From an uncultured Armatimonadota bacterium (lineage in GTDB: Bacteria; Armatimonadota; Fimbriimonadia; Fimbriimonadales; Fimbriimonadaceae), in the NCBI GenBank assembly GCA_903927025.1, contig CAIYLG010000022.1, positions 1 to 64,000 on the forward strand: a stretch of DNA of 64,000 bases, in the 5' to 3' direction. Shown here in pieces: positions 1-64,000 of this stretch (position 1 is the stretch's first letter; each line of letters begins with the position of its first letter). Below the pieces are notes generated by a model. That model had not been told where the DNA came from. It worked only from the letters and a program-made list of their open reading frames with translations, and made no database searches. A program made the position numbers and the translations under genes.

Positions 1-608
1 AAGCTTGCTAAACAATTAGCGTCTCTCGAGTGCTCGATACTTTGCTTCTATTCAATCGCTATGCAACTTTCAAAGAGCTTTCTTCGCTGGACAACCGCTT
101 CACTTTCTTCGAGTTTTTTCGAAGTCGCTCAGTGGCTGACAGTCGAATATGGTACCTCCCGGCACCCTCCATGTCAAGGGTTCGTTAACCGTTTCACGAA
201 AGTTGGGTGCATTCCGTCTTGTTGCAACGTCTTAAATCTCTTGGGCCCGGCTGAAACGCTAGGTTCTTGAATGGATCACTTTGAACCTAAAGTGAAGCGC
301 CAAGTTGAGGCCGCACTGGGGGCGCGCCTTGTCTCCGGGCTCGTTTAGCTTGGTGGCACGCGATGACGTCCAGCATGAAATCCAGCCCGACCTGGTTTGG
401 ATGGGCGTGGTCTCTACATCATTGAATCGATGGAACCCAGCAGGCTTTGCTGCTTCGTGGCGAACCGCGCTTCGACCCGCGGAGGTTTGGGACCTCGCAC
501 CCAAACTTTGTTGGAGTCGGCCACTGTGGGAAGCTACAGCAACTGGGTCGAAACCCCTTTTTGAATTCGGGATAGATGCCCGTGTGCCCATCGCTGAAGT
601 TTCTGGGC
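1..608. other. Gene-less stretch at window start
   Basis: I see no convincing coding region here. Short open frames exist on both strands, but they overlap each other, have no ribosome-binding site and encode low-complexity Arg/Ser/Pro-rich peptides typical of chance frames in GC-rich DNA. The only recognisable element is a palindromic repeat copy at 526-590, just beyond the 3' end of the minus-strand DinB-like gene. The far left could hold the regulatory region of a gene outside the window. Confidence 0.5.
526..590 (+). repeat. Dispersed palindromic repeat, copy A
   Basis: This 65-nt element aligns without gaps to 62710-62774, with roughly 50 identical positions, including an exact shared core GAAACCCCTTTTTGAA. 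It has two small palindromes in tandem: a GGG..GAAACCCC hairpin (553-556 is the best conserved part) followed by CGGG-ATAGATG-CCCG. It lies about 20 nt past the stop of the minus-strand DinB-like gene. It looks like a REP-type intergenic element; the function is unknown. Confidence 0.6.
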
Positions 609-1085
609 CTAGTGCATTTCGCGGTCGCCGAGCATGAGCTGGAGTTGGTTGATTTGGCCGAGGTGGTAGACCAGGTTCCACTGATGCATGCTGAGCACGT
701 CAGCCATGGTCATCACGACACCGCCGCCGAATGGCAGGCGCATCTCATCCTCTAGCCCCCCATCTGGAAAGGCGGCAATTTCCCTGCAGAGTTCAGAAGT
801 TGTATTCCGGGCAGCTTCGACGCACTTCTCTATCGTGTCAAAGGTCTGCCGCAGGCGAATGGCTTCCTTGCGCGCGTGCTCGTCGAATTCTGGTGGTTTG
901 CGATCCCGAATGATGGGAATGAACCAGGTCCCTGCAGTGGCAATCTCCTGCATTTGGCTGAGCACCGGGCGGGCCTCGCCAAGCGGCACCCAATCGAGGC
1001 GATCCTCTGGCATGGCCAACGCGGCCCGACAGACGTCATCGAGTGCCTTTTGAGTCGCTCGAACGACCTGATCCTGATAGCGCAT
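609..1085 (-). CDS. DinB-family protein (DinB_2-like)
   Basis: This 158-residue protein has the size and four-helix character of the DinB/YfiT superfamily, whose members often act as metal-dependent thiol transferases or are of unknown role. The C-terminal segment has the family pattern MHQ..YHLGQINQL (about residues 136-148), where the His residues and the following GQ usually help form the metal site. The N-terminal His expected for a full triad is not obvious, so activity is uncertain. It starts at an ATG at 1085 without a strong Shine-Dalgarno sequence. A palindromic repeat follows its stop. Confidence 0.7.
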   Translation of the reverse strand: MRYQDQVVRATQKALDDVCRAALAMPEDRLDWVPLGEARPVLSQMQEIATAGTWFIPIIRDRKPPEFDEHARKEAIRLRQTFDTIEKCVEAARNTTSELCREIAAFPDGGLEDEMRLPFGGGVVMTMADVLSMHQWNLVYHLGQINQLQLMLGDREMH

Positions 1086-1152
1086 CGTTAGATTGTAGCG
1101 GCTTTGGTGGATTCATTCGGATAGGAACCTGGGCTTTTTGAGAGTGGAAGCT

Positions 1153-2202
1153 TTACAGTCCGGTGGCTATGTGGCTCTCCGTTGTATCCTTCTCGGCCCG
1201 ATTTCGGATCTCGTTCATCACTCGAACGTGAACGGCTTCCACAATCGAATCCGTCCAGAGGTGCCAGTAAAAGTCAGGCGCGATTCGGTTGGCATACCAA
1301 CTTGTTCCGCTTAGTCGTGTATCGCCGTTTGGAAGCCGCTCTAGGTTGAACTCCCCTCGCTCGCATAAAAAGTAGCCAGTCAGGTGAGCCGTCTGGATCG
1401 GTCCATAGAGACCTGTCTCTTCCATCGAGGGTGGTGTGTCCAGCACGCGAAACCCGAGCCGCTGGCTTGGTTGCCATGCATCGACCTGCTCAGGCATGTC
1501 TCCCGTGGAGAGACGGCACACCCGCTTCCCTCCCAACTTCGGCTCCATCAGCTCGATATCGGTTGGGTGCGCAAATCCCGCTCGAAAAAGGAGCTCATTG
1601 GCTTTTGGAAGCTTCCGTATGGAGCAAACGTACTTCCAGACCACCTCGGGTGCGGCGTGAATGACCATCGACGTCGTCTCAACATGGCGAACCACGGGAC
1701 GATCGATTGACGCTTCTCGATTGAGCAGCAGTGGAATGGCGAGTACCGCCAACGCAACAGAAATCCCCCGATCGTGACGCCGCTTGACGACTCCAAGAAC
1801 CCGCCATCCGCCATATGCTCCCATCACGAGCATCGGCACGACAATGGGAAGCGCCATCACCAAGCAGATGATTCCCTCTAGAGCGAAGATCAGAATTCCC
1901 ACTCCAACAAACAGCAGCGACCACATGCTTGCAAGAAGGCATTTCTTCCAGCTGGCTCCCTCTTTGGGCCCAAGCAATAAGGCGCTTGAGAAGCCAACTA
2001 CGAGTGGCACGACACCAAAAAGCACCATGCCGTATTCCCGATCCAGGCCAGGCACCAGCATCACGAATGCAATCGTGGCGACTGCGTTGCAGGCGGCAGC
2101 GATGAATCCACTCAACGTTGGATTCATCCTGATCCGAGGCTTCGCAACCTTAGAAGAAGGTTCCTGCTCTTCCTGCATAAGCATATCATAGCCAACTTTC
2201 AC
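1153..2202 (-). CDS. Membrane protein with C-terminal SRPBCC (START-like) domain
   Basis: This 349-aa protein has four or five hydrophobic segments in about residues 30-175, followed by a soluble domain (about 175-335). That domain opens with a strand and the stretch HAAPEVVWKYV, typical of polyketide-cyclase/SRPBCC folds that bind hydrophobic ligands in a cavity. I infer a membrane-tethered ligand-binding or lipid-related protein; no specific role can be given. The first possible start is GTG at 2202. In-frame ATGs at 2184 and 2178 are equally possible, as none has a strong ribosome site. An 8-bp inverted repeat (2194-2217) covers the start region. Confidence 0.6.
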   Translation of the reverse strand: MKVGYDMLMQEEQEPSSKVAKPRIRMNPTLSGFIAAACNAVATIAFVMLVPGLDREYGMVLFGVVPLVVGFSSALLLGPKEGASWKKCLLASMWSLLFVGVGILIFALEGIICLVMALPIVVPMLVMGAYGGWRVLGVVKRRHDRGISVALAVLAIPLLLNREASIDRPVVRHVETTSMVIHAAPEVVWKYVCSIRKLPKANELLFRAGFAHPTDIELMEPKLGGKRVCRLSTGDMPEQVDAWQPSQRLGFRVLDTPPSMEETGLYGPIQTAHLTGYFLCERGEFNLERLPNGDTRLSGTSWYANRIAPDFYWHLWTDSIVEAVHVRVMNEIRNRAEKDTTESHIATGL

Positions 2203-2217
2203 AATTTATTGAAAGTT
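2194..2217. repeat. Inverted repeat at start of membrane/SRPBCC gene
   Basis: AACTTTCA and its exact reverse complement TGAAAGTT are separated by 8 nt and straddle the GTG start at 2202. It could be an operator or an mRNA hairpin near the start. The length is short enough that chance is possible. Confidence 0.3.
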
Positions 2218-2286
2218 AGATCCCTATTTGATCGGGCTACGATTCAAGTTTCAGCAGATAGTGATTCATCTCGTCCCAGGAATCCT

Positions 2287-2330
2287 AAAAAAAGGAAGCT
2301 GGCCGTCGCGATAATATCGCGACGACCAGC
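2287..2330 (-). terminator. Rho-independent terminator of tal
   Basis: On the minus strand a strong hairpin (2298-2330, arms GCTGG-CGTCGCGATA with one bulge) is followed by a run of seven T at 2293-2287. It sits 38 nt past the stop of the transaldolase gene and shields the next minus-strand gene from read-through. Confidence 0.85.
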
Positions 2331-2368
2331 TAGATGTGGCGGAAACTTCCGACCTAAGTCTTACAGAT

Positions 2369-3034
2369 TTAGGCTTTTGGGAAGATGCTAAGGCCAGCAT
2401 CGTTCCAGTCAGCGAGGAATCGCTTGAGACCGGCATCTGTGAGCGGGTGCTTGAACAGCATGCCCATGATCTTCATCGGCATCGTCACGATATGGGCACC
2501 AGCTTCCATCGCCTGCACGACGTGAAGGGGGTGTCGGACGCTGGCAACCAGAATCTCGCTATCGTATCCATAGGTGTTCACCATTTCGACCGAAGCGGCT
2601 ACTGCGTTCATGCCGTCGTCAGAGATGTCGTCCACACGGCCAACAAAGTTGCTGATGAATGTCGCTCCTGCCTTCGCTGCAAGCAGAGCCTGCGAAACAG
2701 TGAAGACGAGGGTCACGTTGGTCTTGATGTCTTTATCAGAAAGCGTCTTGACCAGTCGGATTCCCGGCTCGATGAGGGGAACCTTAACAACGATATTCGG
2801 ATGCCAGGAGCTGATCTCCATCGCTTCCTTCAACATCGTGTCGTAGTCGGTTGCGACGACTTCAGCGCTGATTTCACCCTCGGGAACCAGTTCGCAGATT
2901 TTAAGGACGGTCTCTTTGAATCCCTTTCCGGATTTTGCAATGAGTGTTGGGTTGGTGGTGACGCCATCCAGAATCCCCCACTCAGCAGCCTGTCTTACTT
3001 CTTCAATATCACCGGTGTCTACGAACAGCTTCAT
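2369..3034 (-). CDS. tal: Transaldolase (small TalC/FSA-type subfamily)
   Basis: This cytoplasmic enzyme of the non-oxidative pentose-phosphate pathway moves a dihydroxyacetone unit from sedoheptulose-7-P or fructose-6-P to an aldose-P acceptor through a Lys Schiff base. The 221-aa product starts at MKLFVDTGDIEE (ATG 3034); upstream in-frame sequence is not family-like. The catalytic Lys is in VVKVPL, and GVTTNPTL and FVGRVDD are family signatures. The Phe in FVGRVDD, where fructose-6-P aldolase has Tyr, favours transaldolase over aldolase activity. It is divergent from mnmE, ends in a clear terminator, and complements the rpiB-pgi/gnd/zwf/pgl operon at 50275-56142. Confidence 0.92.
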   Translation of the reverse strand: MKLFVDTGDIEEVRQAAEWGILDGVTTNPTLIAKSGKGFKETVLKICELVPEGEISAEVVATDYDTMLKEAMEISSWHPNIVVKVPLIEPGIRLVKTLSDKDIKTNVTLVFTVSQALLAAKAGATFISNFVGRVDDISDDGMNAVAASVEMVNTYGYDSEILVASVRHPLHVVQAMEAGAHIVTMPMKIMGMLFKHPLTDAGLKRFLADWNDAGLSIFPKA

Positions 3035-3124
3035 GTTCTTAAGTCTACTCTCGGAGCTGGGAGTTGGTTTTCGAAATTGAATTGCCTTGGCATAGGTCCA
3101 TGCCATTTGAGCCATCCTATCGAA

Positions 3125-4441
3125 GTGCATCGACTCCATCTAGACACCATTGTTGCCCCCATTACAGGCGTTCAGCCAGCGGCAGTGGCGTGGATTCGGC
3201 TCTCGGGCCCGGATGCATGGACGGTTGCTTCAAACGTATTTAAGAGCTGGCCAGAAGGCGACGTCGAATCTCACCGTGCCCTGTTTGGGAAGTACGTGAA
3301 CGGAGATGAAGGGCTGGCACTTCCCTTCGCCGAGGATCGAAGCTATACCGGAGAGCAGGCGGTGGAACTCTCGCTTCACGGGTCGGCAGTATCCGTGCGC
3401 ACATTGGTCGAGGCTTGCCTTGCGGCGGGAGCCAGACTCGCGGAGCCAGGTGAGTTCACGCTTCGCGCATTTATGAACGGCAGGATTGACCTCACCCAAG
3501 CGGAAGCAGTGCGAGAAACCGTCGACGCCCAGACAGAAGCCCAGCTTCATCTGGCTAACCTCAGCAGAAAGGGCGTCCTGCGCAAGGAGTTCTCGGCGCT
3601 GCGATCCAGAATTCTTGGTGTGCTTGCCAAAGTGGAGGCGAGTGTCGACTTTAGTGAAGAGATAGGCGATCTTGATCGCCCGGTGGCAAGCGCGGAAATT
3701 GAAGCCGTTTGCCAGGTCCTGCTTGAGTGGGTTGTCACCGCAGGTTGGGGTCAAGTGGTCAGGAATGGGTATCGCATCGCGATATTGGGTCGCCCCAACG
3801 CGGGCAAGTCCTCTCTGATGAACGCTCTTCTTAAGAACGACCGCTCAATCGTGACATCGACTCCAGGCACCACGCGCGACTACATAGAGGAGTCGCTAGA
3901 GGTTGAAGGCTTCCGAGTTATCCTCACCGATACCGCCGGTCTTCGCGCTTCTGTGGATCCCGTAGAGGCCAAAGGAATCGAGCGTTCGCGCGAAGTTGCC
4001 AGCAAGGCCAACCACGCTTTCTATATGTATGACTGCGCGGTCGGTTGGACCGCAGAAGATGACATCCATATCGCGGAATTGGACTCCCAGGACATCAGCT
4101 ATACGATCCTGGCCAATAAAGTTGATATTGCGGAACATGGCCCCGGAAATCCCATCTCAACTATGACGATGGCGGGAATAGATGATTTGCTTGCCGACAT
4201 CAAGCACTTGGTTGAATCCACGCCAGTTGTTCCATTTGTCAATCTGCGCCAGCTTCCGTTTGTCGAGCAGGCTCACCAGTCACTTACCGAGTGTTCCGCA
4301 CTTTTGAAAGGGGACGCTCCCGATGACCTTCTGAGTGTGCTTCTGACCGACGCCGCAATGCAGCTTGGTGCCATCACTGGGGAGACTGCCGCGCCCGACA
4401 TGATCGAGCGGATCTTCCACGACTTCTGTATCGGAAAATAG
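3125..4441 (+). CDS. mnmE: tRNA modification GTPase MnmE
   Basis: MnmE, with MnmG, makes the 5-aminomethyl-type modification of wobble U34 in tRNAs. The 438-aa product shows an N-terminal folate-binding domain (DTIVAPITG..AVAWIRLSG), a helical domain, and an inserted G domain with P-loop GRPNAGKS (residues 222-229), TPGTTRD, DTAG and NKVD. The C-terminus FCIGK carries the conserved catalytic Cys. The open frame extends far upstream, but family similarity begins at about 3137. GTG 3125 or TTG 3107 are the plausible starts, and neither has a strong ribosome site. mnmG is not adjacent. Confidence 0.93.
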   Translation: MHRLHLDTIVAPITGVQPAAVAWIRLSGPDAWTVASNVFKSWPEGDVESHRALFGKYVNGDEGLALPFAEDRSYTGEQAVELSLHGSAVSVRTLVEACLAAGARLAEPGEFTLRAFMNGRIDLTQAEAVRETVDAQTEAQLHLANLSRKGVLRKEFSALRSRILGVLAKVEASVDFSEEIGDLDRPVASAEIEAVCQVLLEWVVTAGWGQVVRNGYRIAILGRPNAGKSSLMNALLKNDRSIVTSTPGTTRDYIEESLEVEGFRVILTDTAGLRASVDPVEAKGIERSREVASKANHAFYMYDCAVGWTAEDDIHIAELDSQDISYTILANKVDIAEHGPGNPISTMTMAGIDDLLADIKHLVESTPVVPFVNLRQLPFVEQAHQSLTECSALLKGDAPDDLLSVLLTDAAMQLGAITGETAAPDMIERIFHDFCIGK

Positions 4442-4514
4442 TTGGAACCTCTCCGGGGAGATTCACGTTGAATCTTATGTCCGCAGATGACTTGATAGTC
4501 TAGGACTCAATATC

Positions 4515-7118
4515 ATGCGACTTGAAAAACTCACCATCATGGCCCAAGAGGCCCTCGAATCCGCCCAGGCACTGGCTGCTCGCCATCAGCACTCCAATAT
4601 CGATGTTGAAGATATGCTGGGCGCCCTGCTCGGGCAAGAGGGGGGCGTCAGTCGACAGCTCCTCCTCAAGGTGGGTGCCGACCCAAATCGCATCGCTCAA
4701 GACGTCAATACTGAACTCGAGCGCATGCCCAAGGTATCCGGGGGCGCTCCCGTTCAGTCAATGACGTCGCGCCTACAAAGTGTGTTCACGGATGCCTTCA
4801 AAGAAGCAGACCGGCTCAAGGACGAATACGTTTCCACCGAGCATCTCCTTCTTGGAATCGTTGACGAGTCCGGTGCCTGTGGCAAGCTGATGCGCTCTTC
4901 TGGGGTTACCAAGAAGGCGCTTCTCGCCGCGGTCGAAGATCTTAGGGGTGGTAGACGCGTTACAAGTCAGTCAGCCGAGCAACAGTATCAGGCACTTGAA
5001 AAGTACGGAATTGACCTAACTGCCCGCGCCCGAAGCGGAAAGTTGGATCCAGTCATTGGACGCGACGAGGAAATTCGTCGCGCTATCCAGGTGCTCAGTC
5101 GTAGAACCAAGAACAACCCGGTCCTGATCGGTGAACCGGGTGTGGGCAAGACTGCCGTCGCCGAAGGGCTCGCCCTTCGAATCGTGAGCGGAGACGTCCC
5201 CGAGGGGCTGAAAGGTAAATCTGTGATCGCTCTGGACCTTAGCGCACTGGTCGCCGGAGCGAAGTTCCGCGGTGAATTTGAAGAGCGCCTCAAGTCTGTG
5301 CTGGAAGAGATCAAGTCTTCCGATGGTCAGATCATCCTCTTTATCGACGAGCTGCACACCCTTGTGGGTGCCGGTAAGGCCGAGGGTTCGATGGACGCAG
5401 CGAACATGCTGAAGCCAATGCTTGCACGTGGCGAGCTCCGGTGCATTGGCGCAACCACGCTGAACGAATACAAGAAGTACATCGAGAAGGATAAGGCGCT
5501 AGAGAGGCGCTTCCAAATGGTGCTGGTTGGCGAGCCGAGCGTGGAAGAGACGATCAGTATCCTTCGCGGCCTCAAGGAGCGATACGAGATCCACCATGGC
5601 GTGCGGATCACGGACTCTGCTCTGGTTGCGGCGGCAACCCTATCCAATCGATACATCACGGAGCGGTTCCTTCCGGACAAAGCGATTGACCTGATGGACG
5701 AAGCGGCAAGCAAGCTAAAGATCGAAATCGACAGCGTTCCGGCTGAGATCGATGAGGTCGAACGCCAAATGAATCAATTGGAGATCGACCGAGAGGCGCT
5801 GAAGAAGGAAGAAGACCCCGCCAGCAAGGAGCGACTTAAGGCTACTGAGCGAAAGTTTGCGGAGCTGAGTGAAAAGGCTTCGGCGAAGCGCGGTGTCTGG
5901 CAGCGTGAGAAGGAGAAGATCGAATCGATCCGTAAACTCAAAGGTCAGATCGAAGGGCTCCGTACTGAGCTTGAAGCGTTCACACGAGATTCCGAGTGGG
6001 GCAAAGCTGGTGAGATTCAGTACGGCAAAATCCCTCAGCTGGAAGCCCAGCTTGAGTTCGAGAGCGAAGAACTTGCCAAGCTTCAGGCCAATGGCAAGAT
6101 GCTGAAGGAAGAAGTCGACAGCGAGGATATCGCCGAGGTCGTCAGCAAGTGGACCGGCGTGCCTGTGAGCCGACTGCTTCAGGGGGAAATGCAGAAGCTG
6201 CTGACCATGGAAGACGCGCTCGAAGCTAGAGTTGTCGGACAAGTGGAGGCGATTCGGTCACTCTCCGATGCAGTAAGGCGCTCGCGTTCCGGACTCTCCG
6301 ATCCAAACCGGCCCATCGGCTCCTTTCTATTCCTCGGGCCAACCGGTGTTGGCAAAACGGAGACAGCGAAAGCGCTGGCAGACTTCATGTTTGACAGCGA
6401 GAAGAGCATGATTCGAATCGATATGAGCGAGTACAGCGAGAGGCACTCTGTCGCTCGTCTGGTAGGTGCCCCTCCGGGTTACGTTGGGTACGAAGAGGGT
6501 GGTCAGCTCACGGAGATGGTGCGGCGACGCCCTTACTGCGTAATCCTGCTGGACGAAATCGAGAAGGCTCACCCAGAAGTGTTCAACATCCTCCTTCAGG
6601 TACTCGACGATGGACGTCTTACAGATGGCCAGGGAAATACCGTTGACTTCAAGAACACGGTGATCATCCTGACCAGCAACATTGGCTCCCACTTCTACAG
6701 CGACCCTATCTCGGCAGACGACAGCTTTGAAGCGACGAAGAAGAATGTGCTGAACGAAGTTCGAAGCTACCTGCGGCCGGAATTTATCAACCGGCTGGAT
6801 GACATCGTGGTGTTCCATTCGCTGGGTGTCAACGAGATCAAGCAGATCGTCGAGATTCAGCTCAAGGCACTTCGAGGAAGGCTCGCCGACAGGCGAATCG
6901 ACCTTGTCCTCTCTGAGAGCGCATCGAGAGAGCTTGCAACCGCAGGTTTTGACCCGGTTTACGGAGCAAGGCCGTTGAAGCGAGCGATCCAGAATGAAGT
7001 CGTGAACCCTCTGGCGCAAAGACTGCTGAGCGGAGACATCGCGGATGGTCAACGAGTGGAAGTCGATTTCACCGGCGGCCAGTTCACTTTCGTTCGTAAG
7101 CCGCTAGTCACGGCGTAG
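4515..7118 (+). CDS. clpB: ATP-dependent disaggregase ClpB
   Basis: ClpB is the hexameric AAA+ chaperone that, with DnaK, pulls polypeptides out of aggregates in the cytoplasm. The 867-aa product has the usual length and order: Clp N-domain (1-145), first AAA with Walker A GEPGVGKT (206-213), a coiled-coil M domain (about 400-525) that separates ClpB from ClpA/ClpC, and second AAA with GPTGVGKT (608-615). The C-terminal domain carries ARPLKRAIQ. It lies 73 nt past mnmE, enough for its own promoter. I looked for CIRCE or sigma-32-like elements there and saw none. A strong terminator follows. Confidence 0.96.
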
Positions 7119-7143
7119 CTCAGACCGATTCGTGGGATGCTTT

Positions 7144-7190
7144 GGCCCACCGGAAACCTGCAATCAGGGTTCCGGTGGGCCTTTGTTTGT
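7144..7190 (+). terminator. Rho-independent terminator of clpB
   Basis: A 15-bp perfect stem (GGCCCACCGGAAACC, 7144-7158, with 7167-7181) and 8-nt loop are followed by TTTGTTTGTT. It lies 26 nt past the clpB stop. Confidence 0.9.
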
Positions 7191-7336
7191 TGTGAATACT
7201 ATGAAACGAGCAATATCTCACTCGGTCAACTGGTTGTCGCTCTCCCACAGCTTCTGCTCAACGTCGCCAGCAAGTTGAAATTCACACTGTTTGGATTACG
7301 GGGTTCCAATTCTCGTCTTATAATGATGTAACCGAT

Positions 7337-8278
7337 ATGCGAAATCTTCGGCCTACAGTTTGTTGTGCCTTGGGCTTGACGCTTGCCAGTCTTTCTCCTG
7401 GCTCCCAAATGTCGTCTGTACCGGTGTCCGCTTCATGGGACACCCTCGGAATTTATCCGCTCACTCTTGGTCGACACCTGTCACGCGATGACACCACTCT
7501 GATTCGTAGCCTGGATCGAGGTGAAACCGAGAAGGCGATGGAGAGGTCCCTTGCACGTCTTCGAACATCGAAGGACGATATCGTGGCGGGTTGGGTTTAC
7601 AGTCAGGCGGCACGAATTCGAAGTCGAGGGTCCAAGTCATGCGTTGAGCTTGATGCGGCCATGGATCGGTTGGAATACGACAAGTCTCACGGCGGACTTG
7701 GGACGGACTATGCCCGGCTAAAGTGTGCGATGACAAAGGCCCTGACATACACACCGATGCCAGATGACGCTTTCTTCGTGATTGACACTCTGTTTTTTGA
7801 AGCTCGCATTACGGGCCTCGAAATTGCCAAGGCACATCCCGATTCTCCCGAATTTTTACCTCTCCTAGTAGACGCGTTAAGCCCAAGAGAGGCCCGGGAA
7901 GCTTTGAGCCGGTTCTGTGTAAGCCATCCTTCGAACCAGATGGCCCGACTTTGGATGGCGGACGCCCTGAGCCGTGGAAACAGGGTCCGAATTAGGCCGC
8001 AGAAGAATCAGACCCTCGTAGTGTATGACCCAGAGTCGCCTCTTCTAGAGGAGTCTGTAGCAATGCTTCAGAACCTCCGACTACCTCGCCAAAGTAGTGC
8101 AGGCGTTCAGTTCAAGCTCGGCTGCTGCTACGCGAAGCAGAAGAATTTGGATGCAGCCATCCCTGTTTTTACCGCCCTATCCAAGAATCCAGGGGTTCCC
8201 GCCCCGATTGCAGAATTCTCGAAACGGTTCCTGTTGGCACCCAAATTTGAGTCTCTGGTACCGTCACCGGACGAATAG
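7337..8278 (+). CDS. Hypothetical secreted protein, TPR-like
   Basis: I do not recognise the family. The 313-aa product begins with a signal-peptide-like segment (MRNLRPTV..LGLTLASLSPGSQ). The rest is mostly helical, with TPR-like patterns in the second half (FKLGCCYAKQKNLDAAIPVF near residue 255 onward). It may be an exported scaffold or protein-interaction factor. It is a stand-alone gene between clpB and a metalloprotease, with ATG at 7337. Confidence 0.6.
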   Translation: MRNLRPTVCCALGLTLASLSPGSQMSSVPVSASWDTLGIYPLTLGRHLSRDDTTLIRSLDRGETEKAMERSLARLRTSKDDIVAGWVYSQAARIRSRGSKSCVELDAAMDRLEYDKSHGGLGTDYARLKCAMTKALTYTPMPDDAFFVIDTLFFEARITGLEIAKAHPDSPEFLPLLVDALSPREAREALSRFCVSHPSNQMARLWMADALSRGNRVRIRPQKNQTLVVYDPESPLLEESVAMLQNLRLPRQSSAGVQFKLGCCYAKQKNLDAAIPVFTALSKNPGVPAPIAEFSKRFLLAPKFESLVPSPDE

Positions 8279-8452
8279 GAAGCGCTCGTCAGCCAGTTGG
8301 GGCTCTCAGGTCGTCCGAGGTCTCGGCCGATTGTGAAAAAACACTAAGAAGTCCCTTTTGGCGATTCTTTCTGGCATATCTTGTGCTTCACAGCGTAAGA
8401 AGTTTCATGTAAGGCTAAAATCCCCTCCCAGTTTGGGGAAAAGGGGCAGACA

Positions 8453-8524
8453 ATGGAACTGCTTCATGGGCCAGAACCGCATAGACAAGCACACCTTGAG
8501 CAACTCAGGAGATTTGACCTCTAA
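8453..8524 (+). CDS. Possible 23-aa leader peptide upstream of metalloprotease
   Basis: A 24-codon frame opens at ATG 8453, 6 nt after AAGGGG, a good ribosome site. Its TAA (8522-8524) directly abuts the ATG of the metalloprotease at 8525. Such abutting stop/start pairs often couple translation. The peptide (MELLHGPEPHRQAHL...) is not recognisable. It could be a leader peptide or a chance frame. Confidence 0.3.
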   Translation: MELLHGPEPHRQAHLEQLRRFDL

Positions 8525-11209
8525 ATGACTAGATTAAGACCCGCCTTCGCTATCGCCTCGGTTGTCCTCGCCCTGCCCAGTCTTGGGCTGGCGATGCAGT
8601 CAGACGATCAGTCGGATTCCAAGGCGAGCAGCTATAAGAGCGCTGTAAAGGACCTCAAGCGCGTGGATGGCCCGATGCCGCTCTACCTGCGCAAGAAAGA
8701 GGTTCTCCTCGAGATTCCGGAAGATAAGCTTGGAAAGCTGTTCCTCGTCCAGGCGGCGCTGGAGACAGGTGTAGATGGCGGATTCCTAAGCGCGGGCATG
8801 CCCGTTGGAGGCAACGCGGTAGATGTCTTTAAGTGGCAGCGGCACGACGATCAGCTGTGGCTGATGCGACCTCACGTCGGATTCCGATGGGACGAAAAGG
8901 ATCCTTACGCCTTTGGTGCGGAGAGGACGTTCCCTGAGGCGATCCTAGGCAGCTTCCGAATCGAGCAGACCGATCCTGAGCGAAAGCTGTTGCTCGTCAA
9001 CATTTCTCAGATGTTCTATGGCGACCTGTTCCATCTCCAAGAGATGATCATGGGCGGACTCAGCGGACCGTACCAAATTGATCGCGAGAAGACCGGTGTG
9101 GAGAAGGTGCGCGGGTTCCCTGAAAACGACACCGTTGAGATGAACATGCACTTCTATTCATCTCGCGGCGCTGAGCCCAATCCGCTTGCGGCGCTGCTGG
9201 GACTGAGTTCTGACAACACCCTTGAAGATGACAGAAGCGCACCTCTCAAAGTCGTTTACACCATGTGGTACCGCCGAGACGACGGTTACAAGCCACGTCT
9301 GGAAGACCCAAGAATCGGCTACTTTGACGAGTCATTCTTCTCGCTGGACAAGTATCAGGACAAGGACCGAACGGAACGATTTATCAATCGCTTCAACCTG
9401 ATCAAAAAGGATGCTTCCGCTAAGCTCAGCGAACCGGTGAAGCCAATCACGTGGACCCTAGACCCTTCGATCCCTGAGGCGTATCGCCCAGCGATCAAAG
9501 AAGGAGTCCTTCGCTGGAACAAGGCTTTTGAGGATGCCGGATTTAAGAACGCCGTTGCGGTTCAGGATGCGCCCAAGAACGATCCTGACTACAACCATGC
9601 CGACGGGCGATACAACGTCATTCGAATGGTGGTTTCGCCCCAGTCACCTTTCGAGGCGATCTCGCTGTTCCGCACAGATCCGTTGTCTGGAGAGATCCTC
9701 AACGCCAGCATCACTCTCGACGGCAACATCATCCGCGACTTCATGCAGGAGCACTTCCGAAACAGAGAAAGCGTGCTCAAGCCGCAGGAGCGAAATGCGC
9801 TGCAGGTGCTGATGCGCGACCGCACCCGGACTGAATCTGACGACTGGGTGTTGTTCTCAACTCCGGGTGAGCAGGCGCGAAAGTCGATGGAGGACCGGTT
9901 TGCCAAGTACGGCTGGAACACTCACCTGTGCACCTACGACACCGAACTAGCCGAAGACTCTGAGCTGAGCTGGGATGCTATTCAGGCTGTCAACCACGAT
10001 ATCAGCCAAGAGGAGTACGTTAAGCGATTCCTAGCGATGTGCGTCAGCCACGAGATGGGGCACTGTCTGGGCCTCCGCCATAACTTTGCGGGTTCCACGA
10101 ACCTCACTACCGTCCAGCTCGGCGACGATAAGCTCACAGCGGCAGAAGGGATTACCGCCAGCGTGATGGACTATATGCCGCCCAACGTCATGGCCGTCCT
10201 TAGGGGGTCCGGAAACTTCTACAGCCCGACGGTTGGCTCCTACGACAAGTGGGCGATCAAATACGGTTACCTCCCTATAGATGCCAAGACACCAATCGGT
10301 GAAAAGTATGCGCTGTCGCTTATCGCCAGCGAATCAGGCCTTCCCGGACACGCGTTCATGCCGGATGAAGAGGCGGACAAGTTCGATCCCTACGCCGTTC
10401 GATTTGACGGCGCAAAAGACCCGCTTAACTTCAGTGACCGAGTTCTGCTGTCACTCAGACGAGCAAGACAGTACGCCATCACCAATTTGCCAAAGCCAGG
10501 AGAGAGCTATTCCACGCGTACGATGGTGTTGCTCACCTCTGCGCTGCGCAGCTTCCGAGAAGGACGAAATGCAGCCCGGTTTGTGGGAGGAATTCGAGAG
10601 AGCCGCAATTTTAAGGGTGACAAGGGCGAGCGCCCAACCCTGGCTCCGGTCGACCCTGCGGTTCAGCGTCAGGCAATGCACCTGATTGTCTCCAACTTCT
10701 TCGCTCAGGATGCCTTCGACTTTCCGCCCAGCGTGCTCAACTCGCTGAGCTTTGATGAGAACAGCGCCGGCTGGGCCGCTCCGCTCCGTAGCCTCATTGG
10801 TTCGTGGCAGAGCAATCTCATGGCCCTCATCATGAGCGCATCCACGACGGATCGAATAGCAGAGAATAGCTTCAAGGCAGGGCACTCCTATAGCCTCGAG
10901 GAGCACTACGGAACACTCATGGGCGCTGTGTTCGACGAAATTGGAAAGAACCAACCGATCAAGCCGCTTCGACGTGACCTTCAGCACTTCGCCCTCAGCG
11001 GTCTGATGATGCAGGCTGGTGCTCCTCAGGGCTCGGTCAGCGACGATGTTCGGGTTATTGCCGGAGATGCACTGCGAAAGCTGGACAATCGTTTTGTTGC
11101 CCAGATCCACTCGCCGGCCAAACTCGACACCATGACGTTGATGTATCTGCGCAACAGCCATGACTCCCTCCAGAGGTTCTTTAGCCGCGGAATCAGCTCA
11201 ACCCGGTAA
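8525..11209 (+). CDS. Secreted zinc-dependent metalloprotease (DUF5117/DUF5118-like)
   Basis: This 894-aa exported protein has a signal peptide (residues 1-24, LALPSLGLAMQ). Its metzincin-type zinc site HEMGHCLGLRH gives ligands His509, His513 and His519 and catalytic Glu510. The upstream region with repeated short beta segments and the overall architecture match large bacterial zinc proteases carrying DUF5117 and DUF5118. They probably degrade peptides in the periplasm or outside the cell; the substrate is unknown. AGGAG lies 13 nt ahead of the ATG, within the possible leader frame. Confidence 0.82.
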   Translation: MTRLRPAFAIASVVLALPSLGLAMQSDDQSDSKASSYKSAVKDLKRVDGPMPLYLRKKEVLLEIPEDKLGKLFLVQAALETGVDGGFLSAGMPVGGNAVDVFKWQRHDDQLWLMRPHVGFRWDEKDPYAFGAERTFPEAILGSFRIEQTDPERKLLLVNISQMFYGDLFHLQEMIMGGLSGPYQIDREKTGVEKVRGFPENDTVEMNMHFYSSRGAEPNPLAALLGLSSDNTLEDDRSAPLKVVYTMWYRRDDGYKPRLEDPRIGYFDESFFSLDKYQDKDRTERFINRFNLIKKDASAKLSEPVKPITWTLDPSIPEAYRPAIKEGVLRWNKAFEDAGFKNAVAVQDAPKNDPDYNHADGRYNVIRMVVSPQSPFEAISLFRTDPLSGEILNASITLDGNIIRDFMQEHFRNRESVLKPQERNALQVLMRDRTRTESDDWVLFSTPGEQARKSMEDRFAKYGWNTHLCTYDTELAEDSELSWDAIQAVNHDISQEEYVKRFLAMCVSHEMGHCLGLRHNFAGSTNLTTVQLGDDKLTAAEGITASVMDYMPPNVMAVLRGSGNFYSPTVGSYDKWAIKYGYLPIDAKTPIGEKYALSLIASESGLPGHAFMPDEEADKFDPYAVRFDGAKDPLNFSDRVLLSLRRARQYAITNLPKPGESYSTRTMVLLTSALRSFREGRNAARFVGGIRESRNFKGDKGERPTLAPVDPAVQRQAMHLIVSNFFAQDAFDFPPSVLNSLSFDENSAGWAAPLRSLIGSWQSNLMALIMSASTTDRIAENSFKAGHSYSLEEHYGTLMGAVFDEIGKNQPIKPLRRDLQHFALSGLMMQAGAPQGSVSDDVRVIAGDALRKLDNRFVAQIHSPAKLDTMTLMYLRNSHDSLQRFFSRGISSTR

Positions 11210-11215
11210 GCTATT

Positions 11216-11239
11216 CGGGCAAGGAGTGGACCTTGCCCG
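11216..11239 (+). promoter_or_regulatory. Hairpin 1 that covers AAGGAG upstream of HEAT-like gene
   Basis: CGGGCAAGG (11216-11224) pairs perfectly with CCTTGCCCG (11231-11239) across a 6-nt loop. The only good ribosome-binding sequence, AAGGAG (11221-11226), is half inside the stem. It lies 6 nt after the metalloprotease stop and could act as an attenuator or mask initiation. Confidence 0.4.
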
Positions 11240-11243
11240 CGTC

Positions 11244-12239
11244 ATGAAAAGCCACCAGGATCCCAGCGCCGCATCTGCCATGGCTCGAGAGATTCGAGCC
11301 ATGGCAGATCGTGCTGTCGGGGCCAATGGTGGATCGACTCTAGCGCGGAAGCCAGCGCATCGGGTGAAGTTTCACTGGCCGCCCCACCCCATCAGCTACA
11401 GCTTTCATGTTTTGGCGTCAGACTGGAAGGGGACTGCCTTTTTCGAGGCTCATGGTGAACGATTTACCGTCGAAGTCGCCAGGACGCCACACGGAGTCTT
11501 CGGACGTTGCCCAGAACTTTGGAACGAAGACCGCGGCGAAACAGAAGAGGCGATGCTCGCGAATCTTGCCGCAAGCAGCGAACCCCTGCTCTCCCGGCAA
11601 CTTGAAATCAGCCGGTCGATCGAGCGCACTGGGCGATTTGTTGGGCACATCCGCGACCTGGAGCCGGTAGACCTCGTGAAGCTGCTTTACAGCGAAAATC
11701 GGGACGTTTCCAATGAGGCAAAGACGGAAATTGAAAAGCACGCGAGCAGCTGCGTCTTCTTCCCCGCTCTCATTGAGATACTAAATGATCGCCGGCACCC
11801 TAACCGTCGATCCGCTCAGTGGTGCGTGCTGGACCTTTTCGAAGACCTTGTGAGCTTCACATCATCAACTGAGGATGAAGCCATCGCAGTCAAAGCCATG
11901 CGTGACCTTCTTTGGGATGCTCAAGACGACTACGCCAGGACTATCTATAAGGCAGGCGTCGTCTTGGGTGGCCACATTCCTCACGTTTTTGGAGGTCCAA
12001 CTTTATTGGAGTGCCTTCACTCTCCTAGCCGAATCGGTCGGCGCAGCGCCATTCATGGCCTGTTCCATGTGGTGGAGTGGATTCCGGAGATGCGCGAGCA
12101 AGTCGTCTCTGACCTGAAGTCGATCTCTCATTCCGATTCCGAGCCGCTCTTGCGAGAGTTCGCTGCCCTCATGGCTGACGACATTGCAACGGGCGCCTTC
12201 GACCATATTCAGGAACCGATGTTCCCAGATGAGCCCTAG
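11244..12239 (+). CDS. Hypothetical HEAT-like protein with HicB-like N-terminal domain
   Basis: The product is about 331 aa if it starts at ATG 11244; GTG 11226 or ATG 11280 are alternatives, and the open frame reaches back into the metalloprotease gene. Residues after KFHWPPHPISY form a small strand-rich domain ending in GETEEAMLANL. Its pattern resembles the HicB/DUF1902 antitoxin-like fold. This is weak similarity by eye. The remainder is helical, with repeats around LIEILNDRRHPN and LLECLHSPSRIGRR that suggest HEAT-type solenoids. No HicA partner is present. No function can be assigned. Confidence 0.6.
   Translation: MKSHQDPSAASAMAREIRAMADRAVGANGGSTLARKPAHRVKFHWPPHPISYSFHVLASDWKGTAFFEAHGERFTVEVARTPHGVFGRCPELWNEDRGETEEAMLANLAASSEPLLSRQLEISRSIERTGRFVGHIRDLEPVDLVKLLYSENRDVSNEAKTEIEKHASSCVFFPALIEILNDRRHPNRRSAQWCVLDLFEDLVSFTSSTEDEAIAVKAMRDLLWDAQDDYARTIYKAGVVLGGHIPHVFGGPTLLECLHSPSRIGRRSAIHGLFHVVEWIPEMREQVVSDLKSISHSDSEPLLREFAALMADDIATGAFDHIQEPMFPDEP
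11273..11309 (+). repeat. Hairpin 2: 16-bp perfect inverted repeat inside 5' coding region
   Basis: The arms ATCTGCCATGGCTCGA (11273-11288) and its exact complement (11294-11309) flank a 5-nt loop. The repeat contains two in-frame ATGs (11280 and 11301) in opposite arms. No T-run follows, so it is not a classic terminator. Confidence 0.6.
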
Positions 12240-12296
12240 TACGTCATTGCCTGCTGGATTTTTCTTCACCCCAGGCTTAGAATCTAAGGCACGTTA

Positions 12297-13535
12297 ATGA
12301 TTCTTCCCGTACTTCTCTTTAGCATCCAATCCGTTTGTGACCGCATCCTCGACAATCCCAAACTGGACGGAGCGACTGTGGCGGTTACTGTCACCGATTT
12401 GTCCGGCAAGAACCTTTATGACCACAACGGCTCTATGCACGTTGTGCCAGCAAGCAATCAGAAGCTGCTGTCCAGTGCGTTTGCCCTTTGGGAACTTGGA
12501 CTCGACTACAAACCTCAAACGTCGTTCTGGAAAATGCCCGATCGGCTGATTGTGGATTCGACTGGCGACCCAATGATGTCCTACGCGAGGCTCAAAGAGA
12601 TCCAGTCTCAGCTCGGTACAAGAAGGGACATTCCCGTCTACGTTCACGAGTCGTATGCGCCTCAGATTCCAGATGGGTGGGACTACGACGACCTTCCCAA
12701 CAAATACGCTGCGCCGGTATGTTCGTTCACCTTTGACAGAGGGGCATTTGCGATCTGCAGCAGGCATCGTCGCCCAGTCTTGGTCCCGGAATCTTTTGGG
12801 GTCAAAGTTCACTTCCATCCCACTTCCGATTCACTCGAGACACGCTACAACCCGATCACCCGCCGCGCGACGGTCACCGGAGAGATGCCAAAGGAGGACA
12901 AGGTTCTGGACACCCTAGCGCTGCCAAAGCCGGATGAGGCGGCCGCGTCTATTTTAGGCCGCGGCTTTCATCCCATCCCAGAGGCTCCCGCAACACCCCC
13001 TGACCTTGTGGTACAAGGAGCAAGCAGCCTGGAGATCGTCAGCGCGTGCCTTCCTCCGAGCGACAATAACTTGGCGGAGAACCTGCTGCTGCTTGGGGCC
13101 CAGAAAGAAGGCGAGCTTGGCAAGCACCCTTACCCACTTGCCTGCAAACGCCTAGTTGACTTCCTCAATCACGTGGTGGGAATCGATCGAGACGATGTTC
13201 ATCCATTTGACGGAAGCGGGCTCAGCCGACACAACTACTTAACCACTCGAGCACTGGCCAAGCTTCTCGCATGGGGAAACACGCAGGAGATCGGGCCGGC
13301 GTGGAGAATGGCGATGGTGCACTCCGGAAAGGGCACCCTGGGAAACCGACTGAAGAAGATCAAGTTTGACGGGAAGACCGGCAGCATGGACCGCGTCTCT
13401 TCCCTATCCGGCTATATCACGACCGCGTCTGGGAAGACGCTGGTCGTGAGCATGGTGATGAATCAGTTCTCCTGCTCGGCGACGGAAGTCCACGCCATTC
13501 AAGACGCTCTGGTCGTCGCCCTAGCGGAAAACTAA
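12297..13535 (+). CDS. dacB: D-Ala-D-Ala carboxypeptidase/endopeptidase, PBP4 type (S13)
   Basis: This low-molecular-mass penicillin-binding protein trims or cross-link-cleaves peptidoglycan in the periplasm. The 412-aa product has a short hydrophobic N-terminus for export, then the three active-site motifs of serine peptidase family S13: SxxK as SNQK (53-56), SxN as SDN (255-257) and KTG in DGKTGSMD near the C-terminus. The first third contains the extra insertion of the PBP4 class rather than the DacA class. Its last 4 nt overlap the stop of the convergent DUF1385 gene. Confidence 0.88.
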   Translation: MILPVLLFSIQSVCDRILDNPKLDGATVAVTVTDLSGKNLYDHNGSMHVVPASNQKLLSSAFALWELGLDYKPQTSFWKMPDRLIVDSTGDPMMSYARLKEIQSQLGTRRDIPVYVHESYAPQIPDGWDYDDLPNKYAAPVCSFTFDRGAFAICSRHRRPVLVPESFGVKVHFHPTSDSLETRYNPITRRATVTGEMPKEDKVLDTLALPKPDEAAASILGRGFHPIPEAPATPPDLVVQGASSLEIVSACLPPSDNNLAENLLLLGAQKEGELGKHPYPLACKRLVDFLNHVVGIDRDDVHPFDGSGLSRHNYLTTRALAKLLAWGNTQEIGPAWRMAMVHSGKGTLGNRLKKIKFDGKTGSMDRVSSLSGYITTASGKTLVVSMVMNQFSCSATEVHAIQDALVVALAEN

Positions 13536-14557
13536 ACCGCGACTTTGGGCACGCCAAGGATTTGTGGCTGGACGGGGTTTGCATTGCCGGATTCTTCTGC
13601 CGCCATCACTGCTTTAAGCGCTTCAAGCGCGACCTCAATCTGGGGCTCATCTGGTTCTCGCGTGGTGAGGAACTGGCTCCAGATTCCTGGCTTAAAGAAG
13701 AAGTTGACGATTCCCTGATTCCTGAACTTCCCCGCAATTCGCAGTAATTCATAGGCGATGCCAGCGATGATCGGCAGGATTACGATTTCCAGAAGTACAC
13801 GAACGGTAAGGTCCACAAAGATTCGTCCTTGATGACCCGTGACCGGATATCTGGGAACAAAGGTAAAAGTGATCAGCCCGAGGATGAGCACGATGATGGC
13901 AAAGCTGGTGCCACAGCGAGGATGCAGGCGGGTCTGCTTAAGGCAGTACTGCAGTTCCAGCGGCTGTTCGGCTTCCAGAGTATTGATTGCCTTGTGCTCA
14001 GCACCGTGATATTTGAAGATCTCCCGAACATCCTTCATCAAACCCAGCATGCCGATGTAGCCAAAGAAAATGACCACCTTCACGATCTCGGATATCAGAT
14101 TAATTCGGGTTCCGTTGGTTTGACCGCTGCGGCGTTGGCTGTACTCGGCAATCAGGTTGGGCAGGTACACGAACAGGCCCATGCCGATGATAAAGCTGGC
14201 AAACAGGGTGAGTCCAATAGCTCCCTGCTGAACGCGCTGGCTGGGCATCTCAGCAACCGGTGCGGCGACTTCACCCTCGACTGGCAGGGCATAGGCAGGG
14301 TCGAGCTGAACGTTGCTTGCGAATTTGAGCGCTCTCGAACCCAGCGCCATCGAATCCACCAGCGCGAGGCTTCCGCGCAGGAACGGGTATTTCAGCCATT
14401 TCTGGCGTCCGATCCAGGTTTTCTCGACCGCTTCGGTCTGAACAAGGATCTGACCATTCGGCGCTCGACAGGCGACAGAAAAGAATTTGGGTGAGCGCAT
14501 CATGACGCCCTCGACGACCGCCTGGCCGCCATATTGCAGATATTCGCCCCGAGGCAT
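13532..14557 (-). CDS. DUF1385 (YqhQ-like) membrane protein
   Basis: This 341-aa protein starts at MPRGEYLQYGGQAVVEGVMM (ATG 14557), which fits the family start (YGGQA[IV][IV]EGVMMR). TTG at 14623 would give a longer form. It has several hydrophobic helices (for example IGLTLFASFIIGMGLFVYL) and the family segment FKYHGAEHKAIN. In other bacteria DUF1385 genes sit near prfA/rpmE. The function is not established, though membrane association and a metal-binding His cluster are likely. It is convergent with dacB. Confidence 0.85.
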   Translation of the reverse strand: MPRGEYLQYGGQAVVEGVMMRSPKFFSVACRAPNGQILVQTEAVEKTWIGRQKWLKYPFLRGSLALVDSMALGSRALKFASNVQLDPAYALPVEGEVAAPVAEMPSQRVQQGAIGLTLFASFIIGMGLFVYLPNLIAEYSQRRSGQTNGTRINLISEIVKVVIFFGYIGMLGLMKDVREIFKYHGAEHKAINTLEAEQPLELQYCLKQTRLHPRCGTSFAIIVLILGLITFTFVPRYPVTGHQGRIFVDLTVRVLLEIVILPIIAGIAYELLRIAGKFRNQGIVNFFFKPGIWSQFLTTREPDEPQIEVALEALKAVMAAEESGNANPVQPQILGVPKVAV

Positions 14558-14702
14558 TGCAGGAGGATACCGCCTTGGGGCATTTGACCCACGATTTGTT
14601 AAGTAAACATAAATCGTTGCCAATAATCTGGAACAGGATGGACGTTTTGACTCTGAACAGCGTCTATGATAGTAGTAGCGAAACCCGCACTAGGAGGGCT
14701 CT

Positions 14703-14918
14703 ATGCACACTGGAACAATTCCAGATGGACTAAGGCTCACCGAAGACGAGGCGTTCTCCTTATTAAGCTTGTGTCTCACAAGTCCAAACAGGTTGGACAT
14801 CACCTCTGAACGGGCGTTGCGAAAGTTAGCTGAATATTGTACGAACAGAAGCAATCCTTCAGACAATCATATAAATCAAAAGTTCGATCAGCTTTCCGAG
14901 CACGCAAGAGCCATCTGA
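14703..14918 (+). CDS. Small 71-aa hypothetical protein
   Basis: I do not recognise it. Evidence that it is real: perfect AGGAGG 5 nt before the ATG, a full terminator 4 nt after the stop, and its position in an otherwise empty divergent gap. The product is acidic and helical (LTEDEAFSLLSLCL, ALRKLAEYC) with two Cys and no membrane segment. It is a self-contained transcription unit, perhaps a small regulator or adaptor. Confidence 0.65.
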   Translation: MHTGTIPDGLRLTEDEAFSLLSLCLTSPNRLDITSERALRKLAEYCTNRSNPSDNHINQKFDQLSEHARAI

Positions 14919-14922
14919 AGAT

Positions 14923-14951
14923 GGGGGCAATGAAGCCCCCTTTCTTTATTT
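14923..14951 (+). terminator. Terminator of the 71-aa gene
   Basis: GGGGGC (14923-14928) pairs with GCCCCC (14935-14940), followed by TTTCTTTATTT. It is a compact Rho-independent terminator 4 nt after the stop. Confidence 0.85.
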
Positions 14952-15015
14952 ATGACTCTTTGGATTTCACCGTTTCCTTCTCTGTAATCGCCTCCGCGGC
15001 TGTCAGAATCTCTCT

Positions 15016-16116
15016 GTGCCGACGGTAAGAGACGTCCTTTCTGCCTTAGAGTCCATCGCTCCGCAGCGTCATGCGCTGTCCTTTGACCGAGTGGGGCTAC
15101 AAGTTGGTGACATCGACCAGCCGGTCTCTCGGGCCGTTGTGTCTTTGGACCGGTCTCTTGAAGCAGTGAAGTTTGCCGGAGAGCAGAGCGCCCAGCTTCT
15201 GCTTGCCCATCACCCACTGATCTTCAACCCAATTTCTTCGGTGGACACACGCAGCCATGAGGGCAGAACGATTGTGCGGCTGCTTCAGCAGGGGACGAGC
15301 TTTATTGCCGCCCACACGAACTGGGATGCAGCAAGAGGCGGCATCAACGACACGCTGGCCGCCATGTTTGGCGTGGAAAATCCCGACACCTTTGGAATGG
15401 GATCAGAGGTCGCACGTTTCAAGATCACGATATTCGCTCCACGGGAATCGACCGAGCGAATCATCGATGCCGCATCTGGGGCAGGAGCGGGTCTGATAGG
15501 TGCTTACAGCCGCTGTGCGTTCGTGACCGGGGGCCAAGGCACGTTCTACGGTGATGACACCTCAAACCCTGCGGTGGGCGAGCCTGGGCGCCAAGAACAG
15601 GTCGCTGAGGATCGAATCGAGATGTCCCTGCTTCAATCGCAGGCAAAAGCCGTTGTCAGAGCCGTGAAGAAAGCGCATCCATACGAGGAGCCCGCCATTG
15701 ATCTGTTTGCCTTGAAAGCTTCTGAGGAGCTCCCTCTAGGCAGAGTTGGCAAACTGTCCAGTCCCTGCACTCTCGCTGAATTCGCTTCTAGGACCGATGA
15801 ACTGCTGAAGACGCGATGTTGGGTTTGGGGATCTCCCTCCGAGCGCATCAAAAAAGTGGCGTTCATGGGAGGCGCAGCCGATACTGCGTGGATGGATGCC
15901 CAACGCGCCGGTGCCGATTTACTCATAACCGGTGAAGTTAAACAGCACGTTGCCCTTGAGGCTGTGGAGTCTGGGATGACGCTGATTGCGGCTGGGCACT
16001 ATCAAACGGAGCAACCGGGATGCGAATCGCTGAGAGCGAGCATGTCGGTCGCAGTTCCCGATGCGGAGTGGCTCTTGTTCACTCCAGAACCTGGACGCGC
16101 AGGAAGACCCTTCTAG
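15016..16116 (+). CDS. Nif3-like dinuclear metal-center protein (DUF34)
   Basis: This cytoplasmic protein is of the Nif3/YbgI/YqfO family, which forms toroidal hexamers with two metals per subunit and is linked to GTP cyclohydrolase-related and metal-insertion roles (DUF34). At 366 aa it is the long form with an inserted PII-like domain (about residues 130-230; note HPYEEPAIDLFAL). Metal-ligand segments are visible: LLLAHHPL near the N-terminus, AAHTNWDAARGGIND, and GAGHYQTEQ near the end. The start is GTG at 15016. It follows the terminator of the small gene. Confidence 0.85.
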   Translation: MPTVRDVLSALESIAPQRHALSFDRVGLQVGDIDQPVSRAVVSLDRSLEAVKFAGEQSAQLLLAHHPLIFNPISSVDTRSHEGRTIVRLLQQGTSFIAAHTNWDAARGGINDTLAAMFGVENPDTFGMGSEVARFKITIFAPRESTERIIDAASGAGAGLIGAYSRCAFVTGGQGTFYGDDTSNPAVGEPGRQEQVAEDRIEMSLLQSQAKAVVRAVKKAHPYEEPAIDLFALKASEELPLGRVGKLSSPCTLAEFASRTDELLKTRCWVWGSPSERIKKVAFMGGAADTAWMDAQRAGADLLITGEVKQHVALEAVESGMTLIAAGHYQTEQPGCESLRASMSVAVPDAEWLLFTPEPGRAGRPF

Positions 16117-16170
16117 GAAAGGGAGAAGATCTTCGGCACACCTTGTTACCCGCGACAGTGATTGAGCGCG

Positions 16171-16246
16171 TGGTAGCCCGGACGGGACTCGAACCCGCGA
16201 TCTCCGCCGTGAAAGGGCGGCATCCTAACCGCTAGACGACCGGGCC
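16171..16246 (-). tRNA. tRNA-Glu (UUC)
   Basis: On the minus strand a 76-nt cloverleaf can be folded: acceptor GGCCCGG with CCGGGCT, discriminator A and encoded CCA. The D-arm is GTCTAGCGGTTAGGAT, the anticodon stem CCGCC/GGCGG has loop CTTTCAC (anticodon TTC), and the T-loop is TTCGAGT. All parts match bacterial tRNA-Glu. Confidence 0.97.
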
Positions 16247-16262
16247 GAAGAGTAGATAGTGT

Positions 16263-16294
16263 GGAAGAAATGCCCCCCTAAAGGCAAGGGGGGC
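16263..16294 (-). terminator. Terminator of pilin-like gene
   Basis: On the minus strand GCCCCCC and GGGGGGC (16294-16288 and 16278-16272) form a hairpin followed by ATTTCTTCC. It sits 7 nt past the stop of the pilin gene. Confidence 0.65.
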
Positions 16295-16300
16295 AAGCGA

Positions 16301-16684
16301 TTAGAGCACCAGCTGGTACGTAACTGGGGTCCAAGTGCCGCAATTTGTTCCTGTGGTTGGCGAAATACGAGCTGTGGTAGCGGTTGTTATGATCGTGTAG
16401 CCGGTTGTCGTGCCAGTGCAAGGGTTCATTGGGAGTGCACCGCCCATGTCGACTGCATAGTCCGCCAAGGTGGAATCATAGCCATTGGCGATGAGTCCCT
16501 TCGCCTGAACTGCAGTCGCCAAAGCTCTTGCGTTCGCATTTGCGGCACCCTGCCTGGATGTGTTGACCTCGCTAAGGTATGCCGGCAGCGCCACGATGGT
16601 AAGGCACGTGAGGATGAGAACGACGACGAGAAGCTCTACCAGCGTAAAGCCCTTGTTTTTGCGGGAGTGTTGTAGGCTTTTCAT
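16301..16684 (-). CDS. Type IV pilin-like / type II secretion pseudopilin
   Basis: This 127-aa prepilin starts at MKSLQHSRKNKG|FTLVELL (ATG 16684). The class III signal is cleaved after Gly by prepilin peptidase, with Glu5 of the mature protein present and a hydrophobic helix to about residue 38. The C-terminal half is Thr/Gly-rich with two Cys (in NPCTG and TNCGT) that could form a pilin-type disulfide. It could be a minor pilin or a GspG/H-like pseudopilin. No assembly genes are nearby, so its partners are elsewhere. Confidence 0.85.
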   Translation of the reverse strand: MKSLQHSRKNKGFTLVELLVVVLILTCLTIVALPAYLSEVNTSRQGAANANARALATAVQAKGLIANGYDSTLADYAVDMGGALPMNPCTGTTTGYTIITTATTARISPTTGTNCGTWTPVTYQLVL

Positions 16685-16771
16685 GTTCTTTATATATTCT
16701 TTATACCAGTCATTCAGACGCCAAACCGGGCATTGTGGCACCACGATTTAATGGGACGCGCTAAATGAGTA

Positions 16772-16805
16772 GCGGGTCCGTGCGACGTATATCGCACGGA
16801 CCCGC
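16772..16805. terminator. 14-bp hairpin after LysM/NlpC gene
   Basis: GCGGGTCCGTGCGA (16772-16785) is exactly complementary to 16792-16805 with a 6-nt loop. On the minus strand it follows the hydrolase stop by 19 nt. There is no T-run, so it may be a weak terminator or an mRNA 3'-end protector. Confidence 0.5.
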
Positions 16806-16824
16806 CAAATGGTTGGATGACCAG

Positions 16825-18249
16825 CTATTTCGCTAGCGGAGTTGCATTGGTATCGCTAGAAGCGGTTTGGGTGGAGTGGCTCGCATGGGACGAACTCGTG
16901 GAATGCTTGGACTTGCTCAGCTTCACCACTCTGCGAGCGCCTTTGTAGTGATTGTGATAGTAATCATCACTCAGGCTGTTGAACTGAACTTTGCCGCCGC
17001 CGCTGCTTGCATGGATGAACTTGCCGTTGCCGGCATAAATTGCCACGTGGTGAACGCCTCGGCCCCTTCTTGAGCCGAAGAACAGGAGATCTCCTGGCTT
17101 AAGGTCGCCCTTTTTGACAGGCTGACCAACTTCAGACTGCTCTCGGCTTGTTCGAGGCAGGTGCACACCCTGCGTCTTATAAATCTGCCATGTGAAACCG
17201 CTACAGTCCGTGCCAGATCTTGAGCTCTCTCCGTATTGGTACGGCGTGCCTCTCATCGCGATGGCTCGCTTAAGAATCGGGTTGGACTTCACGTCGCTAT
17301 CAATGGCAACAAGAGATTCTGAGGAGTGCCTTCTTCGGCGCGTGGTCCGCGTTGCGACTCTCGTGTCTCCCTCATCATCCGTGTTGCGGCGACGGCGGGT
17401 GGCGGGGGCCTTGGCAGAGTTTAGGAAGTCTCCTCGGACCCAACCTTCAGTTCCACGTGGGAATCGAAGCTTGTACCAGGCTCCATCTCTGTCGAGAACG
17501 ACCACTCGAGTTCCGGTATCAACGGTCGTGATCTTGTGAGCATGAGCTCCCGCTTCTCGGCGAATGGAAACTGCGTCTGAGTTGATCACCGCATAGCGGG
17601 ATCGAATTCGGTTGACTTTGAGCTTGCTATGAGTTTCTGCCTTTGCAACGCGGGTTCCAGCAGAGCCGGCAGAACCTGGAACAAGGATATGCTTCCCAGG
17701 CCGGAGGCGGTTCCAGTCGACATCTGGATTTAATTCGTGGAGAAGATGAACGGACACACCCAAGTGATGAGCGATGACCCAGTCGGTATCGTCGCCAGAA
17801 ACCACGAACGGTCGGCTGTTCGCCTTGTGATCAATCTTTTTGGTTGTTTTCTTAGCAGATGCGACCAAAGTCGTGCCTGACTTTCCGGGAATGACAAGGT
17901 TCTTGCCATTTCTAAGGGCGTCCCAGTTTTCAATATCGGGGTTCGCCAGGTGAAGCTTGTGAATCGAAGTATTGAACTTTCGGGCGATTGTCCAGTCACA
18001 GTCTCCGTTGCGAACTTTGTAGTGATGGAGTGAAGACTCTGCGGCTGGGATCGAAAGTTGCTGGCCCGGCTGGAGAAGCGACTTTGTGTCAAGGTCGTTT
18101 GCTCGAAGAATTGCGTCTACGGGAGCGTTAAAGTGCGCAGCGATAGTTGAGACGGTTTCTCCCGCCTTCACGGTATGCGTCTTATCTTGCGCAATGACCA
18201 CGGTGGTCATTAACAGGCTCAAAGCTAAGGTCAGATTCTTGATTTGCAA
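16825..18249 (-). CDS. Peptidoglycan hydrolase: three LysM, SH3b, NlpC/P60
   Basis: This exported 474-aa cell-wall hydrolase probably cuts the stem peptide (gamma-D-Glu-diamino acid bond). Order: signal peptide (1-20), LysM at about 24-67, 76-120 and 147-191, SH3-like domain (218-277), basic Arg-rich linker, then NlpC/P60 (325-440). Catalytic Cys349 is in TDCSGF and His401 in HHVAIY. A Ser/His/Thr-rich tail follows. The start is TTG at 18249 with GAGGAG 5 nt upstream. It is divergent from the glycosyltransferase operon; the 234-nt gap contains no riboswitch I can defend. Confidence 0.92.
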   Translation of the reverse strand: MQIKNLTLALSLLMTTVVIAQDKTHTVKAGETVSTIAAHFNAPVDAILRANDLDTKSLLQPGQQLSIPAAESSLHHYKVRNGDCDWTIARKFNTSIHKLHLANPDIENWDALRNGKNLVIPGKSGTTLVASAKKTTKKIDHKANSRPFVVSGDDTDWVIAHHLGVSVHLLHELNPDVDWNRLRPGKHILVPGSAGSAGTRVAKAETHSKLKVNRIRSRYAVINSDAVSIRREAGAHAHKITTVDTGTRVVVLDRDGAWYKLRFPRGTEGWVRGDFLNSAKAPATRRRRNTDDEGDTRVATRTTRRRRHSSESLVAIDSDVKSNPILKRAIAMRGTPYQYGESSRSGTDCSGFTWQIYKTQGVHLPRTSREQSEVGQPVKKGDLKPGDLLFFGSRRGRGVHHVAIYAGNGKFIHASSGGGKVQFNSLSDDYYHNHYKGARRVVKLSKSKHSTSSSHASHSTQTASSDTNATPLAK

Positions 18250-18483
18250 GCGATCTCCTCTTCGTCGGAAACACCGACGGATTGCCCTTTTGGGAGGACA
18301 AGCACCTCGACAAACACAGGCAAGTTACCTACCCATTCCCTAATGAGTCAACCTCTACTAGGGTCTCTTACACTATCCTTACCCACACATTTCAGGTTCA
18401 AATGAACCTATTGAGGCGTAAACGAATGACAAGGATTTTCGCGGTCATAACCGCAATACCCGGGTCGTGTAAACTCTCTTCAC

Positions 18484-19350
18484 ATGCTGAGCATCCTGAT
18501 CGTGAATTGGAACACGAAGGATTTGCTCCGTGCCTGCCTTCACTCCATTGAGCTCTTTCCCCCATCGACTCCCTTCGAGGTCATCGTCGTGGATAACGCC
18601 TCTACGGATGGCAGCGCAGAAATGGTTTCAACATCTTTCGAGTGGGCGATTCTTGTGGCGAGCAAAGCAAACACGGGTTACGCCAGAGGAAACAACCTCG
18701 GATTTGAGCGGGCCCAGGGCGAGTACATCCTCACCTTAAACCCAGACACCGAGTTCCTGGACAACTCGCTTGATATCGCCTTGAAGTTTCTTCAGGACCA
18801 TCCGTCCGTCGGTTGCATTGGCATCAAACAAATGGGAGTAGACGACATGATCCAACAGTCTGTGCGTGGCTTCCCAACACTTCTTGGAATATTCGGCGAC
18901 GTGACTGGCCTAGGAAACTCCTTGGGTGGACATCTGGACAGCTACCGGCTTTCGAGATTCAACTATCACCTGGAGCAACCGGCGCCACAGCCAATGGGAA
19001 CATTTCTTTTGTTCCGAAGAACTGCGCTAGAGGCGGTCGGATCTGCAAAAGCTCCGTTCGACGAGTCGTTCCCGATCTTCTTTAACGAGGTCGATCTGCT
19101 CTACCGGCTCCACAAAGCCAAGTGGAACTGCGTGTATACGCCCACCGCTCAGATTCGGCATCATGGCGGCGAAAGCACGAAACAGGTGCGAAAAAGCATG
19201 ATCTGGGAATCACACAAGAGTCTTTCTCGTTATCTGTGGAAGCACTACCGCGCAACTGCGAGAGTTCTCGTACTGCCGTTTGTGTCTGTTTTGATTTTCC
19301 TTACCGCGTTTGTGCGCGCAAAAGGCTACGATGCCGGATATAGAGCTTAG
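18484..19350 (+). CDS. Glycosyltransferase family 2 (surface polysaccharide)
   Basis: This 288-aa GT2 enzyme has the GT-A start MLSILIVNWNTKDLL and VIVVDNASTDGSAE, then NPDTEF as the DxD-type metal/nucleotide motif. FFNEVDLLYRLHKAKW is the acceptor-side ED motif. The pattern is closest by eye to rhamnosyl-type transferases that extend O-antigen or other surface glycans at the inner membrane face. A hydrophobic C-terminal segment may anchor it. It overlaps the next transferase gene, so they form one operon. Confidence 0.88.
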   Translation: MLSILIVNWNTKDLLRACLHSIELFPPSTPFEVIVVDNASTDGSAEMVSTSFEWAILVASKANTGYARGNNLGFERAQGEYILTLNPDTEFLDNSLDIALKFLQDHPSVGCIGIKQMGVDDMIQQSVRGFPTLLGIFGDVTGLGNSLGGHLDSYRLSRFNYHLEQPAPQPMGTFLLFRRTALEAVGSAKAPFDESFPIFFNEVDLLYRLHKAKWNCVYTPTAQIRHHGGESTKQVRKSMIWESHKSLSRYLWKHYRATARVLVLPFVSVLIFLTAFVRAKGYDAGYRA

Positions 19351-20230
19351 CGTTACGGTGTGCAGCTGGAACACCTCCGAAGACCTTCAGGCCTGCCTGG
19401 AGAGTTTGGAGGCAGCCAAAGACGAGGCCCAATTTGAGGTCATCGTGATAGATAACAACAGCGAAGATGGCTCACCGGACATGGTTGAAGCAAAGTTCCC
19501 CTGGGTTCGCCTCTACCGAATGAGCACCAATCTGGGATTCACGGGCGGGCACAACTTTGCGCTTAAAGAACGAAAGGGGCGGCATGCCTTCCTTCTAAAT
19601 TCAGATGCCACCGTTCACCCGGGTGCCATCAGGAGCCTTTTAGATTTTGTAGAGGCAAACCCTGAAGCTGGGATCATCGGCCCGAAGGTGCTGAATCCAG
19701 ACGGGACACTTCAGCTCAGCTGCCGCAGATTCCCCAACCCGCTCGCTGCACTTTTCAGAAATACACCCATTGGAAAGCTCTTCCCAAAGAATCGCTACAC
19801 GCGCGACTACTTGATGCTCGATTGGACTCACGACGGTCCACGCGAGGTGGATTGGGTCAGCGGCTGCGCCTTCTTGGCAACCGAGACACTGATCAACAAA
19901 ATTGGAACCCTTGACCCGGAATACTTTATGTTCTGTGAGGACGTGGACTGGTGCTTTCGAACGTGGAAGGCAGGCTTCAAGGTGATGTACGTGCCGAATG
20001 CCGTCGTCACCCACGCCATCGGACGAAGCACGGACAAGGCGCCCAATCGCATGATCGGTCGCTTTCATGGCTCCATGCTTCGCTTCTATAGAAAGAATAT
20101 GTTGCCTAGCGTCGCCGCGCCACTGAGACCCTTTGCTCTAGCTGGAGCCGCCGCCGCACTTGGACTTCGGGCGGGCCTGTTCATTACTCAAAACAAAATA
20201 GACATCATGAAAAGGGCAATGCGACGATGA
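19331..20230 (+). CDS. Glycosyltransferase family 2 (surface polysaccharide)
   Basis: A second GT2 enzyme of about 299 aa starting at ATG 19331 (TTG 19310 is an alternative); it overlaps the preceding gene by 20 nt. Motifs: SVTVCSWNTSEDL, VIVIDNNSEDGS, LNSDATV and FCEDVDWCFRTWKAG. A hydrophobic Ala/Leu-rich tail follows. The similar layout suggests duplication from the upstream transferase, with a different sugar specificity. It overlaps the ligase gene by ATGA. Confidence 0.88.
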   Translation: MPDIELSVTVCSWNTSEDLQACLESLEAAKDEAQFEVIVIDNNSEDGSPDMVEAKFPWVRLYRMSTNLGFTGGHNFALKERKGRHAFLLNSDATVHPGAIRSLLDFVEANPEAGIIGPKVLNPDGTLQLSCRRFPNPLAALFRNTPIGKLFPKNRYTRDYLMLDWTHDGPREVDWVSGCAFLATETLINKIGTLDPEYFMFCEDVDWCFRTWKAGFKVMYVPNAVVTHAIGRSTDKAPNRMIGRFHGSMLRFYRKNMLPSVAAPLRPFALAGAAAALGLRAGLFITQNKIDIMKRAMRR

Positions 20231-22374
20231 CCAAGAAGCTGGACCTGCCGATACTCTTCCTCGCAGCGGCTGCATTCCTAGCGCCTCTCATAGGCGGACA
20301 GGTTGCGGTCGACTCATTAGGGCTTGCTCCCGGAGCTGATCCGTTCGTGAGTGCGCTCATGGGCGCCTCTGAGACTCCGACGCTTTCCCACGCTATCCTC
20401 GCCCTGCTGTGTGCGGCGGCTCTGGTGACTTCGCTTCTTCAGCGAAGGATCATGCAGGTACCCAACAATACGGTTGGGAGTCTCTTTGTCGGGCTGCTTG
20501 CGCTCATCGTCTCGACAATTGGCGTCTCGAGCTACCGAGGCGTGTCGATTCCTGCCGCGATGGAGTGGGTCACCTACGGCATGGCATTCTATGCCACTGT
20601 TGCCGTCACTGGAAGACAGAAGGGCCCAACAATCTTGCTCACGGCCATGTTTGCGAGCTGCGTCCTGTTGGCGCTGCTTGGTCTCCGGGAATATGGCGAT
20701 ATGAAGGCCATCGACCCTACTTGGCGCATCTTTCCTCAATGGGTGGGCCCTAACGCTTTGGCGGCGATCCTTGTTGTGGGATTCTTCTCCGGTCTCGGGC
20801 TGGCGATCAACTCGCAGCGTCCGGCTAATCTAGGCTACGCGGCGGGGTGTGTAGCGATTGGTCTTGCCGTGTTCCTCACGCAGAGTAAGGGTGCCCTTCT
20901 GGCCCTAGCGGTCTCCTTGATCGCTTTCGCAATCCTTCTCCTGCGATGGTTGCCCAAGGCTGATGTCAAGCGTGCGGCTGCCGTCACTGCAGCAACGGTA
21001 GCGGCCATTGTTGTGCTCAGTGGCGCTCTCTCGCTCCAAGGTAAAGGAAGCGCAGCGTCTGGCGGAGTGGCGAGCCCGGGCGCTCGCCTGGTGAATTCGA
21101 ATGCGTCTTCTGATCAATCCGTGGGTTTCCGAAAACTCCTTTGGAAGTCCGCAATCGAGATCACAAAGAAGAACCCGATGGGAATTGGCATCGGAACGTT
21201 TCAATTTGAATCTGGACGTCCCGGCCTGACGACACAGACGCATTTTGCCCACGAGGCATACCTGCAGCTTGCCGCCGAAGCGACGCTCCTAGCACCTATT
21301 CTACTGTTCGCGGGCCTTGCGCTTTGGTCGAGACTGCTCCTCCGGGGTGGAGAGAAGCTCCGCAGCAGCCAGAACGTGCTGCGTGCCTGCGTCTTTGCCG
21401 CAGTCCTGTCAGTTGTCGTGCACAGCTTTATCGACAGCGACTTTTCCTATTACGGCATCGGCCTTCCCGTCTTTATGTTCCTGGGACTCGGTCTCCTTTT
21501 GAGTTCAGACGCGGTTGCGCCTGAATTCCTCCCTGCCAACTTCCGGCGACTAGCTGCAGCCGGTGTTGGAGCGTTCACCTTGGTGCTTGCCTACCTGGGC
21601 TACCTCGAGGCCCAACGTGCGCAAGTGCGTGGCTACATCGAGACGAAGGGATATAACCAGGCATCCTCCATTCTTGAGTCCCTGCGGGGCTCCGCCCCGT
21701 GGGATGCCGAGGTCTGGGCACTCTCGGCGAGCCTCGAGCAGGATCAGAACAAGAAGATTGAATATATTCAGCACGCGATTGACGCCGGCCCCACCACACG
21801 GAACCTACGCCTGTTCGCGAGACTGGTGAAAGACAAGAAGCCCAGCGATGCCCTCGGAGCGGTGAAGCGCGCAGTGGAAATGGATCCCAACAATCTGCAG
21901 ACACTGACCCTCCTCGCGGACCTTCAAGCTTCGATCGGCCAGGATGGGGCGGCAATCGAAACCCTGCATAGGCTTGTTGCGGTCGAAGAAACGGATTACT
22001 TCAAGGTTAGGAGCCTTCCAGAACTCGTTCCAACCGAGACGTTTGGTGCGAGGCTCAAGCTAGCAATGATCCCCGGTACGCAGCCTAAGGATGCAATTAG
22101 CCTTCTGCAGCCAGCCGTGACCGGCTACAAGCAGTACCTGTCTGCCACGGTGCCGAACATTGTGAGGTTCGCCAAGAACCCTGGTGGGCCGCTGAGCTAT
22201 GGCGGAGAATCGCTGGAATCGGCAAAGAAGACGCTTGCCACCGCAACCGACGCCGCAAAACGACTTGCCGATGCCTATCGAGCCGTTGGCGACACAGTCA
22301 AGGCCGGCGAGGCAGATGCGGATGTCGCCGCATTTGGTGCGCCACTCGATTTACCTTCTGACAAGAAGGCCTGA
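20227..22374 (+). CDS. O-antigen ligase/polymerase-like membrane protein with TPR tail
   Basis: The first ~430 of 715 residues form about ten membrane helices. A large loop carries GIGTFQFE...HFAHEAYLQLAAE, matching the Wzy_C/WaaL family, in which a conserved periplasmic His/Arg pair transfers glycan onto a carrier. The rest is a TPR-like solenoid (KKIEYIQHAIDAGPT, AVEMDPNNLQTLTLL). It is the third gene of the GT operon, joined by a 4-nt overlap. It may ligate or polymerise the glycan made by the two transferases. The last 100 nt overlap the antiparallel end of the PBP2 gene. Confidence 0.8.
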   Translation: MTKKLDLPILFLAAAAFLAPLIGGQVAVDSLGLAPGADPFVSALMGASETPTLSHAILALLCAAALVTSLLQRRIMQVPNNTVGSLFVGLLALIVSTIGVSSYRGVSIPAAMEWVTYGMAFYATVAVTGRQKGPTILLTAMFASCVLLALLGLREYGDMKAIDPTWRIFPQWVGPNALAAILVVGFFSGLGLAINSQRPANLGYAAGCVAIGLAVFLTQSKGALLALAVSLIAFAILLLRWLPKADVKRAAAVTAATVAAIVVLSGALSLQGKGSAASGGVASPGARLVNSNASSDQSVGFRKLLWKSAIEITKKNPMGIGIGTFQFESGRPGLTTQTHFAHEAYLQLAAEATLLAPILLFAGLALWSRLLLRGGEKLRSSQNVLRACVFAAVLSVVVHSFIDSDFSYYGIGLPVFMFLGLGLLLSSDAVAPEFLPANFRRLAAAGVGAFTLVLAYLGYLEAQRAQVRGYIETKGYNQASSILESLRGSAPWDAEVWALSASLEQDQNKKIEYIQHAIDAGPTTRNLRLFARLVKDKKPSDALGAVKRAVEMDPNNLQTLTLLADLQASIGQDGAAIETLHRLVAVEETDYFKVRSLPELVPTETFGARLKLAMIPGTQPKDAISLLQPAVTGYKQYLSATVPNIVRFAKNPGGPLSYGGESLESAKKTLATATDAAKRLADAYRAVGDTVKAGEADADVAAFGAPLDLPSDKKA

Positions 22375-24122
22375 ACGATATCTCTCGCGGGCGGAGCGGC
22401 GAAGTCGCCTCCGTGGCCAACCTTCTCAATAAGGACACAGATGGCGATCTTCGGGTCCTCAGCAGGTGCGAAGCCCACAAAGACGGCATTTGTTTTTTCC
22501 GTCTTGTTGCCGTGCTCAGCACTTCCCGTCTTCCCTGCCCACGTGACCCCAGGAATCTTTGCACCGGCGGCTGTACCGTGGTCCATTACTCCAACCAGGG
22601 CCTTTTTGAGTTCTGCCCAAAACTCCGGAGACGCCTGAATTGTCTTCGCGACCTCTGGCTTTACCAACTGATCTGGCCCCCTACCGTTCGACGGCCTGAC
22701 TCCGTGAAGAAGGTGCGGCTTGTACCTCACGCCGTCATTGGCAACCATTGCTGCCATGTTCGCCAATTGGAGGGGGGTTGCAGAGACATAGCCCTGACCG
22801 ATTGCAAAGTTTAAGGTGTCGCCTTCATACCACTTCGACTTTGGGTAGTACTTCTGCATAAACTCGAGGCTGGGAACCACGCCCTTAGCATCGCCAATCT
22901 CGAGCCCTTCTCGTTCTCCAAATCCGACTTCTTCGCTAGCGCGCCTCAAGGCATCGACGCCAACATCCCGGCCTAGCTGGTAGAAGTAGCTGTTGCAGGA
23001 CTTCGCCATGGCATCGTAGTAGCCAATTGATCCATGGTATCCAAGGCATTTGAAGAATGCCTTGCCAGAGTGAACCCCGCCGTCGCAGATGTAGTGGTTG
23101 TCGGTGTCGAACTTGTGCTCTTCATATGCAGCGATGCTCGTCACGATTTTGAACGTTGATCCTGGCGCGTAGCTTGAAACAATTGCCCTGTCAATCAGAG
23201 GCTTTTTGTCGTCTGTTGAAAGGGTATTCCAGTCGTTCTTGCTGATTCCAGAGGCAAATAGGTTCTGGTCGTACGTGGGGCTACTGACGAGACAAAGCAC
23301 CTCTCCAGTTTTGGGATCCAGCGCTACTACTGCGCCAACGTACCCGTGGTCCGCCATGTATTTGGTCGCAAATTTCTGAAGCTTGGAGTCTAGGCTCAAA
23401 AGAAGCTGATCTCCCGGTGTAGGAGCACTGCCCCCCATCGAGCGTACGGATCGGCGCTTGGCGTCGATTTCTCGCTCCTCGGTTCCGGGCTCTCCCATGA
23501 GGTTGACCTCAAACGCCCTTTCCGCACCTGACTTGCCCACGTAGTCGGCAGGCTTTCGCTTCAACTCCTGAATGCGCTTGACGTCCTTATCGCTTGGAGT
23601 CCAGACGTAGCCGAGCACATGCGTAAAGCTCTTGCTGTCCGGGTAGTAGCGCATCGGCTGGAGCTCGATTCCGATTCCAGGAAGATCATCGCGAGTTTCA
23701 GCGATCCGAACTCCATCCGTAATTTGAGCACCGACATAGATCGGCATAAAGAGGTCTGGCTTAGTCTTCGCCTCAATGAGCTTTGACTCTAGCTTGCGAT
23801 AATCGACGGAGAGAATGTTGGCCACCCGATCGATTACCTCGGGGTGCTTCTTCACGTCGTTGTACATTGCCGTGACCACGAACTCGGGCTTCACTCCGGC
23901 AATTAGTTCCCCATTGCGGTCAAAGATCAATCCTCTCGGTGCCGGCTGAGTCACCTGCACGCTTCTAGAGGCATCCGCACGCTCTTGGAGCTCCTGAGCA
24001 CGGACAACCTGGAAGTACCACAGCCGCATGAACAGGACGACCAAGGCGACGAGAATCGCGCTCGGAAAGATCAGCATCCGAGCATCGAGATCTGGCTTCC
24101 TTGGCGTGTAAATAACGGACAT
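22275..24122 (-). CDS. mrdA: Penicillin-binding protein 2 (transpeptidase, MrdA-like)
   Basis: This bitopic class B PBP cross-links peptidoglycan with an RodA-type polymerase for cell elongation. The 615-aa product has a short cytoplasmic N-terminus, one membrane helix (about 17-37), a pedestal domain and transpeptidase motifs STFK (322-325), SCN (375-377) and KTG (531-533). The Ala/Ser/Pro-rich C-terminus overlaps the O-antigen ligase gene on the other strand. It begins 2 nt after the PBP1A stop, so it is translated in the same unit. No rodA is adjacent. FtsI is possible, but the absence of a division cluster favours PBP2. Confidence 0.88.
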   Translation of the reverse strand: MSVIYTPRKPDLDARMLIFPSAILVALVVLFMRLWYFQVVRAQELQERADASRSVQVTQPAPRGLIFDRNGELIAGVKPEFVVTAMYNDVKKHPEVIDRVANILSVDYRKLESKLIEAKTKPDLFMPIYVGAQITDGVRIAETRDDLPGIGIELQPMRYYPDSKSFTHVLGYVWTPSDKDVKRIQELKRKPADYVGKSGAERAFEVNLMGEPGTEEREIDAKRRSVRSMGGSAPTPGDQLLLSLDSKLQKFATKYMADHGYVGAVVALDPKTGEVLCLVSSPTYDQNLFASGISKNDWNTLSTDDKKPLIDRAIVSSYAPGSTFKIVTSIAAYEEHKFDTDNHYICDGGVHSGKAFFKCLGYHGSIGYYDAMAKSCNSYFYQLGRDVGVDALRRASEEVGFGEREGLEIGDAKGVVPSLEFMQKYYPKSKWYEGDTLNFAIGQGYVSATPLQLANMAAMVANDGVRYKPHLLHGVRPSNGRGPDQLVKPEVAKTIQASPEFWAELKKALVGVMDHGTAAGAKIPGVTWAGKTGSAEHGNKTEKTNAVFVGFAPAEDPKIAICVLIEKVGHGGDFAAPPARDIVQAFLSEGKSSGAPNAATSASASPALTVSPTAR

Positions 24123-24124
24123 AG

Positions 24125-26467
24125 CTAATCACCAGGGCCGTGAATTCGACATTTTCGCTTTGGCTCTTTGCCCTTCTTGAAGGTTCTGCTGACGGTTTCC
24201 TGGCAGTACGGGTTTGCGATGAGCCCAGAGTCCACACAGATATCTACCGTAACGGTTTCCGCCTCGTCATCCTTCGGCTTCTCCGCTCGCTTCGTTTTGA
24301 CTGCCGGAGGGGCATCTAGAGGTGGTGTGTCTGTGCCCTTCGGTTTCGTACCAGGCAACGGATCATCGGGGGCTTTAATGGTGGCCGAGGTCCCCGGAGC
24401 TGAAGAGGTCATGACACCGCTATTTGCATCGACGTCTCCGGTGGTTGTTCCATCTGGTGGAACAACGGCAGATGGCGGCACCGCGACCAAATCGGGATCC
24501 ACTTCGGGTCCGGCTTCGGGATCTTTCGGCTTTGGCTTTGGAGCCGCATCCTCTTTGGGAACGCCGGGGTTTCGTGCGTATTTGTCTCTGGCGGTGGACA
24601 TGATGTCCGCCCACACCTTAGCCGCCGTAGTTCCGCCATACACTGCGGAACTCATCGGCCTCAACACCCATGTTTTGCCAGAACGAACCTCGTGACCAAA
24701 CCATGCGGTGGCGAGGACGCCATCTGCATATCCGGTGAACCATGCATCCTTGGCGTCGTTCGTGGTTCCCGTCTTTCCTCGTGCATCCGGAACGCTCAGC
24801 GCTTCGGTACCGGTCCCGTGCTCCACGACGCCGCGAAGAAGTTCGTCAACTTGGTCGCTTACACCGCCATCGAACGCGCCGGAGAATCTTTGTGGCTCGT
24901 ACTGCTTGACCAACGTGCCATCCGCATCCAGGATTCTCAGGACGGGCTGAGGATGAACGCGGTCGCCGTGGAGCATGAATACGGAATACGCCTCCGCCAT
25001 CTCCAATGGTGTGACGGCGCTAGCCCCAAGCGCGAGTGGGTCGTATGGCTCTAGTTTTGATTTGAATCCGAACGAATCGTATGCTGTCTGAACGACGACG
25101 GTTGGGCCAACCTGCTGAATGGTGTGGATGGCACAAAGATTGATTGAATTTGCAAGCGCGGACCTAAGGCTGTAGGACGACTGGTTCTCGTTCCTGCTGG
25201 CATTTTTAGGCTCCCAAACCTTGCCTCGCTCATCGACCTCGCGGATCGGTGCATTCGAGAGCATGCTGTCCATCGAAATCGTCCCCTGCTTGAGAGCCGT
25301 CGCGTATAAGATCGGCTTAAAGCCAGATCCAGGCTGGAGGCTACCGCTGGTGACAATGTTTTGATGGTGAACGGAGTAGTTCAGGGCTCCAACTTCCGCA
25401 AGAATAAATCCATCGCTGTCCATCGCCATAAAGGCGCCCTGATTCACACGATAGCTTCGGTGGTTGGCCACGAAGTCCTTCACCGCTGAGACCGCCTGCT
25501 TTTGCAGGCTGTAGTCCAGAGAGGTCTCGATGGTGTAGCCGCCATTGTTCAAGTCGAGTCCCAAGTCCTTCTCGACAAACTTCATGACATGGTCCACAAA
25601 GTGCTCAGCGCCAGGACGAATATGTATTCCCGTCGCGTTTGGCTTAGGATTTATGTGAGGCTTCTCGGTGACAGCCTGCTCGTACTGCTCGTCGGTGATC
25701 ATGTGCTCAGCACGCATGATCCCCAAGACCACATCTCGGTTCTGCGTCGCCGCTTCAATGTCACGGATTGGGTTTTCGTAGCTGGGACGTCGAATACAAC
25801 GAGCAAGCATCGCAGCTTCGCCTATGGTCAACTCACTGATGTTCTTGTTGAAATAAACCTTTGCCGCCTCACCGATCCCATAGGCACCTTCTCCAAAGAA
25901 CACCTTGTTCAAATAGAGTTCAAGGATCCTGTCCTTTGGGAGCCGCTGTTCTAGCGCCTGGGCGTAGGCGATGTCGTTCATCTTTCGGTCGAAGGTGCGC
26001 TTGCTGCCATTAAAGAGCAGCTTCACAAGCTGCATGGTGATGGTGCTGCTTCCCTGACTGAGCTTCTGCCTTCGGACGTCGACGAAGACTGCCCGAAGAA
26101 TCGAAGTCATGTCGACGCCAGAGTGCTGATAGAACCGCTTGTCTTCGGCAGCTATCACCGCGTTCTGCACGAACTTTGGAATCTCGTTAAGCTTGAGAAG
26201 GGTTCTGTACTCTTTGCTGACGGTGTAGAGCACTACCCCATCTCGACTGACCATTTTGGTCGTGGGAGTGTTTATCCCCTTTTCAATTCGACCGTTTATG
26301 TCGAAGAATGCTTCCTCGGCGTTGCGACGCGCCTTGAAGTAAAAAAAGCCTAGGACAGAAACTGCGATAAAGACGAACGCGCCAAATAGAACGAAGGCTT
26401 GCTTGAGCCTACGCACCCACGGAGACCGCTGCTTTTTTGAGGTTCGCGGCAATTTCTTAGACGCCAC
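24125..26467 (-). CDS. mrcA: Class A penicillin-binding protein 1A
   Basis: This bifunctional peptidoglycan glycosyltransferase/transpeptidase (780 aa) is anchored by one membrane helix at about 24-46. GT51 motifs: EDKRFYQHSG (108-117), GSSTITMQLVKLL, and ELYLNKVFFGEGAYGI. Transpeptidase motifs: SGFK in GSGFKPILY, SIN, and RGKTGTT. The C-terminus is a long Pro/Asp/Lys-rich region ending in a Cys-containing segment (DICVDSGLIANPYCQ). The GTG start at 26467 is 6 nt past the RseB-like gene. Its place behind a sigma/anti-sigma/RseB set suggests stress-controlled wall synthesis. Confidence 0.93.
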   Translation of the reverse strand: MASKKLPRTSKKQRSPWVRRLKQAFVLFGAFVFIAVSVLGFFYFKARRNAEEAFFDINGRIEKGINTPTTKMVSRDGVVLYTVSKEYRTLLKLNEIPKFVQNAVIAAEDKRFYQHSGVDMTSILRAVFVDVRRQKLSQGSSTITMQLVKLLFNGSKRTFDRKMNDIAYAQALEQRLPKDRILELYLNKVFFGEGAYGIGEAAKVYFNKNISELTIGEAAMLARCIRRPSYENPIRDIEAATQNRDVVLGIMRAEHMITDEQYEQAVTEKPHINPKPNATGIHIRPGAEHFVDHVMKFVEKDLGLDLNNGGYTIETSLDYSLQKQAVSAVKDFVANHRSYRVNQGAFMAMDSDGFILAEVGALNYSVHHQNIVTSGSLQPGSGFKPILYATALKQGTISMDSMLSNAPIREVDERGKVWEPKNASRNENQSSYSLRSALANSINLCAIHTIQQVGPTVVVQTAYDSFGFKSKLEPYDPLALGASAVTPLEMAEAYSVFMLHGDRVHPQPVLRILDADGTLVKQYEPQRFSGAFDGGVSDQVDELLRGVVEHGTGTEALSVPDARGKTGTTNDAKDAWFTGYADGVLATAWFGHEVRSGKTWVLRPMSSAVYGGTTAAKVWADIMSTARDKYARNPGVPKEDAAPKPKPKDPEAGPEVDPDLVAVPPSAVVPPDGTTTGDVDANSGVMTSSAPGTSATIKAPDDPLPGTKPKGTDTPPLDAPPAVKTKRAEKPKDDEAETVTVDICVDSGLIANPYCQETVSRTFKKGKEPKRKCRIHGPGD

Positions 26468-26473
26468 AAGGAA

Positions 26474-27478
26474 TTATAACTTAGAAGCAGGCGCTGCAGT
26501 TCCCGGCAACAGCAGGGCACCAAGGTGTTCCAAGTTCTTCTCGGGCATGTTCCCAATAAGAACAATGGTTTCTCCGGCGGACTGGAAGGAGAAAAACTTC
26601 TGGTTTGGCCCGGCTTGCTGCTTCAAGCGATCTGGGTCGATCGGAGCCTTGAGTTGGTAGACAGACAGACGCACTTTTCCGTTGAGATAGGTTTGAACCA
26701 ACCCCTCGATGCCAGCAAACTTCCTGCCGTTGACCCCTTCTAACTGAAATCCAGTCCCCGTCGTGAGAAATCGGTAGCTGAATCCCCTACGCTGACAGAC
26801 TCGCTGAAGCTGCATCAGCGGCGTGATGAGCTTTGCATCCTTTCGCTGAATTTTGAAGATAGAAGGATCGATCTTAGGATTCAGGTCGATGCTGGAGAAT
26901 TCGAAATAGCCTGCCGGAGATCCAACCATGTCAAAAAGCTGGCGCTTCATGATGATTCCCGAACCAGGCTCAATAAAGAGCCTCTGGACGACATTGCCGC
27001 TGAGGTCGCTGACGACCACTTGATCTGTTTTGTGCCCGGCGATCTGTTCTCCGGCAGTGACGCTCAGTCGAATCTTTGGGTCAACGGCAAGGACGGCTAC
27101 TTTGTCCCATGCTTCGCCGTGGCGCGGAGGAAGCTGAAGAATTTCGTTGGTGTTTGGGTGGTAGTAAAGACGAACGGTTTCGTCCTCGATGATTACTTGG
27201 CCAGAAAACTTCGAGTCCGTTGGAAAGTCAATTCGATACCGCCCGCCATCGCGAGTGATGTACTCCTGGTGGCGCACCGGAGGCTGAACCTGACGAAACT
27301 CAACCGTGTAGGTTCCGGTGTACCGAATAGTAGGCTGAGCCTGAATCGCTCGAATGAGGATCAACGGCACGTCGCTGCGGAATCGCTGCATCCGACGTCC
27401 GAGTGGGCCCTGCGGATGAGCCGGTACCGATGCCGCTAAAAGCACGGTCCCAATCGTCAGGAGAGCTACACGCTTCAT
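26474..27478 (-). CDS. RseB/MucB-like sigma-E regulatory protein
   Basis: This periplasmic 334-aa protein has a signal peptide (1-22, VPAHPQG). The LolA/RseB-like beta domain (about 45-220, e.g. YTGTYTVEFRQ, GGRYRIDFPTD) precedes a small C-terminal domain (VRLSVYQL, IVLIGNMPEKNLEHLGAL) that matches the RseB C-terminal pattern. In Proteobacteria RseB senses mislocalised lipoprotein/LPS and shields the anti-sigma RseA. The gene overlaps the upstream anti-sigma-like gene by ATGA and precedes PBP1A by 6 nt. The assignment rests on domain pattern plus gene order. Confidence 0.78.
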   Translation of the reverse strand: MKRVALLTIGTVLLAASVPAHPQGPLGRRMQRFRSDVPLILIRAIQAQPTIRYTGTYTVEFRQVQPPVRHQEYITRDGGRYRIDFPTDSKFSGQVIIEDETVRLYYHPNTNEILQLPPRHGEAWDKVAVLAVDPKIRLSVTAGEQIAGHKTDQVVVSDLSGNVVQRLFIEPGSGIIMKRQLFDMVGSPAGYFEFSSIDLNPKIDPSIFKIQRKDAKLITPLMQLQRVCQRRGFSYRFLTTGTGFQLEGVNGRKFAGIEGLVQTYLNGKVRLSVYQLKAPIDPDRLKQQAGPNQKFFSFQSAGETIVLIGNMPEKNLEHLGALLLPGTAAPASKL

Positions 27479-27921
27479 AGACTTTCGACGTCAGATTCGT
27501 TCCAGATTCCCTGTTCTGGATCTTTGACGTTTGCCTCCGTCGAGACTTCAGTGCTGTTGAGGCCGGCCGAGGTCACATCGCTGAGAATCGTCGACGAGTA
27601 GTGGTCAGCTAGGATGGCACTCTCAATTCCTGTATCGGGCCTTACGATCGGTTTGTGAGCAAAGGGCTGCAGCATGACGACGAAGGCGAGAGCACTGGCC
27701 ACAGAGAGACCAGCAATTGGGCTGGCAATCCAGAGAAATCTCTTGCGTCGCTGCTTCTTGGCCGCGATCTGCATGAGCTGCTGATTGAGCGAACTTCGCC
27801 AAGCCATGCTGACTTCCTCCTCGGGAAGTGCGCTGACCAGGGACCGAATCGCCACCTGACCGGGCGTGTTCAGCCTGCTGTCTTCAACTGGGTTGTGATC
27901 CAGATTCATTCTGCTTCTCAT
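27475..27921 (-). CDS. Putative membrane-anchored anti-sigma factor
   Basis: The 148-aa product (ATG 27921; GTG 27933, overlapping the sigma stop, is also possible) has a short N-terminal region with helix-forming ALPEEEVSMAWRSSL, then one membrane helix (about 62-82) and a periplasmic tail. No Cys/His zinc-finger motif is present, so it is not of the ZAS group. The role is inferred from position: between an ECF sigma and an RseB-like gene, and overlapping both. The topology fits RseA. Confidence 0.65.
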   Translation of the reverse strand: MRSRMNLDHNPVEDSRLNTPGQVAIRSLVSALPEEEVSMAWRSSLNQQLMQIAAKKQRRKRFLWIASPIAGLSVASALAFVVMLQPFAHKPIVRPDTGIESAILADHYSSTILSDVTSAGLNSTEVSTEANVKDPEQGIWNESDVESL

Positions 27922-27925
27922 TTCG

Positions 27926-28546
27926 TTATACACCCGCCTCGGTATATCGTTTCAACACATCCTGAAGATGAGCCCGGGCGAGAAAGAGCCGACTCTTCAC
28001 GGTGCCAATCGGCACGTCCAACATTTGGGAGATCTCCTCGTACGACATGTCTTCTTTGTCGTGAAGGATCAACACGCTTCTGAGCTTCTCACTCATGGAG
28101 GCGATTCCATCTTCAACAACGGTCATCAGTTCGGCGTCAATGACCATCTGCTCGGGTTGCCACCTGGTATCGGCGACATCGATTTCATCCCCCTCTGTTG
28201 GGTCCACGAGGGCGACCTCGTTGGGGCTGCGATCATTCTTTCTCGAACGATCCACGCAGAGGTGATAGGCAATTCGGAACAGCCAGGTACGAATAGAGCA
28301 TCGCCCATCGAACCGTGCAATGTTCTGAAACGCCTTGATAAAGACTTCCTGGGTGACGTCGGCCGCTTCTTCCGAACTTTGCACCATGCGGCGAACGAAT
28401 CCGAAAACCCGATTCTGGTACGCATCGACCAGCTTGCCGAACGCCTCAAAATCCTGGCGTCGACATCGATCGATGATCGCTTCTTCCGAAGCGTGATCTC
28501 GGATCTCCCTCACTTTTACTTTTGCCGCGCCAATGCACAATTCCAT
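27926..28546 (-). CDS. ECF RNA polymerase sigma factor (RpoE-like)
   Basis: This 206-aa sigma factor has region 2 (residues about 42-105: AYQNRVFGFVRRMV, DVTQEVFIKAFQNI, IRTWLFRIAYHLCVD). Region 4 is near the end (LRSVLILHDKEDMSYEEI, VPIGTVKSRLFLAR). The N-terminal ~25 residues are an extension. Start ATG 28546. A possible ECF-type promoter lies directly upstream, suggesting self-activation as in rpoE operons. The downstream anti-sigma, RseB-like, PBP1A and PBP2 genes are likely co-transcribed. Confidence 0.93.
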   Translation of the reverse strand: MELCIGAAKVKVREIRDHASEEAIIDRCRRQDFEAFGKLVDAYQNRVFGFVRRMVQSSEEAADVTQEVFIKAFQNIARFDGRCSIRTWLFRIAYHLCVDRSRKNDRSPNEVALVDPTEGDEIDVADTRWQPEQMVIDAELMTVVEDGIASMSEKLRSVLILHDKEDMSYEEISQMLDVPIGTVKSRLFLARAHLQDVLKRYTEAGV

Positions 28547-28556
28547 AGCTGATTGG

Positions 28557-28585
28557 CTATAACGGCACCCTTCCCCTAAAGTTCA
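28557..28585 (-). promoter_or_regulatory. Possible ECF-type promoter of the sigma operon
   Basis: On the minus strand TGAACTT (28585-28579) is followed after 16 nt by TTATAG (28562-28557), 11 nt before the ATG. The upstream element resembles the GAACTT -35 of sigma-E promoters. The -10 is weaker, and the leader would be very short. Low confidence. Confidence 0.3.
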
Positions 28586-28600
28586 CTAGGGCTGAACAAC

Positions 28601-28632
28601 AAATGGGCCAGGAATCAATCCTTGGCCCATTT
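28601..28632 (-). terminator. Hairpin terminator between sigma operon and barrel gene
   Basis: AAATGGGCCAGG (28601-28612) pairs with 28621-28632 (one G-T), loop 8 nt. On the minus strand it follows the stop of the barrel-like gene by 24 nt, then runs into GTTGTTC. The symmetric A/T ends could serve either strand, but no gene ends from the left. Confidence 0.7.
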
Positions 28633-28655
28633 GACCTACCTAATTGCTTGCGCGC

Positions 28656-29177
28656 CTAGAATCGGGCGCCGACATAAGCGGCGACGCCGCCTACGCGAGG
28701 CATTTCGCTTCCGAAGTATCGAGCCTCTACGAAGAGAGGAATCTCGCCCTGCGAAAACGTCCAGCCGATGGCTGCCGAGTAAGCGAACCGGATTCGGTCA
28801 TTGATGTTGCCATCATCTTGAGGAAATCGCGCGAACGTAACACCCGCACCTACGCTGGCGTAGACAATTTTGCCCGAGGTGTAGTTCAGGAGCAGAGGAA
28901 CCGACCGGTAGCTTTCTCGACTCGTGTAGTCCAGCGAGATGGAGAAGTGACCCTTTGGAAGGAACGAAGGCCGCTTGATTCCAGTCAGCTTGTAGTCAAA
29001 TCCGGCGCTGAACCAATTGGTGCCGGCGTTGTGCTGTGTGTCTGTCTCAGATGGATAGAATTCGCCAATCCGGAACGAGACCCCAACAGGATTGGGATAG
29101 CCGCCTTCGGCGAAAGCAGGGACAGCAGCGCAGGCGCATGCTACCGTCAGGGCAGAGATTGTTAGCAATTTCTTCAT
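28656..29177 (-). CDS. Secreted beta-barrel-like hypothetical protein
   Basis: The 173-aa product starts at MKKLLTISALTVACACAAVPAFAEGG (ATG 29177, GGAGG 9 nt upstream), a clean signal peptide. The mature part is an alternation of short polar/aromatic strands (FSAGFDYKLTG, HFSISLDYTSRE, YASVGAGVTFARF, AYVGARF) and ends in an aromatic Phe, as in outer-membrane barrels. Function unknown. Confidence 0.7.
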   Translation of the reverse strand: MKKLLTISALTVACACAAVPAFAEGGYPNPVGVSFRIGEFYPSETDTQHNAGTNWFSAGFDYKLTGIKRPSFLPKGHFSISLDYTSRESYRSVPLLLNYTSGKIVYASVGAGVTFARFPQDDGNINDRIRFAYSAAIGWTFSQGEIPLFVEARYFGSEMPRVGGVAAYVGARF

Positions 29178-29264
29178 GTTATTTATCCTCCATGATCGAG
29201 TGGACTTCGTCCGCACAGAAAGCATAGCACCCTCGGGATTTATTGGAAATCCCATAGGCCGGGT

Positions 29265-30392
29265 TTAAGCAGCCTGTGTGGCCGCCTCCACTAAAATTTC
29301 ATAGGTTAGACGGGCTGTCTCTACCAATGATTCACGCGAAATGCACTCATCGTGAGTATGGATGTGGTCCATTCCCGTCGCCATGACGATGCATGGAAGC
29401 CCTTTGGTGTTGTAGATATTGGCATCGCTCCCTCCCAAAGTCGTCCTTAGCGCCCCAGAAAGACCCAATTTGAGCGCCGCAGTGCGCGCGATCTGAACGA
29501 CCTTGGCATCATCCGCTATTTGGTATGCGCTGTAGTGCCGATGGTGGTGAATGTCCACCGTCGTGTTCCACTCTGCCGCCGCCGATTCAAACCGCTCAAT
29601 CATGTGTGCGATCTGGGCATCCAACTCTTCCACGCTGGTGCTTCTGGCTTCGGCTCGAATTTTCACGAAGGGACACACGACATTCACTGCCGTTCCGCCC
29701 TCGATGATTCCGATGTTTGCCGTGGTCTGAGGCCCAATTCGGCCCAACTTCATTCCGTGGATGGCAGCAGCGGCAACTTGAATGGCGTTGATTCCATTTT
29801 CGGGATCCTTGCCTGCGTGAGCGGGACGTCCGTGGACGAGGATCTCAAGATTGTCGTGCGTGGCCGTCTTAGTGACGAAGGTTCCTACGGGTGGTCCGGT
29901 GTCGAGCACATACCCAAAGTCCAAATTCAGCTCTTCGAGTTCAACCGCCGCCGCGCCAAGCAGACCGATCTCTTCCGCGCAGGAAAACAGGAGACAGACA
30001 TCTCCGTGGGGCGCGCCAGATTCAATCAGGGCGTGAACTGCCTCGATTGCGGGAGCCATACCACCCTTGTCATCGGCTCCGAGGATTGTGTCCGATGCGC
30101 TGTAGAAGACTCCGTCGCGCTCTTCAACGACTAGGCCTGCGGTAGGTTCAACGGTGTCGAGGTGAGCGGAGAGAAAGATTCGAGGAGCCCCAGGGACATT
30201 GCCAGGAAGCCAAGCGATGAGGTTGTTGGCGTTGCCGCCTATCTTCGCGCCTGCGGCATCCTCACGGACGTCGAGACCCAAATCCTGCAGGTAGGTCTTG
30301 ACCCACTCCATCGCCTCGCGCTCCTGAAGGGCGGGGGCATTGATGTGGACAAGGTCAAGGAACAGCTTGACGAGCCGATCTTCGCGAATCAC
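29265..30392 (-). CDS. M20-family metallopeptidase (PepT-like)
   Basis: This 375-aa cytoplasmic di-zinc exopeptidase has metal/catalytic sets typical of M20: SAHLDT (HxD), GADDKGG, CAEEIG (catalytic Glu pair), VLDTGPP, and a late HIHTHDE. A lid/dimerisation domain fits about residues 185-290 (HGRPAHAGKDPENG). It is closest by eye to tripeptidase PepT or its YqjE-like relatives. It starts at GTG 30392, and 14 nt separate it from ubiX. Confidence 0.88.
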   Translation of the reverse strand: MIREDRLVKLFLDLVHINAPALQEREAMEWVKTYLQDLGLDVREDAAGAKIGGNANNLIAWLPGNVPGAPRIFLSAHLDTVEPTAGLVVEERDGVFYSASDTILGADDKGGMAPAIEAVHALIESGAPHGDVCLLFSCAEEIGLLGAAAVELEELNLDFGYVLDTGPPVGTFVTKTATHDNLEILVHGRPAHAGKDPENGINAIQVAAAAIHGMKLGRIGPQTTANIGIIEGGTAVNVVCPFVKIRAEARSTSVEELDAQIAHMIERFESAAAEWNTTVDIHHHRHYSAYQIADDAKVVQIARTAALKLGLSGALRTTLGGSDANIYNTKGLPCIVMATGMDHIHTHDECISRESLVETARLTYEILVEAATQAA

Positions 30393-30406
30393 GGCTGAAT
30401 TCTAGC

Positions 30407-31018
30407 CTAGGATTCTGTCTGCGGATCGACCATCCATTCTTTCATGAGGGACTGATCGATTCCCAAGTTCTGCAAAATGCGTGACACGACGGTATCGGCA
30501 AGATCCTCAAGCGTCTTTGGCTGGTGATACCAGGCTGGGCAGGCGGGCATGATAGTTGCACCTGCCTCCGCAAGCTGGGTGAGGTTCCGCAGCATGATGA
30601 GGTTCCAAGGCATCTCTCGAGGGACCAGGATTAGCTTCCGGCCCTCTTTGAGGCACACATCGGCGCTCCGCGTGAGAAGGTCATCCGAGATCCCGTGGGC
30701 GATCCTTCCCGCGGAGCCCATCGAGCAGGGGACGATCACCATTCCATCGTGGCGGTAGGAACCGCTTGCTGGTGGCGTGAAGTAGTTTTTGGATCCGAGT
30801 AGTTTGATATTCGGGTACGACCTTCCCAACCACGTGCTCGTGTCCCAGACTTCTCGGCTTATGGAGATCCCAAGTTCCGTTTCCGCCACCTGAAAAGCCT
30901 GTTCACTCATGATCAGGCTGATCTCGTCAAAATGGCCTGCAGCACGCATCAAAAACCGCTGCGCATAGATGGCGCCACTTGCTCCGGTAACACCCACGAC
31001 CAGCCGTCCTGTTGACAT
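30407..31018 (-). CDS. ubiX: Flavin prenyltransferase UbiX
   Basis: UbiX joins dimethylallyl-P to FMN to make prenyl-FMN for UbiD-type decarboxylases. The 203-aa product starts at MSTGRLVVGVTGASGAIYA (ATG 31018); the upstream in-frame extension is not family-like. Motifs: TGASGAIYAQRFL (FMN binding), IVPCSMGSAGRIAHGI and LVPREMPWNLIMLRN. No ubiD is nearby, so its client decarboxylase must be elsewhere. Confidence 0.92.
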   Translation of the reverse strand: MSTGRLVVGVTGASGAIYAQRFLMRAAGHFDEISLIMSEQAFQVAETELGISISREVWDTSTWLGRSYPNIKLLGSKNYFTPPASGSYRHDGMVIVPCSMGSAGRIAHGISDDLLTRSADVCLKEGRKLILVPREMPWNLIMLRNLTQLAEAGATIMPACPAWYHQPKTLEDLADTVVSRILQNLGIDQSLMKEWMVDPQTES

Positions 31019-31234
31019 TTCAGATGATTCTACGCAGTTTCTTCCGAGGAATGATTTCGTGGCTCCAGCGGCGCGAATGCGCGATTTAACCATGCGCTTC
31101 TGTATGGGGGATCAGGAATACGGGGCCAATAGCCGCAAATCGTCGCATAGGCCCCTAAAAAGGGTAGAATCAGCTCTTCAGCGAACCTAATTCGGGCGGC
31201 TTTTTGCCCCTTTCGTTCGTCAGGAAATCTACCC

Positions 31235-33748
31235 GTGGCAGAAAACCCGAATTTCTCGATTGTCAACGTCGATGAAGAGCTTGGCCGCTCTTACGTCATG
31301 TACGCGATGTCGGTCATCATCGCACGCGCTCTGCCAGACGTTCGCGATGGTCTCAAGCCAGTCCAGAGACGAATTCTCTACGCGATGAGAACGCTGAACG
31401 TCACTCCAGACGGCGGTCACGTTAAGTGCGCCAAGATCTGCGGCACCACCAGTGGCGATTTCCACCCGCACGGCGAGGCGGTCATCTATCCGACCCTCGT
31501 TCGAATGGCTCAGCCGTGGTCCCTGCGATACCCGCTCATCGATGGCCAAGGAAACTTCGGCAGCATCGATGGCGACTCTCCAGCTGCCATGCGATATACG
31601 GAAGCGCGTTTGATGCCGTTGGCGATGGAGCTGATGGAGGACCTCGACCGGGAAACGGTCGACTGGACTCCTAACTATTCCCAAACGCTGAATGAGCCTC
31701 AGGTCCTTCCCGGAAAGTTTCCCAACCTCCTCTGCAACGGAAGCCAAGGTATTGCCGTCGGCATGGCCACCAACCTGCCGCCTCACAACCTCACCGAAGT
31801 TTGCAACGCGCTGATGCTCCGCATCGACGACCCCACCTGCACCCTCGATCAGGTGATGGAGCACATCCAGGGACCTGACTTCCCCACCTACGGCATCATC
31901 ATGGGCACCAAGGGAATCCGAAGCGCCTACGAAACTGGCCGCGGATCCATTGTTCTCCAAGCGAAGACGATGATCGAGCAGGGCGATGCCGGTAAGTCGG
32001 TGATCGTGGTCACCGAGATCCCCTATCAGGTGAACAAAGAGAACCTGGTCAAATCCATCGCATCGATTGCCAAGGAGCGAAAGTTCGACGGCATCCTGAG
32101 CGTTCAGGACTACTCGGACAAGCGCGGCATGCGCATTGAAATTGAGATCCGCCGAGACGTCAACCCGAATAAGGCGCTCAACTACCTGCTCAAGCATACA
32201 AACCTGCGAACCACGTTCGGAGCAACCATGCTTGGTCTCGTCGACTTTGCTCCACGAACCTGCCCGCTGATCGTGATGCTGGATGAGTACATCCGCCATC
32301 GCCGCGAGGTTATCGAGCGACGAACTCGCTATGAGCTGTATCGAGCGCTTGAAGAGCTGCACCACGCAGAAGGCTTCCAGATTGCCAGGCGGTTCCTAGA
32401 TGAGATCATCGCCCTGATTCGAGCCAGCGCGGACACTCCCACTGCCCGGGCGCAGATGGTAACAAGGTTCAACATGTCTGTGGTTCAGGCCCAGGCGGTC
32501 TTGAACATGCCGCTTCGCCGACTCACTCAGCTCGACCAATCCGAGCTTGAGAAGGACTTCAAGAACGCAGCGCTCAAGGTTCAGAACCTGATGGACATCC
32601 TCAACGATGCCGAGCGACTCCGTAAAGTTCTTCGAGAAGAGGTTCAGTATCTGCGAGACAAGTTTGGAGACGAGCGACGCTCGAAGATCCAGGCTCGAGA
32701 AGTCGGCGACTTCAGTGCAGAGGATCTGATTCCAGACGAAGAGGCCATCATCTCGATTTCACGAGACGGTTACATCAAGCGAGTTTCCATCGATGCCTAC
32801 CGTCAGCAGAAGCGCGGTGGCAAGGGTGTGAACAACACCATGAAGACGGATGATGAGCCAGCTCACCTCTTCCAGGTGAGCACCCACCACACCATCCTGT
32901 TCTTTACGGACCGTGGCCGCGTCTACCGCCTGAAGGGTTACGAAATCCCTGAGAGCGGTCGTTACGCCAAGGGTATGCCGGTTATCAACTACATCCAGAT
33001 CGTGGGTGGAGAGAGAGTCACCGCGACCGTAAGTGTCAAGGATATGACAACGGAAGGGTTCCTCACGATGATCACCCGTGGAACCGGTCCCAAGCATCAG
33101 GCTGAGATTAAGCGCACCCCGCTCTCGGCGTTCGCCAACATTCGAAACAACGGCCTTATCGCCTTTGACATTGAAGAAGGCGATGAGCTGGGCTGGGCAC
33201 TTAAGACGCGCGGCAACGAAGATGTGATGCTGATCACCCGTGAGGGCCAGAGCATCCGGTTCAACGAGAAGGAAGCCACTTCCCGCTCGAGGGCTGCTGG
33301 CGGCGTTCGCGCTATCGTGTTCAAGGACGACAGTCCGGAAGACCACGTAGTCAGTGCCGATATCGCTCGACCAGAAGCATCTCTCCTGGTTGTGAGCGAG
33401 AACGGTTACGGAAAGCGAACTCCAATATCGGACTACCGAATTCAGGGTCGAGGCGGAAGCGGCATCCTCACGATGAACTGCACCGAAAAGACCGGAAAGA
33501 TCGTCGGAGCAGAAGTCGTCGAAGATACGGACCGACTGTTGGTCATGACGACGAAGGGCAAGGGCATCCGCCTGAAGATCAAGGAGATTCGTACCACTGG
33601 GCGAGTCGCTCAGGGTGTTCGGCTGATCAACCTAGCTTCTGGAGACCAGGTTAGAAGTATCGCTAGGATCGTGCAGGACACGGATGGCGGCGACCTATCC
33701 GGTGAAGACGATTACGAAGACGCAACGCCGGAAACACCGACCGAATAA
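31235..33748 (+). CDS. gyrA: DNA gyrase subunit A
   Basis: This 837-aa type II topoisomerase subunit cuts and rejoins DNA for negative supercoiling. Catalytic Tyr121 is in AAMRYTEAR. The C-terminal wheel domain carries the GyrA box RGGKG in QQKRGGKGV, which distinguishes gyrase from topo IV. The quinolone pocket reads HPHGEAVIYP: Ala82 and Pro86 align with E. coli Ser83 and Asp87. The start is GTG 31235 with AGGAAA upstream. It is a single gene closed by a strong terminator; gyrB is not adjacent. Confidence 0.96.
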   Translation: MAENPNFSIVNVDEELGRSYVMYAMSVIIARALPDVRDGLKPVQRRILYAMRTLNVTPDGGHVKCAKICGTTSGDFHPHGEAVIYPTLVRMAQPWSLRYPLIDGQGNFGSIDGDSPAAMRYTEARLMPLAMELMEDLDRETVDWTPNYSQTLNEPQVLPGKFPNLLCNGSQGIAVGMATNLPPHNLTEVCNALMLRIDDPTCTLDQVMEHIQGPDFPTYGIIMGTKGIRSAYETGRGSIVLQAKTMIEQGDAGKSVIVVTEIPYQVNKENLVKSIASIAKERKFDGILSVQDYSDKRGMRIEIEIRRDVNPNKALNYLLKHTNLRTTFGATMLGLVDFAPRTCPLIVMLDEYIRHRREVIERRTRYELYRALEELHHAEGFQIARRFLDEIIALIRASADTPTARAQMVTRFNMSVVQAQAVLNMPLRRLTQLDQSELEKDFKNAALKVQNLMDILNDAERLRKVLREEVQYLRDKFGDERRSKIQAREVGDFSAEDLIPDEEAIISISRDGYIKRVSIDAYRQQKRGGKGVNNTMKTDDEPAHLFQVSTHHTILFFTDRGRVYRLKGYEIPESGRYAKGMPVINYIQIVGGERVTATVSVKDMTTEGFLTMITRGTGPKHQAEIKRTPLSAFANIRNNGLIAFDIEEGDELGWALKTRGNEDVMLITREGQSIRFNEKEATSRSRAAGGVRAIVFKDDSPEDHVVSADIARPEASLLVVSENGYGKRTPISDYRIQGRGGSGILTMNCTEKTGKIVGAEVVEDTDRLLVMTTKGKGIRLKIKEIRTTGRVAQGVRLINLASGDQVRSIARIVQDTDGGDLSGEDDYEDATPETPTE

Positions 33749-33754
33749 GCCAAA

Positions 33755-33789
33755 CAGTTCAGCCCGCGAAAGCGGGCTGAACTGTTTTT
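33755..33789 (+). terminator. Rho-independent terminator of gyrA
   Basis: CAGTTCAGCCCGC (33755-33767) with GAAA loop and GCGGGCTGAACTG (33772-33784) is followed by TTTTT. It is a perfect 13-bp stem 6 nt past the gyrA stop. Confidence 0.93.
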
Positions 33790-33956
33790 GGGGTGCTGAT
33801 ACCGCTCAGTGCCCACATCGTTCGATTAGAGCGCAGATGGAGCAGCACCAGGTTAATCGGTCCCATCCGAGCCAACCAGAGGCCCGAAAGGAACCTTGAA
33901 TTCTTTACTGGATCTGCGCTGCTTGCCCAAGATCAGCAATAATCAGCCAGAACCCT

Positions 33957-34136
33957 GTGGATCCGTTACTCCTGCTTTTCATCGTTGTTGTCAGCCTGAT
34001 GTTCTTGGGTGTCTCTGTTGCAGGATTCCTAGTGTTCTCAAACTTCTTGAATCGAGAGCGAGAACGCGCGCGCCGGTTCCGGGCGCGTCATGGTGGTGAC
34101 AAACCACCGAAAGAGAGTCCGAAGCAGGAACCTTAG
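33957..34136 (+). CDS. 59-aa single-pass membrane peptide
   Basis: A GTG-start frame (in-frame stop at 33897 and no earlier start) encodes one hydrophobic helix ([20 protein letters not shown], residues 4-23). It is followed by Phe-rich FLVFSNF and a basic tail ([16 protein letters not shown]). The layout resembles small membrane proteins of regulatory or scaffold type. There is no clear ribosome site. Its last 3 nt overlap the clpX stop on the other strand. The codon pattern looks protein-like. Confidence 0.5.
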
Positions 34137-35440
34137 CTGGCCTGGCGGAGTTCTTCGTCTGTGAGCAAGATCGGCTGGATTCCGTGCTCGATGAGTCCGG
34201 ATGGGAGTACAACGCCCTTCACCTCGGATGCGCTAGGGACCTCGAACATTGCATCCAGCAGAGACTGCTCGATGATCGCGCGCAAGGCTCTCGCGCCAGA
34301 TTTCCTTCGGATCGCCTCTCGGGCAACCTCCTGAAGCACGTGCGGCTCGACGATCAGCTTCACACCATCCATTTCAAACAGACGGGTGTACTGCTTTAGG
34401 ATCGCATTTCTCGGCTCCGTCAGGATTCTAACGAGGGTGTCCTCATCCAGCGAATCCAGCGTGGAAATGACAGGCAGTCGGCCAATAAATTCTGGGATTA
34501 GGCCAAAGTGAAGGAGGTCTTCTGGCAATAGATTGCTGAGAAGGCTGGAGTCTCGGGTGACCTTGGACTCTGGCGCAGATCGGAAACCGATCACGCTTTC
34601 CTTCATTCGATGGCGGATGATCTCCTCGATACCCTCAAACGCGCCGGCGCAGATAAATAGGATGTTGGTGGTATCGATCTGCAGATACTCTTGCTGAGGA
34701 TGCTTGCGCCCACCTTGTGGCGGCACGTTCGCAATGGTCCCCTCGAGGATCTTCAGCAGGGCCTGTTGAACGCCTTCTCCGCTGACGTCGCGGGTTATCG
34801 AAGGGTTATCAGACTTGCGGGCGACTTTGTCAATCTCGTCGACATAGATAATGCCCCGCTCGCAAAGCGCCTTGGAATTGTGGTGATCGATGCTCTCGGC
34901 GGATTGATACAGCTTGAGCAGAATGTTCTCAACGTCTTCTCCAACGTAGCCCGCTTCGGTCAGCGCCGTAGCATCCGCAATCGCGAACGGTACGTTGAGC
35001 ATCCTGGCGAGAGTTTGGGCGAGAAGTGTCTTGCCGCATCCGGTTGGGCCGACCATGAGGATGTTGCTCTTCTGTAGCTCAACTCCATCTGTGGCGGTTT
35101 CACCGATTCGCTTGTAGTGGTTGTAAACCGCGACAGCGAGAGATCTCTTCGTGTGGGTTTGCCCCACCACGTACTGATCTAGGAAATCGACGATCTCCTT
35201 CGGCTTTGGAATACCTCGTCTTGCCGAGGCTTGCGCCATGGCTTTGGCTCGGGCGATTGCTGGGCCAATCTGAGCCGCGACTGTTCCAGCCGTTGCTCCA
35301 TCTCCATACAGCGTGTAGTTGCAGAGGTCAATACACTCCGCACACACCGCTCCATGAAGACCGACGATCAGTTTGACCTGATCTTTCTGCTTGCCACAAA
35401 GGCAACAGTGCCCTCTTAAATCGTTTCCCGAGCCAGCCAT
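34133..35440 (-). CDS. clpX: ATP-dependent protease ATPase ClpX
   Basis: ClpX is a AAA+ unfoldase (435 aa) that feeds substrates to ClpP. An N-terminal zinc-binding domain has Cys12, Cys15, Cys33 and Cys36. AAA motifs include Walker A GPTGCGKT, Walker [10 protein letters not shown], and a [11 protein letters not shown] pore segment. The C-terminal sensor region is present ([11 protein letters not shown]). It starts 13 nt after the clpP stop, giving a clpP-clpX unit. Confidence 0.97.
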
Positions 35441-35453
35441 AACGTTATCTCAC

Positions 35454-36038
35454 TTAGCGGACGCCGCTCTCCAGAACATTATCAATGATTCCGTAGGCTT
35501 TGCCTTCCGGCGCAGACATAAAGTAGTCCCGATCACAGTCTTTTCGAACGTTCTCAGGGTCTTTGCCCGTGTGGTTGCCGAGGATGTCCATGAGGATGTC
35601 CATGTACCGATTGATTTCGGCAGCCTGAACATTGATGTCCGCAGTGGTTCCCTGGAAGCCAGCGCTCACCTGATGGATCATGATGCGAGCGTGCTTGAGG
35701 GCATATCGCTTGCCTGGCGCTCCACCTGCCAACAGAACGGCACCCATGGATGCTGCCTGACCGATACAAATGGTGGCCACGTTCGGCTTGATGATCTGCA
35801 TGCAGTCATAGATAGCCAAGCCTGCACTCACCGACCCTCCTGGAGAGTTGATGTAAAAGTCGATGTCCTTGTCCGGATCTTCCTTCTCTAGGAAGAGAAG
35901 CTGGGCAACGATTAGGTTGGCGACATAGTCGTCGACCGGAGTGCCAAGGAAGACAATACGATCCTTGAGGAGCCTTGACCATAAGTCATAGCTGCGCTCG
36001 CCACGTGCGGTCTGTTCAATTACGTAGGGAATACCCAT
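35454..36038 (-). CDS. clpP: ATP-dependent protease proteolytic subunit ClpP
   Basis: This 194-aa serine protease forms the tetradecameric chamber used by ClpX. It starts at [18 protein letters not shown] (ATG 36038, AGGAG 7 nt upstream). The catalytic triad Ser97 (GQAASMGA), His122 (RIMIHQVS) and Asp171 (DCDRDYFM) is complete. A terminator separates it from tig upstream, so it likely has its own promoter while keeping the tig-clpP-clpX order. Confidence 0.97.
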
Positions 36039-36224
36039 TTGTGTTCTCCTGTAAGCCGTTGCAGTTTCGAGGTCGGTCGAGCGCGCGCACGACCTCAGCA
36101 AATTAGCTTACACCCCTACTACGGTTGGAAGCATCTCCAAGTTGAAAGTTCGCCGTCACGAGAATGTGCGGCCGAATATTTGGGACTTTGTTTCATGCTC
36201 AACGGGACTCGGATGATGATCCAC

Positions 36225-36258
36225 AAAAAAGCCGCTGAAATCCTAAGATTTCAGCGGC
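36225..36258 (-). terminator. Terminator of tig
   Basis: On the minus strand GCCGCTGAAATC pairs with GATTTCAGCGGC (12 bp, 4-nt loop), followed by six T. It lies 21 nt after the tig stop and also has T-rich sequence on the plus side. Confidence 0.9.
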
Positions 36259-36279
36259 TTTTCCTTTTAGATTTGAGAC

Positions 36280-37566
36280 TTAAGCTTCGAGAGGAGTCGC
36301 TTCCGACTGGGACTCGAGGAAGTCTGTAACCTTTCTGCTAATCGCTCGGAAATGCAGCTCATCGAGAGCTTCATTCTTCTGCAGCATCTTCAGCATCTCT
36401 TCGACGTCTGTTTCGTACTCCTGAGCCATGCCCACAAGTTCAGTCTGCAGCTCATTGTTGGTCAGCTGCATCTGCTCCTGGATGAACACCTCTCGGATCA
36501 TGAGGGCTCGCTCAACCTGAATCTTGGCATTCTTGCTCCAAGCTTCCTGAAGCTGGTCTACGGTCATTCCGTTCTCAGCTGCATAACTCTCAAGCGTCTT
36601 ACCATTTCGGTGCTGCTCCTGAGCAGTCTCGCGAAGTCTTCGCTCAGCCAGGGCTTCCCACATGTTGTCGCTGACGAACACTTCCGATCGCTCGTGGAGC
36701 TTCTCCATCAGCTGCTCAGTGACCAATTCACGGAGCATTTCAGCCTTCGCGCGGCCAAGGCCTTCTCGAACTCGGGTTCGCAGATCCTCAACGCTTTCCG
36801 TCTGGAGGCTCTGGGCGAACTCATCGTCCAGTTCTGGAAGCTTGACTCCGCTTACGGAGTTGACGGTCATCTGAATCTTGTGGCTCTGACCGGCCCAGTC
36901 TTTCTCCTGGAACGTGTCCGGGAAGGTCACTTCGAGATTCTTCATCTCCTCGACCTGCATTCCCATAAGGGCGGCATCAAGCGCTTCAAACGTCTGACCG
37001 GCAATGGTCATGAAGTTTCGGCCATCGCCCTCTTCACCATCAATCTTAACGTTGACGACGGCGACGTCGCCTTCCTGAACTCCACGATCCGTAACAGCCT
37101 CTCGGAGCTGTCGTCGCTTGCGGAACTCCTCGATCTGCTTTTCGACTTCCTCATCCGTCACGGTGACGACCGGCTTCTGAATTGGAAGGCCCTTGTAATC
37201 GCCCAAAGTGATCTTGGGAGGAAGGGGAATCTTTACCGAATATTCGGCGGCGTTCGTCTCCTGGTCGATCAGCTTGAGCTCGACGGTGGGTCGAGTGGTC
37301 TGGTCAGCTTCGAGAGCCGTCTCCGTCATCGCGGAGCGGAGGGTGTTTCGAACGATGTTCTCGGTGGCGGCATCGTAGAGATCTTCCTTGTCAACAAGGC
37401 TCTCCAACATCGCTCTGGGAGCATGGCCGGGACGAAATCCTGGGAGTTTAATCTTCTTGGCGATCTGCTTGAACGCCTTGTCGAACCCATCCTTTACCTC
37501 GCTGGCTTCGCAGACAATATTGAGCTTAACGGTACATGGGTTTAAATCTTCGCGTGTGAACTGCAT
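36280..37566 (-). CDS. tig: Trigger factor (ribosome-bound chaperone)
   Basis: Trigger factor binds L23 at the exit tunnel and delays misfolding of nascent chains. The 428-aa product has the ribosome-binding signature GFRPGHAP (43-50), a PPIase domain (about 160-245; VQEGDVAVVNVKIDGE), and a long helical C-terminal arm. It is the first gene of a tig-clpP-clpX array and ends at a terminator. Confidence 0.95.
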   Translation of the reverse strand: MQFTREDLNPCTVKLNIVCEASEVKDGFDKAFKQIAKKIKLPGFRPGHAPRAMLESLVDKEDLYDAATENIVRNTLRSAMTETALEADQTTRPTVELKLIDQETNAAEYSVKIPLPPKITLGDYKGLPIQKPVVTVTDEEVEKQIEEFRKRRQLREAVTDRGVQEGDVAVVNVKIDGEEGDGRNFMTIAGQTFEALDAALMGMQVEEMKNLEVTFPDTFQEKDWAGQSHKIQMTVNSVSGVKLPELDDEFAQSLQTESVEDLRTRVREGLGRAKAEMLRELVTEQLMEKLHERSEVFVSDNMWEALAERRLRETAQEQHRNGKTLESYAAENGMTVDQLQEAWSKNAKIQVERALMIREVFIQEQMQLTNNELQTELVGMAQEYETDVEEMLKMLQKNEALDELHFRAISRKVTDFLESQSEATPLEA

Positions 37567-37788
37567 GGCGGCTTAAACGCCCTGAGGCGCAATAAGGGAG
37601 TTTACCTTCGCATGACCACCGTACGTCTCATTCGGCTTATTCGCGAGCGATTTGGGCCCGGTTCTGCCTAAGCATGGACAAGTGTTGCAGGCAGATCGCG
37701 TTAAGTGTCGTAATCCATTAGCTACTCGCAAATTCGCCGTGGTAGGCTTCGCTTACGATTTGCGTCATGGGGACGTAGCACTGAAACA

Positions 37789-38526
37789 ATGGACAGTGAA
37801 TTAAGCAGGCGTCAGCTTTTGGTTGGCGGGACCGCACTCGGGGTGTCTGTCGTAGCGGGACTCCCCTCTCTCTCCATGGCGAAATCACCGGAGGTACGAC
37901 ATAAGATGGAACCGAAACTAGTAAGGGTGCCGACAGAGGCAGACATTCAAAAAGCGCTTAAGACCGCTCCCAAGGGGATCAGCGAGGCGACCCACAAGGC
38001 TCACCTCGGACTGTGGCAGGGTTATGCCAACAAAACCAACGAAATTCGAAAGGCGCTCGCTGAGCTCGACACCGATCCAGCAAAGGCTAATCAGATCTAC
38101 AGCCAGACTCGAGCCCTTAAGGTGAACTACGGCTTCGCCTACGGTGGATATCTGAACCACAACGTCTACTTCGACAGCATTGGTGGAGACGGAGGTCCTG
38201 CAACTGGTGATATCGCGACGCTGATCAATGACTCATACGGCAGCTTTGAGAAGTGGGCGGCTGACCTCAAATCAACCGGCATCGCTGGCCGAGGTTGGGC
38301 TTATCTGGGCTACGACCATGACGAGCAGAGAGTTTGGAACTACATCGGAGATGGCCAGGACACCTACCCAGCCTGGAACAACACTCTGCTGTTGGCTCTT
38401 GATGTCTACGAGCACGCCTACTTCCTGGACTTCCAGACAGCTCGAGCGAAGTACATCGATGCCTTCTTCAGTGTCATCGACTGGGAGGCGGTAAACGCAC
38501 GCCTTCACAAGGCAACCGGCAAGTAA
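37789..38526 (+). CDS. Tat-exported Fe/Mn superoxide dismutase homologue
   Basis: The N-terminus (SRRQLLVGGTALGVSVVAG) is a twin-arginine signal, so the protein acts outside the cytoplasm. The 245-aa body has Fe/Mn SOD signatures: NHNVYF (His124), DVYEHAY (Asp205, His209) and GWAYLGYD. The usual first ligand motif (HHxxY) is replaced by HLGLWQGY, so the canonical first His is missing. His72, one helix turn earlier, is retained. Activity is therefore uncertain, though some lineages encode similar variants. It ends in a strong bidirectional terminator. Confidence 0.8.
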   Translation: MDSELSRRQLLVGGTALGVSVVAGLPSLSMAKSPEVRHKMEPKLVRVPTEADIQKALKTAPKGISEATHKAHLGLWQGYANKTNEIRKALAELDTDPAKANQIYSQTRALKVNYGFAYGGYLNHNVYFDSIGGDGGPATGDIATLINDSYGSFEKWAADLKSTGIAGRGWAYLGYDHDEQRVWNYIGDGQDTYPAWNNTLLLALDVYEHAYFLDFQTARAKYIDAFFSVIDWEAVNARLHKATGK

Positions 38527-38537
38527 GCCGACCTTCG

Positions 38538-38590
38538 AAAACGTAAAGAGGTCCCTCGCCTACCTATGGCGAGGGACCTCTTTACGTTTT
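38538..38590. terminator. Bidirectional terminator between SOD and secretin-like gene
   Basis: A 23-bp perfect stem (38538-38560 with 38568-38590), loop 7 nt, has A-run/T-run ends on both strands. It closes the convergent SOD (+) and secretin-like (-) genes. Confidence 0.92.
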
Positions 38591-38593
38591 CAA

Positions 38594-39178
38594 TCAGCCT
38601 TCAATTTGAATCGTGACGGCTGGGCTGGTGAGGCTCGGCGCGGTTCCCTGCTTATCCACTGAGAGCGGATTCTTGGGGTCCGAACTCATGATGAAGGTGT
38701 GAGTGGTTCCCGTCTTCATTCGGTAAACGAAGCTCAACTCTGGCTGCCCCTTTTCCTGCATATTCAGGAAGGTCGTGACTGTGCCGTCCGCATTGATTCT
38801 CGGCGCAATCGTGAGTTGGAGCCCGCTCTCACCGAACGTCGACTTCCAAGCATCGTTATTGTAGATTTTGGCCGAGACGCTATAAGTCTCTTTGTCCTGA
38901 GGCGAGTTGATGTCCAACTTGACGGAAAGCCTCTTTCGTGCCACGTCAAATAGCCTGACCAGTTGCTGCACGTCGGCGACTTCGGACGGAGTCCCTGGCG
39001 CGATGACGCATCCTCGAGCGTCGTCAGCCTTCAATCCCTCAATTCTGGAAAGCTGCCCCTTTTCGATCATTTCCAGGATGATCGAGGCCCTGCGATTGTG
39101 GACAGGTATCTCAACCTGCGCACTCCCTTGATGGTAAGTGAGCAACGAATGACTGGCGATCAGATAGGTAAGCAGCAT
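38594..39178 (-). CDS. Secretin-like fragment protein (hypothetical)
   Basis: This 194-aa protein has a possible N-terminal export helix (LLTYLIASHSLLTY). The first half has a motif like secretin N-domains (GTPSEVADVQQLVRLFDV), followed by a beta-rich region (LQLTIAPRINADGTV) reminiscent of the secretin core. It is far too short for a full secretin, so it may be a domain-level homologue. Role unknown. Convergent with SOD. Confidence 0.55.
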   Translation of the reverse strand: MLLTYLIASHSLLTYHQGSAQVEIPVHNRRASIILEMIEKGQLSRIEGLKADDARGCVIAPGTPSEVADVQQLVRLFDVARKRLSVKLDINSPQDKETYSVSAKIYNNDAWKSTFGESGLQLTIAPRINADGTVTTFLNMQEKGQPELSFVYRMKTGTTHTFIMSSDPKNPLSVDKQGTAPSLTSPAVTIQIEG

Positions 39179-39227
39179 CTTAGTTCCCTCTATGGGACGA
39201 CGCGATGCGTCGCAACATTAGTTCAGG

Positions 39228-40700
39228 TTAGTCAGAGTCGTCGGCTGTTGGAGGCGTGGGAGGAAGTTTGTCCACCTTGACCCGCAAGATTCGACGGCCA
39301 TCGCTTTCGGCGATCGTAAAGCGATAGCCGTCATCTTCAATGGACTCAAGCACCTTGGGCTGGCGACCAAATAGGCCAAAAACGTAGCCGCCGACAGTGT
39401 CAAATTCCTCGCTTGAGAAGTCGGAGTCAATTTCCTCATTGAGGTCGTCCAAGTGAGTTTTTCCAAGGACGAGGTGGCCGCCATCTGCCTCCACAATCGA
39501 GGGGAGCTCAAAATCGTATTCGTCGGTGATGTCGCCGACCAACTCTTCGACGATGTCTTCAACGGTAACAATGCCGGCGGTACCGCCAAACTCGTCCTGA
39601 ACCACCGCCATCTGCACGCGTCCAGCTCTCATGTCTTTGAGCAGGTCATGCAGGTCTTTGTTCTCTGGGACAAATAGCGCTGGCCGCATCAGTTTGCGTA
39701 CGTCCACCTTATCCTGCCCACCTACCAGCGCCATCAGGAGGTCTTTGGCGTGGACAATTCCCACGATCTGATCATCGGTCTCTTCAAACAGCGGGATGCG
39801 GGAGTGGCCGGTTTGCTGAATCAGCTTCACGATTGCGGAGGCGGCAGTTCCGACCGGTAGCGCGTCCATATCCACTCTTGGCGTCATCGCCTCCCGGGCG
39901 ACTTTATCAGTGAAGGAGAAGACGGAGTGGAGCAGGTCGCGCTCGTCCTCTTCAATCTCACCGGTTTCCTCCGCGGTTTCAACAATGTTCTTGATCTCTT
40001 CTTCAACCTGGTTGGGGTTGGAAAGGCTTGCCCTTCCGCCAAATCGGGCGGTGAAGATGCTGGCGAGGGCGACCACCGTGTTGGCGGGGATCGCAAAGAT
40101 AACGGACGAAACCCGAATGAACCGATAAGAGTTCAGCAGAACCAGAATCGGGTGCAGAGCGGCAAAGCTCTTGGGCACCACTTCGCCCACAACGACGTTG
40201 ACCAGCGCGACGGGCACCGCGATGATCGCGGCGGACAGCAAGATCGTTTGAAAGCTGAACTGCCAGTGGGCGTTCTGCTCAAAAAAGAGAGCCAGCCCCT
40301 GAGCCAGCAGAAAGCTGATCAGCGCGAGAGCCAAGCGGCAGGTTTGGCTGCCGAGCGTACATGCCGCGATATACTTTTGCTTGGAATCGATGAGGAGCTG
40401 CAGCTTCTGAGCCTTGACCGGCTCATCCTCGCGCATCTGCTTCACCTGACCCGCTCTCACCTGATTTAGCGCAGTTTCGCCAGCCACGAACCATGCATTG
40501 AGAATCACCATGGCGACGACAACAAGGAGAATCGGCGTGCCACCTACGAGGGGACTCCGCATCGCGTCTTGGGCATAGAGCGCGTGGGACGCGTCCTTCT
40601 CGCCAATCAGCCAGAGGACGACGAGCGCCGCCGCCACAATAACGACCAAGCTTTGCTCCAGCCGCGTGACGACATGGTGCTTCACCGGCACTCGCTTCAC
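39228..40700 (-). CDS. CNNM/CorC-family membrane protein (DUF21-CBS-CorC_HlyC)
   Basis: This 490-aa protein is a putative Mg2+/Co2+ efflux factor. Order: hydrophobic DUF21 (about 50-215), CBS pair (265-385; MTPRVDMDALPV and QMAVVQDEFGGTAGIVTVEDIVEELVGDI are typical), then C-terminal CorC_HlyC domain (GYVFGLFGRQP). The start is GTG 40700, overlapping the dgkA stop. Third of the ybeY-dgkA-corC set. Other names for the family include hemolysin III-like or YfjD. Confidence 0.9.
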   Translation of the reverse strand: MKRVPVKHHVVTRLEQSLVVIVAAALVVLWLIGEKDASHALYAQDAMRSPLVGGTPILLVVVAMVILNAWFVAGETALNQVRAGQVKQMREDEPVKAQKLQLLIDSKQKYIAACTLGSQTCRLALALISFLLAQGLALFFEQNAHWQFSFQTILLSAAIIAVPVALVNVVVGEVVPKSFAALHPILVLLNSYRFIRVSSVIFAIPANTVVALASIFTARFGGRASLSNPNQVEEEIKNIVETAEETGEIEEDERDLLHSVFSFTDKVAREAMTPRVDMDALPVGTAASAIVKLIQQTGHSRIPLFEETDDQIVGIVHAKDLLMALVGGQDKVDVRKLMRPALFVPENKDLHDLLKDMRAGRVQMAVVQDEFGGTAGIVTVEDIVEELVGDITDEYDFELPSIVEADGGHLVLGKTHLDDLNEEIDSDFSSEEFDTVGGYVFGLFGRQPKVLESIEDDGYRFTIAESDGRRILRVKVDKLPPTPPTADDSD

Positions 40701-41413
40701 CTTGGCACCAGCCCAAAGATGAGGAGAGAGAGGATCACCCCAACAAGGGCTCCCAGGCTAAGTTCGAAAATCGAGTGAAACTTGGCTTCAAACCGGCTTT
40801 GAGCGATAATCGCAGCCAGCAATAGGGCGATTCCTGCCGTGATTGGATTGTCGGTGAGAATCGCCGCCGATGTGGCAAAGAAGAATCCAAACGCGGCGTG
40901 GCCGCTTACGAGACCACCCTGCAGCACTCTTCCCCGCTGCCCCAGGCCCTTACCGACCAGCACGACAAAGAACAGCACAATCGCGCCAAGAATCAGGCGC
41001 AGCATCACAGGCAGACGGAACCCTTCGCCGCTCACGTTGATCTTGATCACTTCCCAGCGACTCTCGCCAATAAACAGGAGCGCTCCCACCACGAGGGCGA
41101 TCATGGTGGCGATGAGGACGGCGCCCGCCGCGATGTCCTTTGCAAACTTAGCGAGCGGACTGTAGTGGGGGGAAATCAAGTCAACCGTTGCCTCGATTGC
41201 GGAGTTGAACATCTCCGCGACAAGCACCAGTGAAATCGTAAACAGCAGAACCAGCGTTTCCCTAAGCCCCAGGTTCACCAGGATGCTCAGAAGGATCACG
41301 ATGATCACCACGAAGAGGTGAAATCGCATGTGACGCTGGGTGCGGAAAGTGAAGACGATTCCGTTGAGCGCAACTCGGAACGGACTGACGATATCCGGAC
41401 GCTTATTGCTCAT
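40697..41413 (-). CDS. Diacylglycerol/undecaprenol kinase fused to PAP2-type phosphatase
   Basis: The 238-aa product (ATG 41413) has a DgkA half (to about residue 110) with the diagnostic EMFNSAIEATVDLISP and KDIAAGAVLIA. A second half has PAP2-like SGHAAFGFFF and SRFEAKFHSIFE. The kinase phosphorylates diacylglycerol or undecaprenol, and the PAP2 half could dephosphorylate a lipid pyrophosphate. Such a pairing suits undecaprenyl-P recycling for wall synthesis. It overlaps both neighbours by 4 nt. Confidence 0.85.
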   Translation of the reverse strand: MSNKRPDIVSPFRVALNGIVFTFRTQRHMRFHLFVVIIVILLSILVNLGLRETLVLLFTISLVLVAEMFNSAIEATVDLISPHYSPLAKFAKDIAAGAVLIATMIALVVGALLFIGESRWEVIKINVSGEGFRLPVMLRLILGAIVLFFVVLVGKGLGQRGRVLQGGLVSGHAAFGFFFATSAAILTDNPITAGIALLLAAIIAQSRFEAKFHSIFELSLGALVGVILSLLIFGLVPR

Positions 41414-41889
41414 GAATGATCTCCATGAAGCAGGGACGCCCATTCTTCATCAGGCTGAAAACCGCTGGCACTCGCGGCCAGGTTCATCTGCCGCACCATT
41501 TCTGCCCTTTCCGGCTCGGTTTCGTCGTCAAGACCGATCAAGTGGAGAGCACCGTGGATGGCGAGAAAGCCCAGTTCCTGGTCCAGCGTCACGTTCCGGA
41601 CCGTGGCTTGCCTTTCAGCATAGGGAACGGCGATGGCAACATCGCCCAATTGGCCGTCCGAAAACTCACCAGCGGGAAAGGTTAAAACGTCAGTGCTCTC
41701 ATCAATGCCGCGGTACTGGCGGTTGAGGTCGCGGACGCGCTCCTCAGAAGTTAGCAACAGACACGCCTTAGCGGCGGGCTTACCGTGCTGGGCAAAGGCC
41801 ACAGACATAGCGTAAGCAAGGGGTGCGCTACAAATACTGCGCCCCGTATCGTTGAGGATGGTAATAGACTCGGTACTGGGAGGTTCCAT
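41410..41889 (-). CDS. ybeY: Endoribonuclease YbeY (rRNA maturation)
   Basis: This 159-aa metal-dependent RNase takes part in 16S rRNA 3'-end maturation and quality control. It has LNRQYRGIDESTDVLTFP and the metal motif HGALHLIGLDD. His112 and His116 are present, but the usual third His is Asp122. Asp can bind metal, so the enzyme may still work. It is the first gene of the ybeY-dgkA-corC cluster with 4-nt overlaps. Confidence 0.9.
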   Translation of the reverse strand: MEPPSTESITILNDTGRSICSAPLAYAMSVAFAQHGKPAAKACLLLTSEERVRDLNRQYRGIDESTDVLTFPAGEFSDGQLGDVAIAVPYAERQATVRNVTLDQELGFLAIHGALHLIGLDDETEPERAEMVRQMNLAASASGFQPDEEWASLLHGDHS

Positions 41890-42004
41890 GCAGGGACGGT
41901 AAGACCTTAAGCCTCACTCTTCCAGATATCGAGGAGTTCCGGACGGGATCTCAAGTCGGTCATTACCAAATAGAGACTCCCGCCGGGAGCAAAAAGGCGC
42001 GAAA

Positions 42005-42175
42005 CTACTGGCGAGACTGTCGTCGTCGCTTGAGACGGCGTCGCTTTTCGCTTGGCTTCTCATAGTGGGAATGCTCTTTCAGCTCGCGGAGAAGACCGCT
42101 CTGCTGAAGCTTCATGTTGAAACGCTTCAGGGCGCTATCGATAGATTCGTTCGATTGGACTGTGACGTAGATCAA
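42005..42175 (-). CDS. rpsU: Ribosomal protein bS21
   Basis: The 56-aa product (VTVQSNESIDSALKRFN, HSHYEKPSEKRRR, basic tail) matches bS21 of the 30S platform. The start is TTG 42175, with GGAGG 10 nt upstream. The upstream in-frame ATG at 42211 would add 12 non-family residues and overlap the ribosome site. A TTG start may keep synthesis low. Confidence 0.93.
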   Translation of the reverse strand: MIYVTVQSNESIDSALKRFNMKLQQSGLLRELKEHSHYEKPSEKRRRLKRRRQSRQ

Positions 42176-42351
42176 AAACTCATTGCCTCCGCAAGTCGTG
42201 AAGTATGGCACATTTCTGACGAGGGAGGAAACCCCTTCCCTTGATGATGGCGGCGGCTACCCGGTTTGAGAGCGTTGAATCGGGGGGATGGTGACGCGGT
42301 AACCAAAAGTCGGGACAGGCATCAACGGGTGTGTTCGTCAATAATTTCTTC

Positions 42352-42624
42352 ATGCCCCTACAGCACATTCTTGAAGAGTGTATTGCCCTCCAGCGGCACC
42401 TTCGGGAGCCGGAGCTGGACATCGATACCATCGTCCAACACGCCGAAGCAGTGCTAAGACACGCTCGCCTAGCCCAAGAGGGTGCGTCGTATGCGACCAC
42501 CTCCGACCGAGACCGCGCCCGCGTTCGCGCCGCCTTCTTAAGGAAGATCGGCAAGAACTCACACGGACTTGGAACCGGACTAGGAAGCGGAGCCCCAAGC
42601 TTCAGTAAGCGAAGTTCGCACTAG
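42352..42624 (+). CDS. Small hypothetical protein
   Basis: This frame gives a 90-aa product starting at MPLQHILEECIALQRHL (ATG 42352; GTG 42331 is an alternative). It has two amphipathic helices (DIDTIVQHAEAVLRHARLA, DRDRARVRAAFLRKIG) and a Gly/Ser-rich tail. I do not recognise it. There is no good ribosome site, but the codon pattern looks protein-like and the minus-strand alternatives do not. Confidence 0.45.
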   Translation: MPLQHILEECIALQRHLREPELDIDTIVQHAEAVLRHARLAQEGASYATTSDRDRARVRAAFLRKIGKNSHGLGTGLGSGAPSFSKRSSH

Positions 42625-42649
42625 CGGAGGTTGTTTCGCAAGGTGTCAA

Positions 42650-43087
42650 TCAAGGCGCTTTTCGAACCACTCTCACACCTGACAGGATCGCGGTCAGGAC
42701 CCCGACGAAGGTTGACCAAGTGAGGGAGATGGCCAATGCGTGACGCGGGTCTAAATTCAGGACGAGGGCTACCAACAGGCTAATCGGAGTGAAGACGAGG
42801 AACGAGCCGATGGCCAGCGCCGCAGTAAACTTCCCCACCCCTAGCCAAGTCTTTGGCAGGGTCGAATTTCCCTTCATTCGCTCACGAGTCTCACTGAATC
42901 GAAGTTCCTCCGGCTTGCTCTTGCGACCCTTGAAGTAGTCCAGCCCCGCACCGCAGCCCCCGAGCACGATCGAAGTTCCGATCAATTGCGCAGTTGAGTA
43001 TCCGAATAGGCAGTTGAAAACTGTTAGGGACGCCATAGCCAGAATGGTATCGAGAATGAAGAGCCGGAGCAGCTTGCGCACGTTCAT
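42650..43087 (-). CDS. Membrane protein, three to four helices
   Basis: The 145-aa product (MNVRKLLRLFILDTILA) shows hydrophobic segments at about 8-45 and 85-140, separated by a charged stretch (GRKSKPEELRFSETRERMKG). I do not recognise the family. It starts 5 nt after the stop of a 94-aa membrane gene, so the two are probably one unit. Confidence 0.6.
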   Translation of the reverse strand: MNVRKLLRLFILDTILAMASLTVFNCLFGYSTAQLIGTSIVLGGCGAGLDYFKGRKSKPEELRFSETRERMKGNSTLPKTWLGVGKFTAALAIGSFLVFTPISLLVALVLNLDPRHALAISLTWSTFVGVLTAILSGVRVVRKAP

Positions 43088-43092
43088 ATCAT

Positions 43093-43377
43093 TCAATCCT
43101 CTGACCGTGCTCTGCGAGGAGCAAGACGACGCACACCAAACGTAATAAGCCGACCGAGCGCCAAGGACGGAAAGAAGACAACCATCGTTCCAAGGAGAGC
43201 ACGAACAGCTCCATCCTGGAAACCGGCGATGACGACGAGCACCGGACAAACGCCGAAACACATCAGCCGAAGGGCTAGACCCGCCTCCGGATTTGCCGGC
43301 GTCTTCCGGGAAGGGAAACTAAGACCCGCCGCGTATCCCGCAAGCATCCAGGTGATGTCAGCGTTGTGAAAATACAT
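43093..43377 (-). CDS. Small membrane protein
   Basis: This 94-aa frame starts at MYFHNADITWMLAGYAAGL (ATG 43377) and has two or three hydrophobic helices (LRLMCFGVCPVLVVIAG, LLGTMVVFFPSLALGRLI) with a basic tail. The longer upstream reading frame contains palindromic repeat sequence and is unlikely to be coding. Paired with the next membrane gene 5 nt downstream. Function unknown. Confidence 0.55.
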   Translation of the reverse strand: MYFHNADITWMLAGYAAGLSFPSRKTPANPEAGLALRLMCFGVCPVLVVIAGFQDGAVRALLGTMVVFFPSLALGRLITFGVRRLAPRRARSED

Positions 43378-43523
43378 TCTCGTCCCTGCCCATCGCCGCC
43401 CCGGTTTGAATACTAGTCTAACGACGGCCTCACAAGTTTTGCAAGTAGATCCGGGTTGGGACGCTAGCCGATAGCAAAGCCGTACCCCGTCGGCTTCATC
43501 GCATGCAAAACAGAACATTCTCA

Positions 43524-43571
43524 CCAAACAGTGGCGCTTCTTCCGCGTCCGAAAGAAGCGCCACTGTTTGG
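43524..43571. repeat. 19-bp perfect inverted repeat
   Basis: The arms 43524-43542 (CCAAACAGTGGCGCTTCTT) and 43553-43571 are exactly complementary around a 10-nt loop. There is no T-run. It sits about 150 nt upstream of the small membrane gene start (43377) on the minus strand. It could be an attenuator or part of the adjacent mobile-like repeats. Confidence 0.6.
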
Positions 43572-43589
43572 GATTGGCATGCCGCCCAA

Positions 43590-43770
43590 TCTCAAAGAGG
43601 TTGCCTCTGCGGAAACCTTCTTCATGTCCACATTCCCCAGAAGACAACCCCTTCAGGGTTGGAGGTCGTGTCGTCCTTCCAACCCAAGGTAGCCCGCGCT
43701 TCCCGCGTGCAACCATTGGGCTATACAAAAGTAGGCAATTCAGGCTTTGGGTTGTCGTCTGCGGTTCAGA
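43590..43770. repeat. Composite palindromic repeat (MITE/REP-like)
   Basis: The block has nested self-complementary pieces: AACCCCTTCAGGGTTGGAGG, CCAACCCAAGGTAGCCCGCG, TTCCCGCGTGC and ATTGGGCTAT, ending near GGGTTGTC. The order (AACCC hairpin, GTAGCCCG, TTGGGCTAT) resembles intergenic repeats I know from Planctomycetes, Acidobacteria and related genomes. That link is from memory, not a search. Confidence 0.5.
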
Positions 43771-43773
43771 CTT

Positions 43774-43810
43774 GACATTCCCCCAACCTCTTTGAGGTTG
43801 GGGGAATGTC
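43774..43810 (-). terminator. Hairpin after beta-propeller/phosphoesterase gene
   Basis: GACATTCCCCCAACCTC (43774-43790) pairs fully with 43794-43810 around TTT. On the minus strand it follows the stop by 11 nt. It lacks a T-run, so it is a factor-independent terminator only by structure. Confidence 0.6.
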
Positions 43811-43821
43811 GGGGGAGACTG

Positions 43822-46413
43822 CTAGTCGCCGTCGCCGTCTGGGTCTGCTACTTTCTTGAGGCCGCTGTGCCATTGGGCTCCTTTCATGGCGGGTCTTGGG
43901 GTGGTGGCGCCTTTGATAGATCCCCAGAGGATGTCGTTTAGTTCGACGTCGGCGGCGGACGTTTCCTTGAATCGGGCGAGGAGACGGTCGCTGTCGCCAG
44001 AGCGGTAGGCGGTTCGGCGGTTGACCTCGCTGATGATGGACTTGGCAGGGAGGACGGCGTCGTAGGGCTCGGCGTTCATCGCGGTCTTGGTGAATACCGC
44101 GATGGGCGAGGCGATGGCGTCGTACTGGCTGAGCGGCTTTAGGCCGAGGACCAGCTCCATGGTGCGGAGCATGCTGTCTGTGTTGTAGAAGTGGCTATCC
44201 ACAACGCCCTTCTCGATCCAGGGGCTAATGACGAAGGCTGGCGACCGGTGACAGTCCACGTGGTCAAAGCCAGCTTGGGCATCATCTTCGAGGACGCAGA
44301 TGACGGTGTGCTTCCAGTAGGGGCTGTGACTGACTGCGTCCACGACCTGACCAACCGCATAGTCGTTATCGGCGACCATGGCGCGCGGTGAACTCTGCCC
44401 AGCACCAGTGCCGGAGGTATGGTCTCGCATCAGCCGGACCATTGAGAACTTGGGAAGGTTGCCATTCTTCACGAACTCATCAAACTCGCGTCGCCAGGTA
44501 GCGATTCGGCTTGGGTCCTTGTGGGACCCGTAGGTCGCCATTTGGCGAGGCGCTGGTTTGAGGCCGTATTTCACCCACGCGTCGCTATCTGCAAAGGCGG
44601 TGTCGAACTGCATGAAGTCGATGTCAGTGTGATCCACCAGGGCCCTGCGATTGGGCGTGTTGGCAATCTTCAACAACTTGCCAGTAGCGGGATCCTTTTG
44701 AGTGGACTTGAATGCGAGGAAGAAACCGTAATTTCGGTAGGAGACTCCCTGACGGGCGCACTGGTCCCAGATGTAGCCGTTTGGCTCCGTGCTTACATCC
44801 TGAATGTTGCGGAGGTCAACGGGCGTGTCGCTATTTTCTCCCTCGGTGTCATAGCCTCGGCCGCGCCCGCTGTAGTTGTACGGCACATTGCGCTCGACGT
44901 ACGGGTTTGCAATGCCCTGCGTGCTCCAGACCCAGCCATCCTGGGAGACTTCGGCGCACACATAAAAGTTGTCGAGCAGCACAAACCTATCGGCAAGGGC
45001 ATGGAGATTTGGAGTGACTTCACTTGGGAACAGGCAGACGCTGCGATCGCCGTTGCCACGAGAGTCGTCTCCCATCACCTGGTCGTAGGTCCGATTTTCC
45101 TTGATGATGTAAATCACGTGGTCGATGCCCGGGTTCACGAACGCCCGGCGGTTCTTTGCCTCCACTCCACCGACGGCGAGGTTGTTGGACAACACTGCCT
45201 TGGTTGTGAGATCCAGTGCGGCGGTCGCTCCGCGAACGTCAATAGAGGCGACAGTTCCTTCAAGGATGTTTTCGTCGTACTGGCCAAGATTTCGAACCGG
45301 TCGGTCGTTTGGATTTCGAGTCTGGGTTCCCTTCGCGTTGGACACAAAGAGCTTGGATCCGTCCGGTGACATCACCGCTGAGCTTGGGCCCCAACCGCCG
45401 GGAATAAAGCCCTTTAGCACCGCTTTGTCAGTGTCGACCACGGCGATTGCATTGGCGTCGTAGAGGGAGACATAGAGTGTTCTCTCATCCGGAGAGAGCG
45501 TCGCACCAAGCGGTGTCGCTCCTGGCAGACCCTTGAGGTCGCCGATGCGGATCAGGATGGTTTTAATCACCTTATCCGTCAAGGTGTCTATGACAGAGAC
45601 GGTGTCCCCGCAGGAGTTGCTTACATAGAGTCGGGTCTGCGCCTTGTTCAGGAGGAGTGAAACTGGATTGGCACCCGTTTTGATCGTTGTGACACCGGCA
45701 AAGTGCGTGGTGATCACAGAGACGTTGCCGTCTCGCTCGTTGCTGACGTACAGCTTTGGAGAGCCATCAAGCTTCGGCTCTGCCGCGACGATGTCCATTG
45801 GATAGCCGCCGACCGGATACTCCTTAACAACTTTCCCTTCCGAGTTGAATGCAGTTACGGAACCATGGAAGCCGTTCCAAACGTGAGTCTGGTTATTGAC
45901 GGCGAAGACGTATTTGCCATCTCGGCTGACGGTAACGCCCGCGATGTGGTGAGGCTGCTCTCCCGCATTTGCTGGAGCTGGGTTTTCAATCTGACCGGCA
46001 GGTTTGGTGCTGCCGTCAGGGGCAACATCAAAAATTGAGATAAGGTCCTGGGCACCTCGCGAGGCTAGCAGCTGAAGCTTTCCGTTCAGTTCCCGGAAGG
46101 TGATGCCAAAGTAGAGGCCGCTCGGGTCTCCACGCTCACCGGCGAACTGCCGCTTGCTGAGAAGCTGTCCAGTCTTAGCATCCAGGATCGAGAGCTGCTC
46201 CCTGTAGCCGATGTCTGTCACAGCGATGAAGCGGCCATCTGGGCTCAGCTTCATGTTGACGGGGAATGAGCCCACCTCGGTTTGGTCTCCTACCGGCGTG
46301 ATGAACTTGCCCGTCACCAGTCGCTTGGATTCCTCTCCCTGCCGATGCAGCGTAAACGCCGCCGCGCCAACACCCAGCAAACCAACAACAAAAAGCCCTT
46401 TACCCAGCTTCAT
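43822..46413 (-). CDS. Beta-propeller (YVTN-type) / phosphoesterase fusion protein
   Basis: The 863-aa product starts at MKLGKGLFVVGLLGVGAAAF (ATG 46413), a signal or anchor. Residues to about 400 form repeated blades (FPVNMKLSPDGRFIAVTD, PKLYVSNERDGNVSVI, TRLYVSNSCGDTVSVID), a YVTN-type propeller. The rest matches bacterial acid phosphatase/phospholipase C-like phosphoesterases (HVIYIIKENRTYDQVMGD, VCVLEDDAQAGFDHVD, SPAFVISPWI). The whole is a known exported architecture; its substrate is unknown. Confidence 0.85.
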   Translation of the reverse strand: MKLGKGLFVVGLLGVGAAAFTLHRQGEESKRLVTGKFITPVGDQTEVGSFPVNMKLSPDGRFIAVTDIGYREQLSILDAKTGQLLSKRQFAGERGDPSGLYFGITFRELNGKLQLLASRGAQDLISIFDVAPDGSTKPAGQIENPAPANAGEQPHHIAGVTVSRDGKYVFAVNNQTHVWNGFHGSVTAFNSEGKVVKEYPVGGYPMDIVAAEPKLDGSPKLYVSNERDGNVSVITTHFAGVTTIKTGANPVSLLLNKAQTRLYVSNSCGDTVSVIDTLTDKVIKTILIRIGDLKGLPGATPLGATLSPDERTLYVSLYDANAIAVVDTDKAVLKGFIPGGWGPSSAVMSPDGSKLFVSNAKGTQTRNPNDRPVRNLGQYDENILEGTVASIDVRGATAALDLTTKAVLSNNLAVGGVEAKNRRAFVNPGIDHVIYIIKENRTYDQVMGDDSRGNGDRSVCLFPSEVTPNLHALADRFVLLDNFYVCAEVSQDGWVWSTQGIANPYVERNVPYNYSGRGRGYDTEGENSDTPVDLRNIQDVSTEPNGYIWDQCARQGVSYRNYGFFLAFKSTQKDPATGKLLKIANTPNRRALVDHTDIDFMQFDTAFADSDAWVKYGLKPAPRQMATYGSHKDPSRIATWRREFDEFVKNGNLPKFSMVRLMRDHTSGTGAGQSSPRAMVADNDYAVGQVVDAVSHSPYWKHTVICVLEDDAQAGFDHVDCHRSPAFVISPWIEKGVVDSHFYNTDSMLRTMELVLGLKPLSQYDAIASPIAVFTKTAMNAEPYDAVLPAKSIISEVNRRTAYRSGDSDRLLARFKETSAADVELNDILWGSIKGATTPRPAMKGAQWHSGLKKVADPDGDGD

Positions 46414-46531
46414 GGCCGTAAGCCTACTCAACTCGGCAGAATCCTCAGCCGACTAGAAGCCTGGTTTTGAAGCATTCACAAATGATTCTTAATCCACCAG
46501 GTTCCCTGCGCAGGCGGTACGATCACCAGTC

Positions 46532-48154
46532 ATGGATCCCCTAGTTTCGCAAGTCAACGTGGACGATGCCGAACACATCGCAAATCGCGAAGCGATGCAG
46601 CAGGTCATGCAGGATTTCCGAGCACGGCTAAAGAAGGCGATGGAAGGCGGTGGCGCGGAAACCGTCGCCAAGCATAAGAAGCGGGGAAAGCTTCTGGCGA
46701 GAGAGCGTATAGAGCAACTGTTGGATCCCGGCTCCCCTTTTCTGGAATTCAGCACCCTTGCCGCCACCGGAATGTATGGCGATGAAGCGCCCGGCGCCGG
46801 AATCGTCACCGGCATTGGTCGTGTTCACGGTCGAGAGTGCGTGATCGTAGCCAACGATGCAACCGTCAAGGGGGGCACGTACTTCCCTATCACGGTGAAG
46901 AAGCATCTTCGCGCCCAGGAGATTGCGCTGGAGAACAACTTGCCGTGCATCTATTTGGTGGACTCAGGCGGAGCCTTTTTGCCGCTCCAAGCAGAAGTCT
47001 TTCCAGACCGAGACCATTTTGGACGCATCTTTTTCAACCAGGCTCAAATGTCGGCCGCCGGGATTCCGCAGATTGCCGCGGTAATGGGCTCCTGCACGGC
47101 GGGAGGCGCGTACGTCCCTGCGATGAGCGATGAGACCGTGATTGTGAAGGGGCAGGGCACCATCTTTTTGGGCGGCCCGCCCCTGGTAAAAGCGGCGACA
47201 GGCGAAGAAGTGTCCGCCGAGGACCTGGGTGGGGCCGATGTTCATACCCGCATCAGTGGAGTTGCCGACCACATGGCGGAGGATGAGCCCCATGCCATCG
47301 AGATGGTTCGAAATATCGTGGAGGCGACCCGGGGTTCGGTATTCGAGAGGGCACGTCTCGCCGCAGATTCGCCCGCTGAAGCAGAGGATCCTCTTTTTTC
47401 ACCAGAGGATCTCTACTCTCTGGTCCCCAGCGACCCAAAGGTTCCAATGAAAATGCGTGAGGTGCTCGCCAGAGTAGTCGATGGAAGCCGGTTCCACGAG
47501 TTTAAGCCGCGCTACGGAACCACGCTGATCTGTGGCTTTGCCCGGTTCCAGGGGCATTTGGCGGGGGTGCTCGCCAACGATGGGATTTTGTTTTCTGAGT
47601 CTGCGCTCAAGGGGGCTCACTTTATTGAGCTATGCTGCCAACGCGGAATACCTCTCGTGTTTCTTCAGAACATCACGGGCTTCATGGTCGGCCGCAAGTA
47701 TGAGAACGAAGGAATCGCCAAGAACGGCGCCAAGCTGGTCACCGCAGTCAGCACAGCAAATGTGCCCAAGTTCACGGTCATTGTTGGCGGAAGCTTCGGG
47801 GCCGGCAACTATGGAATGTGCGGTCGCGCCTTTGGTCCGCGTCAACTTTGGATGTGGCCGAACGCCAAAATCAGCGTGATGGGCGGCGACCAGGCGGCGA
47901 ACGTCTTGCTGACGGTGAAGAAGGATCAGTTGGCAGCCAAGGGCGAAGAGATGACACCTGAGGAGCAAGAGGCTTTCAAGGTACCCACGCTGAAGAAGTA
48001 TGCAGAGGAGGCCAGCGCCTATTACAGCACCGGCCGGTTGTGGGACGATGGCATCATCGATCCGGTGGATACGCGCATGGTGCTGGGCCTCGGGATCGAG
48101 GCGGCCGGCAATGCCCCTCTGAAGCCGGCGGGATTCAGTCTCTTCCGCATGTAG
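46532..48154 (+). CDS. Acyl-CoA carboxylase carboxyltransferase (MccB-like)
   Basis: This 540-aa subunit transfers carboxyl from biotin to an acyl-CoA. It is most like methylcrotonyl-CoA carboxylase beta (leucine breakdown): [53 protein letters not shown] and [14 protein letters not shown]. Propionyl- or geranyl-CoA carboxylase beta remain possible. No biotin-carboxylase/BCCP subunit is adjacent. ATG 46532. Confidence 0.9.
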
Positions 48155-48176
48155 GATTGCCGGGTAAGTTCTGAAA

Positions 48177-48560
48177 ATGCGCCGTGTTGTGAGTCTGGTT
48201 CTCCTGATGTGTACGTTTGCCTTTGCCCTGGCAAACGACCCGAACGAAGTCGTCCGCACACCGCAGGGACTGAAGAAGGTGCTTGCACCAACGCCAAAGC
48301 AGACGGCCGCATTGAAGTCTTTGGATGCCAAGTTCGGTTCGCTACTGACGAAGCTTCGAGCGAAATCTCCGAGTGACTACATTGTCGAACGAGACGCCCT
48401 CAACGAAAAGTACACACGTGAATTCTTCGCAGTGCTGTCTCCGATTCAGAAGTCGAACTACCGGAAATACATCCGAGCGCTTCGGCAGGGCTACATAAAA
48501 GACCACCCAGAAGTGGATGCCGACAACATCTTCATCTGGGGCGGGGAGAACTTGGTTTAG
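48177..48560 (+). CDS. Small secreted hypothetical protein
   Basis: The 127-aa product has a signal peptide (VVSLVLLMCTFAFALAND). The rest is charged and helical (TAALKSLDAKFGSLLTKL, YTREFFAVLSPIQK), the pattern of small periplasmic stress-type proteins (LTXXQ-like). Similarity is only of type. It starts 22 nt after the carboxylase gene. Confidence 0.55.
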   Translation: MRRVVSLVLLMCTFAFALANDPNEVVRTPQGLKKVLAPTPKQTAALKSLDAKFGSLLTKLRAKSPSDYIVERDALNEKYTREFFAVLSPIQKSNYRKYIRALRQGYIKDHPEVDADNIFIWGGENLV

Positions 48561-48642
48561 AGGGCGCAGTCAACGGTTCACAGCGCCTTGGCCAAGCCAA
48601 CAAGTCCGTAATCCAGGTTCCTTCCACCGCCTCACGCGTTCC

Positions 48643-50178
48643 CTACTTCACTGCTTTTGCCTTGTCCGATTCCGATCCTCGTTGGCGGTTTTCTTCGGCT
48701 TTGGCTTCCATTTCTTCGATCGATTTGACGGTGAGCCTCGCGGCGCCTGCGTAATCTTTGGTCGGAACGAGGGGGCCGTTGGACAGGCGCGTTTTTGCGG
48801 CTGAGATTGCGTCGGCATACTGGGGCAGCCAGGGTTCGCCGGCCACCAGCATTTCGTCGGCCATCTGCCAAATCTCGGGGGGATTGCACACGGCGCCGGC
48901 TAGGGGATCCAGCATCATCGCCTGTTTCAGCAGCTCAGGGTCGCCATGGACAGCCGCTTCCACTCCAAGGCGCTGGACGGAAATAGAAACGTTGCAGACG
49001 GCGGCACAACCAAGTGGGAGCGCGCCGACTTGAGGCATCGAGATGCCGTTTTTGTCCACATACCCAGGGGCTTCGATGATAGCGTCGTCGGGGAGGTTCG
49101 AGATAACGCCGTTATTCACTACATTGAAATGGCCACGGTACAAGCGCCCCGTCTCAAGGGACTCGATGATATAGCTGCCGTGCTCCTCGCCCCGCTTCTC
49201 TGGGATGAATTCGTTGGGAGTGGCCTCCATCCAATTGGGGAAGTCATGCTCAAACCATTGGCGACCTTCCGTGCAGACGCGAAGATAGCCGCCGGTTTCG
49301 CCGTGAATCCAGCTGCTCATGTCGATCCAGTCGGGAATCTCCGAAGGACGCTTGCGGTACCAGGGCACATACTCGCTGAGATGGCCGTTTGACTCGGTGC
49401 TGTAGTAGCCGAAGCGCCGCAGCATGTCGATGCGAACTTTCTCGGTTTTCGAGAAGTCCGGGTGCATCTCGAACGCTTCCAGCAGATGGGGAATCATATC
49501 GATCCCGCGCCAGCGGACCTGCACATACCAAGTCTGGTGGTTGATGCCGGCACAAATGATATCGACCTCTTTCTTCGAGACAGTCTCTTCCGGTCCAATG
49601 TGGCCGTGTTTTCGTGCCCAGCCTTCGATACAGGAGGCAATCTGCCAGTGGCCACCCTGCACGCCGTGGCAGAGACCCACAGTCTTGACCCCACCGTATT
49701 TGTTGCATGCCCAGGTCAGCATCGCCATCGGGTTGCTGTAGTTGAGGAACAGACAGTCTGGCGAGGCTACCTCGCGGATGTCCCGGCAGAAGTCGAGCAA
49801 AGCTGGAATTCCACGTTGGGCGTACATGAGGCCACCGGGTCCCAGGGTGTCTCCCACGCATTGATCCACGCCGTATTTCAGAGGGATGTCGATATCGGTG
49901 GCAAAAGCCTCCAGCCCTCCCACACGCACAAAGGACAAAACGTAATCTGCTCCATCCAATGCCGCGCGACGAGACAGGGTGGTCTCGATGGTTGCCGAAA
50001 CTCCATTCGAAGCGATGTCCCGCTTCATGAGTTGGGCGACCATGTCCAAGTTGTGCTCACTGATGTCGTGGTAGGCGAAGTGAGTGTCCTGAAGCTCAGG
50101 CACAGTGAGGATATCTCGCGAAATTCCGCGCGTAAAGCCGACGCTGCCAGCACCAATGACGGCAATCTTAATAGGCAT
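48643..50178 (-). CDS. GH4 glycosidase (alpha-galactosidase MelA-like)
   Basis: This 511-aa NAD- and Mn-dependent family-4 glycosidase has the dinucleotide fold GAGSVGFTRG, NYSNPM, and metal ligands in GLCHGVQG and GINHQTW. The mix fits alpha-galactosidases/alpha-glucuronidases of GH4 better than 6-phospho-glucosidases, but substrate is not certain. ATG 50178 is used; GTG 50184 is an alternative. It is divergent from the pentose-phosphate operon. Confidence 0.88.
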   Translation of the reverse strand: MPIKIAVIGAGSVGFTRGISRDILTVPELQDTHFAYHDISEHNLDMVAQLMKRDIASNGVSATIETTLSRRAALDGADYVLSFVRVGGLEAFATDIDIPLKYGVDQCVGDTLGPGGLMYAQRGIPALLDFCRDIREVASPDCLFLNYSNPMAMLTWACNKYGGVKTVGLCHGVQGGHWQIASCIEGWARKHGHIGPEETVSKKEVDIICAGINHQTWYVQVRWRGIDMIPHLLEAFEMHPDFSKTEKVRIDMLRRFGYYSTESNGHLSEYVPWYRKRPSEIPDWIDMSSWIHGETGGYLRVCTEGRQWFEHDFPNWMEATPNEFIPEKRGEEHGSYIIESLETGRLYRGHFNVVNNGVISNLPDDAIIEAPGYVDKNGISMPQVGALPLGCAAVCNVSISVQRLGVEAAVHGDPELLKQAMMLDPLAGAVCNPPEIWQMADEMLVAGEPWLPQYADAISAAKTRLSNGPLVPTKDYAGAARLTVKSIEEMEAKAEENRQRGSESDKAKAVK

Positions 50179-50274
50179 ATCCACATTCTATCCGTGCGAA
50201 TGGCGATGATAGAGATGTACATTCCACCAGGTTAAAAAGCTAGTTATCGCAGGTTGTAAATCATCCGCTCGGGT

Positions 50275-52458
50275 ATGTTCGAGAGGATGAGAATTGGACT
50301 TGGCGCGGACCATGCAGGCTTTGAACTGAAGCAGTTCTTGGCAAAGCGAATCGAGGCACTTGGACACGAAGTGGTGGACTACGGCGCTCACGAGTACGAC
50401 GCCCTAGATGACTATCCCGATTTTGCGGAGAAGGTTGCTCTTGCGGTTGCCGCAAAGTTAGTCGATCGCGGCGTTCTCGTCTGCGGCAGCGGCATCGGCG
50501 CCAGCATCGCCGCGAACAAAGTCACCGGCGTTCGCGCAGGTGTATGCGGCGAGAGCTATTCCGCTCACCAGGGTGTGGAGCACGATGACGTCAACGTCTT
50601 GGTCCTCGGCTCGCGCGTCACGGGCATTGAAGTCGCCAACGAGATTTTGATGAGCTACCTCAACGCAAGATTTACGGGTGAAGAGCGACACTCGCGAAGG
50701 CTCAATAAAGTCCTTGCGATTGAGAAGCGCTCGCTTGCCGGCTGTGCTGATGAAGCTCCAGAAAAGATGGAGGACCCACAGTGCCTCGTGTTGGGCAGCT
50801 TTGAAAAGCAGGTCGATGCAGAGGTTGAGAAGCTCGCCAGCATCGACTACATTCCCCGCTTTTGGAAGAAGGACCCAGAGTTGTGGGGCGGCGGAGATCG
50901 GACAGCGAATATTCTGAATTCACTAGGCTGGACCGACGTCGTCGGGAAACTGCTCACAGCGGTTCCTGAACTTGAGGCATTTGCCGCGGAGATCAAAGCA
51001 GCTGGGTTCACCCGGGTGGTCCTCGCTGGAATGGGCGGAAGCAGCCTTGCCCCGCTGGTTCTTTCAACGTGCATTCCCGGTGGCCCCAATGGACTGCCGG
51101 TCACGGTGCTCGATTCCACCGACCCTGAAACGGTTCTTGAAGTCGAGAGAGGCGGCGACCTCGCCACCACGCTTTTCGTCGTTGCGAGCAAGTCTGGCGG
51201 TACGGCGGAGCCGACTGCTTTTGATGCCTACTTCTTCGACAAGGTCAAGAATCCAAACAACTTCGTCGCCATCACCGACCCCGGCTCACCGTTTGCCAAG
51301 TCTGCCGAGGAGCGCAAGTTCCGCAAGATCTTCCTGAATTTCTCCGACATTGGCGGTCGCTTCTCTGCCCTCAGCTACTTCGGGATGGTCCCTGCGGCTC
51401 TGATGGGGCTTGACCTTAGGAAGCTTCTGGGCAAGGCACTCAGCGTGATTGAGTCCAACGGTCCGAACGTAGGGATTACGGAAGCTCCTGCATTCGTTCT
51501 GGGTGCCGCGATGGGGTCGCTCGGTGTACAGGGCGTCAATAAGCTCACCTTCCTCACGCCGGAGCACCTGTCCCCGCTGGGGCTCTGGATGGAGCAGCTG
51601 GTGGCCGAGAGTACGGGCAAAGAGCAGAAAGGCATTTTGCCGGTTGCCTGCGAGGAAAGCGGCCCGCCTTCAGCTTACGGCAAGGACCGGTTCTTTGTGA
51701 TCTTCCGAGACTGTTCTCGGGACTGTTCCTTCCTCGATATTCGCGCCTTCGCACTCCGAGAGGCAGGGCATCCGATTGTGACGATCGATATCATGGACCC
51801 GTACGATATCGCCCAGGAGTTTTTCCGGTTTGAGATCGCTACTGCAGTTGCAGGCTCAATCCTCGGGATCAATCCTTTCGACCAGCCGAACGTGCAGGAG
51901 AGCAAGGATGTCACGAAGAAGCTGCTTCACGAAGTAGATGTGAAGGGTTCGCTGCCGGTGCAGACGCCAACCGTGACAGAAGGACAGCTTTCTCTCTACG
52001 GAGACGCCGCAAAGGACTCCCTCCAAGAGTCGTTGCGAACGTTCTTTGCCGATGCGGGCCCAGGATGCTTTGCCGTTCTGCAGGCCTATCTGCCGGAGAC
52101 AGCAGAGCTTAGCGCCAAGCTCCATCATCTCCAGGCGACCCTGCGAGACTATCTCCGCATCGCGACTGCGAACGGCTACGGACCTCGCTTCCTTCACTCA
52201 ACCGGGCAGTTCCATAAGGGCGGTCCAAACACAGGGTTCTTTATCCAGCTCACCGGAAACCACGTTGAGGACGCAACGATACCGGGACAGACCGCCACCT
52301 GGGGTGTGTTCATCGATGCTCAGGCTCAGGGCGACCTTGAGACCCTCAAGGCTCATGGACGGCGAACAATTCGCGTGCACTTAAGTGGAGACCGAGGCAC
52401 TGCGATCGACCAGCTTACCAAGGCCGTGGCCGAGGCCTTCTCCCATCGGATCGGATAA
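50275..52458 (+). CDS. Fused ribose-5-phosphate isomerase B / glucose-6-phosphate isomerase
   Basis: One uninterrupted 727-aa frame. Residues 1-150 are RpiB: GADHAGFELK, catalytic-site Cys70 in CGSGIGASIAANK, and the HDDVNVLVLGSRV segment. From about residue 165 on it is a phosphoglucose isomerase with GMGGSSLAP, VASKSGGTAEP, FSALSYFGMVPAAL and QFHKGGPNTG, the same subtype seen in transaldolase-PGI fusions. It interconverts ribulose-5-P/ribose-5-P and glucose-6-P/fructose-6-P. It heads the gnd-zwf-pgl operon. ATG 50275 is used; ATG 50287 is an alternative. Confidence 0.9.
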   Translation: MFERMRIGLGADHAGFELKQFLAKRIEALGHEVVDYGAHEYDALDDYPDFAEKVALAVAAKLVDRGVLVCGSGIGASIAANKVTGVRAGVCGESYSAHQGVEHDDVNVLVLGSRVTGIEVANEILMSYLNARFTGEERHSRRLNKVLAIEKRSLAGCADEAPEKMEDPQCLVLGSFEKQVDAEVEKLASIDYIPRFWKKDPELWGGGDRTANILNSLGWTDVVGKLLTAVPELEAFAAEIKAAGFTRVVLAGMGGSSLAPLVLSTCIPGGPNGLPVTVLDSTDPETVLEVERGGDLATTLFVVASKSGGTAEPTAFDAYFFDKVKNPNNFVAITDPGSPFAKSAEERKFRKIFLNFSDIGGRFSALSYFGMVPAALMGLDLRKLLGKALSVIESNGPNVGITEAPAFVLGAAMGSLGVQGVNKLTFLTPEHLSPLGLWMEQLVAESTGKEQKGILPVACEESGPPSAYGKDRFFVIFRDCSRDCSFLDIRAFALREAGHPIVTIDIMDPYDIAQEFFRFEIATAVAGSILGINPFDQPNVQESKDVTKKLLHEVDVKGSLPVQTPTVTEGQLSLYGDAAKDSLQESLRTFFADAGPGCFAVLQAYLPETAELSAKLHHLQATLRDYLRIATANGYGPRFLHSTGQFHKGGPNTGFFIQLTGNHVEDATIPGQTATWGVFIDAQAQGDLETLKAHGRRTIRVHLSGDRGTAIDQLTKAVAEAFSHRIG

Positions 52459-52504
52459 CGGCTCCCAGCACCTGCTTCGTAGAAAGTAAACGTAAGGCTC
52501 ATTC

Positions 52505-53920
52505 ATGTCAGACATTCAGTACGATTTCGGAATGGTCGGCCTCGGGACCATGGGGCGCGCTCTGCTCCTCAACATGGCGGATCATGGATTCGCCGTCGCT
52601 GGTTTAGATACGGACGCAGGCAAGGTGGCTGCCCTCCACAGTGAGGGGAGCGGCAAACCGGTCAAAGGCTTTGCCGACGCCGCCGAATTCGTGGCGTCTA
52701 TCCGCAAGCCACGGGCGATCATGATGCTGGTTCCCGCGGGAGCGCCGGTGGATTCGGTTATCAAGACCCTCGTTCCTCATCTGGAGCCAGGCGACTTCAT
52801 GATCGATGGCGGAAACAGCTACTACAGAGATACCGACCGACGAGCAAAAGAGCTCAGCACCAGCGGGCTCGGCTTTATCGGCATGGGCGTCTCCGGCGGT
52901 GAGGCGGGCGCACGACGCGGACCCAGCATGATGCCAGGCGGGACAACGGAGAACTACGAGCGAATCCGACCGATCGTGGAGGCAGTAGCCGCCAAGTACG
53001 ATGGCGAACCCTGCGTAGCGCTTATGGGATCCGGCTCAGCTGGCCATTACGTCAAAACCGTCCACAACGGCATTGAATACGGCGTCATGCAGCTGATCTC
53101 GGAGGTCTTTGACGTCTGCCAGCGCTCGCTGGGGATGTCCAACGCCGAAATTGCTGATGCTTTTGCCGAATGGAATGATGCCGAGCTGAAGAGCTTCCTG
53201 GTTCAGATTTCAGTCACCGTGCTTCGGTACAAGGATGAAAAGACCGGCGGTGACCTGGTCGACTACATCTCAGACAAAGCGAAGCAGAAAGGCACCGGCA
53301 AATGGACATCCCAGGACGCGATGGACTTGGGAATGCCTATTCCGAGTATTGACGTTGCCGTTGCCGCCCGCGAAATGTCTGGCCTTAAGGCTGAACGAGT
53401 CGAGGCCGCCAAGGTCTTGCCACCGACCGCAACGGCAAAGCCCGCGGATAAAACCGCCGCTCTCGCTGATCTGCGAGGTGCGCTGTTTACGGCGATGCTG
53501 ATTTGCTACTCGCAAGGCCTTGCGCTTCTTAAGGAAGCCTCTAAAGAGTACGGCTACGGCACCAACCTTGAGACGGTCGCCAAGGTGTGGAGAGCGGGTT
53601 GCATCATCCGATCGGAGCAGCTTGAAACAATTCGAGCCGCCTACCACGCGAACCCCGACCTTGCAAACCTACTGGTCGATCCTGAAATTTCTAAGCTCAT
53701 CCTTGCCAACGAGGGCAGTCTCCGGCGCGCGGTGACCGCCGCCATCCAAGCCTCTGTTCCCGTCCCCAGCCTCAGCGCAAGCATCGCCTATCTCGATGGG
53801 TATCGCAGCGCGCGGCTGCCGGCCAACTTGATTCAAGGTCAGCGCGACCTCTTCGGCGCACACACCTACGAGCGACTCGATGCTGAGGGCAGCTTCCACA
53901 CCCTTTGGGAGAAAGAATGA
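52505..53920 (+). CDS. gnd: 6-phosphogluconate dehydrogenase, decarboxylating
   Basis: This 471-aa NADP enzyme turns 6-phosphogluconate into ribulose-5-P and CO2. Motifs: [18 protein letters not shown] (cofactor), [33 protein letters not shown] and [13 protein letters not shown] (active-site Lys/Asn/Glu). ATG 52505; its end overlaps zwf by ATGA. Confidence 0.96.
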
Positions 53921-55422
53921 ACGCACCCACTTCACAGCCAGCGGTCGTCACCATTTTTGGTGCCGCCGGAGACCTTACGAAGCGCAAGCTGATGCCGGCG
54001 CTTTACAACCTGTTTCTTGACAAGCAGCTGCCATCGCACTTCCTGATCATCGGAGTGGCCCGACGCGGCGATGAGCAGAATTTTCGCGACTACATCAAAG
54101 AGGGGATGACCGAGTTCTCCCGTCGCGGAGCTGCCGACCCCAAAAAGTGGGCTGAGTTCATCCAGCACGTCACCTACACCGTTGGTGATTTTACGAGCCC
54201 AAAGACTTTTACTCACCTTGCCGAGAAGATCCACAAGTTTGAGGAAACCAACGGACAGAGCTCCCGCATCTTCTACCTATCCACTCCACCTGCCGTTTTC
54301 GGACTGATTGCGGATGGACTCGGCGCGGCCGGCCTCGCGAGCGACAAGGTAAACGACCGAATCGTCATTGAAAAGCCGTTTGGTCGTGACTTGGAGTCGT
54401 CGGAAGCACTGAACAACGAACTGTTGAAGTCTTTCGATGAAAAGCAGATCTATCGAATTGACCACTACCTGGGCAAGGAGACGGTTCAGAACATCCTCGC
54501 CTTCCGCTTTGCCAATGCGCTGTACGAGCCGGTCTGGAATCGACGATACGTAGACCACGTCCAGATCACGGTGAGCGAAGACGTCGGCGTGGAAAAGCGC
54601 GGCGGCTACTACGAGACCTCTGGAGCGCTTAGGGACATGGTGCAGAACCACCTTCTGCAGCTCCTCTGCATGGTCGCGATGGAACCGCTGGTTTCCTTCG
54701 ATGCAGACGAAGTTCGCAACAAGAAAGTTGACGTTCTCAAGGCAGTTCGTCCGCTTGGCCGAATGAATCCGCACGATTACTCGGTACGCGGACAATACGG
54801 ACCCGGCACCAAAGATGGGCTCGCCGTTCCCGGCTACCGTCAGGAGACTGGTGTGGATCCGAAGTCAACCACGGAGACGTTCGTGGCCCTGAAGCTCTAC
54901 GTGGACAACTGGCGCTGGCAGGACGTGCCCTTCTATCTTCGAACTGGAAAGCGGCTCAGCCGCAAGCTGTCCCAGATTGTCATCGTGTTCCGTCCGGTAC
55001 CCCACCTGATGTTCGACGCGAATGCTAGCGAGAGCTTTGAACCGAATCGACTGATCATCAACATCCAGCCGGATGAGGGGATCATCCTCAAATTCCAGGC
55101 CAAAGAGCCGGGAGCAGGGATGCGACTCAGCACGGTTTCGATGGGCTTTGACTACGAAGGGACTTTCACCTCATCAAGCCGAGAGGCTTATGAGACGCTT
55201 CTACAAGAAGTCATTAGCGGAGACACCACGCTGTTCATGCGAGACGACCAAGAGCGCGTTGCATGGAACATTGTTGAGCCACTGCTAGAAGCCTGGGCTT
55301 CTCGCCCCTCCAATGCCTTCCCGAACTACTCGGCAGGTTCATGGGGACCTGAGGCCGCCGACATGCTGCTCGCGCGAGATGGCCGATCTTGGGCCAACCC
55401 GATGCTGATCCCAAAGAGCTGA
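53917..55422 (+). CDS. zwf: Glucose-6-phosphate 1-dehydrogenase
   Basis: The first oxidative pentose-phosphate enzyme (501 aa). Coenzyme fold [18 protein letters not shown] at the N-terminus and substrate motif [13 protein letters not shown], with the catalytic His183 (numbered from ATG 53917). The start overlaps the gnd stop, with GGGAG upstream. pgl follows 9 nt after the stop. No opcA-like partner is present. Confidence 0.96.
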
Positions 55423-55431
55423 TCCGACCCT

Positions 55432-56142
55432 ATGCTGAGCGTCTATCCTGAACTTGCCACCTTAAGCCGCGCCGCTGCCGATCTGATCGTGGCGGAGGCA
55501 AGAGCTGCCATCGCTGACCACGGCGTCTTTCGCGTCGTATTCAGCGGCGGAAGCACCCCAAAGCGGACGTTTGAGCTTTTGGCAACCGATGAATTTCGGA
55601 GCCAAATTGACTGGACGAAGGTGCATGTGTTCTGGGGAGACGAGCGGTACGTTCCGCCAACCGATTCGCAGAGCAACGAGCACATGGCTAGGGCCGCCCT
55701 TCTCGACCATGTTGAAATCCCCGCAGAGAATATTCGCGGAATGTATGCGGACGGCGGAGTCGAATCGGCGGCTGCGGCCTACGAGGCGTTGGTGCAGGCA
55801 GAGCTGGGCGAACACAAGACCTTCGACTTGCTGATGCTTGGCGTCGGACCGGACGGGCATACCGCTTCCCTATTCCCAGGTGAGCCGGCGGTACACGTTA
55901 CGGATCGACTGGTTGTTGCCGGCATCGGACATGCAGGTGTCTCCGAACGCATCACGATGACCCCGCCGCTGCTCACACGGGCCGAGACGGTTCTTTTCCT
56001 GGTTGCTGGAGCGGACAAAGCCGCACCGATGGCAAGGATCTTGACTGGCCCCGAGAATTGGGACGAGACTCCCACCCAAGCCGTCGCCCGGTACGCGGAC
56101 AACGTTGTGTGGATGTTGGATCAGTCGGCCCAGCCGAGGTAG
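55432..56142 (+). CDS. pgl: 6-phosphogluconolactonase
   Basis: This 236-aa enzyme of the NagB-like fold (DevB type) hydrolyses the zwf product. Motifs: VFSGGSTPKRTFELLA, FWGDERYVPPTDSQSN and LGVGPDGHTASLFPG. It is the last gene of the rpiB/pgi-gnd-zwf-pgl operon. A weak hairpin follows. Confidence 0.94.
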   Translation: MLSVYPELATLSRAAADLIVAEARAAIADHGVFRVVFSGGSTPKRTFELLATDEFRSQIDWTKVHVFWGDERYVPPTDSQSNEHMARAALLDHVEIPAENIRGMYADGGVESAAAAYEALVQAELGEHKTFDLLMLGVGPDGHTASLFPGEPAVHVTDRLVVAGIGHAGVSERITMTPPLLTRAETVLFLVAGADKAAPMARILTGPENWDETPTQAVARYADNVVWMLDQSAQPR

Positions 56143-56169
56143 GCACCACGGTCACCTCGTTTGCACTGA

Positions 56170-56200
56170 AGCTCCCCCGTTTGGGGGCAACTATTTGTTT
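56170..56200 (+). terminator. Weak terminator of the pentose-phosphate operon
   Basis: CCCCC (56174-56178), loop GTTT, GGGGG (56183-56187), then CAACTATTTGTTT. It is a short G-C stem with an interrupted T-run that touches the end of the convergent secreted-protein gene. Confidence 0.4.
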
Positions 56201-58953
56201 AGATAGATCAGGCAGTGCCGAATCCCGAAATCCTTGAGGTGGGAGATGTCATCGAAATCTCCCATCGGGGTTGGCTCGATTCCACTGCCTCGATAGGCGA
56301 CTTGGAGCTGATTGTCGGTTGGGCCTTGACCGCCATCGATCCAGCGGTAGGAGTACAGGATGTCTCCTCCAAAGAATGCGGCGGCGGGGGCGGAGCGGGA
56401 TTGGCTCCATTCGTCGTAATAGCGCTTGGTCAGCCACCCGCCTCGTACTGTCTTGTCGCCGATGCTCATCGACACATAGCAACAGGCCCAAGGGTTTTCC
56501 TTGCTGTGGTCGCCTTGGATGAAGTAGTAGATTCGGCCGTTGGGTCCGTTGCTCTTGTCCGCATCAAACAAAACCACCGACCTTGACTTGCTCTTGGCGC
56601 CGCCCTTCTCACCTTCGATCCATTCCATTCCGGCTGGCTCAAAGGCTCCCTTTCGGAAGCTGTAACGGCGAATCTGCCAACGGTTTGGTCTTGTTGCATC
56701 CTGGTTCTGGGTGAGGCCCAGCAGGAGCTGATGCTTGATCGTGTCCACGGAAGGGCCGACGGGTGAGGTGCTCTTGTCAGGCAGGGTCATCACTTCGGAC
56801 TTTCCGCCCCGAATCACCCGGTAGGTGACCTGCTCAGTTTTGGAGTCCCACAGGAACAGCCAAAGCTTGCCGCCGAAAGTGCACAGAGCCGGTACAAGAT
56901 TCGGGTTGGGGTCCACGACTTCCGCTGGCTTCACGTCGAGAGTAGTGCCGAGGTCGGAAACATCCTGAACCATCACTCCGGCGGTGGACGGATAGGCCAC
57001 GACGATTTGACCGCCGAAGCTGGCGGCAGTTGGGTCTCCGGCGACGACGCTGTAATTGATCGCCTGAGCCTCCTCCCACTTGAAAGGCTTGATCAACCGT
57101 TTGAGATAGAGGGTTCCAGGATGCTCGGCGCTGACGGTGGGATCCACCTTCGGATCGACCGGCTGGCCGTTTCGCGAGAACAGGACGTAAGCCTTGTCGT
57201 TATGTGTGAACAGCCACGGCGCGCACTGAGTTTTGTCGGCAACGTCTCGGGTTCCACCTGTGGTGCTGTAGGCGTAGTTGATGTCTGCCTTGACGTGGTG
57301 CTCGCCGAAAATTCCGTTCCAGTTCCAGTCGATCAGGGTCGTTGATCCATTCGCCTTGAGTCGGTAATGGTAAGGAGCGTTCTCAAGGAACTTCACCTTC
57401 TCGTAAGGAAGCGGAAGGACTTCATCGAGGTCGGCCTCGTTCAGCACCATCTTGGCAAGGCGACCGTCGCTGTAGCTGACATTGTTGATGGTGCCGTTCA
57501 GGGTGTAGCTGTACGGGTAGTTCATCAGGCTGGGATACACCGGACAGCCGTCCGCATTGTAGAAGCCGTTGTGAGGCAGGCCGAGCTGATGACCAAACTC
57601 ATGAATAAAGGTGGCGTAGAGGGCCATGCCTCCGCCGCCGCAGCCACCTCCATCACCAAGTTCGTCTGCCTGGCCGCCTCCGCCTCGGGTGATCTGCATC
57701 CAGTGGACCACGCCCTTCCACTTGGAGGGCAGGAAATGGTCTCGGTTCTCCCACCAAGGCTTCTTCATGTCGTCGCCGGTGACCGCAGGGAGAAAGATCG
57801 TATGCAGGTGCCAGCCGGTGGTTCCGTCTGGGTTCTTTGATGGGAGCGATTTGTAGTAGCCTCGCACCTTCTCGAAGGTATCCGCTGCAAACTTCTCATC
57901 AACATCGGTGAACCTAGAAATAAGGCAGATGAGGTCGACCTGCTTCGGACTGCATCCCATCGCCTTTAGGTCGAGGCCTCTAAAGCCGTTCACCTTCCAA
58001 CCGTCGAGGATGCCATCTCCAGCGGTATCGGGCTTATATGGGTCACTTCCGATTCTTGCCTCTTCATCGTTCGAGAGACCGTCGTGATCGCTGTCAACCT
58101 CGCCTGGCGAGATGACACGGTACATCATCACATCGTTGCCAGTGTGGGCCTCGGAACCGAAGCGAAACTGAAACAGGTCAGCATCTCCATCTTTGTCGAT
58201 ATCCCCTGAGGTCCAGATGCTGGGAGCCTCCGGGAGGGTGGATGTGGGGAGTTTTTGAACCTGAGCACCCGCTCCAGCCGCCACGGTGTCGAGGTAGACG
58301 ATGCCGTTTGCGAGGACCGGATTGTGTCCCTTCCCTACCTTTCCGAGCAACTGTGCGACGCCGCTTCCGGTCAGGAGCTTAACGCTTCCATCCTGAAACT
58401 GAAGCACTGAGCCATTGCTGCGGTCATCCATCTGGAGGGAGACGACTCCCCTAGGGAGCGACAGTGGCGTCGTGTGCTTGGCACCATCAACAGCAATCCC
58501 CTTTCCAGAGCCTTGATCCCAGGCAACCAGCTTTCCGCTTTGGAAGGCGAGGTGAGGATGATCCAACTTTGCGGGGAGGGTGAACCAGTTAGGGACGTCT
58601 TGGAACACTCCCGATGCATCGCAATGGGCGAGGCGCAAAGTGTCGCCGTTAAAGATGCCGACAACAGTAGCTCGCTTGCCATCTTCCAAGTTGCCGACGG
58701 CGGCGGCCTGGCAGCTGGTGCCCCAATTTGAAAGTGCCCGAACGGGGCGTCCGGCCTTGAACCCTTCGACGTTAAATGAGACGTCGATGAAGGTGTCACC
58801 CTCCGGGAAGACGCGGATTAAGTCTGTATAGCCGTCGCCGTCCAGGTCCGCCGTAAACGTCAGCGATCCTCCCGGGGCAAACCCAGAAGCCCAGGGAATT
58901 GGCGGAGCAATTGCAGGACCGGCAAACAAAGCGATAGCGACGGCGGAAATCAC
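56191..58953 (-). CDS. Large secreted metalloprotease-like protein with Ca-binding repeats
   Basis: The 920-aa exported product (GTG 58953; MISAVAIALFAGPAIAPP signal) has an N-terminal region with VCBS/FG-GAP-like DLDGDGYTDLIRV. Calcium-type repeats follow (DSDHDGLSNDEE, DTAGDGILDGW, about 280-320). A metzincin-like zinc site is at residues 451-461 (HEFGHQLGLPH; His451, Glu452, His455, His461). The C-terminal third is beta-rich. It likely degrades or binds external polymers. Substrate unknown. Confidence 0.75.
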   Translation of the reverse strand: MISAVAIALFAGPAIAPPIPWASGFAPGGSLTFTADLDGDGYTDLIRVFPEGDTFIDVSFNVEGFKAGRPVRALSNWGTSCQAAAVGNLEDGKRATVVGIFNGDTLRLAHCDASGVFQDVPNWFTLPAKLDHPHLAFQSGKLVAWDQGSGKGIAVDGAKHTTPLSLPRGVVSLQMDDRSNGSVLQFQDGSVKLLTGSGVAQLLGKVGKGHNPVLANGIVYLDTVAAGAGAQVQKLPTSTLPEAPSIWTSGDIDKDGDADLFQFRFGSEAHTGNDVMMYRVISPGEVDSDHDGLSNDEEARIGSDPYKPDTAGDGILDGWKVNGFRGLDLKAMGCSPKQVDLICLISRFTDVDEKFAADTFEKVRGYYKSLPSKNPDGTTGWHLHTIFLPAVTGDDMKKPWWENRDHFLPSKWKGVVHWMQITRGGGGQADELGDGGGCGGGGMALYATFIHEFGHQLGLPHNGFYNADGCPVYPSLMNYPYSYTLNGTINNVSYSDGRLAKMVLNEADLDEVLPLPYEKVKFLENAPYHYRLKANGSTTLIDWNWNGIFGEHHVKADINYAYSTTGGTRDVADKTQCAPWLFTHNDKAYVLFSRNGQPVDPKVDPTVSAEHPGTLYLKRLIKPFKWEEAQAINYSVVAGDPTAASFGGQIVVAYPSTAGVMVQDVSDLGTTLDVKPAEVVDPNPNLVPALCTFGGKLWLFLWDSKTEQVTYRVIRGGKSEVMTLPDKSTSPVGPSVDTIKHQLLLGLTQNQDATRPNRWQIRRYSFRKGAFEPAGMEWIEGEKGGAKSKSRSVVLFDADKSNGPNGRIYYFIQGDHSKENPWACCYVSMSIGDKTVRGGWLTKRYYDEWSQSRSAPAAAFFGGDILYSYRWIDGGQGPTDNQLQVAYRGSGIEPTPMGDFDDISHLKDFGIRHCLIYLNK

Positions 58954-59017
58954 CTGGCTACTTTATCACGTGGGGGATTGGGTTTCGGTTGAGCCCAGGC
59001 CCATAAGTTGGTAAGTT

Positions 59018-59689
59018 ATGGACATGTCATCCAGCCATTTGAAGATCGAGCAAGGGAGCAAGCTTTTGTTTATTGGGGATTCTATCACCGACGCGGGCAG
59101 GGCAAGACCCGTAGGTGAGGGCCTGTTTGGAGCCCATGGAACTGGGTTCGTGAATATCGTCGCGGGTCTGCTTGGCGCTGTTCACGGCGGCCAGAAGATT
59201 CGGGTGGTCAACATGGGCCAAAGCGGAGATACCGTGCTGAACCTGCGCGACCGCTGGGAAACCGACGTGCTTGCCCTCGATCCGGACTGGCTCTGCATCA
59301 TGATTGGCATCAACGACGTGTGGCGACAGATGGATCTCCCCCTGTTGAAGGAAACTCACGTCAATCTGGCGCTTTACGAGCAGACACTGGATGAGCTCAT
59401 TACCCGTACAAAGCCATCACTGAAAGGGCTGGTGATGATGACGCCGTTCTACATTGAGCCGCTTCCTCAGGATGAGATGCGGTTCAAGATGGACGGCTAC
59501 GGCGCAGCCGTCAAGCGGGTCGCGGAGAAGCACCATGCCATCTTTGTCGACACCCAGGCGGCGTTCAATAAGGCACTTGAGCACTGGTACCCCGCCGCGA
59601 TTGCGTGGGATCGGGTTCATCCGAACCAGGTCGGGACGACGGTTTTGGCGAAGGCTTTCTTAGATGCTGTCGGGTTTACGTGGGGGTAG
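59018..59689 (+). CDS. SGNH/GDSL hydrolase
   Basis: The 223-aa esterase/lipase-like protein has block I GDSITDAG (Ser22), block III GINDVW and block V DRVHPN. It is intracellular by appearance, with no signal peptide. The substrate is often an O-acetyl or O-acyl sugar; in this sugar-rich neighbourhood deacetylation of glycans is possible. ATG 59018 is used; ATG 59024 is also possible. Confidence 0.88.
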   Translation: MDMSSSHLKIEQGSKLLFIGDSITDAGRARPVGEGLFGAHGTGFVNIVAGLLGAVHGGQKIRVVNMGQSGDTVLNLRDRWETDVLALDPDWLCIMIGINDVWRQMDLPLLKETHVNLALYEQTLDELITRTKPSLKGLVMMTPFYIEPLPQDEMRFKMDGYGAAVKRVAEKHHAIFVDTQAAFNKALEHWYPAAIAWDRVHPNQVGTTVLAKAFLDAVGFTWG

Positions 59690-60171
59690 GGTGGCGTTGG
59701 ACGAAGGGTGTTAGGACCCGAACAAGACTTCGGCGTTGGATCGGTTTGAGCTGTTTGGCCCTGGCCGGCTTGACGGCCACTCTGTTTTGGCTCATCAACC
59801 GGCCGCGCGATTCATTTCAGTTCCTTGACGGACATCCAATGACAACGTCAGGTATCAGTTGGATGCACCGTGATGCCTATGAGTATCGAGTCTACTCATG
59901 GATAGGAAACTTCAGCGACGTACGGACCCATGCAATCCGTGAACTCGCCGCTTTGGGATTCCGTGAGGTGTACTCTGAAAAGACGTCCAGTATCCTTAAA
60001 GCGCCAGGCGGTCAGATTGTAGTGGTGTCGAACGACCGGACAGAGGAAAATCCAGACTGCCGCCCTCCATACCGCGACTCAAACTGGGTCACCGTGTGTG
60101 TTGGAGAGTCCCTCCCAGACAGTTGGGTCACTCATATGAGGTATGGCCTAACTCACTGCTCGGATCCCTGA
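59680..60171 (+). CDS. Hypothetical single-pass membrane protein
   Basis: The 163-aa frame probably starts at GTG 59680 (10-nt overlap with the SGNH stop; TTG 59746 is also possible). A basic patch (RTRTRLRRW) leads into a helix (IGLSCLALAGLTATLFWLI). The soluble part contains AIRELAALGFREVYSEKTSS, an alpha/beta pattern. I do not recognise it. Confidence 0.5.
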   Translation: MGVGWRWTKGVRTRTRLRRWIGLSCLALAGLTATLFWLINRPRDSFQFLDGHPMTTSGISWMHRDAYEYRVYSWIGNFSDVRTHAIRELAALGFREVYSEKTSSILKAPGGQIVVVSNDRTEENPDCRPPYRDSNWVTVCVGESLPDSWVTHMRYGLTHCSDP

Positions 60172-60250
60172 GATGGCTTGGCATATGGTCACCAGGGTAT
60201 TCGCTATTGCTCTCCTGGTCAATCCCGTTGGGATTGGGGTAGTTGCTCCT

Positions 60251-61264
60251 TTAGTGCGCGGTCCTCATTCTCGCCTGGAACTCAACCCAGGCTGGGCGGG
60301 GGGAGTTGTGTTGGTCTTTGAAGCCTAGAGTGCCCAGCATTGCTCGGAATTTGGCGGAGTCTAGGGTGTAGTACTTGGTCAAATCGTTGACGGTTGCGTC
60401 ACTGAAATCGACCAATAGGAAGAAGCAAACTGCGTAGAGGTCTCCTTTGGCCGACTCGATCTCGTTGAACACGGCATGGACGAAAGCGGCCTGTTTGCTG
60501 TCTGAGCTACCGAGTAGGGGTGAGGCTGGATAGCCCGCTTCTTGGAGAAAGAGCTTTCTTCCCTTGGCTAGTGCTCGCATCTTGCTGAAGTGTTTCGGAA
60601 CATCGGCCACAGGCAAGACGGTGAAGTCAGGGGAGAGGGGGTAGTAGGTCAGCGAGACGATATCCATATCCTGCTGGATCTGGCGAACGACGGCGGGATG
60701 ATCCTGAATGCCGGTAAACATCGTCGTGACCCCAACTTGGATAGTGGGGTTCCACTGATGGATCTGCACCCTAGCGGTGCGGAGGAATTTACAATACGCA
60801 TCCACTTGGGAAGGATGGGAGCTTAGGTAGCCATCCACTTCGTTTCCAAGCATGACCGCCTTGACGCTTGGCGTGAGTGTTTTGATGACCTCTCGGAGAA
60901 GTGCCTGACTTCGCAGGAGCATCTTGGGAGAATCCCAGGGCTCATTCTGAAGGTCGGTCGGCACCGTGCGCTTATCGGTGTCTATGGTCTGGATCGTGAT
61001 CACAGGGACGAACCCGAGATTGTTCTGATCGGTGAGGTCGTGCTTCAGCTTGGTCAGGTTGAGCTGCCCCGGTGTGGATTCGAGGTCCGACCATTTGTAG
61101 GGGTCGGCGAGCATGTTGCAACCGAGTTTGCGCTCTTCCATCACGCTTGCGATGAGTTCCTGGGTGCCGCCGTTCGCGGAGACGTTGAGGGTGAGGCCGA
61201 CAAGCGGCTTTGTCGCAGACTGGGGAATGCCGAGGAGGACGGAGGCGGCGAACAGGGTTAGCAT
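60251..61264 (-). CDS. Exported clan-A-like glycoside hydrolase
   Basis: The 337-aa product has a signal-like N-terminus (MLTLFAASVLLG). A TIM-barrel pattern contains VMLGNEVDGY (Glu142 as acid/base, NE pair typical of clan A) and LFLQEAGYP (Glu242 as nucleophile), with TYYPLSPDF between. The precise GH family cannot be fixed by eye. It probably hydrolyses a polysaccharide. Confidence 0.7.
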   Translation of the reverse strand: MLTLFAASVLLGIPQSATKPLVGLTLNVSANGGTQELIASVMEERKLGCNMLADPYKWSDLESTPGQLNLTKLKHDLTDQNNLGFVPVITIQTIDTDKRTVPTDLQNEPWDSPKMLLRSQALLREVIKTLTPSVKAVMLGNEVDGYLSSHPSQVDAYCKFLRTARVQIHQWNPTIQVGVTTMFTGIQDHPAVVRQIQQDMDIVSLTYYPLSPDFTVLPVADVPKHFSKMRALAKGRKLFLQEAGYPASPLLGSSDSKQAAFVHAVFNEIESAKGDLYAVCFFLLVDFSDATVNDLTKYYTLDSAKFRAMLGTLGFKDQHNSPRPAWVEFQARMRTAH

Positions 61265-61388
61265 CTAGAATCAGAATGGAGGGATACTGGATTTTGGGGA
61301 TAACCGTTGCATACGATGTTCTTCGCACTTTTGAGTGACCCGGTTCGTCCTTACCCAAGGCGTATACTCGCTCTTTAAGGTTTTGTAA

Positions 61389-62690
61389 ATGATCGACGAT
61401 GCGATTACGACCCCTCTGCGCGGTAAGCCGGCCCATTTGATCGGTTCGAGCAACGACTATTCCATCGCCGACATCGAATGGATCGCCAGCCAGTTCAGGA
61501 TCACCGGCCCCATCTCGGTTGCGTCATTTCCCGGCAAAGGCAACATCAACCTTCACACCTACGAGGTGAACGCGGATGGAAATGAATATCTGCTTCAGAA
61601 GGTAAATTCCGACGTTTTCACGATGCCGCACCGCGTGATGAAGTCGATGGTGGCATCCATCTCCGCACAGCAAGATTCGCTGAACGTTGGAAAGGGCGAT
61701 CCGCTTTGGAATCCGATTGAGTTGGTGCCAACTGAGCGCGGCGGAAATTATCTTGATTTGACCGATGAGCACGGCTGGTCGGTTTGGCGCATGATGGTGC
61801 GCATCCCCGAGTCGATCAGCTACAAGAGCCTTGGCGAAGTGGCGGGACGCGGTGCTCAACTCAAATTGGCAGAGGAAGTGGGAAGAGGTCTTGCGATCTA
61901 CAGCGACCTAACCTCGTCAATTGCCCCGGATTCAGTTGAAGGTTCCCTTCCGGGCTACCGAGACACTCCGAATTATTACGCCCAGTTCCACTCCGTCATG
62001 GAGTGCAAGCGTACTCTCGCTGAAGCATCTGAATTTCTCCCCGAAGATCCCATTCTGCGGGAGAGCACGCAACAGCACTTTCTCGTCGCTCTCGACTCTG
62101 CAGAGTACATGGCCCGAAAGTCCGATCCAGAGTTGGTTCCCTATATCGAACTCGTCGAAGACCGAGAGCCGTTTGCGCTGGGATTGTGGGCGGCCATTGC
62201 TGATGGCAGAATCCGCAATACACTGATTCACGGCGACACGAAGATTGAAAACTTTCTCTTCTGCCCCAATACCGGCAAAGTGAAGGCGCTGGTCGACCTC
62301 GATACGATCATGCCGTTTACGTGGCTGGCTGATTACGGCGATCTTCAGCGGTCGATGGTGAATGTCTCGGGTGAAAAGGAACGGGACCTCAGCAAAGTTT
62401 TGGTCGATCGCGACGTTTACGAAGCAGTTGCCAAAGGCTTTTTGAGTACGGCAGAGGAAGTCACAGACGCCGAAGTATCCATGATGGTTTCTGCTGTCCA
62501 AGCGATCACCTTGGAGCTTGGTCTGCGATTCCTGACCGACTACCTTCGCGGAGACACCTACTTCCGCCTGGGGCCAGAAGATCCGGCCGACCTCAACAGA
62601 GTTCGTGCGATGGTTCAGCTGACGCTTTACCGACGACTCGTCGAGTTCGGGCCGGAAGCGGAAGCTCGGTTGAAGACTTTTCGTCGATAA
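61389..62690 (+). CDS. N-acetylhexosamine 1-kinase (NahK)-like sugar kinase
   Basis: This 433-aa phosphotransferase of the aminoglycoside-kinase fold has GNINLHTYEV and LLQKVNSDVF at the N-lobe, as in NahK. The catalytic HGDTKIENF (His281) and DLDT metal motif are near residue 300. NahK phosphorylates HexNAc at C1 in the lacto-N-biose route. Sugar specificity here is inference. A repeat copy follows the stop by 20 nt and may act as terminator. Confidence 0.8.
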   Translation: MIDDAITTPLRGKPAHLIGSSNDYSIADIEWIASQFRITGPISVASFPGKGNINLHTYEVNADGNEYLLQKVNSDVFTMPHRVMKSMVASISAQQDSLNVGKGDPLWNPIELVPTERGGNYLDLTDEHGWSVWRMMVRIPESISYKSLGEVAGRGAQLKLAEEVGRGLAIYSDLTSSIAPDSVEGSLPGYRDTPNYYAQFHSVMECKRTLAEASEFLPEDPILRESTQQHFLVALDSAEYMARKSDPELVPYIELVEDREPFALGLWAAIADGRIRNTLIHGDTKIENFLFCPNTGKVKALVDLDTIMPFTWLADYGDLQRSMVNVSGEKERDLSKVLVDRDVYEAVAKGFLSTAEEVTDAEVSMMVSAVQAITLELGLRFLTDYLRGDTYFRLGPEDPADLNRVRAMVQLTLYRRLVEFGPEAEARLKTFRR

Positions 62691-62709
62691 AATTTCCTCT
62701 TTAAAACCT

Positions 62710-62774
62710 GCGGGAACCTACAAGAACGGGGTTGAAACCCCTTTTTGAAGGCGGGCTAAATGCCCGCTCCCCCA
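62710..62774 (+). repeat. Dispersed palindromic repeat, copy B
   Basis: The partner of 526-590. It is arranged as GGGGTTGAAACCCC, TTTTT, then GCGGGC-TAAAT-GCCCGC; both halves are self-complementary. The first hairpin with its T5 could terminate transcription of the kinase gene. The element lies 52 nt before the arabinofuranosidase gene. Confidence 0.65.
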
Positions 62775-62826
62775 CAGATTCCACGGAACGGCGGCGGCAA
62801 GATTGGCAAAGGTGTAATCTTCGCTC

Positions 62827-64000
62827 ATGATTTTGATTGGCGCTGCCGCCGTTCTCTGCTTTCAAAGCGGTTCCATTCCAAATGGAGACTTTGAGGATGG
62901 ACTTGCCCATTGGCCCAAGGCAACTTACGGGGCAGAGCCGCACGCGGAGATCGATCGCTCAAACGGCCACGGTGGGCATCCATCCCTGAAAGTCTCGGCA
63001 ACAGAGGCGACAGATACGGCGTTTGGGCAGGATATACCCGTTCATTCAGGTGCGCTCTATCGATATTCAGCTTGGGTGAAGACCGAAGGGGTGAAGCCCC
63101 TGGGCGCACCTGTCTTTGGCACGATCCAGGCTCAGACGCCCGGCGGAGCATCGGTGATCGCGACGGGGCAGAACCACGGTGGCACTCATGACTGGATCAA
63201 GGAGTCGGTTGTGTTCCAAGCCCCTGCGGATGGTCGAGCTCGCGTTGCGCTGTTTCTTTTTGGGTTCGGCAAAGGCATCGGGACGGCTTGGTTTTCGGAC
63301 TGTCAACTGGAGGAACTCAACGTGGAGAAGGCTTCCCTCAAGGTCACGAAAAAACCTCTCTGTCCGGGTCGCATCAACCCGATGCAGTACGGTCAGTTCA
63401 TTGAGTATTTGTGCGACCTGGTGCCCAGCATGTGGGCAGAAAAGCTTTACGACAACAGCTTCGAAGGGCTCACTCCGTATGTGTTTCGTTTCAATTCATT
63501 GACCGACTTCAAGGAGAAGCCTTGGTATCCGTTTGGGCAGGCCAATCGGGTTCAAGTGGAATCCGACAAGACCACAAGTATCAGTGGCTCCGTGAGCAAA
63601 AGGCTGACTGTTACGGAGGGTGCTCCCGCCACAGCTGGAGTTGCACAAGAAGGCATTGCGCTTCAGGCTGGAAAAGCCTGTCGGTTCTCGCTGTATGCAA
63701 AATCGACGGCCTCGGTAAGTGAAATTCGGGTTCGGCTGTTCCACGGCTCCAAAGAGTTTGCCTCGGCAACTGTTCCAGTGGCGCGAGATTGGAAGAAGTC
63801 GATCGTCTCACTCAACCCAAGCGGGACAACCGACGAGGCGACTCTATCGATAACGTTCCGCGGTCCAGGAACCGTTTGGCTGGACAATGCCTCCCTCATG
63901 CCGGTCGATAACGTTGGAGGCTGGCGTCCAGATGTCGTGAAGGCGTTGACGGAACTGAAGCCGGGAGTCATCCGTGTGGGCGGCAGCGTGCTGGATGACT
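62827..64000 (+). CDS. GH51 alpha-L-arabinofuranosidase, 3' end outside window
   Basis: ATG 62827 opens a frame that runs to the window end (391 codons seen). A short export segment (MILIGAAAVLCFQSG) is followed by a jelly-roll carbohydrate-binding module (NGDFEDGLAHW), then the GH51 opening INPMQYGQFIEYL and YDNSFEG. A second beta insert precedes GWRPDVVKALTELKPGVIRVGG, which leads into the catalytic barrel. The catalytic Glu residues lie beyond the window. It likely removes arabinose from plant glycans. Confidence 0.88.
   Translation, partial: MILIGAAAVLCFQSGSIPNGDFEDGLAHWPKATYGAEPHAEIDRSNGHGGHPSLKVSATEATDTAFGQDIPVHSGALYRYSAWVKTEGVKPLGAPVFGTIQAQTPGGASVIATGQNHGGTHDWIKESVVFQAPADGRARVALFLFGFGKGIGTAWFSDCQLEELNVEKASLKVTKKPLCPGRINPMQYGQFIEYLCDLVPSMWAEKLYDNSFEGLTPYVFRFNSLTDFKEKPWYPFGQANRVQVESDKTTSISGSVSKRLTVTEGAPATAGVAQEGIALQAGKACRFSLYAKSTASVSEIRVRLFHGSKEFASATVPVARDWKKSIVSLNPSGTTDEATLSITFRGPGTVWLDNASLMPVDNVGGWRPDVVKALTELKPGVIRVGGSVLDD

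Follow-up and report, generated by a model that had tools for sequence, protein, structure and literature searches.

The five-gene locus

The DNA analysed here (the window) is a 64,000-nucleotide stretch from an uncultured bacterium of the Armatimonadota family Fimbriimonadaceae, whose genome comprises 5.25 Mb. Five open reading frames, all on the minus strand, were confirmed at positions 22275-28546; they encode, in order of transcription, an ECF sigma factor, an anti-sigma factor, an RseB-like protein, a PBP1A and a PBP2 (Table 1). The sigma and anti-sigma genes overlap by 8 nt if the latter starts at its GTG codon (there is also an ATG in frame, four codons further in), the anti-sigma and RseB-like genes overlap by 4 nt in an ATGA sequence, and gaps of 6 and 2 nt separate the RseB-like gene from the PBP1A gene and the PBP1A gene from the PBP2 gene, respectively. 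The near-gapless run noticed in a preliminary description thus holds in every coordinate and spacing.

An Rfam search of the region found no element. At its downstream end the PBP2 gene overlaps a plus-strand O-antigen-ligase-like gene tail to tail by 100 nt (22275-22374), and convergent overlaps of a similar kind occur in the close relatives L034 and L035. In most of the family the gene directly upstream of the sigma gene encodes a predicted outer-membrane barrel-like protein (28656-29255 in the window, with a weak PagL match below cut-off), which could be a sensor partner or a mere neighbour.

Table 1. Genes and putative promoters of the locus, with the evidence for each
Feature	Position	Strand	Evidence
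ECF sigma factor gene (SIG)	27926..28546	-	Sigma70_r2 1.9e-19, Sigma70_r4_2 1.2e-14, TIGR02937 106.7 bits
Putative anti-sigma factor, one membrane pass, no zinc ligands (ASIG)	27475..27933	-	Position, long hydrophobic helix (AF2), profile match E=4.5e-9
RseB/MucB-like periplasmic protein, two domains	26474..27478	-	Profile, Pfam in relatives, AlphaFold2 fold
PBP1A-type bifunctional class A PBP	24125..26467	-	Transgly 8.7e-61, Transpeptidase 2.8e-23
PBP2 (MrdA), elongation-type class B PBP	22275..24122	-	TIGR03423 570 bits vs cut-off 455
ECF-type sigma-gene promoter TGAAC-N16-CGT, putatively autoregulatory	28562..28585	-	Upstream motif, 54/61 loci
Predicted internal PBP1A-PBP2 promoter GGAAC-N18-GTTATAAT	26473..26503	-	Cross-locus motif conservation

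The sigma factor and its promoter

The sigma factor is a protein of 206 amino acids that consists of regions 2 and 4 only (Pfam r2 at 39-106, r4_2 at 147-194), without region 3, and its TIGR02937 score lies above the cut-off of 42.9 bits; it is an ECF (group 4 sigma70) factor. With the RpoE equivalog TIGR02939 it scores 128.4 bits, short of the required 236.15, and no RseB-like neighbour was found for its relatives outside Armatimonadota. The sequence TGAAC-N16/17-CGT precedes the sigma gene in the great majority of loci (Table 1), with near-variants in 5 more, most often at a distance of 36-45 nt from the start codon, and distant families of the phylum have it too. Its near-invariance suggests positive autoregulation, in which the sigma factor would transcribe its own gene. 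The same motif was sought before the PBP1A gene in fused and split genomes and was not found there. Genome-wide occurrences of TGAAC-N16-CGT were discarded as a guide to the regulon, as there were 192 matches against 168 in a reversed control.

The anti-sigma factor

The sequence of the putative anti-sigma factor matches no known family when searched by itself. AlphaFold2 (AF2) models the protein with a few N-terminal helices, a single long helix that would cross the membrane and a small portion outside it (helices 2-9, 15-20, 24-34 and 43-88; pTM 0.33). A PDB fold search with this model gave no match, and no RseA Pfam domain was found in 53 members of the family. The HxxxCxxC zinc motif, already reported missing in the preliminary description, is indeed absent from the window's protein and from all 72 relatives in the clade of two families to which the window belongs (0/72), all of which have a WR[SAG] motif; the partner anti-sigma factors of the other Armatimonadota families have HxxxCxxC in 23 of 23 cases. 

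The clade's anti-sigma factors nevertheless align with the zinc-finger anti-sigma factors of the sister families (hhalign E=4.5e-9, probability 96; probability 1.1 for a reversed control). The protein thus looks like a class I anti-sigma factor of the zinc type whose ligands were lost, the absence of zinc being a derived loss, and by these profiles its descent is from a zinc-finger anti-sigma factor, not demonstrably from RseA. Such a loss is in itself not unusual, since about half of the membrane-bound class I anti-sigma factors lack zinc (PMC7406223).

The RseB-like protein

Searches with the single RseB-like sequence (Pfam, NCBIfam and PDB phmmer) gave no match, so its assignment required a family profile and a fold. 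Of 81 related genomes, 65 have a relative of this protein; a scan of genome contigs with the one sequence found none, and the alignment proved too divergent for that purpose. Against solved structures, the profile of the family recognises MucB (6in8) with E=9e-9 over both domains and RseB (2p4b) with 4.5e-5. Among 53 family members, Pfam MucB_RseB is recognised in 36 and MucB_RseB_C in 12, and a sister-family member exceeds the Pfam gathering score (36.9 vs 22.3). The AlphaFold2 model (pLDDT 91) has the RseB hallmark, a LolA-like N-terminal domain and a small C-terminal domain, and its best 15 Foldseek matches in the PDB are all RseB or MucB (E 9e-15), ahead of any LolA. The RseB-likeness suspected from the letters, for which a structure comparison had been proposed, is borne out. 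The family is present in 257 of 291 Armatimonadota genomes, and a second, weaker RseB-like match in many genomes (L093, for example) suggests that there may be paralogous RseB modules in the phylum.

The two penicillin-binding proteins

The identification of two wall synthases at the end of the run also proved correct. The class B protein exceeds the cut-off of the PBP2/MrdA equivalog, and the class A protein has both glycosyltransferase and transpeptidase domains, with a TIGR02074 score of 480.2 against a subfamily cut-off of 508.75. The latter is the sole class A PBP of the window's genome (a single PF00912 match genome-wide), the former its only PBP2 above cut-off, and nearly every good genome has one of each. 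In both, the domain architecture is the usual catalytic one, without any extra domain for sensing.

Internal promoter and transcription borders

A second putative promoter overlaps the stop codon of the RseB-like gene, and its TATAAT is 5 nt away from the GTG with which the PBP1A gene starts. TATAAT with at most one mismatch occurs before PBP1A in 39 of 49 loci, as compared with 1/53 before RseB, 3/45 before PBP2 and 3.5% of random positions; it usually ends 5-10 nt ahead of the start codon, a distance that implies a PBP1A transcript without a leader. The conserved element as a whole is G[GCA]AAC-N18-GT[TC]ATA[AC]T, its -10 being TATAAT-like. A TTGACA-type -35 was looked for and rejected; the -35 is ECF-like. 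In family f1 the AAC of G[GCA]AAC precedes GT at exactly N18 in 15 of 43 loci and at N19 in 6, where about 0.7 would be expected. Among 16 loci outside the motif discovery, 14 have the -10 at one mismatch or fewer in a somewhat looser search. Because the motif falls outside coding sequence in most loci, it is not accounted for by coding constraint on RseB.

A genome-wide search with GGAAC-N17..19-GTYATAMT gives a single match in seven of eight genomes, in every case at PBP1A, and two matches in the window's genome; the extra site, on contig C57 (L122, G000:C57:14297), has no clear target gene. In three genomes in which the PBP genes are separated from the module, PBP1A retains a version of this promoter with one mismatch in the -35. 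The internal promoter differs from that of the sigma gene in motif spacing and -35; it is perhaps used directly by the same ECF sigma factor, and another sigma factor may use it, since the genome has 37 sigma70 region-2 matches. The preliminary description had held that a strong internal promoter only ahead of PBP1A would refute its proposal: a conserved predicted promoter does lie directly ahead of PBP1A, which tells in part against that proposal.

Terminator-like hairpins, which like the promoters are called from sequence, separate the upstream barrel-protein gene from the sigma gene in 20 of 40 loci; the RseB/PBP1A border has such a hairpin in 1 of 48 loci, the PBP1A/PBP2 border in 2 of 45. 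Their near absence from the last two borders leaves read-through into the PBP genes open. The argument is one of cross-genome comparison; within the window by itself, a simple scan for terminators gave matches at chance level.

Distribution and history

The sigma/anti-sigma/RseB order is general across Armatimonadota, and by this distribution the module appears ancestral to the phylum. PBP1A comes directly after the module in 65 of 73 loci, the window included, of Fimbriimonadaceae and one sister family (f1+f5) and in 0 of 22 loci of other families; these counts are not probabilities, because related loci are not independent. The cross-genome synteny that had been proposed as a check is therefore present. 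Conservation of the five-gene arrangement greatly exceeds what chance would give, but the genes around it (M20 peptidase, barrel protein, O-antigen ligase and glycosyltransferases) are likewise syntenic, so the conserved order is partly regional and proves little alone.

In a tree of sigma and RseB, f1+f5 is monophyletic (support 1.0); nested inside this clade are the members without the fusion, L063/L150/L157, L044/L151, L078 and L143. The fusion therefore arose, most simply, once, in the ancestor of the two families, and was later reversed in at least four lineages, which parted the PBP genes from the module without obvious loss. PBP1A and PBP2 are also adjacent in most unfused families, which suggests that a ready-made pair was captured. 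An RseB-class envelope-stress system thus appears to go back to the ancestor of a phylum that is only distantly related to Proteobacteria, and the single event that tied it to core elongation synthases can be dated. The change from zinc to no zinc falls on the same branch as the joining of the PBP genes and provides a natural example of how an anti-sigma factor can be remodelled.

Some genomes depart from the pattern in other ways. In the f5 genome with L095 (G064:C438) a frame-broken sigma gene (5268-5740) lies directly before PBP1A, with neither anti-sigma nor RseB detected between them, which could be decay or an assembly error. The reduced 1.5-Mb genomes G047 and G163 (genus g29) gave no RseB match, and in G047 PBP1A and PBP2 are on separate contigs.

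Regulation of the wall synthases

RseB-type envelope alarms are usually tied to outer-membrane defects. The reading that we favour, and consider reasonably probable, is that an ancestral stress module was joined once by the PBP genes, which have a basal internal promoter and receive a boost from stress read-through. RseB and the anti-sigma factor would keep the sigma factor inactive; binding of an envelope signal by RseB, with cleavage by HtrA/DegS-like and RseP-like proteases, would free it; the freed sigma factor would transcribe its own operon from TGAAC-N16-CGT; and stress-driven read-through would add to PBP1A-PBP2 transcription, the basal level of which would come from the conserved leaderless promoter inside the rseB end. 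A route by regulated proteolysis is available, because the window's genome encodes an RseP homologue (171 bits vs 147.55) and two HtrA-like proteins. We infer that such proteolysis of the anti-sigma factor may operate here, and that the sigma factor would bind the anti-sigma factor, answer to such a signal and drive the read-through.

It had been suggested that envelope stress would directly set wall synthesis. Coupling is plausible, given the shared strand, the lack of a terminator, the sole copies and the old fusion, but the wording was too strong in view of the conserved internal promoter and the several genomes that separated the two halves; it is probable that the alarm raises wall building without having full control of it. 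The synteny of the flanking genes and the separations without obvious loss count against this explanation, as does, as far as motif searches go, the lack of TGAAC-N16-CGT at every separated PBP1A locus. A more far-reaching version, which we think less likely than not, is that the alarm was rewired and directly controls the sole PBP1A and PBP2 by two ECF promoters, its own and that inside rseB. If so, peptidoglycan elongation would be one of the outputs of sensing at the outer envelope and might be an input to it as well. The two defined promoters allow a test of whether outer-envelope stress raises wall synthesis.

The conserved internal -10 so close to the start codon, the wider synteny, the repeated secondary separations and the adjacency of PBP1A and PBP2 in unfused families, where leaderless TATAAT/TATACT-like sites are also found, would all fit two adjacent but independent units, the module transcribed from the ECF promoter and the PBP genes only from the internal one, with regional conservation explaining their order. 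We think this unlikely, though deserving of weight, since the RseB/PBP1A border lacks a terminator in 47 of 48 loci while the upstream border often has one, the short gaps are maintained across two families, and the PBP1A -35 is ECF-like and not TTGACA-like. It is very improbable that the PBPs are on the sensing side, inhibited or idle enzymes triggering sigma release in a homeostatic loop like that of PbpP/sigmaP of Bacillus thuringiensis: a sensor PBP physically linked to sigP-rsiP is a known precedent (PMC8092216) and the linked enzymes are the cell's only copies, but their architecture is ordinary and the module works elsewhere in the phylum without PBP linkage. A strict five-gene operon, with PBP1A and PBP2 dependent on the sigma factor's promoter alone, would suit the overlaps, the 2-6 nt gaps and the lack of terminators, but is very improbable, as the internal promoter is conserved and position-specific and enzymes expected to be essential in all growth would depend on a stress sigma factor.

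Comparison with known systems

That ECF sigma factors can control wall synthases is known from Bacillus and Streptomyces (PMC6767563, PMC6827917, PMC8092216). In Streptomyces coelicolor, sigmaE controls all three class A PBPs from -35 sites GGAAC, GCAAC, GAAAC and CTGAAC and CGTC -10 boxes at two spacer lengths; its G[GCA]AAC -35 and CGTC -10 resemble the internal PBP1A promoter, but its targets are scattered outside the sigma operon and there is no RseB (PMC6767563). The elongasome genes of Bacillus subtilis have sigmaM promoters inside upstream genes, as here, in addition to sigmaA promoters, but are not fused to the sigma/anti-sigma operon (PMC6827917). In B. thuringiensis the ECF sigma, anti-sigma and PBP genes lie side by side, as here, but pbpP is outside the operon and encodes a beta-lactam sensor, and there is no RseB, whereas the linked genes here are the core PBP1A and PBP2 (PMC8092216).

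The supposed likeness to rpoE-rseA-rseB holds for gene order and RseB fold and fails for the anti-sigma factor. RpoE-RseA-RseB of E. coli and AlgU-MucA-MucB of Pseudomonas share with the locus the gene order, the two-domain RseB fold, an autoregulated ECF operon (here predicted from the promoter) and homologues of RseP and HtrA-like proteases; they differ in that rseC or mucCD follow there and PBP1A-PBP2 here, that the anti-sigma factor here has no RseA Pfam match and is of zinc-finger descent, and that the sigma factor is under the RpoE equivalog cut-off. A literature search, largely outside subscription papers, found no description of the module in Armatimonadota. The claim of novelty thus survives for the module in this phylum and not for ECF control of PBPs in general; the layout is genuine and old and its details are new, and its logic is that of the known systems. 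Elsewhere in the window's genome, an HtrA-type protease gene has a second sigma-factor gene about 1.3 kb upstream of it (G000:C2:218203-220114).
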